This document shows positions 1-64,000 of a stretch of DNA of 64,000 nucleotides, piece after piece. The notes under the pieces are model-generated. The model did no database searches, was not told the DNA's origin, and saw only the letters and a program-made list of their open reading frames with translations. Positions within the stretch are counted from its first letter, which is position 1. Each line of letters begins with the position of its first letter. The position numbers and the translations under genes are program-made. The DNA comes from Pseudomonadota bacterium (lineage in GTDB: Bacteria; Desulfobacterota; Binatia; Binatales; Binataceae). The stretch covers positions 1 through 64,000 of the forward strand of contig JAJPIG010000007.1 of assembly GCA_021324855.1 (NCBI GenBank). Direction: 5' to 3'.

Positions 1-114
1 GCCTTGCCGAGCAACGGCGAGGTCGCGCTGCCGATCGATCGCGGTCCGCTGACCGCCGAAGAGATTCGCACCGAGCGTGTCTATCCGGCCGATGCGAGCC
101 GGCCGCGCTTCTAA
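1..114 (+). CDS. 3' end of an unidentified protein, possibly the Tad secretin
   Basis: Frame 1 is open from the first base and ends at a TAA at 112-114. Only 37 residues are visible and they carry no diagnostic motif. The next gene is a CpaE-like ATPase 43 bases downstream in the same direction. In Tad/Cpa operons the gene before cpaE is commonly the secretin cpaC/rcpA or cpaD, so this may be the tail of one of those. That assignment rests on gene order only; the fragment itself cannot confirm it. Confidence 0.45.
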   Translation, partial: ALPSNGEVALPIDRGPLTAEEIRTERVYPADASRPRF

Positions 115-156
115 GCGGAGGGCATCAGCTCGGGGCCGAAGAGAGAGGATTGACGA

Positions 157-1386
157 GTGGCAGTAATAGGAAACAAACCTGAGGGGCGTCACGCAGCGCT
201 TAATGTAAGGCTGATAGGCGAAACCGAGGAGCGGCGCAGCGAGGTCAAGAACGTGATCTCGGCGATCGACGATCCGCCGCTCGAGATCAGCGAAGGCGTA
301 CCCGAGGTCGAGTCCCAGGCCAACGGCGATGGCGCGTCGGAACCGCCCGACGTAGTGATGGTGATCTTCAATGGCAATGAAGAAGCCTCGTTGACTTTCC
401 TTCAGGCCCAGGCGGATAGCACTCCGCGCCCCGCCGTATTTGCGATTCTCGGGGAACGGTCGCCGGGCCTGATGCGCCGCGTGTTGCGGGCCGGCGCGGA
501 TGAGTTGCTGTTCATGCCGCTGGTCCAGGAAGACGTAATTCGCGCGCTACTCAAGATCAGCGAAGCGCGCCGGCGCGCCGAGCGGCATCAGGGCGGCATT
601 ATTTTCTCGGTCACCAGCCTGGTGGGCGGGGTGGGCGCAACTAGTCTGGCCGCGAATCTCGGCCTCGCGCTGCACAAGAACATGGACAAGCGCGTGGCGC
701 TCGTCGACCTGGCCCTGCAATCCGGCGGACTCTCGGTGTTCCTCAGCCTGGAACCCGACCGCACGATACTGCCGCTCGCGCGGTTGGAGAAGAAGCTCGA
801 CTCGATTCAGCTCGAATCGGCGCTGACCAAGCACGACTCTGGTGTCTATCTGCTGGCCGCACCCAAGCGGATCGAAGATGCGGAAATCGTGTCCGATGTC
901 CTCATCGGCTCGATCCTCGATCTGATGCGGCATCTGTTCGATTTTGTGATCGTCGATTGTGGGACCCATGTCGACGAGAACTCAGTGGCGGCGTGGGAAC
1001 GCTCCGCCGACGTGCTGTACGTGCTGGATCAGTCAATCGGGGCGACGCGCTGCGCGTGGCGCTTTATCGATCTATTCGGAAAGCTGGGGATCCGGGACGC
1101 CGAGCTGCGTTTCATCCTGAACCGTTTTGATACGCATCATCCAATCACCGAAAAGCAGATCGCGCACACTCTCGCCCGCCCGATCTACGCGCGTATCCCG
1201 CGCGAGGACAAGACGCTGGAGCGCGTGCTGCTGAGCGGAGAAGGCCTCTGGAAGGTGGCTCCCAATGGTCCTTTGGCACGCGCGGTTGACGAACTGGCGC
1301 GGCGCCTGTCAGGGCCCGAAGCGCCGGTCCAGCAGGAGGCGGGGTTGATTGCGCGGCTGTTTTCGGCGGTTGCAACCCGAGGATAA
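157..1386 (+). CDS. cpaE: CpaE/TadZ-like MinD-family pilus localisation protein
   Basis: The 409-residue product has an N-terminal receiver-like half (about residues 60-145, no clear phosphoacceptor) and a C-terminal MinD/ParA-type domain from about residue 147. CpaE/TadZ proteins position the Tad pilus machine at the cell pole or focus. The P-loop reads GGVGATS (157-163): the P-loop Lys is Ala, as in many TadZ proteins, and the leading signature Lys of the KGG motif is Val. A Walker-B-like stretch, FVIVDCG, follows. The start is GTG at 157, preceded by GAGAGAGGA with good spacing. It is followed after 12 bases by cpaF and clearly belongs to the Tad operon. ATP hydrolysis is doubtful given the missing lysines. 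Confidence 0.85.
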   Translation: MAVIGNKPEGRHAALNVRLIGETEERRSEVKNVISAIDDPPLEISEGVPEVESQANGDGASEPPDVVMVIFNGNEEASLTFLQAQADSTPRPAVFAILGERSPGLMRRVLRAGADELLFMPLVQEDVIRALLKISEARRRAERHQGGIIFSVTSLVGGVGATSLAANLGLALHKNMDKRVALVDLALQSGGLSVFLSLEPDRTILPLARLEKKLDSIQLESALTKHDSGVYLLAAPKRIEDAEIVSDVLIGSILDLMRHLFDFVIVDCGTHVDENSVAAWERSADVLYVLDQSIGATRCAWRFIDLFGKLGIRDAELRFILNRFDTHHPITEKQIAHTLARPIYARIPREDKTLERVLLSGEGLWKVAPNGPLARAVDELARRLSGPEAPVQQEAGLIARLFSAVATRG

Positions 1387-1398
1387 GGGGAAAAGGCC

Positions 1399-2766
1399 AT
1401 GAGATTAGCGGAACGCATTTCGCAAAACGCGCCGGGACGCGACCGCGCCGCTTCACTGATTGGCGGCACGCCCTGGCGGACACGCGAAGAGGCGAGCGAT
1501 TCTTCACACGAGTTGAAGATCCAGGTGCACAACCGCCTGTTCGAATCGCTCGACGTCGAGAAGCTCGAAAGCCTCGAGCCCGCGATGGTTGAGAGCAAGG
1601 TCACCACCGCGATCAATGAGACGCTCGACGCGGAGGGCCGGCTGCTTACCGATTCTGATCGCGAGCGCCTGGTCGAGGAGATCAAGAACGAACTCCTTGG
1701 CCTGGGACCACTCGAACCGCTCCTGCATGACGATGAGATCACGGACATTCTGGTCAATGGTCCGAACCAAGTTTACGTCGAGAAGCGCGGTAAGCTGCAC
1801 AGCACCGACATCACGTTTCATGACAATCAGCATCTGATGTTGATTATCGACCGGATCGTGTCGCGCGTCGGTCGGCGCGTCGATGAGGCTTCGCCGATGG
1901 TCGATGCGCGTCTGCCCGACGGCTCGCGCGTCAACGCCATCATCCCGCCGCTGGCGCTCGATGGGCCGTCGCTCTCGATCCGTCGTTTCGGCCGCCGCCG
2001 CTACGATATCGAGGGCCTGCTCGAACGCGAGAGTCTGACCCCCGAGATGGTCAGCTTCCTGCGCGCGATGGTTCGCGCCCGTTTGAACATCATCGTCTCC
2101 GGCGGCACCGGCTCGGGCAAAACCACTCTGCTCAACTGCCTCTCGGCGTTCGTGCCCGAAGACGAACGTATCGTCACGATCGAAGACTCGGCCGAAATCT
2201 CGCTCCAGCAGCCGCATGTAGTGCGGCTCGAAAGCCGGCCTGCGAACCTGGAGGGCAAGGGCGAAGTCACCCAACGCGACCTGGTGCGTAACTCGCTGCG
2301 TATGCGGCCCGACCGTATCATCGTCGGCGAGGTCCGCGGCGCGGAAGTCTTCGACATGCTGCAGGCGATGTCGACGGGTCACGACGGCTCGCTCTCGACG
2401 ATTCACGCAAACAGCGCACGTGAAGCGGTCGGACGCCTCGAGATGATGATGCTGCTGTCGGGATTTTCGATTCCGCAGCGCGCGATGCGTCAGCAGATTG
2501 CCGCCGCCGTCAACGTTTTCGTCCACGTCGCCCGTCTGTCCGACGGCTCGCGCAAAGTGATGAAGATTTCCGAGGTCGCCGGAATGGAAGGCGACACCAT
2601 CATGCTGCAGGACCTGTTCGAGTTCCAACGCAGCGGTGTGAGCCCGAGCGGCAAGGTGCTGGGCCAGTTCCGTGCGACTGGTATCCGCTCGGCCTACACC
2701 GAACGGATCGAGCTGGGCGGCTTCAAGTTCGTCGATTCGCGCCCGCTACGCTCTGTTCAGAGGTAA
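1399..2766 (+). CDS. cpaF: CpaF/TadA pilus secretion ATPase
   Basis: This 455-residue protein is a type II/IV secretion ATPase that powers assembly of Flp/Tad pili at the inner membrane. It has an N-terminal all-alpha region, a central N-domain ([14 protein letters not shown] near 171-185), a Walker A motif GGTGSGKTT (about 235-243), a Walker B/Asp box and the conserved [15 protein letters not shown] His-box segment. Length is typical for CpaF. It lies between cpaE and tadB with gaps of 12 and 5 bases, consistent with one transcript. Function and pathway are secure from the motif set and gene order. Confidence 0.95.
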
Positions 2767-2771
2767 GTACG

Positions 2772-3722
2772 ATGGATCTGGCAATTTGTCTACTGGTGTT
2801 TTCGGTCGTGTTCGGCACCGGCCTGATGCTCGTGCGTCAGCGCGAAGCGGTTCCCGAACGCGCCTATCGCAATCTCCAGCGGTTGACCCATGGCTCGGTC
2901 GATGCGGACGGCGATTCGATCATGAACCGTCGCCGCGCGAAGCAACGCGAGGCGCTGTCCTGGCTCTACCGCATGAACCTGCTTCGGCTCCTCGAGAACA
3001 GCCTCTGGCAGGCCGGTATCTACATGCGGCTTTCGGACCTGCTGCTGATCATCGTGTTGATGTTCGGCGCGGGAATCGCGCTCGGGCAGCTCGTTGTCGC
3101 TGATCCGCTGATTTGGTTTGGGATTGGCTGCGGGATGGCCTCGCTGCCGATCATCTATATTCACATCCGCCGCAAGCGGCGTCTTAAGGCGTTCGCCTTG
3201 CAGTTACCCTATGCGCTCGATCTGCTAAAATCTTCGCTCGAGGCGGGACATTCGCTGATGCGCGGGATGCAGGTTGTGGTGCAGGAGTTCGGCGATCCGC
3301 TCGGCGGTGAATTCCGCACCGTGCTCGAGCAGACGCGGATTGGGCTTCCGCTGCCGCGTGCGCTCGAAGACATGCTGACCCGCGTGCCCGAAGATGATTT
3401 CCGCTTGCTCGTGGTCGCGGTCAAGGTGCAGGCCGAGGTCGGCAGCTCGCTCGCCCATATCATCGAGCGGCTGGCCGAGATCGTGCGTACGCGCCAGCGG
3501 CTCCAGGCGCAGATCCTCGCGCTCACGGCACAGTCGCGTCTGAGCGGCATGATCGTCGGCCTGTTGCCGGTCGTGATGCTCGTGGTGTTCAGCGTTCTGC
3601 AACCCTCGTACACCTACACGCTGTTTCACGATCCCACCGGCATCAAGTTGGTTAAGCTCGCCCTCGGGCTCGACGTGCTCGCCTTCCTTATAATCCGGCA
3701 TCTGCTGCGGCCTACCTATTAA
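2772..3722 (+). CDS. tadB: TadB inner-membrane platform protein (T2SS F family)
   Basis: The 316-residue product is an integral membrane platform protein of the Tad pilus. Hydrophobic helices occur near residues 1-17, two helices around 90-135, and two near the C-terminus (about 260-310). Between them is the cytoplasmic T2SSF helical domain with a pattern such as PYALDLLKSSLEAGHSL. It starts 5 bases after the cpaF stop and is followed 12 bases later by tadC. The TadB/TadC pair is standard in Tad loci, where the two proteins are thought to form the membrane platform for the TadA ATPase. Confidence 0.93.
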   Translation: MDLAICLLVFSVVFGTGLMLVRQREAVPERAYRNLQRLTHGSVDADGDSIMNRRRAKQREALSWLYRMNLLRLLENSLWQAGIYMRLSDLLLIIVLMFGAGIALGQLVVADPLIWFGIGCGMASLPIIYIHIRRKRRLKAFALQLPYALDLLKSSLEAGHSLMRGMQVVVQEFGDPLGGEFRTVLEQTRIGLPLPRALEDMLTRVPEDDFRLLVVAVKVQAEVGSSLAHIIERLAEIVRTRQRLQAQILALTAQSRLSGMIVGLLPVVMLVVFSVLQPSYTYTLFHDPTGIKLVKLALGLDVLAFLIIRHLLRPTY

Positions 3723-3734
3723 AGGGGAGAGCCA

Positions 3735-4673
3735 ATGTTGGACCCGATACTCATTACCGTCATTTTCCTTTGCCTGTTGGGCGTGGCAGCGGTAGGCATT
3801 TACGCCGCCATGTACGGCAGCCATCGCGTGCTGGAAGACCGTTTTGATGACCTCGCGATGCGCCTGCGAATCGAACACGGCGGCCTCGGCAACGACGATG
3901 CCGAATCCGAGGGCTTGGCGCGCTCGGCATTCGATTGGATTATCCGCCGGATGCCGGCGCCGGACCCCGGCAGCCCCAAAAGCGAGAGATTATCACAGAC
4001 ACTGGTTCAGGCAGGCTTCACCCGCTCCGGCGCTTTACAAGCCTTTCACGCGGTTCGGGTAGTATGCGCGCTGGGAGCCGGACTTGTCGTCCTGCTGCTG
4101 ACGCTCGCGATGGGTTTGCCGAACGTGAGCGCAATTTTTTATGCGATCTGCGCCGGTCTGCTCGGCGCGACCATACCGAGTGTCATCCTGGGTCGGCGCG
4201 CCGCCAAGCGTCAGCGGGAAATCGGCCGCCAGGTGAGCGACGTGCTCGACCTGCTGGTGGTGTGCGTCGAAGCTGGTCTCGGCATCTTCGAGGCGATCAA
4301 GGTCGTCGGGAATGAAACCGAGCGCCAGGAACAGGCCATCGGCAAGGAGCTCGCGCTGGTGTCCAACGAGATCACAGCCGGCCTTTCGCTCGGGCAGGCA
4401 CTCCGCAACATGGCCGAACGCACCGCGGTCGAAGACATCAAGCCGCTCGCGGCAACGCTCATCCAGAGCGAACAACTTGGCGCTCAGATGGCGCCGGCGT
4501 TGCGCGCAATCTCCGACACCTTGCGCAGCCGGCGGCGGCTGCGCGCCGAAGAGGCGGCCCAGAAAACCACCATCAAGATTCTCTTCCCGCTCATCCTGCT
4601 GGTGTTGCCCGCGATGATTATGATGATTGTGGGGCCGGCGATGATTCAGATCGCACGCAGCCTGAGCCCCTGA
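3735..4673 (+). CDS. tadC: TadC inner-membrane platform protein (T2SS F family)
   Basis: This 312-residue protein has an N-terminal membrane helix, a central hydrophobic pair (about 110-155), a T2SSF domain (VSDVLDLLVVCVEAG and GLSLGQALRNMAERT) and a C-terminal hydrophobic tail. It is the second platform component of the Tad pilus. A GGGGAGA-like ribosome site precedes the ATG. It is the last Tad gene in this window: no pilin (flp), prepilin peptidase or TadD/E/F/G gene follows, so these must lie upstream or elsewhere. A strong GC-rich hairpin 35 bases downstream probably ends the operon. Confidence 0.92.
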   Translation: MLDPILITVIFLCLLGVAAVGIYAAMYGSHRVLEDRFDDLAMRLRIEHGGLGNDDAESEGLARSAFDWIIRRMPAPDPGSPKSERLSQTLVQAGFTRSGALQAFHAVRVVCALGAGLVVLLLTLAMGLPNVSAIFYAICAGLLGATIPSVILGRRAAKRQREIGRQVSDVLDLLVVCVEAGLGIFEAIKVVGNETERQEQAIGKELALVSNEITAGLSLGQALRNMAERTAVEDIKPLAATLIQSEQLGAQMAPALRAISDTLRSRRRLRAEEAAQKTTIKILFPLILLVLPAMIMMIVGPAMIQIARSLSP

Positions 4674-4707
4674 TTCCACAACGTCAGCTCGTTCCTTCTC
4701 CTCCTGG

Positions 4708-4737
4708 GCGAGGCGCGAAACTTCCACCGCGCCTCGC
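4708..4737 (+). terminator. GC-rich hairpin after the Tad genes
   Basis: A perfect 10-bp inverted repeat, GCGAGGCGCG / CGCGCCTCGC, with a 10-base loop lies just after tadC and before the TPR gene. A short T-containing run (TTGCGCTT) follows but there is no true U-tract, so this is a plausible but non-canonical intrinsic terminator. Confidence 0.55.
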
Positions 4738-4780
4738 TTGCGCTTGACGGCCGCGATGCTTCGCAATATCGGATGATCTT

Positions 4781-5266
4781 ATGGACGACGCGCTCGCGAA
4801 GCGGCAGGCGATCGCACTCTGGAAAGAGGGGATCGGTTTTCAGGCTGCTGGCGATTACCAGCGCGCCATCGAGTTCTACAGCCGTTCAATCGAGCTTCAT
4901 CCAACTGCGGAGGCTTTCACGTTTCGCGGCTGGGCCTATCACTTCCTTGGCCGTATCGATGACGCGATTGCCGAATGCAAGCGCGCGATTGAAGTGGATC
5001 CGGATTTTGGCAATCCCTACAACGACATCGGCGCCTACCTGCTCGCAAAGGGCGACTTCGAAGAGGCGATCGGATGGCTTGAGAAAGCCAAGCTCGCACC
5101 GCGTTACGAACCACGCCACTTCCCGTACATGAACCTCGGGCGTGTTTATGCCGCGAAAGGGATGGTGATGCGCGCGATCGCCGAGTTCGAACAGGCGCTC
5201 AAAATCGCGCCCGGCGAGCCGACCTGCCTTGAAGCGCTCGCCCGTCTGTGCGCCGTCCTCAATTAA
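4781..5266 (+). CDS. Small tetratricopeptide-repeat protein
   Basis: The 161-residue product consists almost entirely of TPR-like helix pairs. Repeats can be read around residues 15-45 (AAGDYQRAIEFYSRSIELHP), 50-82 (GRIDDAIAECKRAIEVDP), 86-115 and 122-155 (GMVMRAIAEFEQALKIAP). There is no signal peptide or membrane segment, so it is probably a cytoplasmic scaffold. It lies 107 bases after tadC beyond a hairpin; a link to the pilus (TadD is also a TPR protein, but a longer lipoprotein) is possible but unsupported. Substrate or partner is unknown. Confidence 0.8.
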   Translation: MDDALAKRQAIALWKEGIGFQAAGDYQRAIEFYSRSIELHPTAEAFTFRGWAYHFLGRIDDAIAECKRAIEVDPDFGNPYNDIGAYLLAKGDFEEAIGWLEKAKLAPRYEPRHFPYMNLGRVYAAKGMVMRAIAEFEQALKIAPGEPTCLEALARLCAVLN

Positions 5267-5326
5267 TCGCCTTAAGGTCTGGGCTGCCTTTTTACCGCGA
5301 AGCGGCTTTTGATAGACTCCATTTTT

Positions 5327-6568
5327 ATGGCAGGACCTGAGCAGATCTGGCCGGAAGCGGTCCGCACACTCGAAGCCGGCAAACCCTTCGCACTCGCCAC
5401 AGTGGTCAATGTGCGGGGTTCGACGCCGCGCGAAGTCGGCGCGAAGATGATCGTCAGAACCGACGGTCAGTTCGGCACGATCGGCGGCGGGTGCGGCGAG
5501 GCAGAAGTCTTCCGCAAGGCGCGTCTGCTGCTCGATGAGGGCGAAGGCGCGCGGCTCACTGAAGTCGACCTGACTGGCGACTTCGAGCAGCAGGAGATCG
5601 GTACCTGCGGCGGCATCATGGATGTCTTCATCGAGCTGTGGTCGCCGGAGCGCGATCTCCCGATGGCCCGCAAGCTTGCCGAATCGTCGCGTCGCAATCT
5701 GCCTGGCGCGCTCCTGAGTATCGTCAATCCAGGAACATCCGGGCGCGCCGCACTCGGCGCGCGCGCCGTGATCGATCTCTCTGAAACGCCCGCTTCCGCA
5801 TCTATACTTGGACTCGACCGCGCCGCGCTCCAGCAGCTTCGCGAGCAGGTCGCCGACGCGATACCGGGCCTGCTCGAGGTCGGCTCTGACGGCGTGCTGC
5901 GGCCTGCCGCGCGGATCGATGCGAACGGTGCCGCGCGGCTGTTCGTCGATCCGATCTCGGGTGCTCAGCGTCTGATCATCGCCGGCGCAGGCCATATCGC
6001 ACAGCCGCTCGCGGCGCTCGGCTCGATGCTCGGCTTCCATGTCACGGTTATCGACGATCGAGCGCAGTTCGCCAATCGCGAACGCTTCCCAAGCGCCGAC
6101 GAAATCATAGTGCGCCCGTTCAAGGCCGCGATCGATTCGATCTGGCTCGATCGCCATTGCTACGTGATCTCGGTGACGCGCGGCCACGCCTTCGATGACG
6201 AGGTGGTGCGTGCGGCGCTTCGACAGGCGGCGCGCGACCCACGAATTTTCATTGGGATGATCGGGTCACGCCGGCGCGTCAAGACCACGCTCGAACGAAT
6301 TAGCGCAGACGGTGTGAGCCCCGCCCTGCTCTCCCAGGTGCACGCTCCGCTCGGCGTCGATATCGGCGCTGAGACGCCCGAGGAAATCGCCATTTCCATC
6401 ATCGGCGAGGTGATTCGCGAACGACGCACCCGCGCCCGCGATGATTTCAACCTGGGCGTCAAGCTCGGCCAACTCGAGCGCTCAGAGGGCATCCGCGGCG
6501 GAACCCGGCCGCGTCCGACCGCCGCGGCCGCCGGGCTGCACGAGACCGGCGAGACCGCCGCGAAGTAG
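5327..6568 (+). CDS. XdhC/CoxI-family molybdenum-cofactor maturation protein
   Basis: The 413-residue product has an N-terminal XdhC/CoxI domain (about residues 10-90, with VVNVRGSTPREVGAKM and a GGGCGEAEV patch) and a C-terminal Rossmann domain beginning RLIIAGAGHIAQPLAALG. Characterised relatives bind and sulfurate or chaperone the molybdenum cofactor for insertion into xanthine-dehydrogenase-type enzymes. The ORF track begins at TTG 5309; ATG 5327 (MAGPEQIW) aligns better with the family start. It is followed 26 bases later by a MobA-like nucleotidyltransferase, the usual partner. No molybdo-hydroxylase subunit is encoded in the window, so the client enzyme is elsewhere. Confidence 0.88.
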   Translation: MAGPEQIWPEAVRTLEAGKPFALATVVNVRGSTPREVGAKMIVRTDGQFGTIGGGCGEAEVFRKARLLLDEGEGARLTEVDLTGDFEQQEIGTCGGIMDVFIELWSPERDLPMARKLAESSRRNLPGALLSIVNPGTSGRAALGARAVIDLSETPASASILGLDRAALQQLREQVADAIPGLLEVGSDGVLRPAARIDANGAARLFVDPISGAQRLIIAGAGHIAQPLAALGSMLGFHVTVIDDRAQFANRERFPSADEIIVRPFKAAIDSIWLDRHCYVISVTRGHAFDDEVVRAALRQAARDPRIFIGMIGSRRRVKTTLERISADGVSPALLSQVHAPLGVDIGAETPEEIAISIIGEVIRERRTRARDDFNLGVKLGQLERSEGIRGGTRPRPTAAAAGLHETGETAAK

Positions 6569-6594
6569 TCAGTCTGGAGCTCGGCGGGGTACCG

Positions 6595-7206
6595 ATGCGT
6601 CTCGAAGGTATCCTGCTTGCGGCCGGCGAATCGCGCCGGATGGGCTACCCCAAGCCGCTGCTCCGAATCGATGACCGCACCTTCCTTGAACAGACAAGCC
6701 TCGCGATGCTCGAGGTTGTGCCGCGGCTGATCGTCGTGATCGGCGCGTGGGCCGATCGGATCCGTCCGCGCGTCCCGGCCGATCCGCGAATCTCGACCGT
6801 CGAAAACCGAGGCTGGTCGCGTGGCCAGCTCTCATCGCTCAAACTCGGCATCCGGGCTGTCAGCGGCATGGCCGATGCCGCGCTGGTCCATCTCGCCGAC
6901 CATCCGCTGGTTCGCGATGAAACGTTTCGGGGTATCGTGCGGTACTACTGCGGCGAAGCCAATCGACCGCCTATTCTTATCGCCCGTTCAGCAGGCCGCC
7001 GCGGCCATCCCGTGATTTTTGCCAAAACGCTTTTTGACGAACTATTGATGGCTTCCGATAGCGTAGGCGCTAAACAGGTCGTAAATCGCGATCCTGGACG
7101 CGTCGCCTACTTCGACGTCGATGATCCCGGAGTCGCCCTTGACCTCGATACCCCCGAGGATCTCACCCGCGCCGGTTTGCCGCCGCCGCCATCGGCTCAG
7201 GATTGA
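6595..7206 (+). CDS. MobA-like molybdenum-cofactor nucleotidyltransferase
   Basis: This 203-residue protein begins with the NTP-transferase signature LLAAGESRRMGYPKPLL and contains the RRGHPVIF segment typical of the MocA/CoxC type. Relatives transfer CMP to molybdopterin to make the cytosine dinucleotide form used by xanthine-dehydrogenase-family enzymes. It directly follows the XdhC/CoxI gene, which fits a shared role in cofactor maturation. MobA (GMP) versus MocA (CMP) specificity cannot be decided by eye; the XdhC neighbour favours MocA-like. Confidence 0.85.
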   Translation: MRLEGILLAAGESRRMGYPKPLLRIDDRTFLEQTSLAMLEVVPRLIVVIGAWADRIRPRVPADPRISTVENRGWSRGQLSSLKLGIRAVSGMADAALVHLADHPLVRDETFRGIVRYYCGEANRPPILIARSAGRRGHPVIFAKTLFDELLMASDSVGAKQVVNRDPGRVAYFDVDDPGVALDLDTPEDLTRAGLPPPPSAQD

Positions 7207-7230
7207 CTCGCGATGCTCCCTCTGGTCCCT

Positions 7231-7257
7231 TGTAACCGAGGTCGGGATATAACGTAG
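7231..7257 (+). promoter_or_regulatory. Candidate ECF-sigma autoregulatory promoter
   Basis: TGTAACC (7231-7237) and CGTAG (7253-7257) are separated by 15 bases. This resembles the AAC ... CGT architecture recognised by many ECF sigma factors and lies about 30 bases upstream of the ECF sigma gene's ATG. It could be an autoregulated promoter. No second copy was found upstream of another gene. Confidence 0.4.
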
Positions 7258-7284
7258 TACGATTTGGAGCTATGGGGGGTGGAG

Positions 7285-7923
7285 ATGGGACTGGCTTCGA
7301 CTGCAAGATTGGAGAGCGCGGAACGGGTCCGGCCCGATGAGGAGCTGGTCGCCGAGGTCCGCGCCGGTGAGAATGCTGCGTTTGCCGAGCTGGCGAGCCG
7401 CCATCGTCGCCGCATCGAGCATCTCTGCCGCCGTTTCTTCATCGATCAGGAGCTGGTCCGCGATCTGACCCAAGAATGTTTTCTGCGCGCGTTCGCCGGA
7501 CTTGCGAGCTATCGGGCCGAGATGCCCTTCACCGCCTGGATTCGCACGATCGCGGTCAACGCCTGTTACGACGAATTGCGCAGACGGCGCCGCAAGCCCG
7601 AGGAATTGGTCGCCGATTTCACCGTCGGCGAACTCGAGTGGATGGAACTGGTTAGTGACGCGTCTCCCGAGGAGTTGGCCGGCGCCGCCGAGGAGCGGCG
7701 TGAAGCCTACACGCTCGCTCATCGCTTGCTCGCTAGCCTCCGGCCCGAGGATCGGATGGTGCTGGTGCTCAAGGACAGCGAAGAGATGGGCGTGCAGGAG
7801 ATCGCCGAGACGCTCGGCTGGAGCGAGGCGAAAGTAAAAATCCGCGCCTTCAGGGCGCGCCAGGCATTGCGCAAGCAGGCGAGCCGGATGCTCGGCTCGC
7901 GCCGCTTCAGGATTTTCAAGTGA
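7285..7923 (+). CDS. RNA polymerase ECF-type sigma factor
   Basis: The product (212 residues from ATG 7285) has sigma region 2 (LVRDLTQECFLRAFAGLASYR, followed by the Arg-rich DELRRRRR) and region 4 (MGVQEIAETLGWSEAKVKIRAFRARQALRK). It would direct RNA polymerase to a stress regulon. The ORF track begins at TTG 7264; ATG 7285 lies after a G-rich ribosome site. Its stop overlaps the GTG of a zinc-type anti-sigma gene, a typical sigma/anti-sigma pair. A candidate ECF promoter lies upstream, so autoregulation is likely. The inducing signal is unknown; the third gene suggests an envelope or periplasmic stress. Confidence 0.93.
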   Translation: MGLASTARLESAERVRPDEELVAEVRAGENAAFAELASRHRRRIEHLCRRFFIDQELVRDLTQECFLRAFAGLASYRAEMPFTAWIRTIAVNACYDELRRRRRKPEELVADFTVGELEWMELVSDASPEELAGAAEERREAYTLAHRLLASLRPEDRMVLVLKDSEEMGVQEIAETLGWSEAKVKIRAFRARQALRKQASRMLGSRRFRIFK

Positions 7924-8351
7924 ACTGCTTTCAGGCTCGAAGGGAATTCCCGAATTTCTGGCGCGAGCGGCTCGCTGAGCCCGTCGCCAACCAACTCGCC
8001 GGCCATCTCGAATGCTGCGGGCTGTGCGAGCAGGCGTACCGGCTCTTCGCGCTGACCGCGCCCGTGATGCATTCGGATGCCGAGGCGGTCGATGCGATGC
8101 TGGGCGGCGAAGATGCAGTCCGGCGGCCGCGGCGAATGCCAAGCGTCCAAGCCGGCGATGCGGCCGAACAGCGTGGGATGATCTGGACGGCGCTCTCGAT
8201 GCTGGTTGCGGCCAGCGTAATCGCCTATATCGCCGCGGCCACGCCCAGGGAGAGCCTGATCGACGCGCTTACCAACAGCCGCCCGGCGAGCGCGATTTCG
8301 GCGGTCCAGGAACCGCCCGCTTACTCTTTCCTCGACGACTTTGCCGGCTAG
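7920..8351 (+). CDS. Membrane-bound zinc-type anti-sigma factor
   Basis: The 143-residue product has an N-terminal zinc anti-sigma motif, HLECCGLC (an H-x3-C-x2-C pattern), and one membrane helix around residues 80-102 (MIWTALSMLVAASVIAYIAAA), followed by a short periplasmic tail. Relatives hold their cognate ECF sigma factor inactive at the inner membrane. The GTG start overlaps the sigma gene's TGA, indicating translational coupling and a pair relationship. The C-terminal tail overlaps the start of the next gene by 11 bases. Confidence 0.85.
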   Translation: MNCFQARREFPNFWRERLAEPVANQLAGHLECCGLCEQAYRLFALTAPVMHSDAEAVDAMLGGEDAVRRPRRMPSVQAGDAAEQRGMIWTALSMLVAASVIAYIAAATPRESLIDALTNSRPASAISAVQEPPAYSFLDDFAG

Positions 8352-8715
8352 TCGAAACTGGTGGACGGTGGCGAGCGCCGTCGCGTCCGGAATTCTGGTC
8401 GGCTTCGCGGCGAGCACCATCGCCTATCGATTGCAGCTTCTGCGCGTGCCCGCCAACGGCGTCGTGCAGCGGATGGACCGCGATCTTCATTTGACACCCG
8501 CCCAGAAGACCCGCATCGCCGAGGTGCTGGATAATACTCGCGCCCACATCGGCGAGCTTCGCGATCGCTTCGAGAGCCAGCGTCAACAGGCGCTCAGCGA
8601 TGCTTTCAATCAGATTCGCGCTTCGCTGACCCCCGCTCAGCAGCGCGATTTCGACCGGCTTTACAACCCGAGCGGTATCTCTCTGTCCAAACCGGCGCAA
8701 CAGGCCCGGCAGTAG
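8341..8715 (+). CDS. Membrane-anchored LTxxQ/CpxP-like periplasmic sensor
   Basis: This 124-residue protein has one N-terminal helix (ASAVASGILVGFAASTIAY) and a periplasmic helical domain containing two LTPAQ motifs (DLHLTPAQKTRI and ASLTPAQQRDF), as in Spy/CpxP and heavy-metal-sensor (CnrX-like) proteins. It starts at TTG inside the end of the anti-sigma gene, so it is translationally coupled. CnrX-type proteins relay metal or envelope stress to an anti-sigma factor, so a sensor role for the preceding pair is reasonable. No metal-binding His/Met cluster stands out, so folding stress is as likely as metal. Confidence 0.75.
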   Translation: MPASRNWWTVASAVASGILVGFAASTIAYRLQLLRVPANGVVQRMDRDLHLTPAQKTRIAEVLDNTRAHIGELRDRFESQRQQALSDAFNQIRASLTPAQQRDFDRLYNPSGISLSKPAQQARQ

Positions 8716-8716
8716 C

Positions 8717-9283
8717 TCACGACGGGCCCATCTCCGCGATCAGCTTGTTGGCTTCCGCCGCCGCGTTCGGATTATGCGCGGCGTCCGCGGCCGCCTGCCG
8801 CAGGTACTTGAGCGCCTCGGTGCGACTTCCCTGCTGGGCGAGAATCTGGCCGATTCTGAGCGCCGCGAAAGACGAACTCGGATCGAGAGCGTAAGCCTTG
8901 CGATAGTAGTTCAGCGCGTCCTCGAGCTTGGGCGGCACGAATGACATGTAGGCTTCGCCGATATTGAGGTAGACCGTGGGCTGCTTGGGCTCATACTTCG
9001 CAAGCTTCTGATAGACTTCGACCACCTTCGGGAAATCCGATCGCGAGTTATAATACAACCCGAGATAGACGTAAGCCTCCTCGAACCCCGGATCGATATC
9101 GGTCGCTTGCCAGAGCAGCTTCAATGCCTGAGCGCTGTCGGTCATGTTAATCGCCGCATTGACCAGCGACTGCGCCTTCTCGGCATTGGCATCTTGGGCG
9201 CGGACCGGCATCACGCTCATCGCAGCGCTTGCGAGGACCGCGAGCAGTATCGAAAAGGCGAGCCTTCGGATAGCCGAGCGCAT
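8717..9283 (-). CDS. Exported tetratricopeptide-repeat protein
   Basis: The 188-residue product starts with a clear signal peptide (RRLAFSILLAVLASAAMSVMPVRAQD, cleavage near residue 29) and continues with TPR repeats (ALKLLWQATDIDPGFEEAYVYLGLYY; VVEVYQKLAKYEPKQPTVYLNIGEAY; ALNYYRKAYALDPSSSFAALRIGQIL). It should act in the periplasm as a protein-binding scaffold. Its stop codon is one base from the stop of the convergent LTxxQ gene. No specific partner can be named. Confidence 0.82.
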   Translation of the reverse strand: MRSAIRRLAFSILLAVLASAAMSVMPVRAQDANAEKAQSLVNAAINMTDSAQALKLLWQATDIDPGFEEAYVYLGLYYNSRSDFPKVVEVYQKLAKYEPKQPTVYLNIGEAYMSFVPPKLEDALNYYRKAYALDPSSSFAALRIGQILAQQGSRTEALKYLRQAAADAAHNPNAAAEANKLIAEMGPS

Positions 9284-9355
9284 CGATTCTGTTCAAAATG
9301 GTGGCATGAAAGCCGGGGATTGCAAAGCACCCGTCGCGGCGCCGGCCGCCTGCCA

Positions 9356-10198
9356 ATGAGTTCCCCGCACAGCCGCTTCTGCGGCGACAATCCACGCATT
9401 CATTACCTCGAATGGAACCAGGACCGGCGCGACACGCTGGTCCTGATCCACGGCAATACCGCCAGCGCATGGTGGTGGGAACCGGTTGCGATGGCTCTGG
9501 GGGCCGAGTTCCGCCTGTTGGCCATCGATCTGCGCGGCCATGGCGACAGCGATTGGGTCCGTCCGCCGGCTTACCATCCGGCGGATTACGCCCGCGACGT
9601 GGCCGCGATGCTCGACGCGTCCGGCGCGCCGGCGCCGGTGGTCGTTGGGCACAGCATGGGCGGGCTTTGCGCCCTCGCCTTCGCCGATCTCTTTCCCGAG
9701 CGGGCTCGCGGCCTGGTGATCGTCGATTCCGCGCTGACTTCCAGCGGCGCGCGCGATCGTTTTCTGCGGCGGCTTCGCGGCCTCCCAGTCATCACCTACC
9801 CTGACCTCGCCACCGCGCGAGCCCGCTTTCGCCTGATGCCGAACGAGGGCGAGATCGCGCCTTCGCTGCTCGACGCTATCGCCGAGAAGAGCCTCGCATC
9901 GACTGAGGATCGACGCTGGACGCTCAAATTCGATCGCGAGAGCTTTTTCGGCGGCGATGGACTCGATCCGATGGCCTCAGTCGCGCGGCTCAAGATTCCC
10001 GCCCTGCTCGTCCGCGGCGCGCACAGCCGGATCATGACGGCGGAAGCGACCGTGCATGCGGTCGAGTCGAACCCGATGGCCGAGGCGCGGACGATCGCGG
10101 ACGCGCATCATCACGTACTGCTTGAGCGGCCAACGGAACTTGCCGACGCGATCGCATCCTTCGCCCGCCGCATCCAAGCGCGCGCCGCGCAGCGCTAA
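9356..10198 (+). CDS. Alpha/beta-hydrolase fold protein
   Basis: The 280-residue product starts at ATG 9356 (MSSPHSRF); the ORF-track start at 9107 lies inside the divergent TPR gene and is not credible. Motifs are LVLIHGNTASAWWW (oxyanion region), the DLRGHGDSDW loop, the nucleophile elbow VVGHSMGG (Ser), a late LLVRGAHSRI acidic region and a C-terminal DAHHHVLLE catalytic His. It is an esterase, lipase or C-C hydrolase of the classical family; the substrate cannot be inferred. It is divergent from the TPR gene and convergent with the GNAT gene. Confidence 0.88.
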   Translation: MSSPHSRFCGDNPRIHYLEWNQDRRDTLVLIHGNTASAWWWEPVAMALGAEFRLLAIDLRGHGDSDWVRPPAYHPADYARDVAAMLDASGAPAPVVVGHSMGGLCALAFADLFPERARGLVIVDSALTSSGARDRFLRRLRGLPVITYPDLATARARFRLMPNEGEIAPSLLDAIAEKSLASTEDRRWTLKFDRESFFGGDGLDPMASVARLKIPALLVRGAHSRIMTAEATVHAVESNPMAEARTIADAHHHVLLERPTELADAIASFARRIQARAAQR

Positions 10199-10220
10199 CC
10201 GAATATTGTCAAACCACCCA

Positions 10221-10655
10221 CTACAGTTCGCGTTCCATCCGGCGGTGTGGGATGGCGGCCTCGTCGAACTCCGGGCCGAACGGCTTGAAACCCGCCTTCA
10301 GGTAGAAACCTTCGGCGTGCAACTGCGCGTGCAGGACGGCGCGGCGGTAGCCGAGGGTGCGCGCCTCGCGGAGGATGAAATCGAGCAGGCGCCGTCCGAC
10401 GCCGTGCTTGCGCCATTCGCGCTCGACCGCCATCCGGCCGATTTTTGCGTAATCGCGATGCGGCACTATCCGGGCGCATCCAACGGCCCGAGCGCCGGCC
10501 AACGCAATGACGTGGATCGCGCGCCCATCGTCGTCAAGCTCGATCGATTCGGGCACGCCCTGCTCCTCGATAAAGACGCGGCGGCGAATTTGGTAAGCCA
10601 TCTGTTTCAGGCGATCGTCGTCGGCCACGACGACGCGGATTTCATCGGCATTCAC
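10221..10655 (-). CDS. GNAT-family N-acetyltransferase
   Basis: The 144-residue product has the GNAT core: RRRVFIEEQGVP (substrate-side helix), AVGCARI, the acetyl-CoA pyrophosphate loop REWRKHGVGRRLLDF (R/Q-x-x-G-x-G/A pattern) and LHAQLHAEGFYLKAGF. This is the YjcF/ElaA-like small GNAT type. It probably acetylates an amine on a small molecule or protein; the acceptor is unknown. A deacetylase (sirtuin) gene lies divergently 120 bases away, which may or may not be functional coupling. Confidence 0.85.
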   Translation of the reverse strand: MNADEIRVVVADDDRLKQMAYQIRRRVFIEEQGVPESIELDDDGRAIHVIALAGARAVGCARIVPHRDYAKIGRMAVEREWRKHGVGRRLLDFILREARTLGYRRAVLHAQLHAEGFYLKAGFKPFGPEFDEAAIPHRRMEREL

Positions 10656-10778
10656 TCGACGTGAGTTAGCCCGCGCCGCACCCGCCGGTCAAATCATTGA
10701 GCGGCGTGCCGAAGCGGTGAACTTTCGCAAAATCACCAGAGACGGTAAGAGATGAGAACCGACCGGAGGAATCGAACG

Positions 10779-11576
10779 ATGAGCGAACGCGACGGAGCGG
10801 CGAGCAAGCTTGAGATCGAGGAAGCGGCCGACCTGATTCTCGAAGCCGACTATGCGATCGCGCTGACCGGCGCCGGGATGTCGGTTGAGAGCGGAATCCC
10901 GCCGTTTCGCGGGCCGGGCGGCCTCTGGACCAAATACGGCGAGCCGCCGATGAACGGCTTCCAGATCTTCATGGCCGACCCGAAGCGCGCGTGGGAGGAG
11001 CGGCTCGCCAAACAGAACGACGAACTTTACCGGCCGCTGCGCGTCGCCGAACCGAATGCCGGCCATCTGGCGATGGCTGAGCTGGAGGCCATCGGCGTGC
11101 TGCGCTTCGTGATCACGCAGAACATCGACGACCTCCATCGCCGGGCCGGACAGAAACAAGTCGCAGAGATTCATGGCAACTGGACGCTGATTCGATGCCT
11201 CGAGTGCGTGCGGCGGGTGCCGTGGGGCGAAGTCAACCTGGAGCGGCTGCCGCCGCGATGCACCCGGTGCGGCGGTCTGATGAAGAGCGACACGGTAGCC
11301 TTCGGCGAGCCGATTCCCGCTGACGCGCTTAAGCTCTGCGCCGAGCATTCGGCGCTTGCCGACCTGGTTATCGTCGCCGGCACTTCGGCCACGGTCTATC
11401 CGGCGGCGGGCTTCGCGCTACAGGTGAAGGAGCGCGGCGGGCGGCTGATCGAAGTAAACCTGTATGAGTCGGATATCACGCCGCTGTGCGACGCGAGTCT
11501 GCGCGGCGGGGCGGCCACCGTGCTGCCGCAGCTTACGCGCGTGATCGCGGCCAAGCGGCGCGCCGCGCTTTCCTAG
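10779..11576 (+). CDS. cobB: NAD-dependent protein deacylase, Sir2/CobB family
   Basis: The 265-residue product has sirtuin motifs in order: GAGMSVESGIPPFRG (NAD binding), TQNIDDLHRRAG, the catalytic His in EIHGN, a zinc module of two C-x2-C pairs (CLEC and CTRC), and GTSATVYPAAGF. It removes acyl groups from lysines at the cost of NAD. ATG 10779 is preceded by GGAGGA with good spacing, which favours it over the ORF-track ATG at 10752. The gene ends with a 4-base overlap of stops with the convergent glycosyltransferase gene. Confidence 0.93.
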   Translation: MSERDGAASKLEIEEAADLILEADYAIALTGAGMSVESGIPPFRGPGGLWTKYGEPPMNGFQIFMADPKRAWEERLAKQNDELYRPLRVAEPNAGHLAMAELEAIGVLRFVITQNIDDLHRRAGQKQVAEIHGNWTLIRCLECVRRVPWGEVNLERLPPRCTRCGGLMKSDTVAFGEPIPADALKLCAEHSALADLVIVAGTSATVYPAAGFALQVKERGGRLIEVNLYESDITPLCDASLRGGAATVLPQLTRVIAAKRRAALS

Positions 11577-13297
11577 TGTGTCGAAGGATGCTTGACGAGC
11601 TGCAGCAGCAGCATCGTGCCGCCGCCGTCGAGTTCCGTTGGCTGGCTCTCGCTCGCGATTGAGTACTTATGTTGCGCAGCGGGCGGGAGCGCATCGTAAA
11701 TGTTCCGCCAGCAGAAGAGAAACTCGGGTGTCCAACGAGCGCCCAAGGTGAGCACCGGAATCGTGCGGTCACTGTAGAACGCTATCTCGTAATCGATTCC
11801 GCCAAAGTAAGCCACCCGATGATCGTCGACGATGCGCATCGCAGCGCGCGTGAAATCGCGCAACGAAGTGATCTTGGCCGTCGTGGGAATCACGATGAGA
11901 TTTGTGATCAGGACGAAGCAGGCGATGCCGACGGCACTCGCGAGCACCATCCGATTTCCAGGTCCGCGGACGAGCAGCCAAAGCCCCAGCGCCGCGGCAG
12001 CCAGCAGAAGCAGGACGGCGACGACCAGATAATTTGCAGCCGCTTGAATCAGAGCTGGCATCAGCGCCGCATTGGTCCATCCAATGCGAACCATAAGCGC
12101 GGCAATCGGGTGAGGATTCCGCGTGAGCAGGAGCATCGCGACGGCTCCCGCCGCCGCGCTCACGAGGAGCACAAAACCGGCCGTGCGTGTGACTGGAGTC
12201 ATCCAGCTTCGGCCGGATTCGACGGCATCGGCAATCGCGATTCCCAGGAGTGCGGCCAACGCCGGATACATCGCGAGCAGATAGACACCGCGCTTGCTCT
12301 GCGCGAAGTCATAGACCGCGAACACGACAATACAACATACGACGAGATAGCGGATGCGCCCGGCCGTGGCGCCCTTGCGGCGCACATAGCCGAGCCACGC
12401 CGCGGGCGCGAGCAGCGTCCACGGCATAAAGCCCGCGAGCAGCGCGAAGATGAGGTAATAGAACGGATGAGCGTGGCCCTCATGCACGGCGCCGCTGTGA
12501 ATGATGCGAAAGAGATTCTCGGCCAGCAACTGCTTGTGAACGAAGGCGGCGCCGCGCACTATCGCCGCGCCGACGTACCATCCGCCGGCGATTACGATCA
12601 CGATCGGAATTCCGTACAGAGGGCGAAGCTGGCGGATTGCCTCCCAGCGTCGCTCGTAAAGGATCCATATCGATGCGGTCAGCCCGGGCAGAACCGCGCC
12701 GACCGGACCCTTGCTCAGCACGGCGAGCGCCAGCGCGCCATACAGCAGCGGCCATCGCCCGCTCAACCCTTCGGCGATCGCTAAAATCTCGAAAAACGCC
12801 AGTTCCATGAAGAAGGTCAGCGTCATGTCGACCCGCGCGCCGGTACCGGCCTGGAGATACTGGAAAGTGGTGGCGAGAATCAGCGCGGCGAGGAGCGCAC
12901 GTTCATCGTCGAAGAGCAGGCGCAGATATAGATAGCAGGCAATGATGCCGCCGATCGCGAGCAGCGCCGACGGGAGGCGAACGGTCGCCTCGGTAACGCC
13001 GCCGGCCGCAACCGACGCGAGCGCGGCCAGCCAGTGCATCAGCGGCGGCTTTGACGGAATCTCGATGCCTGCGCGGAGCGGCAGGATGAGGCCGCCGCCC
13101 TGGACCATCGCAAGCACTGTGACGCCCTCGCGCGGCTCGCCCTTGGTGTAGAACGGATAGGCGCCTAGATTGACGGCAAACAGAACCAGGCCGAGTCCGA
13201 GCAGGAGCGGGATCGCGATGCGCGGCGCGGCCGGAGAATTCAGGCCTCCGGGCACGGATGCGTCGGCGCATTTAACCGCGCCGGAAGACTCAGCCAA
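11573..13297 (-). CDS. GT39/ArnT-like polyprenyl-phosphate glycosyltransferase
   Basis: The 574-residue product is an integral membrane protein with many hydrophobic helices and a large first periplasmic loop opening with YPFYTKGEPREGV, the acidic motif region of the ArnT/PMT (GT-C) superfamily. Such enzymes move a sugar from an undecaprenyl- or dolichyl-phosphate donor to lipid A, glycan or protein on the periplasmic side. The only start seen is TTG 13297. It is the last gene of a minus-strand glycan group (uppP to here). L-Ara4N specificity is not supported, as no arn pathway genes are present. Confidence 0.82.
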   Translation of the reverse strand: MAESSGAVKCADASVPGGLNSPAAPRIAIPLLLGLGLVLFAVNLGAYPFYTKGEPREGVTVLAMVQGGGLILPLRAGIEIPSKPPLMHWLAALASVAAGGVTEATVRLPSALLAIGGIIACYLYLRLLFDDERALLAALILATTFQYLQAGTGARVDMTLTFFMELAFFEILAIAEGLSGRWPLLYGALALAVLSKGPVGAVLPGLTASIWILYERRWEAIRQLRPLYGIPIVIVIAGGWYVGAAIVRGAAFVHKQLLAENLFRIIHSGAVHEGHAHPFYYLIFALLAGFMPWTLLAPAAWLGYVRRKGATAGRIRYLVVCCIVVFAVYDFAQSKRGVYLLAMYPALAALLGIAIADAVESGRSWMTPVTRTAGFVLLVSAAAGAVAMLLLTRNPHPIAALMVRIGWTNAALMPALIQAAANYLVVAVLLLLAAAALGLWLLVRGPGNRMVLASAVGIACFVLITNLIVIPTTAKITSLRDFTRAAMRIVDDHRVAYFGGIDYEIAFYSDRTIPVLTLGARWTPEFLFCWRNIYDALPPAAQHKYSIASESQPTELDGGGTMLLLQLVKHPSTH

Positions 13298-13305
13298 GCC
13301 GGAAC

Positions 13306-13506
13306 TCAGTACGCGTTGGAAACCCGTACCCTGCCGTTCTCGTCGTAAACGTAGACCTCGTCTCCCTCGTCATGAGTCTTCTTGTGGGTGCCATCGCAGA
13401 ACGGCTTTTTGGCCGAAAGGCCGCATCCGCAGATATACGCTGGAAGCGTGGTCCCCTCGGGGATTTCGTAGGGAGCGTTCTTTTCATGCATCACGAGTCG
13501 CGCCAT
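13306..13506 (-). CDS. CDGSH-type [2Fe-2S] protein
   Basis: The 66-residue product starts at ATG 13506 with a GGAGAGAGGG ribosome site. The ORF track shows it only as the tail of a longer ORF starting at 14046. It contains CGCGLSAKKPFCDGTH, an exact match to C-x-C-x2-(S/T)-x3-P-x-C-D-G-(S/T)-H, the three-Cys one-His ligand set of CDGSH (mitoNEET-type) iron-sulfur proteins. It has no signal or membrane anchor, so it is cytoplasmic. Role is probably electron or cluster transfer. It sits 8 bases upstream of the GT39 gene, but a functional link is not obvious. Confidence 0.93.
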   Translation of the reverse strand: MARLVMHEKNAPYEIPEGTTLPAYICGCGLSAKKPFCDGTHKKTHDEGDEVYVYDENGRVRVSNAY

Positions 13507-13628
13507 CGAGTTACCCTCTCTCCGTTTTTGCGCTCGCACGCGCCAGTTTGTCAGCGACACTAAAGACCACACGGGAGGACTAGTCAAACCAACTCCGCAC
13601 GTATTCCAAAGATGTGGCGAAATACGAT

Positions 13629-14315
13629 TCATTCGCGGCGGGCGAGCACTGCCCAGTTGATCACGTTGGCCGTCGACAGGCTGCTCCATCGCCGTTCGAG
13701 CCTGAGAAAGAGCCGGTTGATCCACACAATCCCGTGACTGCGCCAGAAATGCCGGACGCTGCTGTGCCGGGCATGAAAGCCAAGATGAAACGCAGCGTGG
13801 CTCAGGATCAATCCGATCGAGGCAAAGAAATGACCGCACGGCTTTAACTGCTCGATTCGGAAACCCGCATTCGTGAGCAACAGCGTGAGCCCGTGGCCGG
13901 TGTAGCGGAAATAATCGTCGGGCTCCATGTGCAGAGGCCAGGCCTGGGGCGCTGACAGAACCAGCCGGCCGGTTTTGCGCAGGACGCGATGCATCTCGAC
14001 CAGCGCCGCCTGCGGCGTGGTCAGATGCTCGATCACCTGCGTACATAGAATCGTATCGACTGAGTTCGCTTCGAACGGCATCGAATAGACGGAGCCGACG
14101 ACCTGCGGCATCGCGCGCGGATCGAGATCGAGCTTGATCCAGCGCGACGGAGCGCTCGCGAACGGTTCATGGCCCCGGTAGTGTGTGCGCGCTCCGATCT
14201 CGAGCACAATTCCAGGAGCGAACGCGCAGATGGTTCGCAGTTCCTGCAACAGGAGCTCGCGGCTGATTTTTCCGGGCGAACGCCACGCGGCGGCGGTATC
14301 GGCGGGCTCGAGCAA
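13629..14315 (-). CDS. SAM-dependent class I methyltransferase
   Basis: The 228-residue product has the Methyltransf_11 pattern: motif I IVLEIGARTHYRG, an acidic LDLDPR after strand 2, the VDTILCTQVIEHL motif and a GRLVLSAPQAWPLH segment. The His-rich C-terminal part (SHAAFHLGFHARH) is unusual. The start is TTG 14315, preceded by AAAGGT. It lies downstream of the asparagine-synthase-like gene in the surface-glycan group, so a glycan or lipid-linked saccharide substrate is plausible; none is proven. Confidence 0.82.
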   Translation of the reverse strand: MLEPADTAAAWRSPGKISRELLLQELRTICAFAPGIVLEIGARTHYRGHEPFASAPSRWIKLDLDPRAMPQVVGSVYSMPFEANSVDTILCTQVIEHLTTPQAALVEMHRVLRKTGRLVLSAPQAWPLHMEPDDYFRYTGHGLTLLLTNAGFRIEQLKPCGHFFASIGLILSHAAFHLGFHARHSSVRHFWRSHGIVWINRLFLRLERRWSSLSTANVINWAVLARRE

Positions 14316-14398
14316 TGGTTTACCTTTCGCCCACTGACCGTCCGCGATTCGAAGCGGAAATCATCGAGGCTGGATATACGTGCCGGTTCAAGCCGGCG

Positions 14399-16216
14399 TC
14401 AATACGACTTGTCGATTTGCAGCGCGAAGCCGAACTCGCGCGCCAAACGCCGGGCCCATCCGCGCAGTCCGCGTTCGCGGCGGCCGTTGGTCGGCATCCA
14501 TTGATGGAGCGGGACACTGAAGCCGCTCTTCGCGCGCTTGACCAGCGCAGGCGGAAGCGGACGGTTTGGAACGGTTGCGAGTTCGCGCTTGCGCTTGTGC
14601 AGGAGTTTGTGCGCCGCGAGCGGCGCGATCGCGCGAATCACGTCGAGATCGGCGAGCGGCGTCCGAATCTCGACCGAGTGCGCCATCCCGGCCCAATCGG
14701 CGTCGCGCAGCAACTGATCCCGCATGTAGCGAGTCATCTCGAGCGCAGCGACCTTGAGAAACGGAGCATCGATCCCTTCGATCGCGCCGCTAAGCGAATT
14801 TTCGGTGTCGAGCGCCGCAAGTCCGTCGCGAACGGTTTCCGGATCGAGAATCTCCGCGATTTCCCACGGCATGAACAGGGCGCGCCGCAAAAGGTAAGCA
14901 CCCGCGTAGCTGCCTGCATATTCGAGCATCGCGGCGTATTTAGGCGAGGTCACCCGCCCGATAATCGGTGCGAGCCACTTGCGGAGCGCGCGGCCGGCTG
15001 GGCGCGGAAGGATTCGGCCCCATCGAGCGGCGATCGCAGGGACCTGGCGGAAGCTGCCGTAACCACCGAACAGCTCGTCGCCGCCAATCCCCGAAAGCGC
15101 CGCCTTAAGTCCGAGCTTGTGGGCCGCATTGGCGACGAAATAGGTATTGACACCATCGGTAGACGGCTGGTCCATCGCGGCAACGATGCGCTCGAGATGC
15201 AACTCGAATTCATTGCGCCCGAGCCATCGCGTGTGATGCTTAGTCGCGTAGCGATCTGCGACTACTGCGGCGAGCGGTGTCTCGTCCTGGCTCGTACCGC
15301 GGTATTCGTCGAATCCCAGCGTGATGGTGCTGAGCTGCGCGTCGCGGGTCTCCGTGGCGAGCGCCGTTACTGCCGACGAATCTAGCCCGGCTGACTGAAA
15401 GATCGCGACCGGGACATCCGCGATCAAGTGATAGTTCACGCTCTCCGCAAGTGCCGCTCGGATTCGATCGCGGACCGCGTTCGCCGGCGGCGGTGAAAGA
15501 TCGCGCGATGCGGCTGCGGCGAGCTCGGCGCGAAGATCGCAAAAAGTCCGGAGCGTGGGCGCGCGCCCTTGCTCCGCGACCATCATGCAGCCGGCCGGAA
15601 GCGCGCGAATTCCGCGATGAATTGTGAATGGATCCGGCACGTAGCCCCAAAGCAGGAAGCCCACCTCGCCCGCCGGATCGCGTCGGCTCTCGATGCCTCC
15701 GCCGCGCAACAGCGCCTTCACCTGCGACGCCATCCGCAGTATCCGGCCGTCATCAGCGTAATAGAGCGGCTTGATACCGAGCGGATCGCGCGCCGCGAGC
15801 AGACGGCGACGCCTCTCATCCCAGATTGCGAAGGCGTACATGCCACGGACGTCGCCGAACATCTCGAGCTCCCGATCGGCATAAAGATGGAGCAGGACTT
15901 CAGTGTCGCTCCGGGAAACGAAAATGCGACCGCGCGCTTCGAGCCGCGCGCGCAGCTCGCGATAGTTGTAAATCTCGCCGTTGAAGACGATCCGCACAAG
16001 CCCGTCCTGCGACGCCATAGGCTGCGCGCCCGCCTCACTCAGGTCGACCAGCGCAAGCCGCCGATGAGCCATGCCCACGCGCCCATCGTCCGAGAGCCAA
16101 AGCCCCGAACCGTCAGGGCCCCGGCTGGTCATCGCATCGCGGATAAGTTCCAGCTCGACGCGATCGATCGGCACAGCGGCGTCACGGTAGCCGAATATCG
16201 AAACGAGACCGCACAT
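14399..16216 (-). CDS. asnB: Asparagine synthase (glutamine-hydrolysing)-like amidotransferase
   Basis: The 605-residue product has an N-terminal class II glutaminase (nucleophile Cys2 in MCGLVSIFG; start at 16216 exposes this Cys, so the ORF-track start four codons earlier is wrong) and a C-terminal synthetase domain. The pyrophosphate loop reads SAGLDSS in place of SGGLDSS and a later motif reads GIGGDELFGGY in place of GDGGDELFGGY. It transfers glutamine-derived ammonia to an adenylated carboxylate. Neighbours (FkbM methyltransferase, uppP, GT39) suggest it may amidate a sugar acid of a surface glycan rather than make asparagine. Confidence 0.85.
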   Translation of the reverse strand: MCGLVSIFGYRDAAVPIDRVELELIRDAMTSRGPDGSGLWLSDDGRVGMAHRRLALVDLSEAGAQPMASQDGLVRIVFNGEIYNYRELRARLEARGRIFVSRSDTEVLLHLYADRELEMFGDVRGMYAFAIWDERRRRLLAARDPLGIKPLYYADDGRILRMASQVKALLRGGGIESRRDPAGEVGFLLWGYVPDPFTIHRGIRALPAGCMMVAEQGRAPTLRTFCDLRAELAAAASRDLSPPPANAVRDRIRAALAESVNYHLIADVPVAIFQSAGLDSSAVTALATETRDAQLSTITLGFDEYRGTSQDETPLAAVVADRYATKHHTRWLGRNEFELHLERIVAAMDQPSTDGVNTYFVANAAHKLGLKAALSGIGGDELFGGYGSFRQVPAIAARWGRILPRPAGRALRKWLAPIIGRVTSPKYAAMLEYAGSYAGAYLLRRALFMPWEIAEILDPETVRDGLAALDTENSLSGAIEGIDAPFLKVAALEMTRYMRDQLLRDADWAGMAHSVEIRTPLADLDVIRAIAPLAAHKLLHKRKRELATVPNRPLPPALVKRAKSGFSVPLHQWMPTNGRRERGLRGWARRLAREFGFALQIDKSY

Positions 16217-16280
16217 GTACTTACGCAATGATTGCCCGGCGCCGATCGATTTCCGCGTGGCGGCCGAGCATCAGCGAAAC

Positions 16281-17108
16281 CTAGCAGAGAGCGCCGACGC
16301 GCGACGCATACAAAAACATTGCGCTGGAGAATGGACACTCGCGGCCAAACTTATCGGTCGGGAGATAGCGCAGGCCGTGGCTTTCGAGCGCTCTCGGTAT
16401 CGACGCGAGATCGCCGGCGAGATGATGGTGCAGCTCCATGGAGAGATTATCGATATGCGCGAGCCACTCGGGCTCATCGAAAAGACCGCTCTCGCCCCCC
16501 TCAACGTCCATCTTGACGAGCCCGAAACGCGCGACGCCCTGCTCATCTCGGATGCGTCCGATCGAAATGAAGCGTTCGGGCTCGCGACTCTCCGCCGCAG
16601 AACTTCCGATCGATCTGCGGTAACGAATGACGCGGCGCGCGTCACAGCCGTTGGCTTCCAGCAGCAGACGCATCACCGGATCGTACTGGGGCAGGGGCTC
16701 CACACCTATGACCCTGTCCGCATCGAGCGCGAGTAGCGCGATTAGCGAAAAAAGACCGCGATTCGCGCCCAGATCGAGTACCGGGCCAATCGGCGATGCG
16801 AAGCGGAACCTGCGGAGATAACAGTCCTTCGCGTACATCTCGCGCAAATTGCCGAAGGTCGGATTGTCGCGATGCGCCGCAAGCAGCGCATCGATGTCAG
16901 CGATCGGCAGATTGATGCGCCGCCCGCGATAGCGAATCGCAAGATTGCGGCTCATCGCGGCGTCAACACAGATGAGCTTGCCGCTGCGCATGACCTCAGG
17001 AGCACGGACTGCGCAGGCGCCGACGAACGCCATGAGGTCAGCGGTGGAAAGCATTCCACTCAACGAGCGGCATTCGTGAAACAAGCGCCATACCGAACCG
17101 GTTGTCAT
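16281..17108 (-). CDS. FkbM-family methyltransferase
   Basis: The 275-residue product (ATG 17108; the ORF-track start is TTG 17126) has SAM motif I VLDLGANRGLFSLIALL, an acidic VIGVEPLP loop, and VKMDVEGGESGLFDEP, the characteristic FkbM post-I region. These enzymes O-methylate sugars or polyketides. It directly follows uppP on the minus strand and precedes the asparagine-synthase-like gene, so O-methylation of a surface polysaccharide is the most likely role. Confidence 0.85.
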   Translation of the reverse strand: MTTGSVWRLFHECRSLSGMLSTADLMAFVGACAVRAPEVMRSGKLICVDAAMSRNLAIRYRGRRINLPIADIDALLAAHRDNPTFGNLREMYAKDCYLRRFRFASPIGPVLDLGANRGLFSLIALLALDADRVIGVEPLPQYDPVMRLLLEANGCDARRVIRYRRSIGSSAAESREPERFISIGRIRDEQGVARFGLVKMDVEGGESGLFDEPEWLAHIDNLSMELHHHLAGDLASIPRALESHGLRYLPTDKFGRECPFSSAMFLYASRVGALC

Positions 17109-17122
17109 CTCGTTTAGCCGAT

Positions 17123-17908
17123 TCAAAGTTTATGGAAATAAACCGCTAGGACGAACGCTGCAGCGATAATCCGATACCACGCGAACGGCACGTAGGTCCG
17201 AGTACGCACGAAATGCAGCAACACAAAGATTGCCATGATCCCGAAGACGGCTGAGGCGATGAAGCCCAGCCCGACATCGGCAGTCAAGTCGTTATGGATC
17301 AGCTTCCGGCTTTCCAACAGGCCCGCGCCGGCGATGATGGGTGTGGCCATCAGGAACGAGAAATTAGCCGCATCTTCGCGCTCTAGGCTGAGGACCCGGC
17401 CCATCGTGATCGTCGACCCCGAGCGTGACACGCCGGGAATAACTGCGAATGCCTGGCTTAGTCCGATTAGCAGCGCATCAAACGCCGTCATTTCGCTCAT
17501 TTTTCGTCTCATCGGCATGGCGCGATCGAGAACCCACAGCGCGAGGCCCAGCGCAGCCAGCATCGGCGCGATCAGGGCCGGCGAGCGAAAAATCGTCTCG
17601 GCCTGCTTCTCGAAGAGAAACCCAATGAGTGCTCCGGGGACCGTTGCGATGATGACCAGCGTCAGCAGTCGTCGATTCTCGCGATCGCCATTAACGAGCG
17701 ACGCCGCCATCCCGACCCACGCGCGCCGGTAGTAGATCAGCAGCGCAGCGAGCGTTCCCAGATGCAGTGCGACATCGAAGGCCAATCCTGGATCGTCCCA
17801 TCCGAACAGCCATGGGATCAACACCAGATGGGCCGAACTCGAGACTGGCAGAAATTCAGTAAGGCCTTGAACTATCCCAAGTATGACAGCCTGTAAATGC
17901 GATAGCAT
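17123..17908 (-). CDS. uppP: Undecaprenyl-diphosphatase UppP (BacA)
   Basis: The 261-residue integral membrane protein carries both family signatures: VQGLTEFLPVSSSAHLVL near the N-terminus (catalytic Glu-rich motif) and PGVSRSGSTITMGR (the PGxSRSG motif) in the middle, with about eight hydrophobic helices. It dephosphorylates undecaprenyl diphosphate to recycle the lipid carrier for peptidoglycan and O-glycan synthesis. Its position at the head of a minus-strand glycan gene set fits. An A+T-rich 170-base stretch upstream probably holds promoters for this gene and the divergent small gene. Confidence 0.96.
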   Translation of the reverse strand: MLSHLQAVILGIVQGLTEFLPVSSSAHLVLIPWLFGWDDPGLAFDVALHLGTLAALLIYYRRAWVGMAASLVNGDRENRRLLTLVIIATVPGALIGFLFEKQAETIFRSPALIAPMLAALGLALWVLDRAMPMRRKMSEMTAFDALLIGLSQAFAVIPGVSRSGSTITMGRVLSLEREDAANFSFLMATPIIAGAGLLESRKLIHNDLTADVGLGFIASAVFGIMAIFVLLHFVRTRTYVPFAWYRIIAAAFVLAVYFHKL

Positions 17909-18082
17909 AACACTCTTTTACTCGTTTAATCATTCATAAAAGTTGTTTGTGGATTATTCGCCAAATTTAGCAATCTTGTCCCTATCACAGATAGTCGCTA
18001 CGCTTGACCGCGCTGGTCCGGAATCTAAAAATGTTCCCAGCGTCGTGGAGGGCGACGGTCAGCGTACTTGGAGGCGCTGCAT

Positions 18083-18409
18083 ATGGCCCGAAGCATCAAA
18101 GGCAAGGTCGTTCCCTTGCGGGGAGACGACATGGTCGATGAAGATCTTCGCCAAGCCCATGCGCAGGAACTTTCAGAGGCGTTCATCGGCGGCCGGCCTC
18201 ACCCGTTTCCGATGGTCTCGACGCTGCCTCGTCTGCCCGCGATGATTCCGGACGAGATTCTGGATTATTACGGCTGGGTTTTCTGCCAAGGGGGCTTTTC
18301 GAACCTCCAGATGACATTCGAGCAATTTCTGACCGTCGTAGCCGCAGTCAGCCCGTCGGGCCTGTGCCCGGAATATGACGGAGCGGATGGCGCCACAGCC
18401 AGAGACTGA
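18083..18409 (+). CDS. Uncharacterised small protein
   Basis: The ATG at 18083 is preceded by TTGGAGG with good spacing, which supports translation of a 108-residue product. It has no signal peptide, membrane helix or motif I recognise. The N-terminus is charged (ARSIKGKVVPLRGDDM), the middle proline-rich (GGRPHPFPMVSTLPRLPAMIPDE) and the C-terminal half hydrophobic-aromatic (YYGWVFCQGGFSNLQMTFEQFL). It lies alone between divergent uppP and the convergent gene at 18460. Coding is moderately likely; function is unknown. Confidence 0.55.
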   Translation: MARSIKGKVVPLRGDDMVDEDLRQAHAQELSEAFIGGRPHPFPMVSTLPRLPAMIPDEILDYYGWVFCQGGFSNLQMTFEQFLTVVAAVSPSGLCPEYDGADGATARD

Positions 18410-18459
18410 CGTCTGTCCGTTTTTCTTCTGATTCCCCGCTTCCTGAATGCTGAATTGGC

Positions 18460-19173
18460 CTAGGGCTGATTTCGGCCTGAAGGGGCGCCGGTGTTCGTCC
18501 CTGACCCCTGTTTCACCAGCGAGTTGCGCACCCAGATGGTCTGGAACGGCGCCACGTCGGTCGGCGATCGAAGCCCGTTATCCCGCGCGATAATCTGCCA
18601 GTTGTCGGCATTGCCCGTCGCCCGCTGCGCCAGCCCCTTCAAGTCCTCATTCGGTAGCAATGCGAAGTTTACTCCCCCGGCCGTTGGCGTTTCGGGCTCC
18701 GGAGGATACGACTGCGCGAGCTGATCGATCTGATTAAAGAGATTCAGCTTGCGGCTCGCCTTATACTCCTCGAGTTCGGCCTCGGTGACGTTCTCACCGC
18801 GCACGTTCACGATAATCTTGCTGCGGCTGCTGCCATTGGGCACCACCTGCACTTCATAGCGATAGCGCGGCAGGTTGCCGACCAGGCTCGATATGAGCCC
18901 GACCGGTTTGTTGGTGATATCGGTCCAGAGCGTCGTGAGTCCGTTGCCGCTGGGCGCGGTTTCAAACAGCACGCCGTCACCGCGCAGGGCATCCTCGGTG
19001 AGCAGAAACGCTTGATGGTCGTTGTAATTGACCTCGTGTTCTTCGCCGAGGGTCACTTCCGATGCGGCCGCATGAAGAGCGGTTGTGCCGATGACCGCTG
19101 CGGCTATGATTGCGACCGCGAGCCAGCCGGCCACGATCGTCAAACTCGTGGGAAGCCTGCGCGCAAGACCCAT
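18460..19173 (-). CDS. Exported or anchored protein with LysM-like C-terminus
   Basis: Starting at ATG 19173 gives a 237-residue product with a strong N-terminal hydrophobic helix (LTIVAGWLAVAIIAAAVIG) that is a signal or anchor. The remainder is polar and probably periplasmic. Residues near 180-225 (DLKGLAQRATGNADNWQIIARDNGL) resemble a LysM domain, so it may bind peptidoglycan. The ORF-track start at 19314 adds a low-complexity, unlikely leader. It is divergent from the lipid A operon, sharing a 167-base upstream region. Specific role unknown. Confidence 0.65.
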   Translation of the reverse strand: MGLARRLPTSLTIVAGWLAVAIIAAAVIGTTALHAAASEVTLGEEHEVNYNDHQAFLLTEDALRGDGVLFETAPSGNGLTTLWTDITNKPVGLISSLVGNLPRYRYEVQVVPNGSSRSKIIVNVRGENVTEAELEEYKASRKLNLFNQIDQLAQSYPPEPETPTAGGVNFALLPNEDLKGLAQRATGNADNWQIIARDNGLRSPTDVAPFQTIWVRNSLVKQGSGTNTGAPSGRNQP

Positions 19174-19340
19174 AGCAAAATCAGGAAACCATGCGTTTCC
19201 CAAATGCGCAAGCTTTGCGAAGTAGCGCGCGGGCCGTGTGATTTTCGATATACTGACGCGAACCAGGAACCATCGGCGGGCCGGTTCCGGATGCGCGGAA
19301 TCCAGCGCCGCCAAATCTCAGACTGGGCAGGATCTTTTTG

Positions 19341-20702
19341 ATGAGCCAGGTGCAAACCTCCACTCCACGCCACGCAGTCGCCGTGATCGGCGCGGCTACG
19401 GCAGGCTCGGAAATCGCCGCGATTCTCGCCGCGCGCGGCTCGCTCGTGATCGTGATAGAGCAGAACGCGCGTCCGTTCGGAAAAATTGAGGATGGCCTGC
19501 CGCGATGGCACGTCAAGCAACGCCAGGACGAATACGAGAAGATCAACGCCAAGCTCGAGCATCCGAACATCGAGTACCTGCCTCTGACCCGGATAGGCCG
19601 CGATCTCGCCTTCGACGAGCTGCGCGAAGCCTGGGGGCTCAGCGCGATCGTGCTCTGTAACGGCGCATGGCGCGACCGGCCGTTCCCGGTCGAAGGCGCC
19701 GATGCCTACGTCGATCGCGGCCTGGTCTACCAGAATCCGTTCATCTACTGGTTCAACCACTACCAGGAGGCGGCCTATAACGGCCCGCGCTACGAGATCC
19801 TGCCGGGCGTCGCGGTGTTCGGCGGCGGGCTCGCCTCGATCGACGTCGTCAAGGTGCTGCAGATCGAGACTACGCTGCGCGCGCTTGCCGCGCGCGGAAT
19901 CAAAGAAGATATGCTGCGGCTGGAGCGCGAGGGAATCGATCCGGTGCTCGGCAGCCACGGCCTCAAATGGGCCGATCTCGGTGTCGCGCCGTGCAAGCTC
20001 TACTATCGCCGCCGCGTGCTGGACATGCCGCTGTCCGACATCCCACCCGACGCGAATCCGAAGCGGGCCGAGGTGATGCGTCAGGCGCGCGCGAAAATTC
20101 TCGAGAAGGCGCAGCGTAAATATCTGTTCGAATTTCAGGAGCGCAGCGTGCCGACCGGGCTCATCGTCGAGGACGGCCGGATGGTCGGCGTGAAGCTAAG
20201 CCGCACCGAGATCGTCGACGGACGCGCAAACGTCATATCCGGCAGCGAAGCGGATCTGCGCGCGCCCTACGTCGTGAGTTCGATCGGCAGCATCCCGGAG
20301 CCCATTCCCGGGATCCCGCAGCGCGGCGAGATTTATCAATACGTCAAGCAGGAGGTCGGTCTCCTGATGGAAAATCGCACGGCGGTATTTGCGGCCGGCA
20401 ACGTGCTGACCGGCAAGGGCAACATCAAGGATTCGCTCGAAAGCGGCACCGGGATCGGGATTCACGTCGCCGAGAGCTATCTCGGCCTGACCGATGACAA
20501 GGTCTCGCTGGCCGATGCCGCACGCGAAGCCGCGGCGCACGAGGGTGAGATCGTCGCCGAGGCGGTCGATCGGCGCGCTGCGCTGAGCGCCGAGACGATC
20601 GCGCAGATTCGCGCGCGGGCCAGGGAGCGCCAGCGCGCCGTCGGGTACGAGGGAAACTATCGGGAATGGATCAGGCGCGTGACGCCCGCAGATTTGCAGT
20701 AG
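19341..20702 (+). CDS. FAD/NAD(P)-dependent oxidoreductase, adrenodoxin-reductase-like
   Basis: The 453-residue product has two dinucleotide-binding folds: an N-terminal FAD site AVIGAATAGSEIAAIL (a variant G-x-x-x-x-G) and an NAD(P) site VAVFGGGLASIDVVKVL. The PFGKIEDGLPRWHVKQRQ segment resembles the start of FprA/adrenodoxin reductase and GltD-type proteins, and a C-terminal GNVLTGKGNIKDSLESG block binds FAD. It likely reduces a ferredoxin-like or redox partner. It opens the lipid A operon (20 bases before lpxI), where it has no known role. ATG 19341 is preferred over TTG 19338. Confidence 0.8.
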   Translation: MSQVQTSTPRHAVAVIGAATAGSEIAAILAARGSLVIVIEQNARPFGKIEDGLPRWHVKQRQDEYEKINAKLEHPNIEYLPLTRIGRDLAFDELREAWGLSAIVLCNGAWRDRPFPVEGADAYVDRGLVYQNPFIYWFNHYQEAAYNGPRYEILPGVAVFGGGLASIDVVKVLQIETTLRALAARGIKEDMLRLEREGIDPVLGSHGLKWADLGVAPCKLYYRRRVLDMPLSDIPPDANPKRAEVMRQARAKILEKAQRKYLFEFQERSVPTGLIVEDGRMVGVKLSRTEIVDGRANVISGSEADLRAPYVVSSIGSIPEPIPGIPQRGEIYQYVKQEVGLLMENRTAVFAAGNVLTGKGNIKDSLESGTGIGIHVAESYLGLTDDKVSLADAAREAAAHEGEIVAEAVDRRAALSAETIAQIRARARERQRAVGYEGNYREWIRRVTPADLQ

Positions 20703-20721
20703 CCGGTGATGGTAGCTGCAA

Positions 20722-21528
20722 GTGCGTAAGCTCGGGCTAATCGCAGGGAACGGCGTCTTCCCGCTTGAGGTCGCGACCGCCGCGCGCCAGCGCGGTGTCA
20801 AAGTGATCGCCGTTGCCCACCAGGGCGAAACCAAACCGGAACTCGAACCGCTGGTCGATGAGATCACGTGGATCAAGGTCGGCGAGGTCCAGCGACTTAT
20901 CGATGTGCTCAAATCCGCGCGCGTCGACGAAGCCGCAATGGCCGGCGGAATCGCTCGCGCCCGACTCGGTGATTCCTTCGCGCCCGACTCGCGAGCGCTT
21001 CAGATGCTGACGCGCATCGCGCGCTTCAGCGACGATGCTGTTTTGCGCGCGCTCGCCGGCGAAATTGAGACGGAAGGTATCCCGATGGTCGATCCCGTAC
21101 CGATGATCCCAGGCGCGCTGGCCGGCTCGGGACGTCTTGCTGGTCCCGAACCCACCGACGGGCAGCTCAAGGACCTGGCGCTCGCGTTTGCAGTGATGCG
21201 CGCGCTGGGCGCCTTCGATGTCGGCCAGGCGGTCGCGATCCAAAACGGCGTAGTGGCTGCGGTCGAGGCCGTCGAAGGCACCGATGCGGCGCTCCGACGC
21301 GCCGCGCAGCTCTCGGGCGCGGGACTGGTCGTCGCCAAGGCCGCGAAGCAGGGTCAGGACCTGCGCTTCGATCGCCCGGCGATCGGCCCCGCGACCATCG
21401 AGCTGCTGATCGAAATTCGCGCAGCGGCGCTCGGCGTCGAGGCAGGCCGGGCGCTTATCCTGGAGCGCGAGCGGACCTTCGCGATGGCCGAAAACAGCGG
21501 CGTCACGATCTACGGCTATGGCGGCTGA
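20722..21528 (+). CDS. lpxI: UDP-2,3-diacylglucosamine pyrophosphatase LpxI
   Basis: The 268-residue product matches LpxI (DUF1009) from the start (LGLIAGNGVFPLEVATAAR) through the conserved MAGGIAR motif and a C-terminal block (DLRFDRPAIGPATIELL). It hydrolyses UDP-2,3-diacylglucosamine to lipid X in lipid A synthesis and replaces LpxH in many non-gammaproteobacteria. It starts at GTG 20722 and overlaps the next gene by 11 bases. Its place just upstream of a Gfo/Idh gene and lpxB is a recurring arrangement. Confidence 0.95.
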   Translation: MRKLGLIAGNGVFPLEVATAARQRGVKVIAVAHQGETKPELEPLVDEITWIKVGEVQRLIDVLKSARVDEAAMAGGIARARLGDSFAPDSRALQMLTRIARFSDDAVLRALAGEIETEGIPMVDPVPMIPGALAGSGRLAGPEPTDGQLKDLALAFAVMRALGAFDVGQAVAIQNGVVAAVEAVEGTDAALRRAAQLSGAGLVVAKAAKQGQDLRFDRPAIGPATIELLIEIRAAALGVEAGRALILERERTFAMAENSGVTIYGYGG

Positions 21529-22471
21529 ACTGCGCGCGGCGGTCGTCGGCGTCGGGAAGCTCGGCGCGCTCCACGCCCAAAAGTATGCGGCGCTGGACGG
21601 CGTCCGTCTGAGTGCGGTGGTTGATGTGGACGCGCACCGCGCTCGCGAGATCGCGAAGCAATCCGGCGCGGCGGCGCTCGCCGACTATCGGGCACTGGCC
21701 GGAACCGTCGATCTGGTGAGCGTCGCCACTCCCAGCCTGACGCACCATGAGATCGCCTCCTGGATGCTCCGCGCGGGTATCGATGTGCTGCTCGAGAAGC
21801 CGATGGCCGCATCGCTTGAGCAGGCACGCGAGTTGGCCGCGGCCGCGGCGGCAAATCGTAGAATTCTCCAGATTGGCCATCTCGAGCGTTTCAACCCGGC
21901 GATCCTGCATCTGCGCTCGATCCTGCACGCGCCCCGCTTTATCGAATGCCATCGGCTCGCGCCGTTCACCGAGCGCGGCTCCGACGTGGACGTGATTCTT
22001 GATCTGATGACTCACGATCTCGACGTCATCCTGAGCTGCACCGACGCGGAGGTGGTGGCCGCCGAGGCGATCGGCGTCGCGGTGCTGACCGACCGCATCG
22101 ACGTCGCCAACGCGCGGCTCCGGTTCTCGGACGGGATGATCGCGAACCTGAACACCAGCCGGGTGGCGCCGCGACGCGAGCGCAAGATTCGCTTTTTCCA
22201 GCACGACGCTTATCTTTCCGTTGACTACGAGGCGCGGCGAATCCAAGTCTATCGCAAGAGTCCGCCGCCGGCCGGCTCCGTCTACCCGGTTATCTCGGCC
22301 GAGCAGATCGATCTCGACAAGGGCGACCCGCTCGCCGATGAGATTGCGGCGTTCGTTCAGAGCGTGCGCACGCGCACGGCCCCGGCCGTCAGCGCGATCG
22401 ATGGGCTCCGCGTCATGGAGCTGACGGAACGGATAAAATCATCGATCGCGAGCGCGGACTCGCTCGCCTGA
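21518..22471 (+). CDS. Gfo/Idh/MocA-family oxidoreductase, possibly GnnA-like
   Basis: The 317-residue product has an N-terminal Rossmann fold (AAVVGVGKLGALHAQKYAAL), the hallmark EKP motif (DVLLEKPMAAS) and the conserved IGHLERFNPAILHL block. It oxidises or reduces a sugar nucleotide with NAD(P). It overlaps lpxI by 11 bases and lies in the lipid A operon. In Acidithiobacillus the family member GnnA oxidises UDP-GlcNAc at C3 so that GnnB can install a 3-amino group, giving amide-linked lipid A; the same role is plausible here. No GnnB aminotransferase is present in the window. Confidence 0.85.
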   Translation: MAAELRAAVVGVGKLGALHAQKYAALDGVRLSAVVDVDAHRAREIAKQSGAAALADYRALAGTVDLVSVATPSLTHHEIASWMLRAGIDVLLEKPMAASLEQARELAAAAAANRRILQIGHLERFNPAILHLRSILHAPRFIECHRLAPFTERGSDVDVILDLMTHDLDVILSCTDAEVVAAEAIGVAVLTDRIDVANARLRFSDGMIANLNTSRVAPRRERKIRFFQHDAYLSVDYEARRIQVYRKSPPPAGSVYPVISAEQIDLDKGDPLADEIAAFVQSVRTRTAPAVSAIDGLRVMELTERIKSSIASADSLA

Positions 22472-22472
22472 A

Positions 22473-23102
22473 ATGTTTCGGATTTTGACTGAGATGAACC
22501 TTCGAAGTTGGATTGGAATTAGATGCCTCGCGCTCGTGCTCGCGCTCGGCGCCGCCGGATGCGCGCATCGACCGCCCGCCGATGAAGTAGGATCGTATCC
22601 GGCGGCGAACCCGAACGATTGTCTGCCCCCGCTCGCGCTCATCGATCAACACGGCAATCGCGTGGTGTTGAGCTCGCTCAAAGGCAAACCCGTGTTGATC
22701 GATTTCATCTATACGTCGTGCCGTCTCGAATGCCCAACGCTGACATCGAAGTTCCGGCTCGTCGCGCGAGCGCTCGGACCGCTGCTCGGACCGCGCGTAA
22801 CGATAGTCTCGATCAGTCTCGATCCCGAGCACGATCTCGCTCCGGTGATGCTCAAGTACGCAAGCGACATGGGCGCGCCGCCGAGCGGATGGCTTTTCCT
22901 GACCGGGCCGCCGGCTGCGATCGATCAGGAACTCGCGCTGTTCAAAATCGTTCGCACGCGCGAGCACGACGGATCGATCGGGCACGTCGCCGCCGCATTT
23001 CTGCTCGGCCCGAACGGTCATCAGGTGCGACAGTACGAGATGCTCGCGGTGAGCCCCGGGACGGTCGTCGAAGACGTCCGCAATGCGCTTGCGGCCGGAT
23101 AA
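22473..23102 (+). CDS. SCO1/SenC-like copper/thiol protein, lipoprotein
   Basis: The 209-residue product has a lipoprotein signal (LVLALGAAGCAH lipobox) and a thioredoxin fold with the SCO motif TSCRLECP (C-x3-C) and the downstream conserved His in GHVAAAFLLGP. SCO proteins deliver Cu to cytochrome c oxidase or act as thiol reductants in the periplasm. A second ATG at 22494 (MNLRSW) is equally possible. It begins 1 base after the Gfo/Idh gene and overlaps lpxB by 20 bases, a surprising place for it, as no oxidase genes are near. Confidence 0.9.
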   Translation: MFRILTEMNLRSWIGIRCLALVLALGAAGCAHRPPADEVGSYPAANPNDCLPPLALIDQHGNRVVLSSLKGKPVLIDFIYTSCRLECPTLTSKFRLVARALGPLLGPRVTIVSISLDPEHDLAPVMLKYASDMGAPPSGWLFLTGPPAAIDQELALFKIVRTREHDGSIGHVAAAFLLGPNGHQVRQYEMLAVSPGTVVEDVRNALAAG

Positions 23103-24237
23103 GGACCGCCCGCCCCGAATCCTGATCGTCGCCGGCGAAGCGTCCGGCGATCTTCACGGTGCTGCGCTCGCCCGCGAGATTCGCGCGCGCGCATCGGATT
23201 GCGAGCTCTTCGGGATTGCTGGCGAGCAGATGCGCGCGGCGGGCGTGCGCGCGCTGGTGAACGTCGAAGAGATCGCCGGGCTCGGCGTGGTCGAGCTCGC
23301 GTCGACCATCGGGCGGACGCTCAGTGCGATGCGGATGCTAATCCGGCTCGTGAAGCGCGACCCGCCCGACCTTGTCATCCTGATCGACTACGCTGACTTC
23401 AATCTCTTCTTTGCCCGCTTCGTCCGGCGCGCCGGCGTCCCGATTCTCTACTACATCGTGCCGCAGGTCTGGGCATGGCGTCGCGGCCGGATCGCGAAGC
23501 TCGTGCGCCGATCGGATCGGCTGGCGGTGGTCTTTCCATTCGAGAAGCAGGTCTATGCCGCCGGCGGCGATCGCGTGATGTTCGTAGGGCATCCGCTGCT
23601 CGATATCACGCAGCCGGCGGCGGATCGGACGACCACCCTGGCACGCCATGGTTTTCCTCCCGCTGCCCACTTGCTCGCGATTCTTCCGGGGAGCCGGCGC
23701 GGCGAAGTGCTCCATTTGCTGCCCCCGATGGCCGCTGCGGCACGCCTTCTCGCCGACCGGCGGGGCCTTCTCCCTGTAATCCTGCTGGCGCCGACGCTGA
23801 CCGAGGCCGATCTCCGGGCGGCGGCAGGCGACGCCATCGCGGGAATACGGATCATTGCCGGCGATTCGTATAGTATTATCGCGGCCAGCGAGCTCGCCCT
23901 GGTGACCTCCGGAACCGCAACTTTGGAAACGGCGCTGCTCGGCTGTCCGATGGTGATTGCTTACAAGATGTCGCCGCTCAGCTATGCCGTTGCGCGCACT
24001 CTGGTCAGAGGCGTCGGGTCCATTGGGATGCCAAACATCCTGGCCGGCCGACGCATCGTGCCCGAATTGATCCAGCGCGACGTCACCGCCGAGAAACTCG
24101 CGCACGCCGGCGAGCTGATGCTCGACGAGCCGGCACGCTCTGCGACCATCGCGGCGCTCGGCACGATTCGCTCGATGCTCGGCACGCCGGGCGCGGCCGG
24201 GCGCGTGGCGGAGATCGCACTCGGGATGATCGCATGA
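23083..24237 (+). CDS. lpxB: Lipid-A-disaccharide synthase
   Basis: The 384-residue GT19 protein starts its conserved part with ILIVAGEASGDLHGAALA, followed by YYIVPQVWAWRRGR, the VGHPLLD motif, LPGSRRGE and the C-terminal SGTATLETALLGCPMVIAYK block. It condenses UDP-diacylglucosamine with lipid X to form the lipid A disaccharide at the inner face of the membrane. The start lies within the end of the SCO-like gene and the stop overlaps msbA by 4 bases, showing one translationally coupled operon. Confidence 0.97.
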   Translation: MRLRPDKDRPPRILIVAGEASGDLHGAALAREIRARASDCELFGIAGEQMRAAGVRALVNVEEIAGLGVVELASTIGRTLSAMRMLIRLVKRDPPDLVILIDYADFNLFFARFVRRAGVPILYYIVPQVWAWRRGRIAKLVRRSDRLAVVFPFEKQVYAAGGDRVMFVGHPLLDITQPAADRTTTLARHGFPPAAHLLAILPGSRRGEVLHLLPPMAAAARLLADRRGLLPVILLAPTLTEADLRAAAGDAIAGIRIIAGDSYSIIAASELALVTSGTATLETALLGCPMVIAYKMSPLSYAVARTLVRGVGSIGMPNILAGRRIVPELIQRDVTAEKLAHAGELMLDEPARSATIAALGTIRSMLGTPGAAGRVAEIALGMIA

Positions 24238-26003
24238 CTCTGGTCACCCCGATGCAACGGCGCCTGCTCGGTTATCTGAGGCCCTATCTTTTCCCGCCGC
24301 TGACGGTGCTGATCGCGGCGACCCTGCTCCTGAGCGCGACCAACGGCGCAATTCCGCTGCTGGTGCGCCCGTTTATCAATCAGCTTTCGAAGTTCCGCGA
24401 CATCAGGGCGCTTCATACCTTGTCGCTTGAAATCCTGGCGATCTTCATGCTGCGCGCGATCGGGAATTTCGTCAGCACCTATCTCAACGCCTATATCGGC
24501 TCACGAGTCACGCTCGATCTTCGCTCGCAGCTCAACGATCGCCTGCAGCGGCTCTCGCTCGGCTTCTTCAATCGCACGCCGTCAGGCGTGATGGTCTCGC
24601 GGATCATCAACGACGTCGCGCAGATCGCCGGCACCACCACTGACGGCATGTTCTCGATTTTCGGCGACGGATGCTCGCTGATCGCGGTGCTCGCCGCCGC
24701 CTTTTATATCGATTGGAAACTCGCGCTGATCGCGTTCGTCGTCTTTCCGGCCGCGGTGATGCCGGTGATGAGTTTCTCGAAGCGGATGCGCAAGATGACC
24801 AAGCGCGCGCAGAAACAGATCAGCGGCCTGATGGTCGTGCTGCAGGAGACCTTCCAGGGCAATCGCGTCGTCAAAGCCTTCGGGATGGAGGATTACGAGC
24901 GGCGCCGGTTCGACAGCGAACTCGCGCGCCTGCTCAAGATCCAGATGCGGATCGTCGTCATTCGCGCGCTCACCAGCCCGCTGATCGAAGTGATGGGCGC
25001 CTTCGCGATCGTCGCGGTGATGTGGTACGGCACCGAGTCGGTGCTTGCCGGCACGCGCACCGCCGGCACCTTCGGCGCGTTCTTCACTTCGATGCTGATC
25101 ATCTATCAGCCGTTCAAGCGTCTCTCCCGCACCAACAACTCGATCCAACAGGGGCTGGCGGCGGCCGAGCGCGTATTCGAGATGATGGACGAGCCGATCG
25201 AGGTGGTGGAGGCGCCGGATGCTATCGAACTGCCGCGCACAATGCATTCGATCGAGCTTCAGGACGTAAGTTTCCGCTATCGCAAGGATTGGGTGCTCAA
25301 GGACGTGAATCTACGCATCGGCGCGGGAGAGGTGGTCGCCCTGGTCGGGATGAGCGGCGGCGGCAAGTCGACCATCGCCGACCTGATTCCACGTTTTTAC
25401 GATCCGCAGCAGGGCCGGATTCTTATCGACGGCATCGATCTGCGCCGCTTCACGCTCCGCTCGCTGCGCTCGAACATCGGCCTCGTCACCCAGCATACGT
25501 TCCTTTTCAACGATACGATTCGGGCGAATATCGCCTACGGCAGTCAGGACCGCAGCATGGAAGAGATTGTCGCCGCGGCGCGTATCGCGAACGCCCACAA
25601 CTTCATCATGCGCCTGCCGAAAGGCTACGACACGATGGTCGGCGAGATGGGCGTCCGGCTTTCCGGCGGCGAACGCCAGCGAATCGCGATCGCGCGTGCG
25701 ATGCTCAAAGACGCGCCAATCCTGGTGCTGGACGAGGCAACCTCGGCACTCGATTCCGAGGCCGAGCGGCTCGTGCAGGACGCTATCGAGCTGCTGATCG
25801 CGAATCGGACTGTGCTCGTGATCGCGCATCGCTTGTCGACCATCCGGCGCGCGGATCGCATCGCGGTGCTGGTCCACGGACGCATCGTCGAGCATGGAAC
25901 GCATGAGGAATTGCTCGCGCTTGGCCGCGAATATCGCAAGCTTTACGACCTCCAATTCTCGGAGGCCGCGGCGGTAGCCGGCAACGGCGAGCTCGCGGGC
26001 TGA
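24234..26003 (+). CDS. msbA: Lipid A export ABC transporter MsbA
   Basis: The 589-residue half-transporter has an N-terminal six-helix membrane domain (residues about 15-310) and a C-terminal ATPase: Walker A GMSGGGKST, the Q-loop VTQHTFLF, signature LSGGERQRIAIARAM, Walker B ILVLDEATSALD and H-loop VIAHRLST. It flips lipid A-core across the inner membrane. It sits between lpxB (4-base overlap) and waaA (gap of 9). Other exporters share this architecture, but the context makes MsbA the clear assignment. Confidence 0.94.
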   Translation: MTLVTPMQRRLLGYLRPYLFPPLTVLIAATLLLSATNGAIPLLVRPFINQLSKFRDIRALHTLSLEILAIFMLRAIGNFVSTYLNAYIGSRVTLDLRSQLNDRLQRLSLGFFNRTPSGVMVSRIINDVAQIAGTTTDGMFSIFGDGCSLIAVLAAAFYIDWKLALIAFVVFPAAVMPVMSFSKRMRKMTKRAQKQISGLMVVLQETFQGNRVVKAFGMEDYERRRFDSELARLLKIQMRIVVIRALTSPLIEVMGAFAIVAVMWYGTESVLAGTRTAGTFGAFFTSMLIIYQPFKRLSRTNNSIQQGLAAAERVFEMMDEPIEVVEAPDAIELPRTMHSIELQDVSFRYRKDWVLKDVNLRIGAGEVVALVGMSGGGKSTIADLIPRFYDPQQGRILIDGIDLRRFTLRSLRSNIGLVTQHTFLFNDTIRANIAYGSQDRSMEEIVAAARIANAHNFIMRLPKGYDTMVGEMGVRLSGGERQRIAIARAMLKDAPILVLDEATSALDSEAERLVQDAIELLIANRTVLVIAHRLSTIRRADRIAVLVHGRIVEHGTHEELLALGREYRKLYDLQFSEAAAVAGNGELAG

Positions 26004-26012
26004 TCGACTACG

Positions 26013-27281
26013 GTGTCCGCCGCGCTTTACAGGCTCTACAACGCGCTCTGGTATCCGGCGCTCCCGTTTGCGTTGATCGCCGGCGGCGGCGATCGTCGCG
26101 AACGGCTGGGGCAGATCGATGCGCGCGCGGCGGAGCTCACCGGTACGCCGCGCCTGTGGTTTCATGCCGCTTCGGTCGGCGAGGTCGAGGCGCTCGCTCC
26201 GGTGGCGCGCGGCCTGATTGGCGAGCTGCCTGCCGCGGCGGCGGTCGTCACCACGATGACCGAGGCCGGGCGCGATGCGGCGCGCAGACGAATACCTGAG
26301 GCGGACGTTCATCGGCTGGCGCCGTTTGATCATCCCACGGCGGTCCGCAGCTTCATCGCGGCGACCCGTCCGGAGCTGGTGGCGATCGCGGAGACGGAGC
26401 TGTGGCCGGGTTATTTCGTCGAGGCGCGGCGGGCCAGCGCGCGGATCGCAATCGTTAATGGCCGGGTCTCCGAACGCGCCTTCGAGCGTTATCTGTGGCT
26501 GCGCCCGTTAATCGCCGAGGCGCTCGGCGAGACCGACCTCGTGCTCGCTCAGACGGCCGCGGATGCCCGGCGCTATCGCGCGCTCGGCGCGCCACGCAGG
26601 CGCGTGATCGTAACCGGCAACACCAAATTCGATCTCTCACGCCTCGCTCCACCGCCGCCGTTGCGGCACGAGCTCGCGCGTTTCGCGGACGCGGGCCGGA
26701 TGCTGGTCGCGGGCTCGACGGCGCCCGGTGAGGAAGCGATCGTGCTCGCCGCGTGGCAAAGGCTGGCGCCGCAATTTTCGGACCTGCGCCTCGCGCTCGC
26801 GCCGCGCCATCTGGATCGCGTCGCCGCGGTCGAGCAATTGATTCGCGATAAAGCCGGCGCCGCGTATCTGAAGGCAAGCACGATTACTGATTCGCCCAAC
26901 GACTCCGCGCGCATTATGCTCCTCGATACGATGGGCGAGTTGAGCGCTCTCTATCGCCGCGCGACGATCGCTTTCGTGGGCGGCAGCCTGGCGCCGGGGC
27001 GCGGCGGCCAGAGCCTGGCGGAACCCGCGGCAGCGGCGGTGCCCGTGCTTTTCGGTCCGTTCCATGAGAATCAACGCCAGATGGCCGAAGCATTGCTTCG
27101 CGGCGACGGCGGCCAAATCGTGAAAGATGATCGCGAGCTTTACGAAGCATGTGCCGCACTGCTGGAAGACGAAAGCCGGCGGAAAACGGCGGGCTTGGGG
27201 GCACGGCGCGCGCTCGAACTGATGGGCGGAGCCGTCGCCGCGACCATCCCGCTACTCAAGGCGCTACTCGCGAGCCGCTGA
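26013..27281 (+). CDS. waaA: 3-deoxy-D-manno-octulosonic acid transferase (KdtA/WaaA)
   Basis: The 422-residue protein has the GT30 N-terminal domain (WFHAASVGEVEALAPVARGL; AETELWPGYF; NGRVSERAFERYLW) and the GT-B C-terminal half (AGSTAPGEEAIVL; FVGGSLAPGRGGQSLAEPAA; FGPFHENQ). It transfers Kdo from CMP-Kdo to lipid IVA at the cytoplasmic face. The start is GTG 26013. The stop TGA overlaps the ATG of lpxK by one base. Whether it adds one, two or three Kdo residues cannot be told from sequence. Confidence 0.96.
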   Translation: MSAALYRLYNALWYPALPFALIAGGGDRRERLGQIDARAAELTGTPRLWFHAASVGEVEALAPVARGLIGELPAAAAVVTTMTEAGRDAARRRIPEADVHRLAPFDHPTAVRSFIAATRPELVAIAETELWPGYFVEARRASARIAIVNGRVSERAFERYLWLRPLIAEALGETDLVLAQTAADARRYRALGAPRRRVIVTGNTKFDLSRLAPPPPLRHELARFADAGRMLVAGSTAPGEEAIVLAAWQRLAPQFSDLRLALAPRHLDRVAAVEQLIRDKAGAAYLKASTITDSPNDSARIMLLDTMGELSALYRRATIAFVGGSLAPGRGGQSLAEPAAAAVPVLFGPFHENQRQMAEALLRGDGGQIVKDDRELYEACAALLEDESRRKTAGLGARRALELMGGAVAATIPLLKALLASR

Positions 27282-28381
27282 TGCGCGGTTCGTTCGCTGT
27301 TTTGATCGAAAGTCTCTGGGGCAAGCGCCTCGACTGGTATCAATGGCCGCTCTGGGCGCCGCTTGCCGCCGCCTCCGCAATCTACGGCGCGGCGATCCAA
27401 TGCCGCGCCGCCTGGTGGAGCATCGCAGCCCGCCACGCCAGTGTCCGGACCGTCGCAATCGGTAATCTCACCGTTGGCGGGAACGGCAAGACGCCGTTCA
27501 CGCTGTTTCTCGCTTCGCGGCTGGCCGATCGCGGCCTGCGCGTCGCGATCGTGAGCCGCGGTTACGGTGCGAAGCATCGCAAAGATGGCGCGCGGCTGGC
27601 CGCCGATGGCGGTGAGCTGATGCTCGGACCCGACGAGGCGGGCGACGAGCCGGCGATGATGGCGAAGTCGTTCAGGGGCCCGATCGCGATCGCGCGCCGG
27701 CGGATCGACGCGATCGAGATGCTCGCGAAGCGGGGGCCGCTCGACCTGGTCGTGCTCGACGACGCGTTTCAGCATCTGCGGCTTCGGCGCGACGTCGACC
27801 TGCTGTTGGTCAACGCCGAGCGCGGATTAGGCAATGGCTGGATGCTGCCGGCGGGTCCGATGCGCGAGCGAGTCGGCGCAGCGTCGCGCGCTGACGCCGT
27901 GCTCCTGATGATCACCGAGGACGGGCCGGCCGGTCCGGGCGTCGCTCAGATCGCCGAGCTCGGCCGCGAACATCTAATTCCCGCCATGCTCCGTCCGTCG
28001 GCGCTGGTAAAGCCTGACGCGGCAGGATGGCGGCACTCGGATCTCGCTCTCGCGGGTCGGCGCGTGATCGCGGTCGCCGGGCTTGCCAATCCGTGCTCGT
28101 TCTTTCGGATGCTGCGGCGGCTCGGCGCGGAGGTTGTGACCGAACTCGTCTATCGCGATCATCATCGATATACGGAGGCCGACGCGCACGCGATCGGCGA
28201 AACGGCCCGCGCCGCGTCCGCTTTAATCGTCACAACCGAGAAAGATCTCGTGAAGCTTGAACGATTTCCGTTCGCGCCGGATTCTCTGTACGCTCTGCGG
28301 CTGGAAGTCGTGATGGACGAGGCCGACGAGGCGCGGGTGCTCGCGATGGCGGCTGGCGCTGAGATGGCCATTCGCACGTAG
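27281..28381 (+). CDS. lpxK: Tetraacyldisaccharide 4'-kinase LpxK
   Basis: The 366-residue product (ATG 27281; the ORF-track start at 27149 is inside waaA) contains the N-terminal membrane-associated region SLWGKRLDWYQWPL, a P-loop VGGNGKTPFTLFLASRL, the SRGYG motif and LDDAFQHLRLRRDVDLL, all hallmarks of LpxK. It phosphorylates the 4' position of the lipid A disaccharide using ATP. The waaA-lpxK junction is TGATG, indicating coupling. Confidence 0.96.
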   Translation: MRGSFAVLIESLWGKRLDWYQWPLWAPLAAASAIYGAAIQCRAAWWSIAARHASVRTVAIGNLTVGGNGKTPFTLFLASRLADRGLRVAIVSRGYGAKHRKDGARLAADGGELMLGPDEAGDEPAMMAKSFRGPIAIARRRIDAIEMLAKRGPLDLVVLDDAFQHLRLRRDVDLLLVNAERGLGNGWMLPAGPMRERVGAASRADAVLLMITEDGPAGPGVAQIAELGREHLIPAMLRPSALVKPDAAGWRHSDLALAGRRVIAVAGLANPCSFFRMLRRLGAEVVTELVYRDHHRYTEADAHAIGETARAASALIVTTEKDLVKLERFPFAPDSLYALRLEVVMDEADEARVLAMAAGAEMAIRT

Positions 28382-28401
28382 CGAATCAGGAGGAATTGCC
28401 G

Positions 28402-28572
28402 ATGGCGGTGAGCCAGGAGCTGCTCGACATACTTGCCTGCCCCAAGTGCAAGGGCGAAGTGAAGCTCAACCCGAGCCAGGATGGCTTGGTGTGCGAAGCG
28501 TGCCGGCTGGTCTATCCAATTCGCGATGACATCCCGATTATGCTCATCGACCAGGCCCAGCCTCTCAAGTAA
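28402..28572 (+). CDS. Trm112/YcaR-like zinc-ribbon protein
   Basis: This 56-residue ORF is too short for the ORF track. ATG 28402 follows a very good AGGAGGAA ribosome site. The product reads LLDILACPKCKGEV then GLVCEACRLVYPIRDDIPIML, which is the Trm112/YcaR pattern (two C-x2-C pairs and the Y-P-I-x-D/E-x-I-P-x-x-L tail). Bacterial YcaR also lies next to lpxK in Escherichia coli, so the context is conserved. Its molecular role is not well defined; eukaryotic Trm112 activates methyltransferases. Confidence 0.93.
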   Translation: MAVSQELLDILACPKCKGEVKLNPSQDGLVCEACRLVYPIRDDIPIMLIDQAQPLK

Positions 28573-28588
28573 CTCCGCAACGAATCCG

Positions 28589-29341
28589 ATGCGGCATCCC
28601 GGGACAGCAGTACGGCGACGCGACGCGACGCCGGGTTTCGGCGCCATCGCTTTTGGCCGCACCGTGCTCAATCTGAAATACGAACTGATGGCGCAGGCGC
28701 CGGCGATCGCCAACCGACTGCTTGAATGGCGCGCGAGCGGTGCGGTTGGAGCGGGCAATCGCGGGAGCGGCTTTCGCATCGCGATTCCCGGACTGCCCGA
28801 ATTGTTTGTCCGCATCGCGCGGCGCGGCGGTTGGATGCGCTATTTTTCGCGCGAAACCTTTCTTGGTCTGCGGCCGCGGCCGCTGCATGAGCTCAGGGTC
28901 GCCGACGCCGCCTATCGGCGCGGCGTGCCGATCGCGGAGCCGATGGGTGCGATGGTCGAATGGATCGTGCCGGGTGTCTACCGCGGATTTTTCATCTCAC
29001 GTGCAATCGACGGGATGTCCCTGTGGGAATTCGTGCGTGTCGATGACGATCCGCTGGTGCGTCGGCATGTGCTGGAACGCACGCGCGCCGCGATTGAGAC
29101 GATGCATCAACTCGGCGTCGCGCATGCCGACCTCAACCTGCATAACCTGTTCGTGACCCACCACCGCGACGAGTTCGCAGTGCTGATTCTCGATCTGGAC
29201 AAGGCGCGATTGTTCGGCCGCTCGACGCCGGCGTCTATCCGCCGCGCAACTCACGCGCGGTTGCTCCGTTCGATCCGGAAGCTCGATCCCGACGGCCGAT
29301 GGTTCGATAGCGAAGCGCTGGAGCTTCTGCGCACGCCCTAG
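28589..29341 (+). CDS. LPS core (Kdo/heptose) kinase-like protein
   Basis: The 250-residue product (ATG 28589; the ORF-track start lies inside the Trm112 gene) has an eukaryotic-like kinase fold of the WaaP/KdkA type: catalytic loop VAHADLNLHNLF, then LILDLDKARL as the metal-binding Asp motif, and an N-terminal GFRIAIPGLPELFVRIARRGG strand region. Such enzymes phosphorylate Kdo or heptose of the LPS inner core. It ends the lipid A operon and is convergent with the gene at 29360. A second kinase-like gene lies at 35525; which sugar each modifies is not known. Confidence 0.82.
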   Translation: MRHPGTAVRRRDATPGFGAIAFGRTVLNLKYELMAQAPAIANRLLEWRASGAVGAGNRGSGFRIAIPGLPELFVRIARRGGWMRYFSRETFLGLRPRPLHELRVADAAYRRGVPIAEPMGAMVEWIVPGVYRGFFISRAIDGMSLWEFVRVDDDPLVRRHVLERTRAAIETMHQLGVAHADLNLHNLFVTHHRDEFAVLILDLDKARLFGRSTPASIRRATHARLLRSIRKLDPDGRWFDSEALELLRTP

Positions 29342-29359
29342 CGCCGCATCGCACGACAC

Positions 29360-29842
29360 TTAAGGATTTGGCGACAATTCGGCTTCAAGCCCGAGCGCAT
29401 CCTGCCTAACTTCGACTCGCTGGGCATCGGTTAGGTTCGACCTGTTGATCGCCCTATGCACCTTGAAACACGCAAGCGGGCTCCGGTCCCATTTGCATCC
29501 GGCAAGAGCGTATGCGAGCGCACGCATCGCGAAAAAATGCTTCGCTTTAGGATCACGCGCGGCATCCGCTTCGTCGGCCAGCCGCTTTGAGAGCTTCATC
29601 CACTCGGCGCCCTGCGAGCTTTGAACCGTCCTGTTGTCGGCGCCAGTGCTCCCGGAATCGAGCGGCCTAATGTAGAAGTTCAGCCCGGCTACAACCATGA
29701 CGACAACTACCAGCAGCGCGACATTCGAGAGCGTTTTCCAAGCAGCTTCGCTTCCATCATGGCCCTGCGCCAGATGCCAGAACCACAGACACACCAGCAG
29801 CGCGAGCAGCGCAGCCGGAATAGCTGCGAGTTCGCTCATCAC
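29360..29842 (-). CDS. Uncharacterised two-helix membrane protein
   Basis: The 160-residue product has two N-terminal membrane helices (AAIPAALLALLVCLWFWHLA and VALLVVVVMVVAGLNFYI), then a polar, charged C-terminal domain containing four to five helices and three cysteines (AGCKWDRSPLACFKVH). It is not recognised. It lies 8 bases downstream of spoT on the same strand and is probably co-transcribed with it. The C-terminal domain probably sits on one side of the membrane as a small soluble module. Confidence 0.7.
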   Translation of the reverse strand: MMSELAAIPAALLALLVCLWFWHLAQGHDGSEAAWKTLSNVALLVVVVMVVAGLNFYIRPLDSGSTGADNRTVQSSQGAEWMKLSKRLADEADAARDPKAKHFFAMRALAYALAGCKWDRSPLACFKVHRAINRSNLTDAQRVEVRQDALGLEAELSPNP

Positions 29843-29849
29843 GCGGACG

Positions 29850-32090
29850 TCACGAGCGATGTCCGTTAACGTGGCCGAGGCGCGACACGCGCATCACGCC
29901 ATCGATAGTGGCAAGTGAGTGCATCACGCCGCTGAGCTGGCTCGCATTCTTCACCGACAGCTCGAAGATTGACAGCGCGCGCCGATCGGCGCCGGTGGTC
30001 TTGACCTCGGCGGTCGAGATGTTCACGCCGGCCGACGCGATCGCCTTGGTCATCGCGGCCAGCAGTCCCGGCTGATCGACGCATAGCACCTCGAGCCGTA
30101 TCGGGCGCGGCGCTTCGTCGCCGTCCTTCCATACCACGGGCACGCGCCGCTGGGGATCGGCAATCAGCGCCTGCGGGCATCCGACCAGATGGACGGTGAC
30201 GCCGCGTCCGCGCGTGATGAAGCCGGTAATCGCCTCGCCAGGCAGCGGATTACAGCAGCGTGCGAACCGCACCATCACATCGCCCAAGCCCGAGACCACG
30301 ACCGCGTTTTCAGCCGCGCGGCGCGCTTCACGCGCTGAACGTTCCTTGCTGGCCTGGCTCGGCGACGCGACGGGAGGCTGTTTAGCGGCGCGGTAGAGTT
30401 TGAGTTCCTCGGCGTTGAGCAGCTTCGCGAGCACCTGGGCCGGCGTGGTGAGACCGTAGCCGACTGCGGCGAGCAGCCCGTCGACATCGCGATGCGAGAA
30501 ATCCTTCAAAATGGCGTCGAAACGATGCTGCGTGCGCATCTCGGCGACGCTCAGCCCGAGCGGCTCGAGTTCGTTGTTGAGCAGCGAAATTCCGAGTTCG
30601 CGCGAGCGCTCCGCCTGCTGCGATCTCAGCCATTGGCGGATACGGCTTTTGGCGCGCGCCGTTGCGACGTGATTCAGCCAATCCTTACCCGGCGTCTGGC
30701 GCTCGGAGGTGATGACCTCGACCGTGTCGCCCGAGGTCAGGCGATAACGCAGCGGCACCATCCGGCCGTTCACGCGCGCGCCGACCAGGTGATGACCAAC
30801 CTGCGAGTGAATCCGGTAGGCGAAGTCGATCACCGTCGAACCTTCGGGGAAATCGAGCACGTCGCCCTTCGGCGTAAAGACGAAAACCTCTTCAGGGAAG
30901 AGGTCGGCCTTGACGGTGGAGAGGAATTCCTGGGGATCCTTAAGATTCTGCTGCCATTCGATCAGCCGCCGGAGCCAGGCGAAGCGCTCTGTTTCTCCCT
31001 CGTGATGATCGTCGGCGCCTTCCTTGTAGGTCCAATGCGCCGCGATGCCTTCTTCCGCCACGCGATGCATCTCGCGCGTGCGAATCTGCACCTCCATCCG
31101 CTGCCCGCGCGGCCCGATGACCGTGGTGTGCAGCGACTGGTACATGTTGATCTTCGGCAGCGCGATGTAATCCTTGAAGCGGCCCGGCACCGGTTTCCAA
31201 TTGGCGTGCACGACGCCCAACGCCTCATAACATTCACGCACGGTCGCCACGATGATACGGAAGGCGATCAGGTCGTAGATCTGATCGAAGCCGATCTCCT
31301 CCTCCTCCATCTTGCGATTGATGGAGTAGAAATGCTTCGGGCGTCCGGTCACTTCGGCCTTGACGCCGGCCTCGGCGAGACGCCGGGCCAGGATCTCGAT
31401 TACCGCCTTGATGTACTGTTCGCGCTCGTTGCGGGTCTTCGCGACATAGCTCTTGAGCGTCGAATAAGCGACCGGATTGACGTAGCGGAACGCGTTGTCC
31501 TCGAGTTCGGATTTGAGCCAGTAGATGCCGAGCCGGTGCGCGATCGGCGCGTAGATTTCGAGCGTCTCGCGCGAGATCTCCTCCTGCCGATCCGGCGGCA
31601 TCGAGTCGAGCGTCCGCATGTTGTGCAGCCGGTCGGCAAGCTTGATAAGCACCACGCGAATATCGCGGCCCATCGCGATGATCATCTTGCGGAAGTTTTC
31701 GGCCTGCTTCTCCTCGCGGCTTGAAAAACTGATCTTTGAAACTTTGGTGACGCCGTCGACCAGGTGGGCGATTTCGGGACCGAACAGCTGCTCGATTTCG
31801 ACCAGCGACGCCTCGGTGTCTTCCACCACGTCGTGCAGCAGGCTGGTGACGATTGATGGAACGTCGAGCTTGAGCTGGGCGGCAATCAGCGCGACGTTCA
31901 ACGGATGGGTCACGTAGGGCTCGCCCGACTTGCGCTTCTGCTGGGCGTGCATCCGGGCTGAGTACTCATAGGCGCGCCGGATAAGCGCTTCGTCGACCTG
32001 CGGATTATACTCCCGCACGCGCGTGATCAGTTCGTTCAACTGATCGATGTCGCTCGGCGCGACGGCCGTGTCGGAGACTAGCTCTTCCAC
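29850..32090 (-). CDS. spoT: Bifunctional (p)ppGpp synthetase/hydrolase, RelA/SpoT family
   Basis: The 746-residue Rsh protein has an HD hydrolase domain (GEPYVTHPLNVALIA; LLHDVVEDTEAS with the HD pair intact), the synthetase domain (DLIAFRIIV; INMYQSLHTTVIGP), a TGS domain (VFTPKGDVLDFPEGSTVIDFAYRIH), a helical/zinc-finger-like region and a C-terminal ACT domain. It makes and degrades the stringent-response alarmone. The start overlaps the end of gmk by 13 bases. In many bacteria rpoZ lies between gmk and spoT; it is absent here. Confidence 0.96.
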   Translation of the reverse strand: MEELVSDTAVAPSDIDQLNELITRVREYNPQVDEALIRRAYEYSARMHAQQKRKSGEPYVTHPLNVALIAAQLKLDVPSIVTSLLHDVVEDTEASLVEIEQLFGPEIAHLVDGVTKVSKISFSSREEKQAENFRKMIIAMGRDIRVVLIKLADRLHNMRTLDSMPPDRQEEISRETLEIYAPIAHRLGIYWLKSELEDNAFRYVNPVAYSTLKSYVAKTRNEREQYIKAVIEILARRLAEAGVKAEVTGRPKHFYSINRKMEEEEIGFDQIYDLIAFRIIVATVRECYEALGVVHANWKPVPGRFKDYIALPKINMYQSLHTTVIGPRGQRMEVQIRTREMHRVAEEGIAAHWTYKEGADDHHEGETERFAWLRRLIEWQQNLKDPQEFLSTVKADLFPEEVFVFTPKGDVLDFPEGSTVIDFAYRIHSQVGHHLVGARVNGRMVPLRYRLTSGDTVEVITSERQTPGKDWLNHVATARAKSRIRQWLRSQQAERSRELGISLLNNELEPLGLSVAEMRTQHRFDAILKDFSHRDVDGLLAAVGYGLTTPAQVLAKLLNAEELKLYRAAKQPPVASPSQASKERSAREARRAAENAVVVSGLGDVMVRFARCCNPLPGEAITGFITRGRGVTVHLVGCPQALIADPQRRVPVVWKDGDEAPRPIRLEVLCVDQPGLLAAMTKAIASAGVNISTAEVKTTGADRRALSIFELSVKNASQLSGVMHSLATIDGVMRVSRLGHVNGHRS

Positions 32091-32698
32091 GGCACAAATC
32101 CTTCGCGCATCCGCGCTACGCGCAGCCGTTCGCCCTCCACGATTGCAGCGAGGCCACGGATCGATTCGTCGCGATCATCGTTGATGATCAGGTAATCATA
32201 CTCGGGGAAGGCGCGCGCCTCTTCACGGGCGCGCTTGAGCCGGCGTTCGATTGCGGCTTCGCTTTCAGTGCCGCGCCGCCGCAAACGATCTTCGAGCTCG
32301 GCGAAGCTGGGCGGCAAGACGAAAATCGTCGCGGTGTCGGACGGGTAGCAGGCGCGGAGTTGGCGCGCGCCCTGGATGTCGATGTCGAGCAGCATATCGC
32401 GGCCATCGGCAATCGCCCGATCGAGCGGTGCGCGCGGCGTGCCGTAGCTGGAATCGAACACGCGGGCCCATTCGGCCAGCTCCCCAGCCTGTTGCCTGCG
32501 TCTGAATTCCTCGTCGCTCACGAAATGGTAATCGAGGCCGTCGACCTCGCCCTCCCGCGGCGCGCGGGTGGTCAGCGAAACCGAAGCCTCCAACCCCGCG
32601 ATCGACTTGAGCGCCGCGCGTGAGATGGTCGTTTTGCCCGCCCCCGATGGCGCGGAGACGATAAAGATTATACCCCGCCGGCTTCGTCTCGCCGCCAT
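32078..32698 (-). CDS. gmk: Guanylate kinase
   Basis: The 206-residue product has the P-loop IVSAPSGAGKTTISRA, SLTTRAPREGEVDGLDYHFVS (GMP-binding), the AEWARVFDSSYGTPR segment and the LLDIDIQGARQL motif. It phosphorylates GMP to GDP and so feeds GTP and (p)ppGpp synthesis. ATG 32698 starts at MAARRSRRG; the ORF-track GTG at 32722 is less likely. It lies between yicC and spoT, a widely conserved order. Confidence 0.95.
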   Translation of the reverse strand: MAARRSRRGIIFIVSAPSGAGKTTISRAALKSIAGLEASVSLTTRAPREGEVDGLDYHFVSDEEFRRRQQAGELAEWARVFDSSYGTPRAPLDRAIADGRDMLLDIDIQGARQLRACYPSDTATIFVLPPSFAELEDRLRRRGTESEAAIERRLKRAREEARAFPEYDYLIINDDRDESIRGLAAIVEGERLRVARMREGFVPWKS

Positions 32699-32750
32699 AC
32701 TAGAAGGTATCCGACCCGGCACCGGCTTGCAAATTGCGTTTTAGCCGCAC

Positions 32751-33626
32751 TTATTCGATATTCTGCACCTGCTCGCGCATCTTTTCGATCTCTCCCTTCA
32801 GATCGACCGTCAGCCGCGAGAGCGCCGCGCTCTGTGATTTCGCGCCAATCGTGTTGACTTCCCGATTCAACTCTTGGAGCAGGAACTCGATCGGTTTGCC
32901 GACCGGCCCCTTGCGAACGAGCAACCCGCGGAGCCCCTGTAGATGGGCACGGAGCCGCGTCAGTTCCTCTGTGATGTCACAATGCTGCGCCGCGCCCGCG
33001 GCTTCATCGTAGATACGGCGCTCGTTGTGCGGCAGTCCTTCGAGTAGTTCGCCCAATCGCTTCTGAAAATTTTCCAGGATCGATTTGCGCGAATGCTCGG
33101 CGAGCCGCTGTAACTCGGGAATCGCCGCCTCGATACGCGAGGCGCGAGCCGCGAAATCGCGGCTGAGCGCCCGTCCCTCACGACTACGCTCGCGCTCGAG
33201 CGCTCGCAAAGCCTTGCTCAAGGCCGTCATCGCCGGGTTCACTGCCTTTCGCGAATCGGTCTCGGCCTCGCTCACCTGGAAAATCTCCGGGCGCTGCAGC
33301 AAGACGTCGATCTCCGGATGGCCCTCGAGCCGAAGTTTGCGACCGAGCCGGCGCAGCTCGGCGACATACCGCGCCGCGAGTTGATCGTTGACCTGGAGCC
33401 GCGCCGGTGGCGGTCCGAGGCTGACATAGCGGATGTAGACCTCGACGCGTCCGCGCGCGACGACGCTCTGCACCAGGCGGCGAACCTCGGCCTCCTGCTC
33501 GCCCCATCCGCGCGGAATGTTGAGCTTGAGTTCGAAAAACCGCTGATTCACCGCCCGCACTTCAGCGGTCGCGTGAATTCCGCTCCGTTCGACCTCGGCG
33601 CGGCCGAAGCCGGTCATGCTGCGCAT
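32751..33626 (-). CDS. yicC: YicC-family endoribonuclease
   Basis: The 291-residue product begins MRSMTGFGRAE and ends with the DUF1732 region (CDITEELTRLRAHL; GKPIEFLLQELNREVNTIGAKS), both diagnostic of YicC proteins, which in E. coli are stress-linked endoribonucleases. Length matches the family. It lies 52 bases upstream of gmk on the same strand, a standard neighbourhood, and 1 base downstream of a GT4 gene, so envelope and housekeeping genes share one transcript. Confidence 0.94.
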   Translation of the reverse strand: MRSMTGFGRAEVERSGIHATAEVRAVNQRFFELKLNIPRGWGEQEAEVRRLVQSVVARGRVEVYIRYVSLGPPPARLQVNDQLAARYVAELRRLGRKLRLEGHPEIDVLLQRPEIFQVSEAETDSRKAVNPAMTALSKALRALERERSREGRALSRDFAARASRIEAAIPELQRLAEHSRKSILENFQKRLGELLEGLPHNERRIYDEAAGAAQHCDITEELTRLRAHLQGLRGLLVRKGPVGKPIEFLLQELNREVNTIGAKSQSAALSRLTVDLKGEIEKMREQVQNIE

Positions 33627-33627
33627 T

Positions 33628-34803
33628 TCATATCCCCCACCCCGCGTTCTGAAGAGACTTGAAGTAGAACTTTAAGGTGGCTTCGGCGCTCGCTCCAAGC
33701 GTGTATCGCTCAATCACTCGCGCCCGCGCCGCCGTCCCCAGTTCGCGGCGCGCGTCGTCCGATGCAATCATCCGCGCGATGGCGTCCGCCAGCGCGCCTG
33801 TATCACCCGGCCGGACCGCGATGCCGCAGCCATCGGCCACTGCCGCGCCCGCGCCGCCGACATTGCTCGCAATGCATGCAAGCCCGCAGCCCATCGCTTC
33901 GAGCAGCGCCACTCCGAGTCCCTCCTTCAGCGAGGGCATCACAAACAGATCGAGCGCCCAGAGAAGTTCGCGCGTATCCTCGACCCGCCCGATGAAACGA
34001 ACCCGCCCTTCGACGCCGAGGCCGCGCGTTTCATTAATGAGCATCTCGCGGATCGACCCGTCACCGGCCACGAGGCAACGGAACGGCCGTTCAGATGCAC
34101 GATTTTCAGCGCCGCCCGATAACTTCGCGAGCGCCGCAAGCATCACGCGATGACCTTTTCGTGGTTCGAGCGCGCCGACCGCGCCGATTGCGAAATCGCC
34201 GGTGGCGAGGGCCCATCGCGCTCGCGCCGCATCGCGTTCGGCCGGCGACGGAGGCCGAAACCGGGTCTCATCGATGCCGCTCGGAATGATCGCGATTCGC
34301 GAGCGGTCCACCCCCGCTTCAGTCAGCGCGGCAGTAACCCCCTCGGAAATCGCGGCAACGCCTTCCACCGAATGATTATAGAGCCATGGCGCGAACAGGC
34401 GATTTGGCCGGTAATCCATTCGGCGCGTCACAACGCGCGCACCAACGAGACCTCGCGCGTACGGCGCCAGTGCATGGGCGCGCGCGGTATGGAAGTGGAC
34501 TATGTCGTAGTCGTCCGCAGCGAGCATCCCACGCAGACGGAGACCAGCGCGGATGTCGATCGAGTTACGGATCGACAACGGATAGCAATTCACGCCGACT
34601 CCGCGCGCCCGCTCCATGAGCTGTCCGCGCGGATCGCAGAAGATCTCGGCGCGATGCCCGCGGCGGAGCAGTTCAAGCGTAAGGCCGAGCACCTGGACCT
34701 CCCCGCCGCCAAAGCCAAGCTCAGGATCGATTCCTGCAACGCGTAGCGGCCGCCGGGCGGGCGCCGCGGCATCGGGATCTTCATGCGCCTGCGCCGCCAG
34801 CAT
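33628..34803 (-). CDS. GT4-family glycosyltransferase
   Basis: The 391-residue GT-B protein has an N-terminal acceptor domain (GFGGGEVQVLGLTLELLRRGH; HFHTARAHALAPYARG) and a C-terminal nucleotide-sugar domain with GALEPRKGHRVMLAAL and the E-x7-E motif EGLGVALLEAMGCG. It transfers a sugar from a nucleotide donor at the cytoplasmic face. It lies in the waaF-kinase-GT2-GT4 run and so probably builds the LPS core or a glycolipid. Donor and acceptor are unknown. Confidence 0.88.
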   Translation of the reverse strand: MLAAQAHEDPDAAAPARRPLRVAGIDPELGFGGGEVQVLGLTLELLRRGHRAEIFCDPRGQLMERARGVGVNCYPLSIRNSIDIRAGLRLRGMLAADDYDIVHFHTARAHALAPYARGLVGARVVTRRMDYRPNRLFAPWLYNHSVEGVAAISEGVTAALTEAGVDRSRIAIIPSGIDETRFRPPSPAERDAARARWALATGDFAIGAVGALEPRKGHRVMLAALAKLSGGAENRASERPFRCLVAGDGSIREMLINETRGLGVEGRVRFIGRVEDTRELLWALDLFVMPSLKEGLGVALLEAMGCGLACIASNVGGAGAAVADGCGIAVRPGDTGALADAIARMIASDDARRELGTAARARVIERYTLGASAEATLKFYFKSLQNAGWGI

Positions 34804-34806
34804 CGT

Positions 34807-35502
34807 TCAATCAGCGAACCGGTAGTAGACAATCGCAGCGAAGGCGGCTAACGCATCGCGCCATCCGATCTTTTTGCCTTCCTCGTAGGTGCGGCCGGAG
34901 TAGGAAATCGGGACCTCGTAGATTCGCCATCGCGCGCGGGCCGCCTTCGCAGTGATTTCAGGCTCGAAGGTGAAGCGATTCGCCGAAAGCTTTAATGCGG
35001 TCAACTTGTCGCGCCGGAACGCCTTCATTCCGGTTTCCATGTCGGTCAGGTTGAGATCGGTCACCATGTTCGAAAGCAGCGTGACCAGCCGATTCGCGAG
35101 GTAATGCCAGAAGAACAGTACGCGATGCGGCCCGGCGAGGAAGCGCGAGCCGTAGACCATGTCAGCGCGCCCGTCGATGAGGGGCGCGAGTACGACGCCG
35201 TAATCGCGCGGATCGTATTCGAGGTCGGCGTCCTGCACGATCACGAACGGATTGCGCACGGCGGCGAAGCCCAGCCTGAGCGCCGAGCCTTTGCCGCGAT
35301 TCACCGCATGATAGAAGCGCTGCACGCGGGGCTCCTCGAGCTTCTGTAAGAACTCGCGCGTGCCGTCCGTGGACGCGTCATCGACGACAATCACCTCGCA
35401 TTCGTATCCGCAATTGAGCACGCGACGGATGACTTCGCCGATGGTCGCAACTTCGTTGTAGACGGGAATCACGACTGAGATACTGACCTCTGCGTTGGCC
35501 AT
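34807..35502 (-). CDS. GT2-family glycosyltransferase, dolichyl-phosphate-mannose-synthase-like
   Basis: The 231-residue product starts at ATG 35502 (MANAEVSISVVIPVYNE), with a GAAAGAGGGCGG ribosome site; the longer ORF-track start is inside the kinase gene. It has the GT-A signatures DDASTDGTREFLQ, QDADLEYDPRDYG (DxD) and GMKAFRRD. This subgroup transfers a sugar to polyprenyl phosphate or a lipid-linked acceptor. Because a GT39 gene (11573) needs a polyprenyl-phosphate-sugar donor, this could be its supplier, though the two are 21 kb apart. Confidence 0.88.
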   Translation of the reverse strand: MANAEVSISVVIPVYNEVATIGEVIRRVLNCGYECEVIVVDDASTDGTREFLQKLEEPRVQRFYHAVNRGKGSALRLGFAAVRNPFVIVQDADLEYDPRDYGVVLAPLIDGRADMVYGSRFLAGPHRVLFFWHYLANRLVTLLSNMVTDLNLTDMETGMKAFRRDKLTALKLSANRFTFEPEITAKAARARWRIYEVPISYSGRTYEEGKKIGWRDALAAFAAIVYYRFAD

Positions 35503-35524
35503 CCGCCCTCTTTCCCCGCCATCT

Positions 35525-36355
35525 TCAGACGGCGCCCGTATGCGATGATCGTTTGACGGCCGCCGCGCCGAAGCGCTGGAGATCGCGCGCAACTCGCCGG
35601 TTCAGCATCCGCCATGCCCGCCTGCGCACCGCGCGCCCGTTACCGAGGCCGCGCGCCGCCGCCCACTCGCGGAACACGCGCATCTGATCGGCCCGGCTGA
35701 TCCAGGCGAACGGAAAATGGCCGAGCTGGACGAGATTGCGAAGCTCAGCGCGTCGACGATTGATGATCGGCGCACGCCGCGTGCGTTCGTGATCGAGAAA
35801 GATCAGCCGCACCGGCTCGTCGCGAAGTGCAAAGATGTTGAACGGCGTAAGGTCGCCGTGGATGAGGTTCGCGCGATGCATCCGTCCGACTTCGCGGCCC
35901 AGCGCAGCCAGCGTCGCGCGCCGGGTCTTTACATCAGCGCCCTCGAGAAAGCGCGGCAGCACATCGCCGTTGATGGCGGCAGTGATCAGCAGCGCCCGCC
36001 CGCCCCATCCCTGCTCACCGATCATCAAAACTTCGGGCGCCTCGAAACCGGCAGCGCGCACCCGCGTCGATCCGACCAGCGCGCGCCGCGCGCGCGAGCC
36101 GCGTACGATTCGCCGTGCAAGTCCTAGCGGCCGCGGCGGATCATAGAGCTTGATGAACACGACGCGTAAACCCGCGGCGCCGATGCGCAACCGGTAAGTC
36201 GTCGCATGACGGGACCGGCGCACCGGCTTCACGACCCCGCCATGAATCGCGGTCCGCGCGGCCTCTACCAATCGATTGCAACGCTCGGGGTCGTCGCCGG
36301 CGAATGATTCGAATCGCCAGCCCTCCCGCTCGAGACCATCTTGGGCGGCCATCAT
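35525..36355 (-). CDS. LPS inner-core (Kdo/heptose) kinase-like protein
   Basis: The 276-residue product has a kinase fold of the WaaP/KdkA/InaA type: VVFIKLYDPPRP (phosphate-anchor Lys), the catalytic loop LIHGDLTPFNIFA and LIFLDHERTR (metal Asp). It begins at the ATGATG over the stop of waaF (ATGA-type overlap), so it is coupled to that heptosyltransferase gene and probably phosphorylates Kdo or heptose of the core. A second kinase-like gene lies at 28589; they are not close copies. Confidence 0.82.
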   Translation of the reverse strand: MMAAQDGLEREGWRFESFAGDDPERCNRLVEAARTAIHGGVVKPVRRSRHATTYRLRIGAAGLRVVFIKLYDPPRPLGLARRIVRGSRARRALVGSTRVRAAGFEAPEVLMIGEQGWGGRALLITAAINGDVLPRFLEGADVKTRRATLAALGREVGRMHRANLIHGDLTPFNIFALRDEPVRLIFLDHERTRRAPIINRRRAELRNLVQLGHFPFAWISRADQMRVFREWAAARGLGNGRAVRRRAWRMLNRRVARDLQRFGAAAVKRSSHTGAV

Positions 36356-37458
36356 GCGAGCCCCACGCACGCGCTCGGTCTATCGAACTGCGGCGCAACG
36401 CGCGCGCCGGCCGCGAGAGCCTTGCGGACCATCGCGACGACCGCGTCCGCTTCGATTCTTCGCATGCACTCGCGGCCGATCGGACAGTCGCGCAGATAGC
36501 ATGGATGACACGGAATTTCGCCACGAATGGCGAACTCGGCGAATCCCCACGGCGCGGACCGTTCGGGCGCGGTCGAACCCCACAGCGACACGATCGGACA
36601 CCCGACCGCCGCTGCGATATGCATCGGACCGCAGTCCGGCCCGAATGCGCCGGCACACTCGGTGAAGATTGCCGCTAGATCACGGAGCCTTGTACGGCCG
36701 CACAGATCAAGGTACCGCATGTCCGCCAGCCGGTCGCTGAGCTCGCGCGCCAACGCCACCTCCTCTTTCGCGCCGATCAGCACAGGAAACAGCGCCGGCG
36801 CGCCGTCGGCGGGCGCGGCAAGCTTTCGAATGACTTCGGCGGTCGATTCCGGAAAGTAAAGCCGGCTCGGCCATGACGATCCGAGGATCACTGCGAGCAA
36901 GGGCCTTGGCGCATCGGCGAGCATTTCTGCGGCACGGCGGCGTTCGTTTTCCTCCGGCTCGAGCCCGAACTCGATCGGCGCGGCCGGTAATCCGAGCGCA
37001 TCGCCGAACGCCTGGTATTGCATCAGCTTGAGCCGCATCGGCGGCTGCGCCGCGATCTCATGCGTATTAAAGCGATGGTTGAATTCTTTCGCGTTCGCGC
37101 GATTGAAGCCAAGCCGCTTGGGCGCTCCCGATGCGAACGAAACGACTCCGCTCTTGAGATGCCGCTGCAGGTCGAGCACAAGGTCGAACCGACCCGCGCG
37201 GATGCGGCGCAACATGAACGGAAACGACCACGGCGCGGAACGGTCATAGACAATTACCTCATCGAGCCATCGATGGCCTTCGACGATGGGCAGCGACTTG
37301 GGCTCGATCACCCACGCGATATGCGCGGCCGGATGGCCGCGCCGGATGCGTCCGAGCAGCGGCAGCGCGCGCACTACGTCGCCGATCGAACCCATCAGAA
37401 CGATCAGGATTCGGCTCACTGGCAGCTTTGGGCGCTCCGGTTTCGAGGTCATCGGCAT
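36352..37458 (-). CDS. waaF: Heptosyltransferase (GT9, WaaF/WaaC-like)
   Basis: The 368-residue GT9 protein has ILIVLMGSIGDVVRALPLLGRI at the start, VLDLQRHLKSGV, a C-terminal LIGAKEEVALA, DLCGRTRLRDLAAIF and the PDCGPMHIAAAVGCPIVSLWGSTAPERSAPWG block. It adds heptose from ADP-heptose to the LPS inner core. A Cys-rich tail, IPCHPCYLRDCPIGRECM, is typical of the family. WaaC versus WaaF cannot be separated with confidence. It overlaps the downstream kinase gene by 4 bases. Confidence 0.9.
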   Translation of the reverse strand: MPMTSKPERPKLPVSRILIVLMGSIGDVVRALPLLGRIRRGHPAAHIAWVIEPKSLPIVEGHRWLDEVIVYDRSAPWSFPFMLRRIRAGRFDLVLDLQRHLKSGVVSFASGAPKRLGFNRANAKEFNHRFNTHEIAAQPPMRLKLMQYQAFGDALGLPAAPIEFGLEPEENERRRAAEMLADAPRPLLAVILGSSWPSRLYFPESTAEVIRKLAAPADGAPALFPVLIGAKEEVALARELSDRLADMRYLDLCGRTRLRDLAAIFTECAGAFGPDCGPMHIAAAVGCPIVSLWGSTAPERSAPWGFAEFAIRGEIPCHPCYLRDCPIGRECMRRIEADAVVAMVRKALAAGARVAPQFDRPSACVGLA

Positions 37459-37527
37459 CGGGCCGGCTCAGCCGATGATAACGGCGCGGCCAGCCCGCGA
37501 AAAGCGGCCTTCAACAGTCGACCGGAG

Positions 37528-37881
37528 CTAATCCCAGTCGAGGGCGCCGCGCTGCCAGGCGTAGACCAGCCCAACTACGAGCACCGCGATGAAAATTAAC
37601 GCCTCGCCTAGGCCGAAGCCGGCCAGCCGGCGAATTTCGGCCGCCCACGGGATCAGGAGGATCACTTCGACATCGAAAACCAGGAAGAGAATGGCGACCA
37701 AATAGAAATGCACTGAGAAGCGGCCCCAAGCGCTGCCACTCGGCGGGTTGCCGCACTCGAAGGGAAGATCCTTGACGGGCGAGCGATGGCGCGGCGCAAC
37801 GAGACGGTTGATCGTGACCATAATCGCGACGACAAGCGCCGCAAAGCCAATCGTCACCCCAATCGGAACCCAGGTCAGCAT
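37528..37881 (-). CDS. nuoA: NADH-quinone oxidoreductase subunit A (NuoA)
   Basis: The 117-residue product (ATG 37881; the ORF-track start is 276 bases further out and implausible) has three membrane helices and the NuoA signature KDLPFECGNPPSG followed by HFYLVAILFLVFDVEVILLIPWA. It is the small membrane subunit of complex I near the quinone channel. It is alone: no nuoB-N genes flank it, and the next genes on the strand are for LPS core. The 81-base divergent gap to amgK holds its promoter. Confidence 0.93.
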   Translation of the reverse strand: MLTWVPIGVTIGFAALVVAIMVTINRLVAPRHRSPVKDLPFECGNPPSGSAWGRFSVHFYLVAILFLVFDVEVILLIPWAAEIRRLAGFGLGEALIFIAVLVVGLVYAWQRGALDWD

Positions 37882-37962
37882 TGGTTGAGAAAATAGCCGA
37901 TGCCGTAATGCTTGCCAATCAGGCGCGTGGCGCGGACCCACCTGACTGGCTAAGCTTTCCGC

Positions 37963-39027
37963 GTGCAGGATCGCAGCCTGGAATCGATCGAGCGATGGAT
38001 CGCGGCGGCGGTGGCGTCGCGATGGCCCGGCGCGCGGGCTGGCGCGACTACCGCAATCAAGGGCGATGCGTCTGGGCGGCGCTTCTGGCGCGTCGCGATT
38101 GAGAGCGCACCGCGCGACGTCCCTGAATCCGCGGTCGCGGCCGATCTCGGCCCCCATGATCTCCCACTCTATGCGCGCGCGCTCGGCCTGCTTCGCGAGC
38201 CGCTCGATGAACCGCCGTTATTGAATGTCCATCGTTTCCTCAAATCCATCGGCGCGGCGGTTCCGGAGCTTTATGCCGAATCGCGCGACGAGCGGATGAT
38301 TCTGATGGAAGACCTCGGCAGCACGCCATTGTTCGATGCGGCGCTCAACGCGCCGGGCGAAGCGGCCGCAGCGCTCTACCGCGCAGCGATCGATCAATTG
38401 CTGCTGATCCATTGCGAGGGCTCGCGATGCGCCGACAGCCGATGCATCGCGTTTCGAGTCGCTTACGACGAACGGCTGTTTCGATGGGAGCTCGAACAGT
38501 TCATCGAGTTCGGGATGACGGCGATCGCCCCGGTATCCGATGCGGCGCGGCTTCGCGGCGAGCTTGACGATTTGGCGGCTCGGCTCGGCGCGGTCCCACG
38601 GGTTTTCTCGCATCGCGACTACCACGGCCACAACTTGTTCGTGCATCGGGGCAAAATCCACGTGATCGATTTTCAGGATGCACTGATGGCGCCGGCGGCG
38701 CAGGATTTAGCGGTGCTGATGACCACGCGCGACACGAGCCGCATCGTCACACCGGCGCTCGAAGAGCGGCTGCTCAACTATTACCTGGCCGGACGCGCCC
38801 GCCGCGGCTATCCCGAGGCGTCGTCGGCGGCATTCTTCGAAACTTATCGGCTCTGCGTGCTGCAGCATTCACTCAAGGTGATCGGTCGCTTCGTTTATCT
38901 CGAACGCGGCGGGATGCGCGGCTACGCCGTCTACCTGCCGTTCGCCATTGAGCAGGCAAGGCGGGCGCTCGATGCACTCGAAGGCTTTCCGGCGCTTCGC
39001 GCCGCGCTCCGCGAGGCCGCGCGATGA
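37963..39027 (+). CDS. amgK: Anomeric MurNAc/GlcNAc kinase AmgK
   Basis: The 354-residue product has the aminoglycoside-phosphotransferase fold with the AmgK patterns GDASGRRFWRV, MILMEDLG, the catalytic loop VFSHRDYHGHNLFV and VIDFQDALMAPAAQDLA, and a C-terminal LQHSLKVIGRF helix. AmgK phosphorylates MurNAc at C1 in the recycling route that bypasses MurA/MurB and gives intrinsic fosfomycin tolerance. Its 4-base overlap with a MurU-like gene is decisive for the assignment. The start is GTG 37963. Confidence 0.93.
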   Translation: MQDRSLESIERWIAAAVASRWPGARAGATTAIKGDASGRRFWRVAIESAPRDVPESAVAADLGPHDLPLYARALGLLREPLDEPPLLNVHRFLKSIGAAVPELYAESRDERMILMEDLGSTPLFDAALNAPGEAAAALYRAAIDQLLLIHCEGSRCADSRCIAFRVAYDERLFRWELEQFIEFGMTAIAPVSDAARLRGELDDLAARLGAVPRVFSHRDYHGHNLFVHRGKIHVIDFQDALMAPAAQDLAVLMTTRDTSRIVTPALEERLLNYYLAGRARRGYPEASSAAFFETYRLCVLQHSLKVIGRFVYLERGGMRGYAVYLPFAIEQARRALDALEGFPALRAALREAAR

Positions 39028-39806
39028 GGGCGTTGGTACTCGCGGCGGGTCGCGGCGAGCGTCTCCGGCCGCTGAGCGATTCGACGCCGAAGCCGATGCT
39101 CGAACTCGGCGGGCGTCCGCTGATTCATTACGTGCTGCTGATGCTACGACGGGCGGGGGTCGTCGAGCTCGCAATCAATCTGCATCACCTCGGCGACCGG
39201 ATCTCATCCGCGCTGGGTGATGGTTCCGCGCTTGGGCTCAAAATCGTTTACGCGCCGGAGCCGAAGCTGCTCGGCACGGCGGGGCCGCTCCAAGGCCTCG
39301 CCGCCTTTTTCGGCAGCGAGCCGTTCGTGGTGCTCAACAGCGACACGATCATGGACCTCGATCTGAGGGCGATGTTCGAGTTGCATCGCCAGCGCGGCGC
39401 ACTTGCGACATTTGCGCTGCGCGGAATCGGCAAGCCCGGAGCATACAGCGAGATCGAGCTTGCGCCCGACGGCCGAATCGTCGCGATGCGCTTGCTGGTC
39501 GATCGTCCGCACGGACGCTTTGATGTTTACGCAGCGCCGAACGCATCGACGGCAGCGGCATCGCCAATGATGTTCTGCGGCGTCACGGTTTGCTCAGCCG
39601 AGGTACTGAAGCTGCCGGTGAAACCACCGCCCTCGAGTTTGATGGGCGATCTGTTCGCGCCTGCGTTGCGCGCCGGCGCTCCGCTGTTCGGATTCGATTA
39701 CGAGGGCTATTTCCGCACGGTCGATGATCTCGCGGCGTGGGATGCGCTCAAACACGAGTTCGCGTCGACACCTCCGCGACTCAGCTATCTGCGTCAGCGG
39801 AGCTGA
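39024..39806 (+). CDS. murU: MurNAc-1-phosphate uridylyltransferase MurU
   Basis: The 260-residue product has the sugar-nucleotidyltransferase signature LVLAAGRGERLRPLSDSTPKPML and metal-binding NSDTIMDLDL. It is of MurU size (short, single domain). With AmgK it makes UDP-MurNAc from recycled MurNAc-1-phosphate. The start overlaps the amgK stop by 4 bases. RmlA/GlmU-like mannose-1-P transferases have similar motifs, but the amgK partner supports MurU. Confidence 0.9.
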   Translation: MRALVLAAGRGERLRPLSDSTPKPMLELGGRPLIHYVLLMLRRAGVVELAINLHHLGDRISSALGDGSALGLKIVYAPEPKLLGTAGPLQGLAAFFGSEPFVVLNSDTIMDLDLRAMFELHRQRGALATFALRGIGKPGAYSEIELAPDGRIVAMRLLVDRPHGRFDVYAAPNASTAAASPMMFCGVTVCSAEVLKLPVKPPPSSLMGDLFAPALRAGAPLFGFDYEGYFRTVDDLAAWDALKHEFASTPPRLSYLRQRS

Positions 39807-39905
39807 ATTCCATCGAGCTGGTTTCCTCGCCGCACTGATTGAAATGCTTATGCGTCGACTTCGTCGTGTGACGCGCGGAGCTTTTTTCCTGGCGGGCGGG
39901 ACCGA

Positions 39906-41129
39906 TCAGGCTGACCTGCCGGGCGCGGCACGGGTGAAGCCCATGATCTTGATGTAGTACTCCCACTTCCTCAGATTGCCGGCTTCGTCATTCTGTTGGA
40001 ACGCGTAGGCGGGCGGTTCATCGTAACTCAAGACGCCCTTTTGATACGAAACCGTGCCCGGAGCGGCGTCGCCGCGATGGAGCCGGTTAAAGACCGCGCC
40101 GTCCTCCAGCGAAATAAGTCCGCTCGGGCCGAGCAGGTTCGATGACTGGCGGAGGCGATGCCGCAGCATCGCTTCATCGTCGTCCTGATGCGAGAAGTAG
40201 GCGTAATGGATTTCGACTTCGGCGGGGGAGCGCGGGAAGCCGAAGCGCACGTTGATTACGTCGCAGTGCTTCACGATAACCGTCATCGGGAACAGCGCCG
40301 TGATCGTGGAGCGCGGCTCGACGCGCCGATCTTTGAACTCGACAATCGAAGGATCGTTCAGGAATTCGGAATTGGCGCTGTCGCGCAACTCCGCTTCCAT
40401 CGCCATATGGCCCCTCTCGGTTACGAAGAACGTGCCCGTACCGCCCTGCCATCGGAGCAGCCGGAACGCACGATGGAGCAACGGCGCGTGATATCCCTCA
40501 TTGTCGTTGTACTCCTTCCAGTTCGTGGCGAAGGACGTCTTCTGATAGCCGAGCAGCTTCAGCCGGCCGTCGCCGCCCAGGATGGTGGCGAGATACGGCT
40601 TGGCTCCCCCAAGGTAGCTGTCGAGATCGAGCGCATCGCGGCCCATCGTGGCGAAAATCAGCCCTTTGAACTGATCGCTGCGCAGTTCGCGCAGACCGTA
40701 ATCCTGTTTGTTGAATTCAGCGGGGAAGCGCTCGCGCCCCGGACAGGCCATCAGCTCGCCCCGGTTATTGAAGAGCCATCGATGGTAGGGGCATTCGAAC
40801 TCGACCGCGTGGCCCCGCGAGCGCGTTTCGATCTGGGTCCCGCGATGGGTGCATGAATTGACGAAGACCCGCACGCGATCGTCGTCGCCGCGGAGGATCA
40901 GGATCGGCGTTTCAGCGATTTGGAAGGTCTTGAAGTCGCCCGGGTTCGGCAGCTCGGCGGCATGCGCCACCGGATGCCACTCCGGACCATAAAAGATCCG
41001 CTCGAGTTCAAGTCGGTAGATATCGGACCGATGGAAAACTTCTTTCGGCAGATCGCTGTAGCGCGCCGGCCACGTGAAATGCACCGGCTGTGACGCCGCG
41101 TCGGCCGAGTGATTCATCGCACTTGCCAT
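39906..41129 (-). CDS. Rieske non-haem iron oxygenase alpha subunit
   Basis: The 407-residue product has an N-terminal Rieske domain with ligands CTHRG and CPYHRW (C-x-H and C-x2-H) and a C-terminal mononuclear iron domain with NDNEGYHAPLLHR (H-x4-H). ATG 41129 follows GGAGGA. It would hydroxylate or demethylate an aromatic or similar substrate using O2 with electrons from a reductase. No beta subunit, ferredoxin or reductase is next to it. It is followed 18 bases upstream on the strand by an amidohydrolase, suggesting a small catabolic unit. Confidence 0.88.
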   Translation of the reverse strand: MASAMNHSADAASQPVHFTWPARYSDLPKEVFHRSDIYRLELERIFYGPEWHPVAHAAELPNPGDFKTFQIAETPILILRGDDDRVRVFVNSCTHRGTQIETRSRGHAVEFECPYHRWLFNNRGELMACPGRERFPAEFNKQDYGLRELRSDQFKGLIFATMGRDALDLDSYLGGAKPYLATILGGDGRLKLLGYQKTSFATNWKEYNDNEGYHAPLLHRAFRLLRWQGGTGTFFVTERGHMAMEAELRDSANSEFLNDPSIVEFKDRRVEPRSTITALFPMTVIVKHCDVINVRFGFPRSPAEVEIHYAYFSHQDDDEAMLRHRLRQSSNLLGPSGLISLEDGAVFNRLHRGDAAPGTVSYQKGVLSYDEPPAYAFQQNDEAGNLRKWEYYIKIMGFTRAAPGRSA

Positions 41130-41147
41130 ACCAAGTCCTCCGGTTCG

Positions 41148-42278
41148 TTACTCCAGACCATAGCAGTTCGCGAGATTATCGTGCAGCACCGCGTTTTTAT
41201 CGTCCTCGCTCAGGCAGGCCGTGTGCTTCTCGATCACTTCGCGCGAGTGCGGCCAGGTCGAGTCGAAATGCGGGAAATCGTTGGCCCACATCAGGCGCCG
41301 CACGTTCATCAGATGCGCGGTCTGAAACGCGATCAAATCGTCCTGGAACGTGACATAGACGTTTTCCAGGAAATATTCGCTCGGCAACTTCGAGAGCGGC
41401 TCGGTCCTCATATGATGGCGATGATGCTTGTAGGCGTAATCCATCCGGCTGATGAAATGCGGCACCCAGCCGGCGTCGGCCTCCGCACAGACCAGCTTGA
41501 GCTTTGGATGGCGCTCGAAGACACCGCCGAAGACGAACATCGCCAGCAGGTCCTGGTTGCCACGGATCAGGTTCATCCAGCCGTTTAGCTGCGAGTTCAC
41601 GCCGCGCATCGCCATCCCATAGAAACTGTCGAGTTTGAGATTGGGATCGCGGGCTCCGGCCAGATGGTGGAAGCTGACCGGCAGCTCCAACTCGACGCAC
41701 GTCGCCCAAAAGGGATCGTAGATGCGGCTGTCGTAGTCTTCTTCGTTCGGCCATCCGGGAAGCATTACGCCGCGCATCCCAAGCTGCTTGATATGACGCA
41801 CTTCCGCGATCGCGTCGGTCACCGAGCGCATCGAGGTCATCCCGAGTCCAATCAGGCGATCGGGATGACTCGCGCAGAACTCGGCAAGCCACAGATTGTA
41901 CGCATCGAGGCAGGCCTTCCGGTAATCGAAATCGAGATGCTTGCAGATGAGCATGCCGGCGCTCGGATAGATCACCTCAGCAGCGATGCCGTCGCGATCC
42001 TGGTCGCGCATTCTGACCTCCGGATCCCATCCGCCGCGCTGGAGATCCTCGAAACGGGCCTGATGGCGGATTTTGTCGGGCGGCACGCCGGCTCCCGACA
42101 ACACAGCCATCGGGACCTTCCGCGTGATTCCATCGATGACAAAGCCGTCACCCATCTCGTCATCGTAGAGCATCCGCGGCGCCCGATCCCGGAACCGGCG
42201 ATCGATGCGATCGACATAGGTGTTGGGCGGTTCGAGGACGTGCGAGTCGGCGGAAAAAATCGGCTTAAGCATTGGCAT
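41148..42278 (-). CDS. Amidohydrolase-2 family metal-dependent hydrolase
   Basis: The 376-residue product (ATG 42278, preceded by AGGAGG) has the amidohydrolase-2 pattern: IFSADSHVLEPP at the start, LPVSFHHLAGARD in the middle and MWANDFPHFDSTWPHS near the end, which give His and Asp metal ligands. Relatives act as decarboxylases or ring/ester hydrolases on aromatic acids. The second His of the usual H-x-H is not present (SHVLE), as is common in this subfamily. It is co-directional with the Rieske oxygenase 18 bases away. Confidence 0.85.
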   Translation of the reverse strand: MPMLKPIFSADSHVLEPPNTYVDRIDRRFRDRAPRMLYDDEMGDGFVIDGITRKVPMAVLSGAGVPPDKIRHQARFEDLQRGGWDPEVRMRDQDRDGIAAEVIYPSAGMLICKHLDFDYRKACLDAYNLWLAEFCASHPDRLIGLGMTSMRSVTDAIAEVRHIKQLGMRGVMLPGWPNEEDYDSRIYDPFWATCVELELPVSFHHLAGARDPNLKLDSFYGMAMRGVNSQLNGWMNLIRGNQDLLAMFVFGGVFERHPKLKLVCAEADAGWVPHFISRMDYAYKHHRHHMRTEPLSKLPSEYFLENVYVTFQDDLIAFQTAHLMNVRRLMWANDFPHFDSTWPHSREVIEKHTACLSEDDKNAVLHDNLANCYGLE

Positions 42279-42281
42279 CAC

Positions 42282-42589
42282 TGGCCTCCTGCGCTCTGCC
42301 GCCGGATGACGGGAATCATAGAAGGTTGGAAATCTAAAACAAGGGGAATTCTCCTGACGGTTCGGTTCAGGTTGCTGCGTGAAGGAAGCCTGCCCTGCTC
42401 AGACTGCCAATATTTACTTCGCTTTACCTTTTTATAATTTTGGGCTACGCCGGCGACGCGAGAAGAGGATTGACCGAGACGGATCATGAGCCCGACCTCG
42501 TCAGCACCGGCGACTTCCTCGGCAGGACCACGAAATTAACGTCAGACTTTCGTGGTCAAGCTTCTCGTTCTGAATCCTGTCGGCAGGCG
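42282..42589. other. Intergenic region between amidohydrolase and universal stress genes
   Basis: About 300 bases lack a credible gene. It contains an A+T-rich stretch around 42405-42440 (including TTTATAATTTT), which could be a promoter element, and a perfect inverted repeat at 42526-42557 annotated separately. The plus-strand ORF 42440..43054 overlaps the universal stress gene in antisense and is not supported. Confidence 0.5.
42526..42557. repeat. Perfect 10-bp inverted repeat downstream of the universal stress gene
   Basis: GACCACGAAA / TTTCGTGGTC with a 12-base loop. It lies 33 bases past the stop of the minus-strand universal stress gene, so it may be its transcription terminator, though no T-tract follows on either strand. 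An operator is the alternative. Confidence 0.55.
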
Positions 42590-43051
42590 TCAGAGCACTA
42601 CCGACGTGAGGCTCTTGCGCCGCTGGTGTACCGGCACGGTCAGCACCGGCACGGGAGAATCGCGCACGATGCGGGCGGCGACGCTGCCCAAAAAGAAGTA
42701 GCTGAGCCCGGTGCGCCCGTGCGTCGCCATCACGACCAGGTCTGCGTGGCGCTCTTCGATCTCGCGGATGATTTCGCGTACCGGGTCTCCGATCACCACC
42801 GCAATCTCGGACGGAACTTTCAAGTTAAGCCCGCGGACAAGGTGCTCGATGCGGGCGCGGGCCTCGTCCTGCGCGTACGACAGCGGCTCGACGAGCAGCG
42901 GCTGGCCGACGGCCTCCATCGGCAACGGCACGACGTGCATCACGACCAGCTTCGCCCCGTTCTCTTCGGCGAGTTTGCGCGCCGTCTCGAGCGTGATGTC
43001 GGTGTTGGGGCCAAGATCGATCGGGCACAGTATGGTCTTGAAGCCTGCCAT
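42590..43051 (-). CDS. Universal stress protein A-family protein
   Basis: The 153-residue UspA domain begins FKTILCPIDLGPNTD and ends with the nucleotide-binding block THGRTGLSYFFLGSVAARIVR (G-x2-G...G-S), so it is the ATP-binding type. It probably supports stress survival. ATG 43051 follows GGAGGA. It is divergent from nadE with 160 bases between. Confidence 0.93.
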   Translation of the reverse strand: MAGFKTILCPIDLGPNTDITLETARKLAEENGAKLVVMHVVPLPMEAVGQPLLVEPLSYAQDEARARIEHLVRGLNLKVPSEIAVVIGDPVREIIREIEERHADLVVMATHGRTGLSYFFLGSVAARIVRDSPVPVLTVPVHQRRKSLTSVVL

Positions 43052-43167
43052 TGATGCTGTCCTCCGCCAAAAAAGAATGCCCTACCCGTCTTCCTGTATG
43101 CACCATCGCAGCCCGCAGGACCATCCCGATGTCCCCGAAGGGGCAGCAAATCGACGGCAAAGATGGG

Positions 43168-43196
43168 ATATTCAGAGCCCGCAGTTTACGTATAAT
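43168..43196 (+). promoter_or_regulatory. Possible nadE promoter with consensus -10
   Basis: A perfect TATAAT (43191-43196) lies 17 bases before the nadE GTG. The -35 region is weak (ATATTC or TATTCA). If used, the transcript would have a very short leader, with the AAGGAG ribosome site at its 5' end. This is a tentative call. Confidence 0.3.
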
Positions 43197-43213
43197 CGCC
43201 TAAGGAGCGGCTC

Positions 43214-45280
43214 GTGAAGGCGGGCGACGATTTCTTCAACTTCTATACCCACGATTTGATCCGGGTCGCGGTCGGAATTCCGGAGCTGCGCGTTGCCGAT
43301 CCGGCGTTTAATGGCGCCAAGACGATCGAGCTGATGCGCCAGGCGGCAGAGCGCAAGGCGATCATCGCGCTCTTCCCGGAACTCGGGCTCTCGGCCTATT
43401 CCTGCGATGACCTGTTCCACCAGCGCGCGCTGCTCGACGGATGCCATGCCGCGCTGGGCGAAGTTCTCGAAGCTTCCCGCACGATGTCGCTGGTGACGGT
43501 TGTCGGCATGCCCTTGCAGATCGAGAACCTGCTCTACAATTGCGCGGTCGTCGTATGCCGCGGGCGCGTGCTCGGCGTCGTCCCGAAGACTTACCTGCCC
43601 AACTATCGGGAATTTTATGAAGGCCGGCAGTTCACCCCCGGGAGCGCGGCCACGGCGACAACGATCGAACTCGCCGGCCAAAGAGACATTCCATTCGGCA
43701 GCGCGCTGCTCTTTCAGAGCCGTCAACAGCCGCTGCTCAAGCTGCACGTCGAGATCTGCGAGGACGTCTGGGTGCCGATTCCGCCCTCATCGTATGCGGC
43801 GCTCGCGGGCGCGACGGTGATACTTAACCTCTCGGCCTCCAACGTGATTGTCGCCAAGGCCGATTATCGCCGACAGCTCGTGTCGAGCCAGTCAGCGCGA
43901 TGCCTCGCAGCCTATCTCTATTCGGCCGCCGGACCCGGCGAATCGACCACCGACCTCGCATGGGATGGCCATGCGCTGATCTGTGAGAACGGCACGATGC
44001 TCGCCGAGTCGCAACGATTCGCCTACCATGCGCAGCTCGTCTGCTCCGAAATCGATCTCGAACGGCTCGCGCAAGAGCGGATGCGGCAGAACAGCTTCAG
44101 TCAGAACGCCCGCGCGGAACGCGATCGCACGCGCGATTTCCGCACCATCGAGTTTTCTTTCGATTTGCCGAAGGAGAAGAAGCTGTTGCCATCGCGCTCC
44201 TACGAGCGCTTTCCCTATGTACCCGCCGATCCCGGCAAGCGCGACGAGCGCTGCTCCGAGGTCTATGAAATCCAGGTCGAGGGTCTCGTCACGCGGCTCA
44301 AGGCGACGGGCATCAAGCGCGTCGTCCTCGGCATCTCCGGCGGAATCGATTCGACGCAGGCACTGCTGGTCTGCGCGCAGGCGATGGATCGCCTCGGTTA
44401 CCCGCGCACCGACATCTTCGCCTACACGATGCCGGGATTTGCGACCAGCGCGCGAACGTTGGAGCAGGCGCACCGCCTGATGGACGCGATCGGATGCCGC
44501 GCGGAAGAGATCGACATCCGGCCAGCCTGCATCCGGATGCTCAAAGACATCGGCCATCGGCATAGCGAAACCAACCCGGTCTACGACGTGACTTTCGAAA
44601 ACATCCAGGCGGGAGAGCGCACCAGCCATCTGTTCCGTCTCGCGAATCTGCACAATGGGCTGGTGATCGGCACCGGCGATCTGAGCGAGCTTGCGCTCGG
44701 ATGGTGCACGTATGGCGTCGGCGATCAGATGTCGCACTACGCGATCAACGCGAGCGTGCCGAAAACGCTGATCCAGCATGTCGTGCGATGGGTCGCGCAG
44801 CGCAAACACCTCGGCGAGGAAACCAGCCGCGTCCTGTTCGACATCCTTGCGACGCCGATTAGCCCCGAGCTGGTCCCTACGACGCCTGACGGCAAGGCCG
44901 CGCCGGCGACCGAAGAGACGATCGGTCCGTACGAGCTGCAGGATTTCAATCTTTTTTACACGTTGCGGTTTGGCTATCTGCCGTCGAAGATCGCCTTCCT
45001 GGCGTGGTGCGCATGGCACGATCGCGAGGCCGGCTCATGGCCTGAAATTGCGCCCGGCGATCGCCGCGAGTACCGAATCGCCGAGATCAAGCATAACCTG
45101 CACATCTTCCTGCATCGCTTTTTCAAGCTCAGCCAGTTCAAGCGCAGTTGCATCCCAAATGCGCCGAAAGTCGGATCGGGCGGATCGCTCTCACCGCGCG
45201 GCGATTATCGCGCGCCCAGCGACAGTGAGTCGGCGGTTTGGCTGGCGCAGCTCGAGAGCGTCCCCGCCAGCGAGCCATAG
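43214..45280 (+). CDS. nadE: Glutamine-dependent NAD+ synthetase
   Basis: The 688-residue product has an N-terminal nitrilase-type glutaminase with its Glu ([11 protein letters not shown]), Lys ([12 protein letters not shown]) and Cys ([11 protein letters not shown]), and a C-terminal ammonia-dependent synthetase with the P-loop [15 protein letters not shown] and [16 protein letters not shown]. It makes NAD from deamido-NAD, glutamine and ATP. The GTG start follows AAGGAG. It is a monocistron between divergent universal stress gene and the PQQ-dehydrogenase unit. nadA lies 17 kb away in this window. Confidence 0.96.
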
Positions 45281-45311
45281 CTCTCGACGTTCGGGGCTGC
45301 GGGGCCGTTCC

Positions 45312-45340
45312 TTGAACGCGTTCCGAAATCGCACTATAGC
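45312..45340 (+). promoter_or_regulatory. Candidate sigma70-type promoter for the PQQ-dehydrogenase unit
   Basis: TTGAAC (45312-45317), a 17-base spacer and TATAGC (45335-45340) match the consensus hexamers 4 of 6 each, about 40 bases upstream of the PQQ dehydrogenase start. It would drive the dehydrogenase and cytochrome c genes. Confidence 0.45.
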
Positions 45341-45380
45341 CAACTTTGAGCCTCGCTTGTGGAAGGACAATAGAAAGAGG

Positions 45381-47090
45381 ATGGCGCGACCAATCACAGT
45401 TTGGACTCGGATGAGCATCGCGGGGATTGCGGCGCTCGGATTGCTCCTGATGCTGGCGGGCAGCGCACGCCCCGACGATTCAGGCGGCGCGCAGTGGTCG
45501 GCATATGGGCGCGACGAGTCCAACCGCCATTTCAGTCCGCTTGCGCAGATCAAACCCGACAACCTCAAGCATCTGCACGTCGTCTGGGCCTTCTCGCTCG
45601 GCGCGCTGCGTTCCAATGAATCGACGCCGCTGGTGATCGGCGACACTATGTACGTCTCGAGTTCCTGGGGACCGCGCTTTGTCTACGCACTCGATGCGGC
45701 GACCGGCGCATTGAAATGGCGCTACCAGTCGCACATCCCAGAAAGCGTCATCCAGTACGCCTGCTGCGATGTCGGCAATCGCGGCGTCGCGTACGCCGAC
45801 GGCAAGGTCATCGTCGGCCAGCTCGATGGCAGGCTGGTCGCCCTCGATGCGAAGACCGGCAAGCCGGTCTGGAAGGCGACGGTGATCGATTACAAGCTCG
45901 GCGCCGTAATCACATCGCCGCCGGTGATCGCGGGCAACAAGGTAATCACGGGTTTCGGCGGAGCGGAGTACGGCGTCCGCGGCTACCTGTCGGCCTACGA
46001 TCTCGCGACCGGCAAACCGCTCTGGCGCACCTATACCGTACCGGGACCAGGCGAGCCGGGGCATGACACCTGGAAAGGCGATAGCTGGAAGCATGGTGGG
46101 GCGGTTTCGTGGGTGGTCGGCTCGTACGACCCGAGGCTCAACATCGTCTACTTCGGCACCAGCAACCCCGGACCTTGGGAGGCCGGTGAACGCTCCAACA
46201 ACAGGCCCGACGACCAGTACACGAATCTTTATAGTTCCAGCGTCGTGGCGCTCGATCCCGATACGGGCAAGATGCTGTGGTACATCCAGTACACGCCCGA
46301 TGATGCGTGGGACTACGACGGCGTCAACGAATCGGTGCTTGCTGATCTGACTATCAACGGCAAGACCGAGCCGGTGCTGATGCACGCGGACCGGAACGGT
46401 TTCTTCTTCGTTGCCAATCGCAAGACCGGCCGCGTGATTTCGGCGCGTCCGTTCGTCCATGTCGATTGGGCAAAAGGATGGAATCTCGAGACCGGACGGC
46501 CGATCGAAAATCCCGACAAACGCCCGACGCTGACCAAGCAGGTCGATGTCTGCCCGAGCATGCTGGGCGGCAAGAACTGGCAGCCGATGTCCTTCGACCC
46601 GCAAACGCAGTTGGTCTACATCCCGACCAATAATCTCTGCGTTCATGCTGGGGAGGAGAAGACCGAATATCACAAGGGCGGGATGTTTCTTGGGCTTAAT
46701 CCGGCGCTTCTCTATCCGGATAAGGGCGGTTACGAAGGCGCGATGATCGCCTGGAATCCGCTCACGCAGTCTGAAGTCTGGAAGGTGAAGGAGCCGCTAT
46801 GGTTCGTCGGCGGCGCGCTCTCGACGGCCGGCGGTCTGGTCTTTTACGGTTCGATGGATGGATGGTTCAAGGCGGTCGATGCGCGCAGCGGCGACGTCCT
46901 GTGGAAGTTCCGCACCGGCAGCGGCGTGATGGCGGCGCCGATCACTTATGAGATCGCCGGCCGGCAATACGTCGCCGTGGTCTCCGGGCGTAGCGTCATG
47001 ATGCCCAACTGGCTCGGAAAGTTCGGCGAAGAGGCTTCGCGTGCGACCCCGGAATCCGGAATGCTGTTCGTATTCGCCCTCGACGAATGA
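45381..47090 (+). CDS. PQQ-dependent alcohol dehydrogenase, lanthanide-type signature
   Basis: The 569-residue product (ATG 45381; the ORF-track start is inside nadE) has a signal-anchor N-terminus and the eight-blade quinoprotein repeats. The vicinal Cys pair is YACCDVGNRG (128-129). Metal/PQQ ligands fit E196 (GGAEYG) and N262 (GTSNPGPW), and the catalytic Asp is D311 in AWDYDGVNES. The extra Asp at D313 is the residue that distinguishes lanthanide-dependent XoxF/ExaF/PedH enzymes from Ca-dependent MxaF (Ala there). The cytochrome c gene overlaps its stop by 4 bases and is the probable electron acceptor. Substrate (methanol, ethanol or other) is not determined. Confidence 0.9.
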   Translation: MARPITVWTRMSIAGIAALGLLLMLAGSARPDDSGGAQWSAYGRDESNRHFSPLAQIKPDNLKHLHVVWAFSLGALRSNESTPLVIGDTMYVSSSWGPRFVYALDAATGALKWRYQSHIPESVIQYACCDVGNRGVAYADGKVIVGQLDGRLVALDAKTGKPVWKATVIDYKLGAVITSPPVIAGNKVITGFGGAEYGVRGYLSAYDLATGKPLWRTYTVPGPGEPGHDTWKGDSWKHGGAVSWVVGSYDPRLNIVYFGTSNPGPWEAGERSNNRPDDQYTNLYSSSVVALDPDTGKMLWYIQYTPDDAWDYDGVNESVLADLTINGKTEPVLMHADRNGFFFVANRKTGRVISARPFVHVDWAKGWNLETGRPIENPDKRPTLTKQVDVCPSMLGGKNWQPMSFDPQTQLVYIPTNNLCVHAGEEKTEYHKGGMFLGLNPALLYPDKGGYEGAMIAWNPLTQSEVWKVKEPLWFVGGALSTAGGLVFYGSMDGWFKAVDARSGDVLWKFRTGSGVMAAPITYEIAGRQYVAVVSGRSVMMPNWLGKFGEEASRATPESGMLFVFALDE

Positions 47091-47491
47091 TTCGATCGCG
47101 TAGCCGGAGCGTATTTTTGCGGCTGGTTTTAGCACTGCTCGCGGCCGGTGCATGCCCATTTGCATGGTCCGGAACGGCTTTCGCTCAGAGCGCCTCCCAG
47201 CCGTCGCAGCCGGGCGCAATCGAGCGGGGTCATCATCTCTTCAATTCGCAGTGCGCACATTGTCACGGTGAAGACGCCAGCGCGGAGGATGATTATTACA
47301 ATCTGCCGCAATTACTGATCGACAAGAACGATGCGTTCTTCTTCGCGACGGTCAACAAGGGATTGCCGGAGAAGGGGATGCCGCCCTGGAAGGACGTGCT
47401 CAAGCCGCGTCAGATTGCCGATCTGCTCGCCTACATCCGATCGCTGGAGCGCGAACAGGGCTTGATCGATAATCAGGCGCCGGCACACTGA
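47087..47491 (+). CDS. Class I cytochrome c, partner of the PQQ dehydrogenase
   Basis: The 134-residue product has a signal peptide (LRLVLALLAAGACPFAW...AFAQ), one haem-attachment motif CAHCH (56-60) and a Met-ligand region EKGMPPWKD. The start overlaps the dehydrogenase stop by 4 bases. It would take electrons from PQQ in the periplasm and pass them to a terminal oxidase. A hydrophobic stop-transfer tail is absent, so it is soluble. Confidence 0.93.
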   Translation: MIRSRSRSVFLRLVLALLAAGACPFAWSGTAFAQSASQPSQPGAIERGHHLFNSQCAHCHGEDASAEDDYYNLPQLLIDKNDAFFFATVNKGLPEKGMPPWKDVLKPRQIADLLAYIRSLEREQGLIDNQAPAH

Positions 47492-47518
47492 CCGGGCATC
47501 GAAGCCACGGAGCCCAAC

Positions 47519-47911
47519 ATGGCCGTCAAACGCGAGCATTTGAAGCCATCCTGGGAAGCCCAATTCACATACTCTCCCGCGGTGATCACGGAGGGCGGAC
47601 GCGTGGTCTGGCTCGCCGGCCAGGTCGGAATAGTCGATGACAACGGCAAGCCGATTACCGACTTCGATTCGCAGGTGCGTCAGGCATTTCGCAATGTCGA
47701 AAAGGTGCTCGCGCGTGCCGGCGGCAAGCTCAGCGACCTCGTTACGATGACGGCATTCATCAATGACGCGAGCAAGTCACAGCGCTTCACGACCATCCGG
47801 GGTGAATTCTTTCCCGGCGATTTCCCGGCGAGCGCGCTGCTCACGGTAGCCGGTTTCGCCGTGCCCGAGATCATGGTCGAGATTCAGAGCGTCGCGGTGC
47901 TCGACAAGTAA
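47519..47911 (+). CDS. Rid (YjgF/YER057c) family protein
   Basis: The 130-residue product has the Rid fold: WLAGQVGIVDDNGKPITDFDSQVRQAFRNVEKVLARAGG. In RidA the catalytic Arg lies in an ARS motif before a V-x-V strand; here the segment reads FPASALLTVAGFAVP with no Arg. It is therefore unlikely to be a classical 2-iminoacid deaminase and more likely a Rid-subfamily member of other role. It lies 27 bases after the cytochrome c gene and may share its transcript. Confidence 0.87.
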   Translation: MAVKREHLKPSWEAQFTYSPAVITEGGRVVWLAGQVGIVDDNGKPITDFDSQVRQAFRNVEKVLARAGGKLSDLVTMTAFINDASKSQRFTTIRGEFFPGDFPASALLTVAGFAVPEIMVEIQSVAVLDK

Positions 47912-47919
47912 TCCACGGG

Positions 47920-49077
47920 TCAGGCCGCAGAGCTGCCCCAGACCTCCCGCGCCACATCGACACAGAGCCGAAGCTTCGCCCATTGCTCCGCTTCGGTGAT
48001 GTTGTTGCCCTCCTCAGTGCTGGCGAAGCCGCACTGCGGGCTCAGCGCAAGCTGATCGATCGACGCGTACTTCGCCGCAGCGTCGATCTGCCGACGAAGG
48101 TCGTCCTTGCGCTCCATCGTGCCGGTCTTGCTCGTGACGAGGCCGAGCACTGCAGTCTTGCCTTTGGGCAGGAATCGCAACGGCTCAAAACCGCCGGCGC
48201 GCTCGCTGTCGTATTCGAGGAAATAAGCATCAAGATCGATCTCATTGAACAGCACCTCGGCCACGGGTTCGTAGCCGCCGGCGGCGACCCAGGTCGAGCG
48301 GAAATTACCGCGACACAAATGCATCGCGGCGATCATCCCCGCGGGCCTGGTGCTGAGGGCCCGATTCACAATGTATGCGTAGTCGCGCGCGAGACGCTCG
48401 CGGTAAACTCCGCGCTCCTTCGCCTGCTCGATCTGCGCCGGATCGCAGAGCATCGCAAGCGTGGTTTCGTCGAGTTGCAAATAGCGACATCCAGCAGCGC
48501 CGAATGCCCGGACCGCTTCGGTGTAGGTATCGCCGATGTCTGCGAGAAAAGTGTCCATGTCGCGGTAGCCCGCGCTCGCAACCGCCTGGGGCGCAAATCG
48601 GAAATGCAAAAACGCGGGCGCCGGGATGGTCTGCTTGGCAAGCGCCGAGCCGGCATGCGCGGCGACAAAGCGGAAGTGATCGAGAAACGGATGCTGCGGA
48701 TTCCATCCGACTTTGCCGGTGACCTGTAATCGATGGCGGTGGACAAATCCCGAGCTGCGCGCGGCAGTGCCGGGAATCATCGCCTGCTCGCGAACCAGAG
48801 AAAGTCCGTTGAGCGCGCCAAGAAAATCGAGATGCCAATAAAGGCGGCGAAACTCGCCGTCGGTCACGGTGCGCAACCCCACTTCCACCTGCGATCCGAT
48901 CGCGCGCTCGATGAGTCGATCTTCGATCGCACGGAGTTCATCGCCCGAAAGCGCGCCCGCCTCGGCGCGCTCGCGCGCCTGCTTCAGCTCCGCAGGGCGC
49001 AGGAGGCTACCAACATGGTCCGCATGCGACGGCAGCTTCGGTCGTTGCCCTATATCGTTTCGAGAGTCATCAGCCAT
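47920..49077 (-). CDS. MetE-like (cobalamin-independent methionine synthase family) protein, short form
   Basis: The 385-residue product (ATG 49077) has only a catalytic-domain-type barrel: the DHVGSLLRP N-terminal motif, MHLCRGNFRSTW (zinc His and Cys) and LALSPQCGFAST (zinc Cys). Full MetE is about twice as long. Short archaeal-type and bacterial forms in this family move methyl groups to thiols or from other donors. A second member lies at 60922. It is convergent with the Rid gene, separated by 8 bases. Confidence 0.87.
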   Translation of the reverse strand: MADDSRNDIGQRPKLPSHADHVGSLLRPAELKQARERAEAGALSGDELRAIEDRLIERAIGSQVEVGLRTVTDGEFRRLYWHLDFLGALNGLSLVREQAMIPGTAARSSGFVHRHRLQVTGKVGWNPQHPFLDHFRFVAAHAGSALAKQTIPAPAFLHFRFAPQAVASAGYRDMDTFLADIGDTYTEAVRAFGAAGCRYLQLDETTLAMLCDPAQIEQAKERGVYRERLARDYAYIVNRALSTRPAGMIAAMHLCRGNFRSTWVAAGGYEPVAEVLFNEIDLDAYFLEYDSERAGGFEPLRFLPKGKTAVLGLVTSKTGTMERKDDLRRQIDAAAKYASIDQLALSPQCGFASTEEGNNITEAEQWAKLRLCVDVAREVWGSSAA

Positions 49078-49204
49078 CTTTTCGATCACGCTCCTATTCG
49101 CCCGACGTTCATGAGCTTACGATTCCACATCCCGATTTGACAGCAGAGTGGCAGCCCGCGTCCATGTTTCGTATAACGGCGGCATCGGCCCGGAGGTGAG
49201 TCGG

Positions 49205-50068
49205 ATGAACCAATGGCAGATCGGCGATGTCAAAATCACGCGCGTGGTCGAGATGGAGATGCCGTTTCCCGGCACCTTTCTGTTCCCCGACGTAACGCCC
49301 GACCAGATTAAACGCGAAGCCGAGTGGCTTCAGCCGTGGGCGACTACGTCCACCGGTCAAATCATGGTGAGCATGTACTCGCTCATCCTGGAATCGCAGG
49401 GCAAGAAGATCATCGTCGACACCTGTATCGGCAACGGCAAGGACCGCTCTCACACCAATCCGGCATGGACCAATCTCAAGCTGCCGTTTCTTGCCGATCT
49501 GAAGAAGGCCGGCTACACGCCCGACCAGTTCGATTACGTGCTGCAGACGCATCTGCACGTCGATCACGTGGGATGGAATACGATCATGAAGAACGGCCGC
49601 TGGATGCCGACGTTCGAAAACGCAACCTATCTGATCGGCGGCGCCGAGTGGGACTTTTACTCGACGTTCGAGGATCGGGCGCTGCGCGATCCGGTCGAGG
49701 ATTCGGTGCGGCCGATCGTCGAGCAGGGGCGCGCCAAGCTTGTCGAGTCGAACTATCGCATCACGGACGAGGTCTGGCTGGAGCCGAGCGTCGGCCATAC
49801 ACCCGGCCATCATCATGTGCAGATTTCATCGCGCGGCCAGCGTGCGGTCATCACCGGCGACTTGATGCACCATCCGATTCAATGCGCATACCCGGAATGG
49901 GATGTCGGCTTCGACAATGATCGCGCGCTGGCGAAAAAAGTCCGCCGCGCGTTCTGCGAGCAATATGCAGACAATGATGTGCTGATCTTCGGGACTCATT
50001 TTGCGACGCCATCGTGCGGCAAGATCGTTCGTCGCGGCGATGCGTTTCGCTACATCGCGCAGGAATAG
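49205..50068 (+). CDS. MBL-fold metallo-hydrolase
   Basis: The 287-residue product (ATG 49205 after GGAGGTGAG; the longer ORF-track start is unlikely) has the zinc motif LQTHLHVDHVGW (H-x-H-x-D-H), a later GHTPGHHHVQI and ITGDLMHHP (Asp ligand). Such enzymes hydrolyse lactones, thioesters or phosphotriesters; the AHL-lactonase-like relatives have similar length. Substrate is unknown. It is divergent from the MetE-like gene. Confidence 0.88.
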   Translation: MNQWQIGDVKITRVVEMEMPFPGTFLFPDVTPDQIKREAEWLQPWATTSTGQIMVSMYSLILESQGKKIIVDTCIGNGKDRSHTNPAWTNLKLPFLADLKKAGYTPDQFDYVLQTHLHVDHVGWNTIMKNGRWMPTFENATYLIGGAEWDFYSTFEDRALRDPVEDSVRPIVEQGRAKLVESNYRITDEVWLEPSVGHTPGHHHVQISSRGQRAVITGDLMHHPIQCAYPEWDVGFDNDRALAKKVRRAFCEQYADNDVLIFGTHFATPSCGKIVRRGDAFRYIAQE

Positions 50069-50104
50069 CGGACCGGCCGGCAGCCGTCGGCCCATGATTC
50101 GGGA

Positions 50105-50641
50105 TCAGAACCGACGCCAGATCTCGAAGTGGCCCTGCTCCATCAAGCCGCCGCCTTGGTAGCAGAAGTACGCGCCCTTGATTGTCGCGGGACTGACAGC
50201 CTTGCCTTGGAAGATGCAGCTTGAAAGATCGGGCAGCGCGATTCGCATCTGGAGCCGACGGCCGTGCATCGAGGCGTTGGCAACCTTGCCGGTATCGTTC
50301 TGCGCGCGGCACTCCTGGTTGCCGATTGTACATCGATAGATTCCGCGCACGCCGCCCTTTTCCTGAGCGAGGCTGAGGCTGATCAGGTTGATGCTGTTGC
50401 ATCGAGTGTCGATCTCGATCGGATTCAGGTTGCAGTAGGCGGTGGTGGCGCCCGTCCAGAAACCAGGCAACGCGATCGCATCGCTGTCCGTCGTCGGCGT
50501 CGCCTTCGCGGTGACCGTGGTAGTCCCAACAGGCGATTCGCCGCCCGCGTCATCGCGCGATGTCGGCGCATTCTGTGCGGCGACGCATCCGACCATTGAG
50601 AACGAAAGCAGAAAAAAACTCATCCGCAATGTCGCGCGCAT
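50105..50641 (-). CDS. Uncharacterised lipoprotein
   Basis: The 178-residue product has a short signal sequence with a lipobox (MSFFLLSFSMVGC), so it is likely lipidated and on the outer membrane. The mature part has several Cys residues (CNLNPIEIDTRCN; CTIGNQECRAQN) that may form disulfides, and a C-terminal YFCYQGGGLMEQGHFEIW. It is not recognised. It is convergent with the MBL gene, 36 bases away. Confidence 0.7.
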   Translation of the reverse strand: MRATLRMSFFLLSFSMVGCVAAQNAPTSRDDAGGESPVGTTTVTAKATPTTDSDAIALPGFWTGATTAYCNLNPIEIDTRCNSINLISLSLAQEKGGVRGIYRCTIGNQECRAQNDTGKVANASMHGRRLQMRIALPDLSSCIFQGKAVSPATIKGAYFCYQGGGLMEQGHFEIWRRF

Positions 50642-50774
50642 CGCGGTATCCTCAAGCCTGACATTGGGCAGCGATGGCGGATGGATTCGCGTCTACCGCC
50701 GCCGTTCCGACGCCCAACTCTGTCTGACCGCTATCTCACGATCACCCCAATGACATGTTAGCGCAACACATCGG

Positions 50775-50789
50775 GTCGGTATAACCGAC
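50775..50789. repeat. GTCGGT-ATA-ACCGAC palindrome
   Basis: A perfect 6-bp inverted repeat with a 3-base spacer lies in the 222-base gap between the lipoprotein gene and the deacetylase-like gene. It looks like a dimeric-regulator operator rather than a terminator, as no T-tract follows. Both flanking genes run leftward. Confidence 0.4.
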
Positions 50790-50863
50790 AGCGGCTCGAT
50801 CGCTTCGTGTTGCGGGCTGAGCAGGCAATTAATCGCGTATCGCGTAGCGAGCGAGGCGCCGCG

Positions 50864-51727
50864 CTACTTGTAATAATTCTGATAATACCAGTCGGCGATT
50901 TCGCTCCCCGTCGCAAACCAGACATGTTCATGCTGCTTGATGTAATCGAGCGCCATCGCGAGTGATTTCTGCCGATGCGGCACGCCCGTAAGAAACGGGT
51001 GCAGCGCGATCGCCATCACCTTTGCTGTCCGCTTGCCTTCGTCGTACAGCACGTCGAAACAATCCTGGATCGCCTCGCGGAATTGATCAGGCGTCGCGCC
51101 CTTGCCGACGAAAAACGGAATGTCGTTGATTTCGTTGGCGTAGGGTATCGAAATTAGGCGGCCGGTCCTGACGCGAAATGGATAAGGTTGGTCGTCGTTG
51201 CACCAATCGCAAAGATAGCTGATGCCGCTTTCGGCGAGCAGGTCGGGTGTCCGAATCGTCTCGGCCAGCGCGGGCCCCAGCCACCCGCGCGGCGGCTTGC
51301 CCACTGCCTTCGCGATGGTCTCGACCGTGGTCTGAATAACCTTCCGCTCTTCTTCCTCCGGCAGATTCGCGAGCATCTGAGAGTTCGTCAGCCCGTGACC
51401 CATGAACTCCCAATTGCGCTTGATGCCCTCCTCGATGATCCGCGGATAGAACTCGCAAACCTTGGCATTGAGCGCGACGGTCGCCCGCAGCTCGTAGCGG
51501 TCGAACAATTCCATCAGGCGCCACACGCCGATGCGCGTGCCATAATCGCGCCATGCGTAGTTAAGCACATCGGGAAACCCGGGCGGCGGCGCCATCCCGA
51601 TTCCCGGACCGTCGAATTCGAAGTATTCGATATTAGGGATGATCCAGACTGCGAGCCGTGCATTGTGGGGCAGGCGCAGCGGAGGACGATCGATTATCGC
51701 CGAGTAGTCGAAACGATCGTGATGCAT
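50864..51727 (-). CDS. Polysaccharide-deacetylase-family protein, PuuE/cyclic-amidase-like
   Basis: The 287-residue product (ATG 51727) has the NodB-type fold: WIIPNIEYFEFDGPG, RATVALNAKVCEFYP, WEFMGHGLTNSQML and PPRGWLGPALAETIRTPDLLAESG. The N-terminal PNIE...F-x-F region resembles PuuE/allantoinase-like and peptidoglycan deacetylase relatives that hydrolyse cyclic amides or acetyl groups. It lies 24 bases downstream of a ring-hydroxylating oxygenase beta subunit, so a small-molecule catabolic role is more likely than cell-wall editing. Confidence 0.82.
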   Translation of the reverse strand: MHHDRFDYSAIIDRPPLRLPHNARLAVWIIPNIEYFEFDGPGIGMAPPPGFPDVLNYAWRDYGTRIGVWRLMELFDRYELRATVALNAKVCEFYPRIIEEGIKRNWEFMGHGLTNSQMLANLPEEEERKVIQTTVETIAKAVGKPPRGWLGPALAETIRTPDLLAESGISYLCDWCNDDQPYPFRVRTGRLISIPYANEINDIPFFVGKGATPDQFREAIQDCFDVLYDEGKRTAKVMAIALHPFLTGVPHRQKSLAMALDYIKQHEHVWFATGSEIADWYYQNYYK

Positions 51728-51750
51728 AGGCGCCCCCGTCGAGTGTGCGC

Positions 51751-52248
51751 TCAGAATGGAACTACCAGGCCTTCGAGCACGCTGTCGGAGTTGATCAGGT
51801 CGACGCGCTTCCACGCGATCCTGAAGCTGTCGTCGGCGCGGACTAAGCGATGCGTGCAGGTCCCGGCGAAGATCCGCTGATTGTCGAGTCGGAACTCGAC
51901 CATCATCAGCTTCGATCGCACGGTCAGCGCCCGGCCGTCGGCGGCGGTCTCCTCGAGAGTCGCATTAGCGACGATCCGGCTGGTGCGCGACGGCGGCTGC
52001 TGTGCGTGAGGCTGCGTGCTCATCAGGCGACGCACGCGGGTTTCGAGCAGGCGGCGATCGTCGTACATCAACGAGATCGTGTCGTACGGGCTGCGCTGAC
52101 CCGGCTCCGATGGCACCCAGTACCAGGCATCCGCGGTGAACAGCGCGAGCCATTCATCGTAGCGGGCCTCATCGAGAAGCCGCGCCTCATGGATCAGGAA
52201 GAGCTCGACCTGCTCCGTTGCGCGATCGCCGCGCAAAACCGCGCTCAT
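51751..52248 (-). CDS. Ring-hydroxylating oxygenase beta (small) subunit
   Basis: The 165-residue product (ATG 52248, overlapping the alpha stop by 4 bases) matches the small subunit of aromatic dioxygenases: EQVELFLIHEARLLDEARYDEWLALFT, YDDRRLLETRVRRL and HRLVRADDSFRIAWKRVDLIN. It gives structural support to the alpha subunit in an alpha3beta3 complex. It should form a two-subunit oxygenase with the gene at 52245. Confidence 0.92.
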   Translation of the reverse strand: MSAVLRGDRATEQVELFLIHEARLLDEARYDEWLALFTADAWYWVPSEPGQRSPYDTISLMYDDRRLLETRVRRLMSTQPHAQQPPSRTSRIVANATLEETAADGRALTVRSKLMMVEFRLDNQRIFAGTCTHRLVRADDSFRIAWKRVDLINSDSVLEGLVVPF

Positions 52249-53621
52249 TTGGACACGGCCCGCTGCTCGGGCCACTCGATGCGCCGCACAGGTTGAGCCT
52301 GCTCGTCGGTCATGAAGCCGAGCCAGGCGTCAAACATGTTGCGGATGTAGATTTCGCTGGTCGAGTTTTTGCCGCGGCGTCCGCCGGTCTCGTCAGCGAG
52401 GTCGCTGGTGTAGCCGCGTCCGATCTCCAACCATTCGGCGCCGCCGCTTGCGAGACCGATCCCGATACGATTGTAGGTCTCGAGATCATCGGTCAGCACC
52501 AGCGAGCCCGTGCCGTTGACGATGTTCGCGAAGCTGATCGTCCGCTCGAACATCTTCTCGGGTGCGCCCTTCAGCCGGAAATTGTAAGTGTAGACCACCG
52601 TTCGATTGAGCCCGATTGGATGAACCACGCGGAGCTGCTGGAATTGGCTCATGAACGACAGGTTCGGATAGACGTTGCTGTTCCATCGCCGCACGGAAAG
52701 GATGCGCGCGGTTTCATCAGTACCCTTTCTGGTTTCCAGCGCCGTGATGTACTGACGAAATGCGGGATCATTGAGCGCCGCAACCAGCTTCGCGTCGTCA
52801 TGATAATCGCCGAGGAAGCTGTGCCCGTTCGGATACGTCCAGATGCCGACCTGCGATTCCCAGAAGCTGTACGGCGCTCCGTTTTGCCGCATCTGACGAA
52901 TCGCGATCTCGCCCGATCCGTCGGAATAGACGCTGTCCGACTGCTGCTCAGCGGCAGCGATCGACGACTGATGGACGAAAATCGGATGCGCCGCGTCGCA
53001 CAAATTTTCGAGATACACCTTCCAGTTCGCGTTATAAGCGTGCTTGAAAACTCCACCCGCGGCTTCCAGCTCGCCGTCGGGCGCGCGATCGACCATGTCA
53101 TCGAACGACGTGGTCATATAGCCAAGGAACTCTTCGAGGCTTGGTCCATGATCGGCGAGACTGGCGAAGACGAATCCGCGATAGTTGGCGACGCGCCGCA
53201 CCTGCACCATCGCGATGCCCGGATCTTTGGGGTCGAAGTGCGCCGGATAACCGTGCGGCAGAGAGACCGCCTTCAGCCGTCCGTCAGTATGGTACGTCCA
53301 GCCGTGATAGCAGCATCTAAATTCGCTGGCGTTGCCGCGCTCGCCGGCGACCACCATCGTGCCCCGATGGGCGCATTGGTTATGCAATACGTAAATTTTG
53401 CCGTCCTGGTGCCGCACCATGACCAGCGGCTTGCGCCCGATCCGAGTCGTGCGATAATCGCCGGGCGCCTTAACTTCGCTCTCATGACCGACATAGATCC
53501 ATGCACGCTCGAAGATCCGCTCCATCTCGAGCTCGAAGATGCGCGGATCAGTGTAGAGGCTTCGATGGACACGTCCGGGCTGAACGAGCTCGCGCAGATG
53601 AGCGGCGGAATAATCTGTCAT
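52245..53621 (-). CDS. Ring-hydroxylating oxygenase alpha subunit (Rieske)
   Basis: The 458-residue product has an N-terminal Rieske domain (QCAHRG and FRCCYHGW: C-x-H and C-x2-H) and a catalytic domain with LENLCDAAHPIFVH (D-x2-H-x4-H iron site). It hydroxylates an aromatic substrate with O2. The coupled beta subunit follows. No ferredoxin or reductase gene is within the window, so electrons must come from proteins elsewhere. It is only distantly related to the single-subunit oxygenase at 39906. Confidence 0.93.
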   Translation of the reverse strand: MTDYSAAHLRELVQPGRVHRSLYTDPRIFELEMERIFERAWIYVGHESEVKAPGDYRTTRIGRKPLVMVRHQDGKIYVLHNQCAHRGTMVVAGERGNASEFRCCYHGWTYHTDGRLKAVSLPHGYPAHFDPKDPGIAMVQVRRVANYRGFVFASLADHGPSLEEFLGYMTTSFDDMVDRAPDGELEAAGGVFKHAYNANWKVYLENLCDAAHPIFVHQSSIAAAEQQSDSVYSDGSGEIAIRQMRQNGAPYSFWESQVGIWTYPNGHSFLGDYHDDAKLVAALNDPAFRQYITALETRKGTDETARILSVRRWNSNVYPNLSFMSQFQQLRVVHPIGLNRTVVYTYNFRLKGAPEKMFERTISFANIVNGTGSLVLTDDLETYNRIGIGLASGGAEWLEIGRGYTSDLADETGGRRGKNSTSEIYIRNMFDAWLGFMTDEQAQPVRRIEWPEQRAVSK

Positions 53622-53751
53622 CTCTCACCTCTGCCCCTTGCTGACTGTAGAAATCACGGCCTACTTCATTTTTTACTTTTACCCTCTCGCCCGGTTGCGG
53701 AAAAGGATAAAAGAGGGAGGAGCGGGAGAGATTCGATTTATCAACCGCCTG

Positions 53752-54813
53752 CTACTGAATCTGGCTTATTGCTTGCTCTTCCTTGGCGACCACCGATTGC
53801 GGCAGCGGCGCATAGGAAAGCGCGTTCGTCATCGTCTGACCATCAGTCAGCATCCAGTGCAGAAAATCCACGATCGCCTGCTTTTTGGCCGGGTCCGAAA
53901 TTTTCCCCGGAATCAGAAGCCAGGTGAAGCTTGAGATCGGGTAAGCATCGGACGCCGGCGAGTTGGTGATCGAAACGCGAAAGTCCGGCGGCATCGTTAC
54001 GCCCGCGGCGGCTGCGCTGACACTCTTCAAATCGGCCTTTATGAAAGTGCCCGCCGCGTTCTGCACCGACCCGTACGGGATGTGGTTCTGAAGGGCATAA
54101 ATCAGTTCGATGTACCCGATGCATCCGGGGGTCTGCTGGATAAGCCCCGAAACTCCCTCGTTGCCTTTGGCGCCGAGCCCGGTCGGCCACTTTACCGCCG
54201 TCCCCTTGCCCACTGTCCTCTTCCAATCGGGGCTGACCTTCGACAAATAATCCGTCCAGACGTAGGTCGTTCCGCTGCCGTCGGCGCGATGAGCCACCAC
54301 GATGGTGGTGGCAGGCAACTTCACGTGAGGGTTCGGCCCGGCGATAGCCGGATCGTTCCATTTCGTGATCGTGCCGAGAAAAATTCCGGCCAGCGCCTTT
54401 GGCGTGAAGCGCAGCGTCGCATTGACGCCCGGGATGTTGTAAGCGGGCACGTCCGCACCTAGAACGGTCGGAAAGTGCAGGATGTCCATCCCACGCTTCT
54501 GCTTGAACGCGGTGATCTCCTCATCGTTCATCGGTCCATCGCTGGCGCCGAAATCGACCGTCCCCGCCGTCACTTGCCTGATGCCACCCCCGGAGCCGAT
54601 GGATTGATAATTGATCTCGATCTCCGGATGAAGCTTATGGTAGGAATCGAACCACTTCGAATAAATCGGATAAGGAAAGGTCGCACCGGCCGCCGTCAGC
54701 GACAACGTCGAAAGTGCAGCGGTGGCGCCGGCCACGATGGTCCCGACCAGGATTATGATTGCAAATCTGAAGCGCGGAACATTGAGACCGGTCTTGCCAT
54801 TTCTTCGGAACAT
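53752..54813 (-). CDS. pstS: Phosphate ABC transporter substrate-binding protein PstS
   Basis: The 353-residue product has an N-terminal signal/anchor and the PstS pattern: GATFPYPIYSKWFDSYHK, the phosphate-binding IGSGGGIRQVTAGTVDFGASDGP, and HRADGSGTTYVWTDYL. It binds phosphate in the periplasm. GAGGAGGAGG is its ribosome site. No pstC, pstA, pstB or phoU is adjacent, so it is an orphan copy. An A+T-rich stretch upstream may hold its promoter. Confidence 0.93.
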   Translation of the reverse strand: MFRRNGKTGLNVPRFRFAIIILVGTIVAGATAALSTLSLTAAGATFPYPIYSKWFDSYHKLHPEIEINYQSIGSGGGIRQVTAGTVDFGASDGPMNDEEITAFKQKRGMDILHFPTVLGADVPAYNIPGVNATLRFTPKALAGIFLGTITKWNDPAIAGPNPHVKLPATTIVVAHRADGSGTTYVWTDYLSKVSPDWKRTVGKGTAVKWPTGLGAKGNEGVSGLIQQTPGCIGYIELIYALQNHIPYGSVQNAAGTFIKADLKSVSAAAAGVTMPPDFRVSITNSPASDAYPISSFTWLLIPGKISDPAKKQAIVDFLHWMLTDGQTMTNALSYAPLPQSVVAKEEQAISQIQ

Positions 54814-54995
54814 CTAAATCTTTTCCTCCTCCTCATTAATGGCGTACGAAGCGCCTGATGGAGCCTCTGGTCTTAGCCTTTTTAGTTAAATGAAAGTTTA
54901 AGCGAGTTTTACTTTTGCATTACGAGCGCCGGCCCAAGCCGCCGACGCACGTCGGAGACTTGAGCCGATTCAGGAATTGCCCTACCGAACGAGCA

Positions 54996-56057
54996 TCACG
55001 CGCGGCCGTTGTAATTCTTGAAGTGCGGCATCACCTCGCGCGCGAACAGCTCCATCGATTTCCGCGCGATCTTCGGGTCCATTCCGGGCAGCCCGAGCGA
55101 TGGCGACATCTCGTCCATCGGATGCGTCCGGAAAAGCTCTTCGAGCTGCTTGATGATGAGTTCGGGCGAGCCGATGAATGACGGGCCGTATGGACCGCGG
55201 CCGGTTTTGCGAAGTTCTCCGATCGGCGGAACCCTGAGGTCGGGCTTCCCAGACGCGTCGAGTGGGGCCGAGGTGCTCCTCAATAGCCGATCCTCCTCGA
55301 TCATGGCGTAGTGCTTTTCCATGTAGTAATGGATGTGCGGCTCGGCCTCATCCCACGCCTTTTCGGTGGTTTCGGCAACGTGCACGATCTGATGCATCGA
55401 ACGTTTGAACTTTTTGGGATCGTGGCCCGCCTTGCGTAGCGCATCATCGTAATACTTTTGCATCGCAGCGGGCGGCGTGGCGGCCAGATGATAGCCCCCT
55501 GCGCCGGCCTCGGTCAGCGCCTTCGGACCGAACGCAGCGACCCACAATGGAAACGGCTTCTGCACCGGCCGCGTCGTCATCCGCACGTTTTTGAAGTGGT
55601 AATACTTCCCGTCGTGATCGACTTTCTCCTCCTCGAAGCACCGCCGGATAAGCGCCAACCCCTCGTGCATCCGGGCGCGCCGGTCGGCGTACGGAATCCC
55701 GAACACCCGATTCTCGTTCGGACTGCCGCCGGGACCGACGGCGAAATCGAGGCGTCCATTGGAGAGGATATCGACGGTCGCGGCGTCCTCCGCGGCCTGG
55801 ATCGGATTGTGAAGCGCCAACAGGTAGATGAGCGTGCCGATGCGAATATGGTCGGTGCGCGCCGCGATAGAGGCGAGAATCGGAAACTGCGACGGCGACC
55901 ATCCGCATTCCATAAAGTGATGCTCGCTGGTCCAGATATGGCTGAAACCGAGCTTCTCACCGAGGATCGCGTTGTCGATATATCCTTTGTAGACCTCCTG
56001 ATCGCTGCGCCGCCATTTGGGAGGATTGCGAATGATCAATATCAGGCCGAAGTCCAT
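54996..56057 (-). CDS. LLM-class flavin-dependent oxidoreductase
   Basis: The 353-residue product starts at ATG 56057 (MDFGLILIIRNPP) with GAGAGGAG upstream; the ORF-track start adds 108 implausible residues and crosses the divergent gene. It has the luciferase-like barrel: LGFSHIWTSEHHF, PSQFPILASIAARTDHIRIGT, LALHNPIQAAEDAATVDILSNGRLDFAVGPG. These enzymes use FMNH2 or F420 and O2 to oxidise small molecules. It is divergent from a dihydropyrimidinase-like gene over a 172-base region, suggesting shared control. Confidence 0.88.
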   Translation of the reverse strand: MDFGLILIIRNPPKWRRSDQEVYKGYIDNAILGEKLGFSHIWTSEHHFMECGWSPSQFPILASIAARTDHIRIGTLIYLLALHNPIQAAEDAATVDILSNGRLDFAVGPGGSPNENRVFGIPYADRRARMHEGLALIRRCFEEEKVDHDGKYYHFKNVRMTTRPVQKPFPLWVAAFGPKALTEAGAGGYHLAATPPAAMQKYYDDALRKAGHDPKKFKRSMHQIVHVAETTEKAWDEAEPHIHYYMEKHYAMIEEDRLLRSTSAPLDASGKPDLRVPPIGELRKTGRGPYGPSFIGSPELIIKQLEELFRTHPMDEMSPSLGLPGMDPKIARKSMELFAREVMPHFKNYNGRA

Positions 56058-56229
56058 CGATGGTTCTCCTCTCTCAAGCAGGTTCGTGCGGAGCGTCCGC
56101 ACGTTAAACTTTGCGCTTCGTCTATGCCATAGTCGGCACGCTCGAACGGCTGCGGTGATTTGACGCGGAGTAAAGCATCGATTCCCGGAATTCGCAAATT
56201 GATGCGAGCCGACGGTGAGGTGACAACCA

Positions 56230-57639
56230 ATGGCGTGTGATTTGACGCTGAAAGGCGCTACCGTCGTGACGCCCGGCGGAACGATCAACGGCGGTATTGC
56301 GATTGCCGATGAAAAGATTAGCGCGGTCGGTCCCGATGCTGAGCTTCCCGCCGCCCGCCGCGAGATCAAACTCGAGGGCAAGATTCTCTTTCCCGGCCTG
56401 TTCGATCCTCACGTGCACTTCGGCGTCGGCGGCAAGACGTTCGGCGACGATACGATGCTGGCCGACTTCGAGCAGGACACCAGAGAATGCCTGGTCGGCG
56501 GCGTCACCACCATCGCGACCACCACGCTAATCGGCAATGATCCTCTCACCGATCTTTTCAACCGCGCGTTGCGTTGCGGCTCCGGCCACTCATGGTGTGA
56601 TTTCAAGCTCACTTCGTGCGTGAATAACTTCGAGCAGGCGGCGACGATTCCAGGCGTGGTGAAGAGCGGCGGAGTCTCGTTCAAGTTTTTTACCGGTTTC
56701 ATCGGAGCCCAGGCCGAGGCCTTTGGCATCAATAGGGAAGGCATCAATCCCGACCTGTTTTACACCGCCTGCAAAGCGCTCGCGGCGAACGGTCCAACCG
56801 CTTTTCCAATGATCCATGCCGAGGAGCCGTACCTTCGCGGTTTGCTTGTCGATGAAATGCGCAAGCAAGGCAGAAAGGATCTTCTGACCGCCTGGGCAGA
56901 GACGACGCCCGAGTGGGCCGAGAGCGTGCAGGTTTTCACATACGGACATATAGCCAGTCAATTTCGATTGCCGCTCTACCCGGTGCATATCAGTTCAGGC
57001 CACACGGTGAAGACCATTCGCTATCTGCGCCAGCAGGGCATTCCCGTCGTCGCGGAGACCGTAGCGCTTTTCTTGTGTATTACTGCACCCGAAGCTGATG
57101 CGAAGAGTCTCGGTGCGAAGGCAAAGATTCAGCCGCCGATCCGCTTTGACGAAGATCGCGAGGCTCTGTGGTCCGCAATCAGAGACGGCACGATCAGGGT
57201 AGTCGGCACCGACAGCCTTACGTATTCCGCAAGTTTCAAGGAGGAAGTAGATTTCTGGGATTGCCGCGTCGGTTTGAATCTGCAGGTCGCCGATACTCTG
57301 GCGCTGCTCTTCGACGAGGGCGTGCATCGCCGCGGAGTCGATCTTGTCACGCTTGCCCGGGTGTTATCCGAGAATGCCGCACGTCTGTACGGTATCTATC
57401 CTCAAAAAGGCGCCATAGTACCCGGCGCGGACGCTGACCTTGTAGTCATCGATCCTGAACGCGAAATGACTTTGGGGCGCAGCCGTTACCGCGGACGGAC
57501 TGACTATTCCATTTGGGAAGGCAGACGAGTGAAGGGCGTACCGGTAATGACATTCCTGCGCGGTCATCCGGCCATGCAGGACGGGGAAATCATCGCCGAC
57601 CGAATGCTGGGGAAACACGTGGACCCGGCGCACGCCTGA
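56230..57639 (+). CDS. Dihydropyrimidinase/hydantoinase-family amidohydrolase
   Basis: The 469-residue product has the amidohydrolase metal ligands: HVHFG at 58-60 region (LFDPHVHFG), the carboxylated Lys (GGVSFKFFTG), FPMIHAEE and YPVHISSGH, and the catalytic Asp in VVGTDS. It hydrolyses a cyclic amide ring such as a dihydropyrimidine or hydantoin. A divergent LLM oxidoreductase shares its upstream region, and a perfect 15-bp inverted repeat lies just after its stop. The exact substrate is not known. Confidence 0.9.
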   Translation: MACDLTLKGATVVTPGGTINGGIAIADEKISAVGPDAELPAARREIKLEGKILFPGLFDPHVHFGVGGKTFGDDTMLADFEQDTRECLVGGVTTIATTTLIGNDPLTDLFNRALRCGSGHSWCDFKLTSCVNNFEQAATIPGVVKSGGVSFKFFTGFIGAQAEAFGINREGINPDLFYTACKALAANGPTAFPMIHAEEPYLRGLLVDEMRKQGRKDLLTAWAETTPEWAESVQVFTYGHIASQFRLPLYPVHISSGHTVKTIRYLRQQGIPVVAETVALFLCITAPEADAKSLGAKAKIQPPIRFDEDREALWSAIRDGTIRVVGTDSLTYSASFKEEVDFWDCRVGLNLQVADTLALLFDEGVHRRGVDLVTLARVLSENAARLYGIYPQKGAIVPGADADLVVIDPEREMTLGRSRYRGRTDYSIWEGRRVKGVPVMTFLRGHPAMQDGEIIADRMLGKHVDPAHA

Positions 57640-57650
57640 CGGCCCCGGTT

Positions 57651-57695
57651 TCAGCGCGCGATGACGTCACGGACTCTGAGGTCATCGCGCGCTGA
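57651..57695. terminator. 15-bp perfect inverted repeat between convergent genes
   Basis: TCAGCGCGCGATGAC pairs exactly with GTCATCGCGCGCTGA over a 15-base loop. It lies 12 bases past the hydantoinase stop and 22 bases before the sodB stop on the other strand, so it probably ends both transcripts. There is no run of T, so Rho-dependent or simple structural stopping is possible. Confidence 0.6.
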
Positions 57696-57716
57696 GCATT
57701 CCACTGCAGTTCGCGT

Positions 57717-58349
57717 TTAGGCAGAGGCGCTGCTTCCAAGGTCACCCACTGTCACGGCGCGGCCCGCCAGCGCTTTTTCATAATTCGCACAAGCAAAATC
57801 CCAATTGACTACATTCCAGAAACTCTCGAGATACTTTGCCCGCGCATTGCGGTAGTCGATATAGTACGCGTGCTCCCAAACGTCGCAGGTCATCACGGCG
57901 AACCGGCCGTGAGCCAGCGGCAGGTCGGCATCATGAGTGGTCTCGATCTGCAGTTTTCCATCGGCCACGACCAGCCACGCCCATCCGCTGCCGAAGTGGC
58001 CCGCTGCCGCTTCATTGAATTGCTCCTTCAGCTTGTCGACGCTCTGGAACGATTTGATGATCGCATCGGCCAGCTTTCCGGCCGGCTTGCCGGCGTCGGG
58101 CGACATGCAGTGCCAATAAAATGAATGGTTCCAATGCTGCGCCGCATTGTTGAAGAGAGCGCCGGGCTTCGCGCTCTTGATGATCTCCTCGAGCGAGCGT
58201 TGGCCATCTTTGCTGTCGCCCAGCAATTCATTCAGCCTCTTCACGTAAGCTGCATGATGCTTCCCATGATGATATTCCAGTGTCTCGGCTGATATATGAG
58301 GCGCGAGTGCGTTTTTCGGATAGGGTAGCGCCGGCAACTCGAATGCCAT
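57717..58349 (-). CDS. sodB: Fe-type superoxide dismutase
   Basis: The 210-residue product has metal ligands in LEYHHGKHHAAYV, AAQHWNHSFYWHCMSP and DVWEHAYYIDY. The AAQ...HNH/HSFYW combination is of the iron-type pattern. It disproportionates superoxide in the cytoplasm. It is a monocistron with a structured inverted-repeat region just upstream of the start. ATG 58349 is preceded by AGGAG. Confidence 0.95.
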   Translation of the reverse strand: MAFELPALPYPKNALAPHISAETLEYHHGKHHAAYVKRLNELLGDSKDGQRSLEEIIKSAKPGALFNNAAQHWNHSFYWHCMSPDAGKPAGKLADAIIKSFQSVDKLKEQFNEAAAGHFGSGWAWLVVADGKLQIETTHDADLPLAHGRFAVMTCDVWEHAYYIDYRNARAKYLESFWNVVNWDFACANYEKALAGRAVTVGDLGSSASA

Positions 58350-58390
58350 GATAGGTTAACTCTCCTTTCAGTTATCGTTGGTAAAAAAAT

Positions 58391-58452
58391 TTCGCAGTTT
58401 TTCTACAGCGGCGCGCGCCGCTGCGACGAGCCGAAAAAAAACCGACTGCGAA
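58391..58452. repeat. Nested inverted repeats upstream of sodB
   Basis: An outer pair TTCGCAGT / ACTGCGAA encloses an 18-base perfect palindrome CAGCGGCGC-GCGCCGCTG, with T4C / GA8 tracts between. On the sodB strand the element lies 42-103 bases upstream of the start codon, so it may form a structured leader or a protein-binding site. It could also be an upstream terminator. Confidence 0.5.
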
Positions 58453-58706
58453 TGGCTTGTTTCAGGCGAATATGTTCTCTGGCCTTTTCACTTTACGGCC
58501 ATCTGCACCTCGCAAACTATGTTTTGGCTCTTGCAGCCGATCGGAAGGGGACCAGACCCTTCTCGTGACAAAAGCAAGTTACCGAAGAAGTGTGCAAAAG
58601 TCGACCAGCACCTCGGCCGGGGCTTCGCCTTCCCCAGAGAACTCCCGGCGCGATAACGGGACCGGCCTTTCTTTCCTGCTTGGACGGGTCGCCTAGCAGG
58701 TCAGAC

Positions 58707-58736
58707 TGGACTTCTATTGCGTAGATCGACGATAAT
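58707..58736 (+). promoter_or_regulatory. Candidate promoter for the S53 peptidase
   Basis: TGGACT (58707-58712), an 18-base spacer and GATAAT (58731-58736). The -10 matches 5 of 6 bases, the -35 4 of 6. It lies about 67 bases upstream of the chosen peptidase start, which gives a sensible leader. Confidence 0.35.
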
Positions 58737-58803
58737 GCCTGACGTTATATGCAACAGCCAGGCATCACGTGTTCCGTTATCAAAACACAGGAAACACGAC
58801 ATT

Positions 58804-60753
58804 ATGTCACTTGATGCAATGCGTTACGGTTTTCGCGCGATGAAATTGGCTGCGATCTTCACTCTGATTTCCATCGTGCTGGGGCTCACTCCCGGCGCGA
58901 CGCGCGCCGGTGATTTTGCCGCGCTGGTTGGCAACCATCCCGACGGCGCATCCGCTCTCGCCGTCGAAGCCGCCGCTCCCGTCTATCGGCCGCTTCAGAT
59001 GGAAATCTATCTGAGTCCGCGCAACCAGGCCGAGCGCGATCAGCTCGCACAGGATCTGCAGGATCCGGCCTCGCCGCAGTATCACAAGTGGCTCACGCCC
59101 GATGACTACGATCAGCGCTTCGGGCCCACCGATTCCGATGTCGCCCAAGTGACCAGTTGGCTCACGAGCCAAGGCTTCACCGTCACGCAGGCAAGCGCAC
59201 ACGAGCGACGCATCGTCTTCACCGGCGATGTCGCCACGGCTCAGAATGCCTTCCTGGTGCATATCGTGCAGAGCCATGACGGCAAGCGCTTCTCCAACCT
59301 CGAAGATCCGCAGGTGCCTGCCGCGCTCGCCCCGAAGATCGGCTATCTTGCCGGCCTCGACAATCTAGGCGGCGTCATTTGGCACACGACCATTCCCGAC
59401 CCCCCCTATGACGTTCAAGCCACAGGTCCACTCTTCGGCCCGACGGACATCCGGACTTTTGCCGACGAAAATCCGTTGCTCAACTCGTCGCCGACGAAGT
59501 TTGACGGGACCGGCGAATGCATCGCGGTCAGCGAAGGTTCCGACGTCGATCAGCCGTCGCTCAGCCAGTTCAACACTGTCTTCGGCCTGCCGGCATTCAC
59601 TTCGGGCAAGAACTACAACGAGGTCGTCGTTGATGGGCCGATCGGCGCGCCAGGCAGCAACGGCGGCGGGTCGCCATACGCCGAAGCGATGCTGGACGTT
59701 GAATATGCGCACGGCCTCGCGCCGGGAGCTGAAATCGTCGTTTATGCCACCAACGCCGGCACTGGCAATCCGTTAGCGGTCCAGGACCTGGTGGATACGG
59801 TGACGACAATCGTCACCGACAACTCCAATAATTGCCATACCGTCGCGATTAGCTGGGCACAATGCGGCGAACCTAACGCCTTCTACATAACGCTGGACGG
59901 CTATTTTCAAGAGGGTGCGATGAGAGGTCAGTCGATCTTCGTCGCGACGGGTGACGTCGGCACGGCCGGCCCCGTCGGGGGCCGCTCCGGATGCGTAATT
60001 CCCCGTACGCCGCACATCGAGGAAAACGCGGCCTCGCCCAATGTCACCGCCGTTGGCGCCTCAGAGTACATGGCCAGCTATGACGACAACGGCAACGACA
60101 CCAGCACCGATGCGAACACCAAACAGAAAGTTTGGAAGTTCGTCCGAAAGTCGAATATTAGCTTCCTCGATGCGCAGGGGGCGAGCACTGGCGGAACGAG
60201 CAAGGTCTTTGCGAAGCCACCCTGGCAAAAGGGGGTTGCCGGCATCTCTGGAAGCCACCGCGTGGTCCCGGACCTGGTATTGGGTGGCGGAAATTTCGGC
60301 GGCAATCTCAACGTCCACTACAATCTCAAAAACCTGAACAAACCACCGAAGGTCACGGGCAAACTCTTTCCTGCCCCTGGCTTCTGGGAGAGCTTCGATT
60401 CGGGTCTGATTGGAGGCAACGGGGTGCCAGGAGGAACGGTTTGGGAGACGACCGGCGGCACCAGTATCGTGCCGCCTCAGTATGCGGCGATTTTCGCGAT
60501 CGTCAATCAGAAGGCCGCTACCGACGGTCAGGGACTGATCAATCCCAAGCTCTATGCGATGGCAAAGGCGAACCTCAAGCATCTAGGCACGGTGGGAATC
60601 CTCGACATCGTTTCGGGGAACAATGCGCTTTACGGGGTGACTGGATATAACGCAGTAAAAGGTTTCGACTATGCCAGCGGGTGGGGCGCTGTCGATATCA
60701 ACACTTTCGTCAACGCGTTCATCAATTTTAATTTCACTTCGGACACACAGTAA
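58804..60753 (+). CDS. Secreted S53 (sedolisin/kumamolisin) peptidase
   Basis: The 649-residue product (ATG 58804, preceded by AGGAAA) has a signal peptide (MKLAAIFTLISIVLGLTPGATRAG), a pro-kumamolisin activation domain (PLQMEIYLSPRNQAERDQLAQDL; FGPTDSDVAQVTSWL) and a subtilisin-fold domain. The Glu/Asp pair lies in YAEAMLDVEYAHG and the nucleophile Ser in TTGGTSIVPPQ. Sedolisins are acid-active endopeptidases, matured by propeptide removal. A C-terminal Ca-site Asp is suggested by GWGAVDINTF. It is a monocistron with its own promoter. Confidence 0.92.
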   Translation: MSLDAMRYGFRAMKLAAIFTLISIVLGLTPGATRAGDFAALVGNHPDGASALAVEAAAPVYRPLQMEIYLSPRNQAERDQLAQDLQDPASPQYHKWLTPDDYDQRFGPTDSDVAQVTSWLTSQGFTVTQASAHERRIVFTGDVATAQNAFLVHIVQSHDGKRFSNLEDPQVPAALAPKIGYLAGLDNLGGVIWHTTIPDPPYDVQATGPLFGPTDIRTFADENPLLNSSPTKFDGTGECIAVSEGSDVDQPSLSQFNTVFGLPAFTSGKNYNEVVVDGPIGAPGSNGGGSPYAEAMLDVEYAHGLAPGAEIVVYATNAGTGNPLAVQDLVDTVTTIVTDNSNNCHTVAISWAQCGEPNAFYITLDGYFQEGAMRGQSIFVATGDVGTAGPVGGRSGCVIPRTPHIEENAASPNVTAVGASEYMASYDDNGNDTSTDANTKQKVWKFVRKSNISFLDAQGASTGGTSKVFAKPPWQKGVAGISGSHRVVPDLVLGGGNFGGNLNVHYNLKNLNKPPKVTGKLFPAPGFWESFDSGLIGGNGVPGGTVWETTGGTSIVPPQYAAIFAIVNQKAATDGQGLINPKLYAMAKANLKHLGTVGILDIVSGNNALYGVTGYNAVKGFDYASGWGAVDINTFVNAFINFNFTSDTQ

Positions 60754-60921
60754 GAGCGCTTCGCGAGTGATGAACCGCAACCGGCTGCGCCAGCGTCGGC
60801 GTACTGCGCCGCGCCGGCGCGCGTGAAATATTCAAGACCCTTCGACTCGTCCGCGATACTCAATCGTTCAGAATAACAGAAAGGGTGTTTTGCCGTTCAG
60901 CAGACACTCTCATTCCTCCCG

Positions 60922-62130
60922 CTACTTCCACAGCTCCCCCGAGGCGAGTGACGCGCCCGCGGCGAGCGCCTCGATCTTCGCCCACGCGATTAGCGGGTGC
61001 AGCCGGCCGCCGAGTCCGCAATCGGTCCCAGCAATCACGTTCTCGCGCCCGACCAGCTTCGCGAACCGCACGATCCGCTCGGCGACCAGCTCCGGATGTT
61101 CTACGACGTTGGTGGCATGGCTCACCACGCCCGGAATCAGAATTTTGCCCGCGGGCAGTTTCACGTCGGCCCAGACCTTCCATTCATGCTCATGGCGCAC
61201 GTTGCCGGCTTCAACCGAATAGGCCTGCGCGCGAACGCTCAGCACCAGGTCGACGACGCTGCGCAGCGGGATGTCCGTGGTATGCGGTCCATGCCAGCTT
61301 CCCCAACAGATGTGATAGCGGATGCGATCCTCGGGCAGACCGCGCAATGCGTGATTGAGCGCGTCAATTCGGACGCGCGCGTATTGCTTGTAGCGATCCA
61401 AGGGAGGTTCGGGAATCGCCGCATCCCACGTGTCCGGCATCCCCGGATCGTCGATCTGGAGGAGCAGACCGGCATCGACGATCGCCTTGTACTCCTCGTG
61501 CATCGCGTCGGCGATCGCATAGAGGAAATCCTCTTCGCGCTGATAGTACTGATTCTGCGCGCGTTCGATCACGCCCGGCGACGCCGCGCACATGAAGGCT
61601 TCATCGACCCCCGCCGCGGCCATCGCAGTCTTCAGATTTTTGATGTCGGCCTGCACGGCCGCGTGCCCGGCGTAGCTGATGGGCGCGGTGCAGACCGGAA
61701 TTTTGCGGGCGGTGATGCTCCCGCCGAACCCAATTGCATTCGGGTCCTGGTAGAACTCGCGGAAGCGGCTGAAGTCGCGGCGTTCGAGGAAACTGCCGAA
61801 AGTAATGCCGCCGGCCGTAAAGCGCATCGCTTCGGACATCGGCACGCCGCCGGTGAAGCCCTTTAGACGCGGGTAGATGTAGGTAAGCCAGGGGGCGTAG
61901 TCCGTCACCTGACCGGTCGACTTGCCGAACTCGCCGTCGTCCGGGATGTCGATGCCGGCGCGCTTCTGATCCGCGACCACTTCCGCCACCGCCGAGGCGC
62001 ATCTTGCCGCGAGCTGTCCGCGGTCGGCGAGTTCGCCTCGATCTGCGGCCCGATACAGTTCGAGCAGATCCCCGGGGCGCGGCAGGCTGCCTGCATGTGT
62101 AGTCAGGATGCGATCGATGCTGCGTTTCAT
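60922..62130 (-). CDS. MetE-like (cobalamin-independent methionine synthase family) protein, short form
   Basis: The 402-residue product (ATG 62130, with GGAGGAAG upstream) has TTHAGSLPRP at the N-terminus, RYHICWGSWHGPH (zinc His and Cys) and IAGTDCGLGG (zinc Cys). As with the gene at 47920, the long N-terminal half of MetE is missing. Family members of this size move methyl groups or act on other thioether and phosphonate-like substrates. The two paralogues are clearly divergent and lie 12 kb apart. It is divergent from nadA. Confidence 0.88.
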   Translation of the reverse strand: MKRSIDRILTTHAGSLPRPGDLLELYRAADRGELADRGQLAARCASAVAEVVADQKRAGIDIPDDGEFGKSTGQVTDYAPWLTYIYPRLKGFTGGVPMSEAMRFTAGGITFGSFLERRDFSRFREFYQDPNAIGFGGSITARKIPVCTAPISYAGHAAVQADIKNLKTAMAAAGVDEAFMCAASPGVIERAQNQYYQREEDFLYAIADAMHEEYKAIVDAGLLLQIDDPGMPDTWDAAIPEPPLDRYKQYARVRIDALNHALRGLPEDRIRYHICWGSWHGPHTTDIPLRSVVDLVLSVRAQAYSVEAGNVRHEHEWKVWADVKLPAGKILIPGVVSHATNVVEHPELVAERIVRFAKLVGRENVIAGTDCGLGGRLHPLIAWAKIEALAAGASLASGELWK

Positions 62131-62294
62131 GGCTTCCTCCGGAGTTGCATGGCGTGGCGAACCTGTCCGCATCCCTATCGCCCGGCGGCCGCTCCGATCA
62201 AGCGAAAATTCGAGGCGTCGGATTGGGTTTGCGTAATGCAAACGCAGCGCCTAAACTATGCGTCAAACTGACGCAAAGCAGTCTGAGGCGATCG

Positions 62295-63305
62295 ATGGAA
62301 ACAGCGACTATCCAGACCCCAACCGGCGCGGAGCTTCATCGCAAGCTCGCGGCCGTCGATCCGGGTGCTTACGGTCCCGAGGCATGCGACCGGCACGCCG
62401 CGGAAATCCGGCAGATTCTTCAGCTCAAGCGCGAACGCAACGCGATCGTGCTGGCGCACAATTACCAGCGGCCGGAGATTTTCGAGATTGCCGACTTCAT
62501 CGGCGACTCGCTCGAACTCGCCCGCGCGGCGCGCGCCGCCGAAGCAGAGGTGATCGTCTTCTGCGGCGTGCACTTCATGGCCGAGACCGCCAAAATCCTG
62601 AACCCCGAAAGAATGGTCCTGCTGCCTGAGATGCGCGCCGGATGCTCGCTCGCGGAAAGCGTTACCGCCGAGGCGCTGGCCGAACGTAAGGCCGAACTCG
62701 CGAAGCTTTACCCCGACCTCGCGGTGGTTTCGTACGTCAACTGCACTGCGGACGTGAAGGCGCTCTCCGATGCGTGCTGCACGTCGGCCAACGCAGTGCG
62801 GATCGTGGAGGCGATCGATTCGGAGCACGTCCTGTTCGTGCCCGATCGCAATCTCGCGGATTACGTACAGAGCAAGAGCCGCAAGCAAATCATCTCGTGG
62901 GACGGCAATTGTTACGTGCATCATCAGATCACGCCGACGGAGATCGAGCGCGTGCGCAACTCAATTCCCGGCATCCAGGTACTGGCGCATCCCGAATGCC
63001 GGCGCGATGTGCTCGCGCTCGCCGACGCGGTGCTCTCGACCAGCGCGATGATGCGTTACGCGCGCGAGAGCGCGGCCGACAAGTTTTTGATCGTGACCGA
63101 GTGCGGGCTTTCGGATCGTCTCCTGATGGAGGTGCCGAACAAGCGCTTCTTCAAGGCCTGCAAGCTCTGCCATTACATGAAGATGATCACGCTCGGCGGC
63201 ACGCTCGATGCCCTGCGGAACCTGCGCTACGAGATCACACTGCCGGACGAGGTCATCGCGGGCGCGCGCCAGGCGCTCGAAAAGATGCTCGAGTTGGGCG
63301 GCTGA
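62295..63305 (+). CDS. nadA: Quinolinate synthase NadA
   Basis: The 336-residue product (ATG 62295 after GAGG) has IVLAHNYQRPEIFEIADFIGDSLELAR, FCGVHFMAETAKIL and the [4Fe-4S] cysteines in YVNCTAD, TECGLSD and ACKLCHYMKMITLG. It condenses iminoaspartate with dihydroxyacetone phosphate to give quinolinate in de novo NAD synthesis. nadB and nadC are not adjacent. It is followed 127 bases later by an NrtR-like regulator, which in other bacteria represses NAD genes. The ORF-track start at 62145 lies in the divergent gene's upstream region. Confidence 0.95.
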   Translation: METATIQTPTGAELHRKLAAVDPGAYGPEACDRHAAEIRQILQLKRERNAIVLAHNYQRPEIFEIADFIGDSLELARAARAAEAEVIVFCGVHFMAETAKILNPERMVLLPEMRAGCSLAESVTAEALAERKAELAKLYPDLAVVSYVNCTADVKALSDACCTSANAVRIVEAIDSEHVLFVPDRNLADYVQSKSRKQIISWDGNCYVHHQITPTEIERVRNSIPGIQVLAHPECRRDVLALADAVLSTSAMMRYARESAADKFLIVTECGLSDRLLMEVPNKRFFKACKLCHYMKMITLGGTLDALRNLRYEITLPDEVIAGARQALEKMLELGG

Positions 63306-63432
63306 ACAGATCCGCGCATCGTTTTCGTATAGGTCGGATTCGGCGATCCCTCGACGACGCCCACGCGATGCGCGGGCTGCTCGGGATGAGGGAAGAGAGG
63401 GAACGCTTGGTCGATCAGCGCGGGTGCGTGGT

Positions 63433-64000
63433 ATGGTGCGTCGCGGGAAGTCATCGGTGGGCGCGCAATCCAATTCGCATTTGCGGCCCAAGGTCGCAGT
63501 CGACGCGGTCGTATTGTCATTTGCGCAGCGCGAGTTTCAAACCTACCTGGTCAGGCCGCGCGCCGCGGCGGCGCGCGGCAAGTGGGCATGCCCGGGCGGA
63601 CTGGTCGCGGTCGGCGAGACGCTGGATGACGCGGCGCGCCGTGAGCTTCGCGCGTCGGGCCTTGCAAACGAGCCCTACCTGGAACAGCTCTTCACCTTCG
63701 GCAATCCCTCGCGCGATCCGGCGGCGCACGTAATCTCCGTCGCCTATCTGGCGTTGGTCGCGGCTCCGGTTCGATCGTCGTCGCCGACGAAAAAGTACTT
63801 CGAGGGAAGCTGGTTTCGCGTCTCGGCGCTTCCCGCGCTCGCGTACGATCACGCGCTGATGGTGCGGCGGGGAATCGCGCGCGTGCAGGCAAAGCTCGGC
63901 TACACCAACATCGCGTGCAACCTGTTGCCCGAAAGTTTTTGCTTCTCAGAGCTGGAGGCGCTCTATAGCGGAGTACTGGGCCGCGTGCTGGATCGCCGCA
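63433..64000 (+). CDS. nrtR: NrtR-like Nudix/winged-helix regulator of NAD metabolism (5' part)
   Basis: This ORF runs off the window edge and so is not in the ORF track. It has a Nudix-like domain (ACPGGLVAVGETLDDAARREL, then RASGL) in which the catalytic R-E-x-x-E-E-x-G-U motif has A and S in place of the two Glu residues, so it is not expected to hydrolyse. A winged-helix-like region follows (FCFSELEALYSGVLGRVLDRR). This domain order and the dead Nudix core fit NrtR, which binds ADP-ribose and represses NAD biosynthesis. ATG 63433 is chosen; GTG 63424 is possible. Confidence 0.8.
   Translation, partial: MVRRGKSSVGAQSNSHLRPKVAVDAVVLSFAQREFQTYLVRPRAAAARGKWACPGGLVAVGETLDDAARRELRASGLANEPYLEQLFTFGNPSRDPAAHVISVAYLALVAAPVRSSSPTKKYFEGSWFRVSALPALAYDHALMVRRGIARVQAKLGYTNIACNLLPESFCFSELEALYSGVLGRVLDRR

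Follow-up and report, generated by a model that had tools for sequence, protein, structure and literature searches.

A probable lanthanide-type PQQ alcohol dehydrogenase encoded with its own cytochrome c in a Binatota-like bacterium

The window analyzed here is a 64-kb stretch of DNA from a 3.75 Mb genome that is 96% complete, and it carries two overlapping genes whose features are collected in Table 1. The product of the first, P0001, was initially annotated as a PQQ alcohol dehydrogenase, and profile searches agree: it scores 649.5 bits against TIGR03075 (PQQ-dependent dehydrogenase, methanol/ethanol family), above the curated membership cut-off of 480.05 bits. Its N-terminus resembles a signal peptide, and an AlphaFold2 model built from an alignment of 39 sequences (pLDDT 87.8, pTM 0.88) is a beta-propeller. 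The best fold matches of this model are the XoxF structures 4mae (TM 0.89) and 6fkw (0.88), along with PedH (0.88), XoxF2 and XoxF1 being the nearest solved structures. The vicinal cysteines typical of PQQ alcohol dehydrogenases (PQQ-ADHs) are shared with 10/10 references and 110 of 111 related loci. No CxxCH motif occurs in P0001; the haem motif sits instead in the next ORF, encoding the cytochrome P0002.

Table 1. Features of the dehydrogenase-cytochrome locus (window positions) and of the PQQ and xox gene cluster elsewhere in the genome
Feature	Position	Strand	Basis or remark
PQQ-dependent alcohol dehydrogenase P0001, 569 aa	45381..47090	+	ORF call and TIGR03075
C128-C129, vicinal cysteines	45762..45767	+	alignment
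E196, metal ligand (= E172 of SolV XoxF)	45966..45968	+	alignment
N262, metal ligand (= N256 of SolV XoxF)	46164..46166	+	alignment
D311, catalytic Asp (= D299 of SolV XoxF)	46311..46313	+	alignment
D313, second Asp marking lanthanide-type enzymes (= D301 of SolV XoxF)	46317..46319	+	alignment; PMC8561711, PMC11996626
C-terminal segment GRSVMMPNWLGKFGE, replacing the GxGG(W/A/V) motif	46986..47030	+	clade comparison
ATGA stop/start overlap of dehydrogenase and cytochrome genes, 4 nt	47087..47090	+	translational coupling likely; same overlap in L032
Monohaem cytochrome c P0002, 134 aa; signal-peptide-like start, one CAHCH haem motif, Met ligand in KGMPPW	47087..47491	+	
pqqA-B-C-D-E, M16 peptidase, xoxF, xoxJ, xoxG	contig C34, L112 3200-12768 (about 229199-238767)		compact cluster
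pqqA	contig C34, L112 3200-3274		

The catalytic aspartate of P0001 lies in a WDYD motif (residues 310-313; window 46308-46319), confirming the DYD on which the initial annotation had rested its lanthanide assignment. In an alignment with sequences of solved structures, the five lanthanide references (4mae, 7o6z, 6oc6, 6dam and PedH) all have Asp two residues on (D+2), and the five Ca references have Ala, Thr, Thr, Thr and Ser. The earlier statement that Ca enzymes have Ala or Ser there was thus right about these two residues but incomplete, since three references have Thr. The Ala at D+2 that serves as the criterion for MxaF is replaced by Asp313 in P0001. Among the related loci, 103 of 111 have Asp at D+2 and all eight exceptions fall outside the clade of P0001, while alignments of 39-41 sequences show no variation at D311, D313, N262 or either cysteine. 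Such clade-wide retention of the second Asp argues against chance. In the literature the D-x-D motif is taken to indicate lanthanide use that is at least facultative (PMC11996626, PMC8561711). However, the motif alone is no proof of such use because it is also found in membrane glucose dehydrogenases, enzymes whose characterization involved other metals, and members of a single PQQ-ADH type can differ in the metal they use (PMC11996626). Likewise, the XoxF1 of Methylocella bears the Asp and yet is repressed by lanthanum (PMC9291206). Taken together, the metal-site residues and the second Asp kept throughout the clade make it likely that P0001 uses a lanthanide. We also checked the TonB receptors as candidates for lanthanide uptake and found four, none of them assignable to this function; of the two gene sets that the initial annotation had proposed to seek in the genome, pqqABCDE was found and no uptake gene was identified.

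These observations also bear on a rival reading, in which P0001 is a PQQ alcohol dehydrogenase working with Ca or with mixed metals and simply happens to have the second Asp. Besides the occurrence of DxD in membrane glucose dehydrogenases (PMC11996626), it could draw on the KNWQPM segment of P0001, which resembles that of the Ca-type quinohaemoprotein ADHs (QH-ADHs), and on an AU test that does not reject a joint clade with these enzymes (p-AU 0.39). It is opposed by the Ala, Thr or Ser seen at D+2 in 5/5 Ca references and by the Asp kept across the P0001 clade, and we regard it as rather unlikely.

To place P0001 among PQQ-ADHs we built two trees, of 60 and 55 proteins, XoxF4 and Mdh2 being absent from both. 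In each, P0001 falls in a clade of its own (support 100/99 and 100/100, respectively), with proteins from other Binatota-like genomes, Bradyrhizobium, Afipia, Rhodopila, Lichenicoccus, Rivibacter, Aquincola and one Acidiferrobacteraceae MAG. XoxF and MxaF make up another clade (100/100), which includes the XoxF encoded elsewhere in the same genome and excludes P0001; in the first tree the two clades are sisters (95/93). The quinoprotein tree proposed as a check on the initial annotation therefore shows an independent clade. AU tests reject joining it with PedH (p-AU 1.6e-12) or with the XoxF3-like proteins L134/L136 (p-AU 9.5e-8) and weakly reject the ExaA/PedH group as a whole (0.026); clustering with Ca enzymes, which the initial annotation had named as a refutation, is compatible with the AU test on the Ca-type QH-ADHs (0.39), which may or may not be the nearest sister. 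We take L134 to be XoxF3-like from its cox/ctaG/xoxJ/xoxG neighbours. This protein, from the window's own genus (G001, contig C249), has the catalytic motif HDYD, with His where Trp is usual. Separately, L133, L139 and L140 are PQQ-ADHs with WDWDEV that group away from XoxF and have a short gene just upstream.

The clade also differs in its C-terminal region. Among 84 distinct members, each at least 52% identical to P0001, none has GxGG(W/A/V) near the C-terminus (vs 26 of 37 other PQQ-ADHs), and 82 have GR..P..LG in its place. Judging from motifs and from trees without XoxF4, the branch of P0001 is a widespread one in its own strongly supported clade, belonging neither to XoxF (clades 1-5) nor to ExaF/PedH (type 2b). 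The initial call of a lanthanide-type dehydrogenase with its cytochrome is supported by the metal-site residues, the second Asp kept across the clade and the conserved gene pair; the trees and AU tests go against its filing under XoxF/ExaF/PedH. By architecture P0001 is not a type II quinohaemoprotein ADH either, its chain having no C-terminal haem c domain. The clade probably corresponds to one of the uncharacterized types among the PQQ-ADH types 1-9 of Keltjens and the predicted lanthanide enzymes of Bradyrhizobium.

A divergent XoxF methanol dehydrogenase, for instance XoxF3, feeding methylotrophy alongside the xoxFJG cluster of this genome, would agree with the nearest solved structures, with the sister position to XoxF and MxaF in the first tree, and with the prediction that Binatota are methylotrophs (PMC8262859). 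We nevertheless consider it improbable, as P0001 lies outside the XoxF and MxaF clade, is kept from the XoxF3-like proteins by the AU test and is missing the GVGGW motif, and as a true XoxF with XoxJ and XoxG is already encoded in the genome. The KNWQPM segment of P0001 is as in ExaA, PedH and QH-ADH, which are multi-carbon alcohol dehydrogenases, vs KDQQPA in XoxF. In methanol dehydrogenase the Gly-Trp of GVGGW contacts PQQ and the substrate pocket; its absence from the clade suggests that the pocket is altered and that the substrate is larger than methanol. The substrate of P0001 would be a primary alcohol, more likely one of C2 or longer than methanol.

The initial annotation had also described a cytochrome c gene overlapping the stop codon of the dehydrogenase gene, and this is what we find. 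P0002 passes the cut-offs of general haem c families only; its scores against the curated XoxG/MoxG/PedF equivalogs lie far below (MoxG 32.4 vs 147.8 bits, PedF 30.9 vs 122 bits), and it is far under the cut-off of every named methanol or ethanol cytochrome family. It is, however, about 49-55% identical to the cytochromes at the same position in L004, L032/L003, L033/L005 and L009. Comparison of these loci shows the pair to be kept in five genomes, with neighbours that differ in each relative, which marks the two genes as a conserved unit. The RidA-family gene 28 nt downstream (47519-47911) and the upstream NAD synthase have no homologues at the relatives' loci and are hence ruled out as members. 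A promoter-like element had been proposed to precede the unit, a claim that finds no support here: a sigma-70 scan of 45200-48000 gave no plus-strand promoter upstream of the dehydrogenase gene, and the match found by eye, TTGAAC-17-TATAGC (8/12), is below the scan threshold. Elsewhere in the window, a stand-alone cobalamin-independent methionine synthase-like protein of the PRK06520 family (47920-49089) is convergent to the RidA-family gene, and two Rieske oxygenases are encoded at 39906-41129 and 52245-53621, the latter a ring-hydroxylating alpha subunit adjoined by a small ORF (51751-52275) resembling a beta subunit.

The origin of this cytochrome becomes apparent from the wider clade. In 77/77 other named loci (L035-L111), drawn from the best 80 matches and forming a redundant set that is mostly Bradyrhizobium, the gene after the orthologous dehydrogenase encodes a XoxJ-cytochrome fusion, mostly of 370-480 aa. 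TIGR03871 (XoxJ/MoxJ-like) matches the N-terminal part of six fusions (E 1e-25 to 1e-33), and P0002 is roughly 31-45% identical to the C-terminal haem domain of the fusions as a whole set. The fusion also follows the dehydrogenase in the Binatota-like paralogues L007, L008 and L030; in five Binatota-like genomes the cytochrome part alone is left, and the L006/L034 loci have no such cytochrome nearby. As the deepest split of the clade separates L007/L008/L030 from the Pseudomonadota and the fusion is present on both sides, the simplest reading is that the ancestor of the clade already had it and that a single loss removed XoxJ in the subclade of P0001. That P0002 is an unrelated respiratory c-type cytochrome lying downstream by chance, as its matching of general haem c families only might be taken to mean, is very hard to reconcile with the overlap of the genes, the conservation of the pair amid differing flanks and the fact that its best homologues are haem domains fused to XoxJ beside orthologous dehydrogenases. 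We favor, with a probability of about 70%, the joint explanation that P0001 is a secreted periplasmic quinoprotein alcohol dehydrogenase using a lanthanide, with P0002 as its dedicated electron acceptor.

The absence of PQQ synthesis genes asserted in the initial annotation holds for the window, where tblastn with the genome's own Pqq proteins finds none. The genome as a whole does have pqqABCDE, on contig C34 in one cluster with the only further PQQ-ADH above the family cut-off, a XoxF. The M16 peptidase of this cluster is PqqF-like (881 aa), and the sole XoxJ copy of the genome is the one at xoxF. The cluster is in keeping with the xoxFGJ and PQQ synthesis genes reported in some Binatota (PMC8262859). 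Its XoxG has 256 aa and two haem motifs (CFSCH, CYRCH).

The situation is different in two genomes of a sister genus, G011 (94% complete) and G024 (87%), in which the dehydrogenase-cytochrome pair contains the sole PQQ-ADH of the family, and profile searches for XoxJ, PqqB, PqqC and PqqE give no match above cut-off. All three Pqq families were matched in the other 6/6 genomes searched for them. Since the pqq and xox genes adjoin, one missing contig could explain the absence in either genome taken singly. For both to have this gap the chance is about 1% if gaps are independent, and missing contigs are unlikely to account for it. Taken at face value, the gap would mean that the dehydrogenase needs no XoxJ there and uses external PQQ, just as the glucose dehydrogenase of E. 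coli uses PQQ from outside. Gene content thus suggests that the pair can work on its own, perhaps with PQQ scavenged from outside. It is possible, though we hold this only tentatively, that it constitutes a self-sufficient two-gene lanthanide dehydrogenase-cytochrome module, in a third uncharacterized branch that has discarded XoxJ and that in the sister genus lives on the PQQ of neighbours. Two other relatives, G008 and G016, have two separate pqqB/pqqC/pqqE sets per genome.

In the proposed mechanism, P0001 would bind PQQ, supplied in this genome by pqqABCDE of contig C34, together with a light lanthanide liganded by E196, N262, D311 and D313, and would oxidize a primary alcohol to the aldehyde in the periplasm. 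The co-translated P0002 would accept the electrons singly and feed them into the respiratory chain. In the ancestral clade the dehydrogenase would have been paired with the XoxJ-cytochrome c fusion as periplasmic activator and acceptor in one. After the loss of XoxJ, the Binatota-like subclade may borrow this protein from a separate xoxFJG cluster, or XoxJ may be dispensable.

The biochemically confirmed lanthanide enzymes are XoxF and type 2b (ExaF/PedH) only (PMC11996626). A third lineage in many Bradyrhizobium and other bacteria, if true, would extend lanthanide biology beyond methanol and ethanol. In Methylorubrum growing on methanol with La, losing xoxJ has the same effect as losing XoxF, and a function for XoxJ has so far only been suggested (PMC7391723). 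The series from XoxJ-cytochrome fusion to cytochrome only, and on to genomes with neither XoxJ nor PQQ genes, offers a natural test of the role of XoxJ. As far as the literature searched shows, the fusion, its trimming and the PQQ-less genomes would be new.

Among known systems, the XoxF lanthanide methanol dehydrogenases (SolV 4mae, XoxF1/XoxF5, with XoxG and XoxJ) are alike in fold (TM 0.89), in metal ligands including the second Asp, in PQQ and in a cytochrome acceptor encoded next door. P0001 differs from them in its separate clade, the absence of GVGGW, KNWQPM rather than KDQQPA, an identity of about 40-44% and a locus without XoxJ. With the lanthanide ethanol dehydrogenases ExaF/PedH it has in common the DxD site, the KNW segment and the fold (TM 0.88), but it is 39% identical, has a different C-terminus, and its grouping with PedH is rejected (p 1.6e-12). 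The type II quinohaemoprotein ADHs (1kv9, 1kb0, 1yiq), possibly a neighbouring branch, share the KNW/HNW segment and about 40% identity; in contrast to them, P0001 has no fused haem, has Asp for their Thr and is paired with a small separate cytochrome. The clade fusion is comparable to cytochrome cGJ, the XoxG/J fusion of Methylacidiphilum (PMC8170126), in uniting activator and cytochrome in one chain, a likeness of composition; in the clade XoxJ comes first and the haem last, and the subclade of P0001 has the haem part only. Finally, Bradyrhizobium has several uncharacterized predicted lanthanide PQQ dehydrogenases of unknown function (PMC12628762), and the P0001 clade is likewise common in this genus; the class is therefore foreshadowed by these enzymes and not unprecedented.
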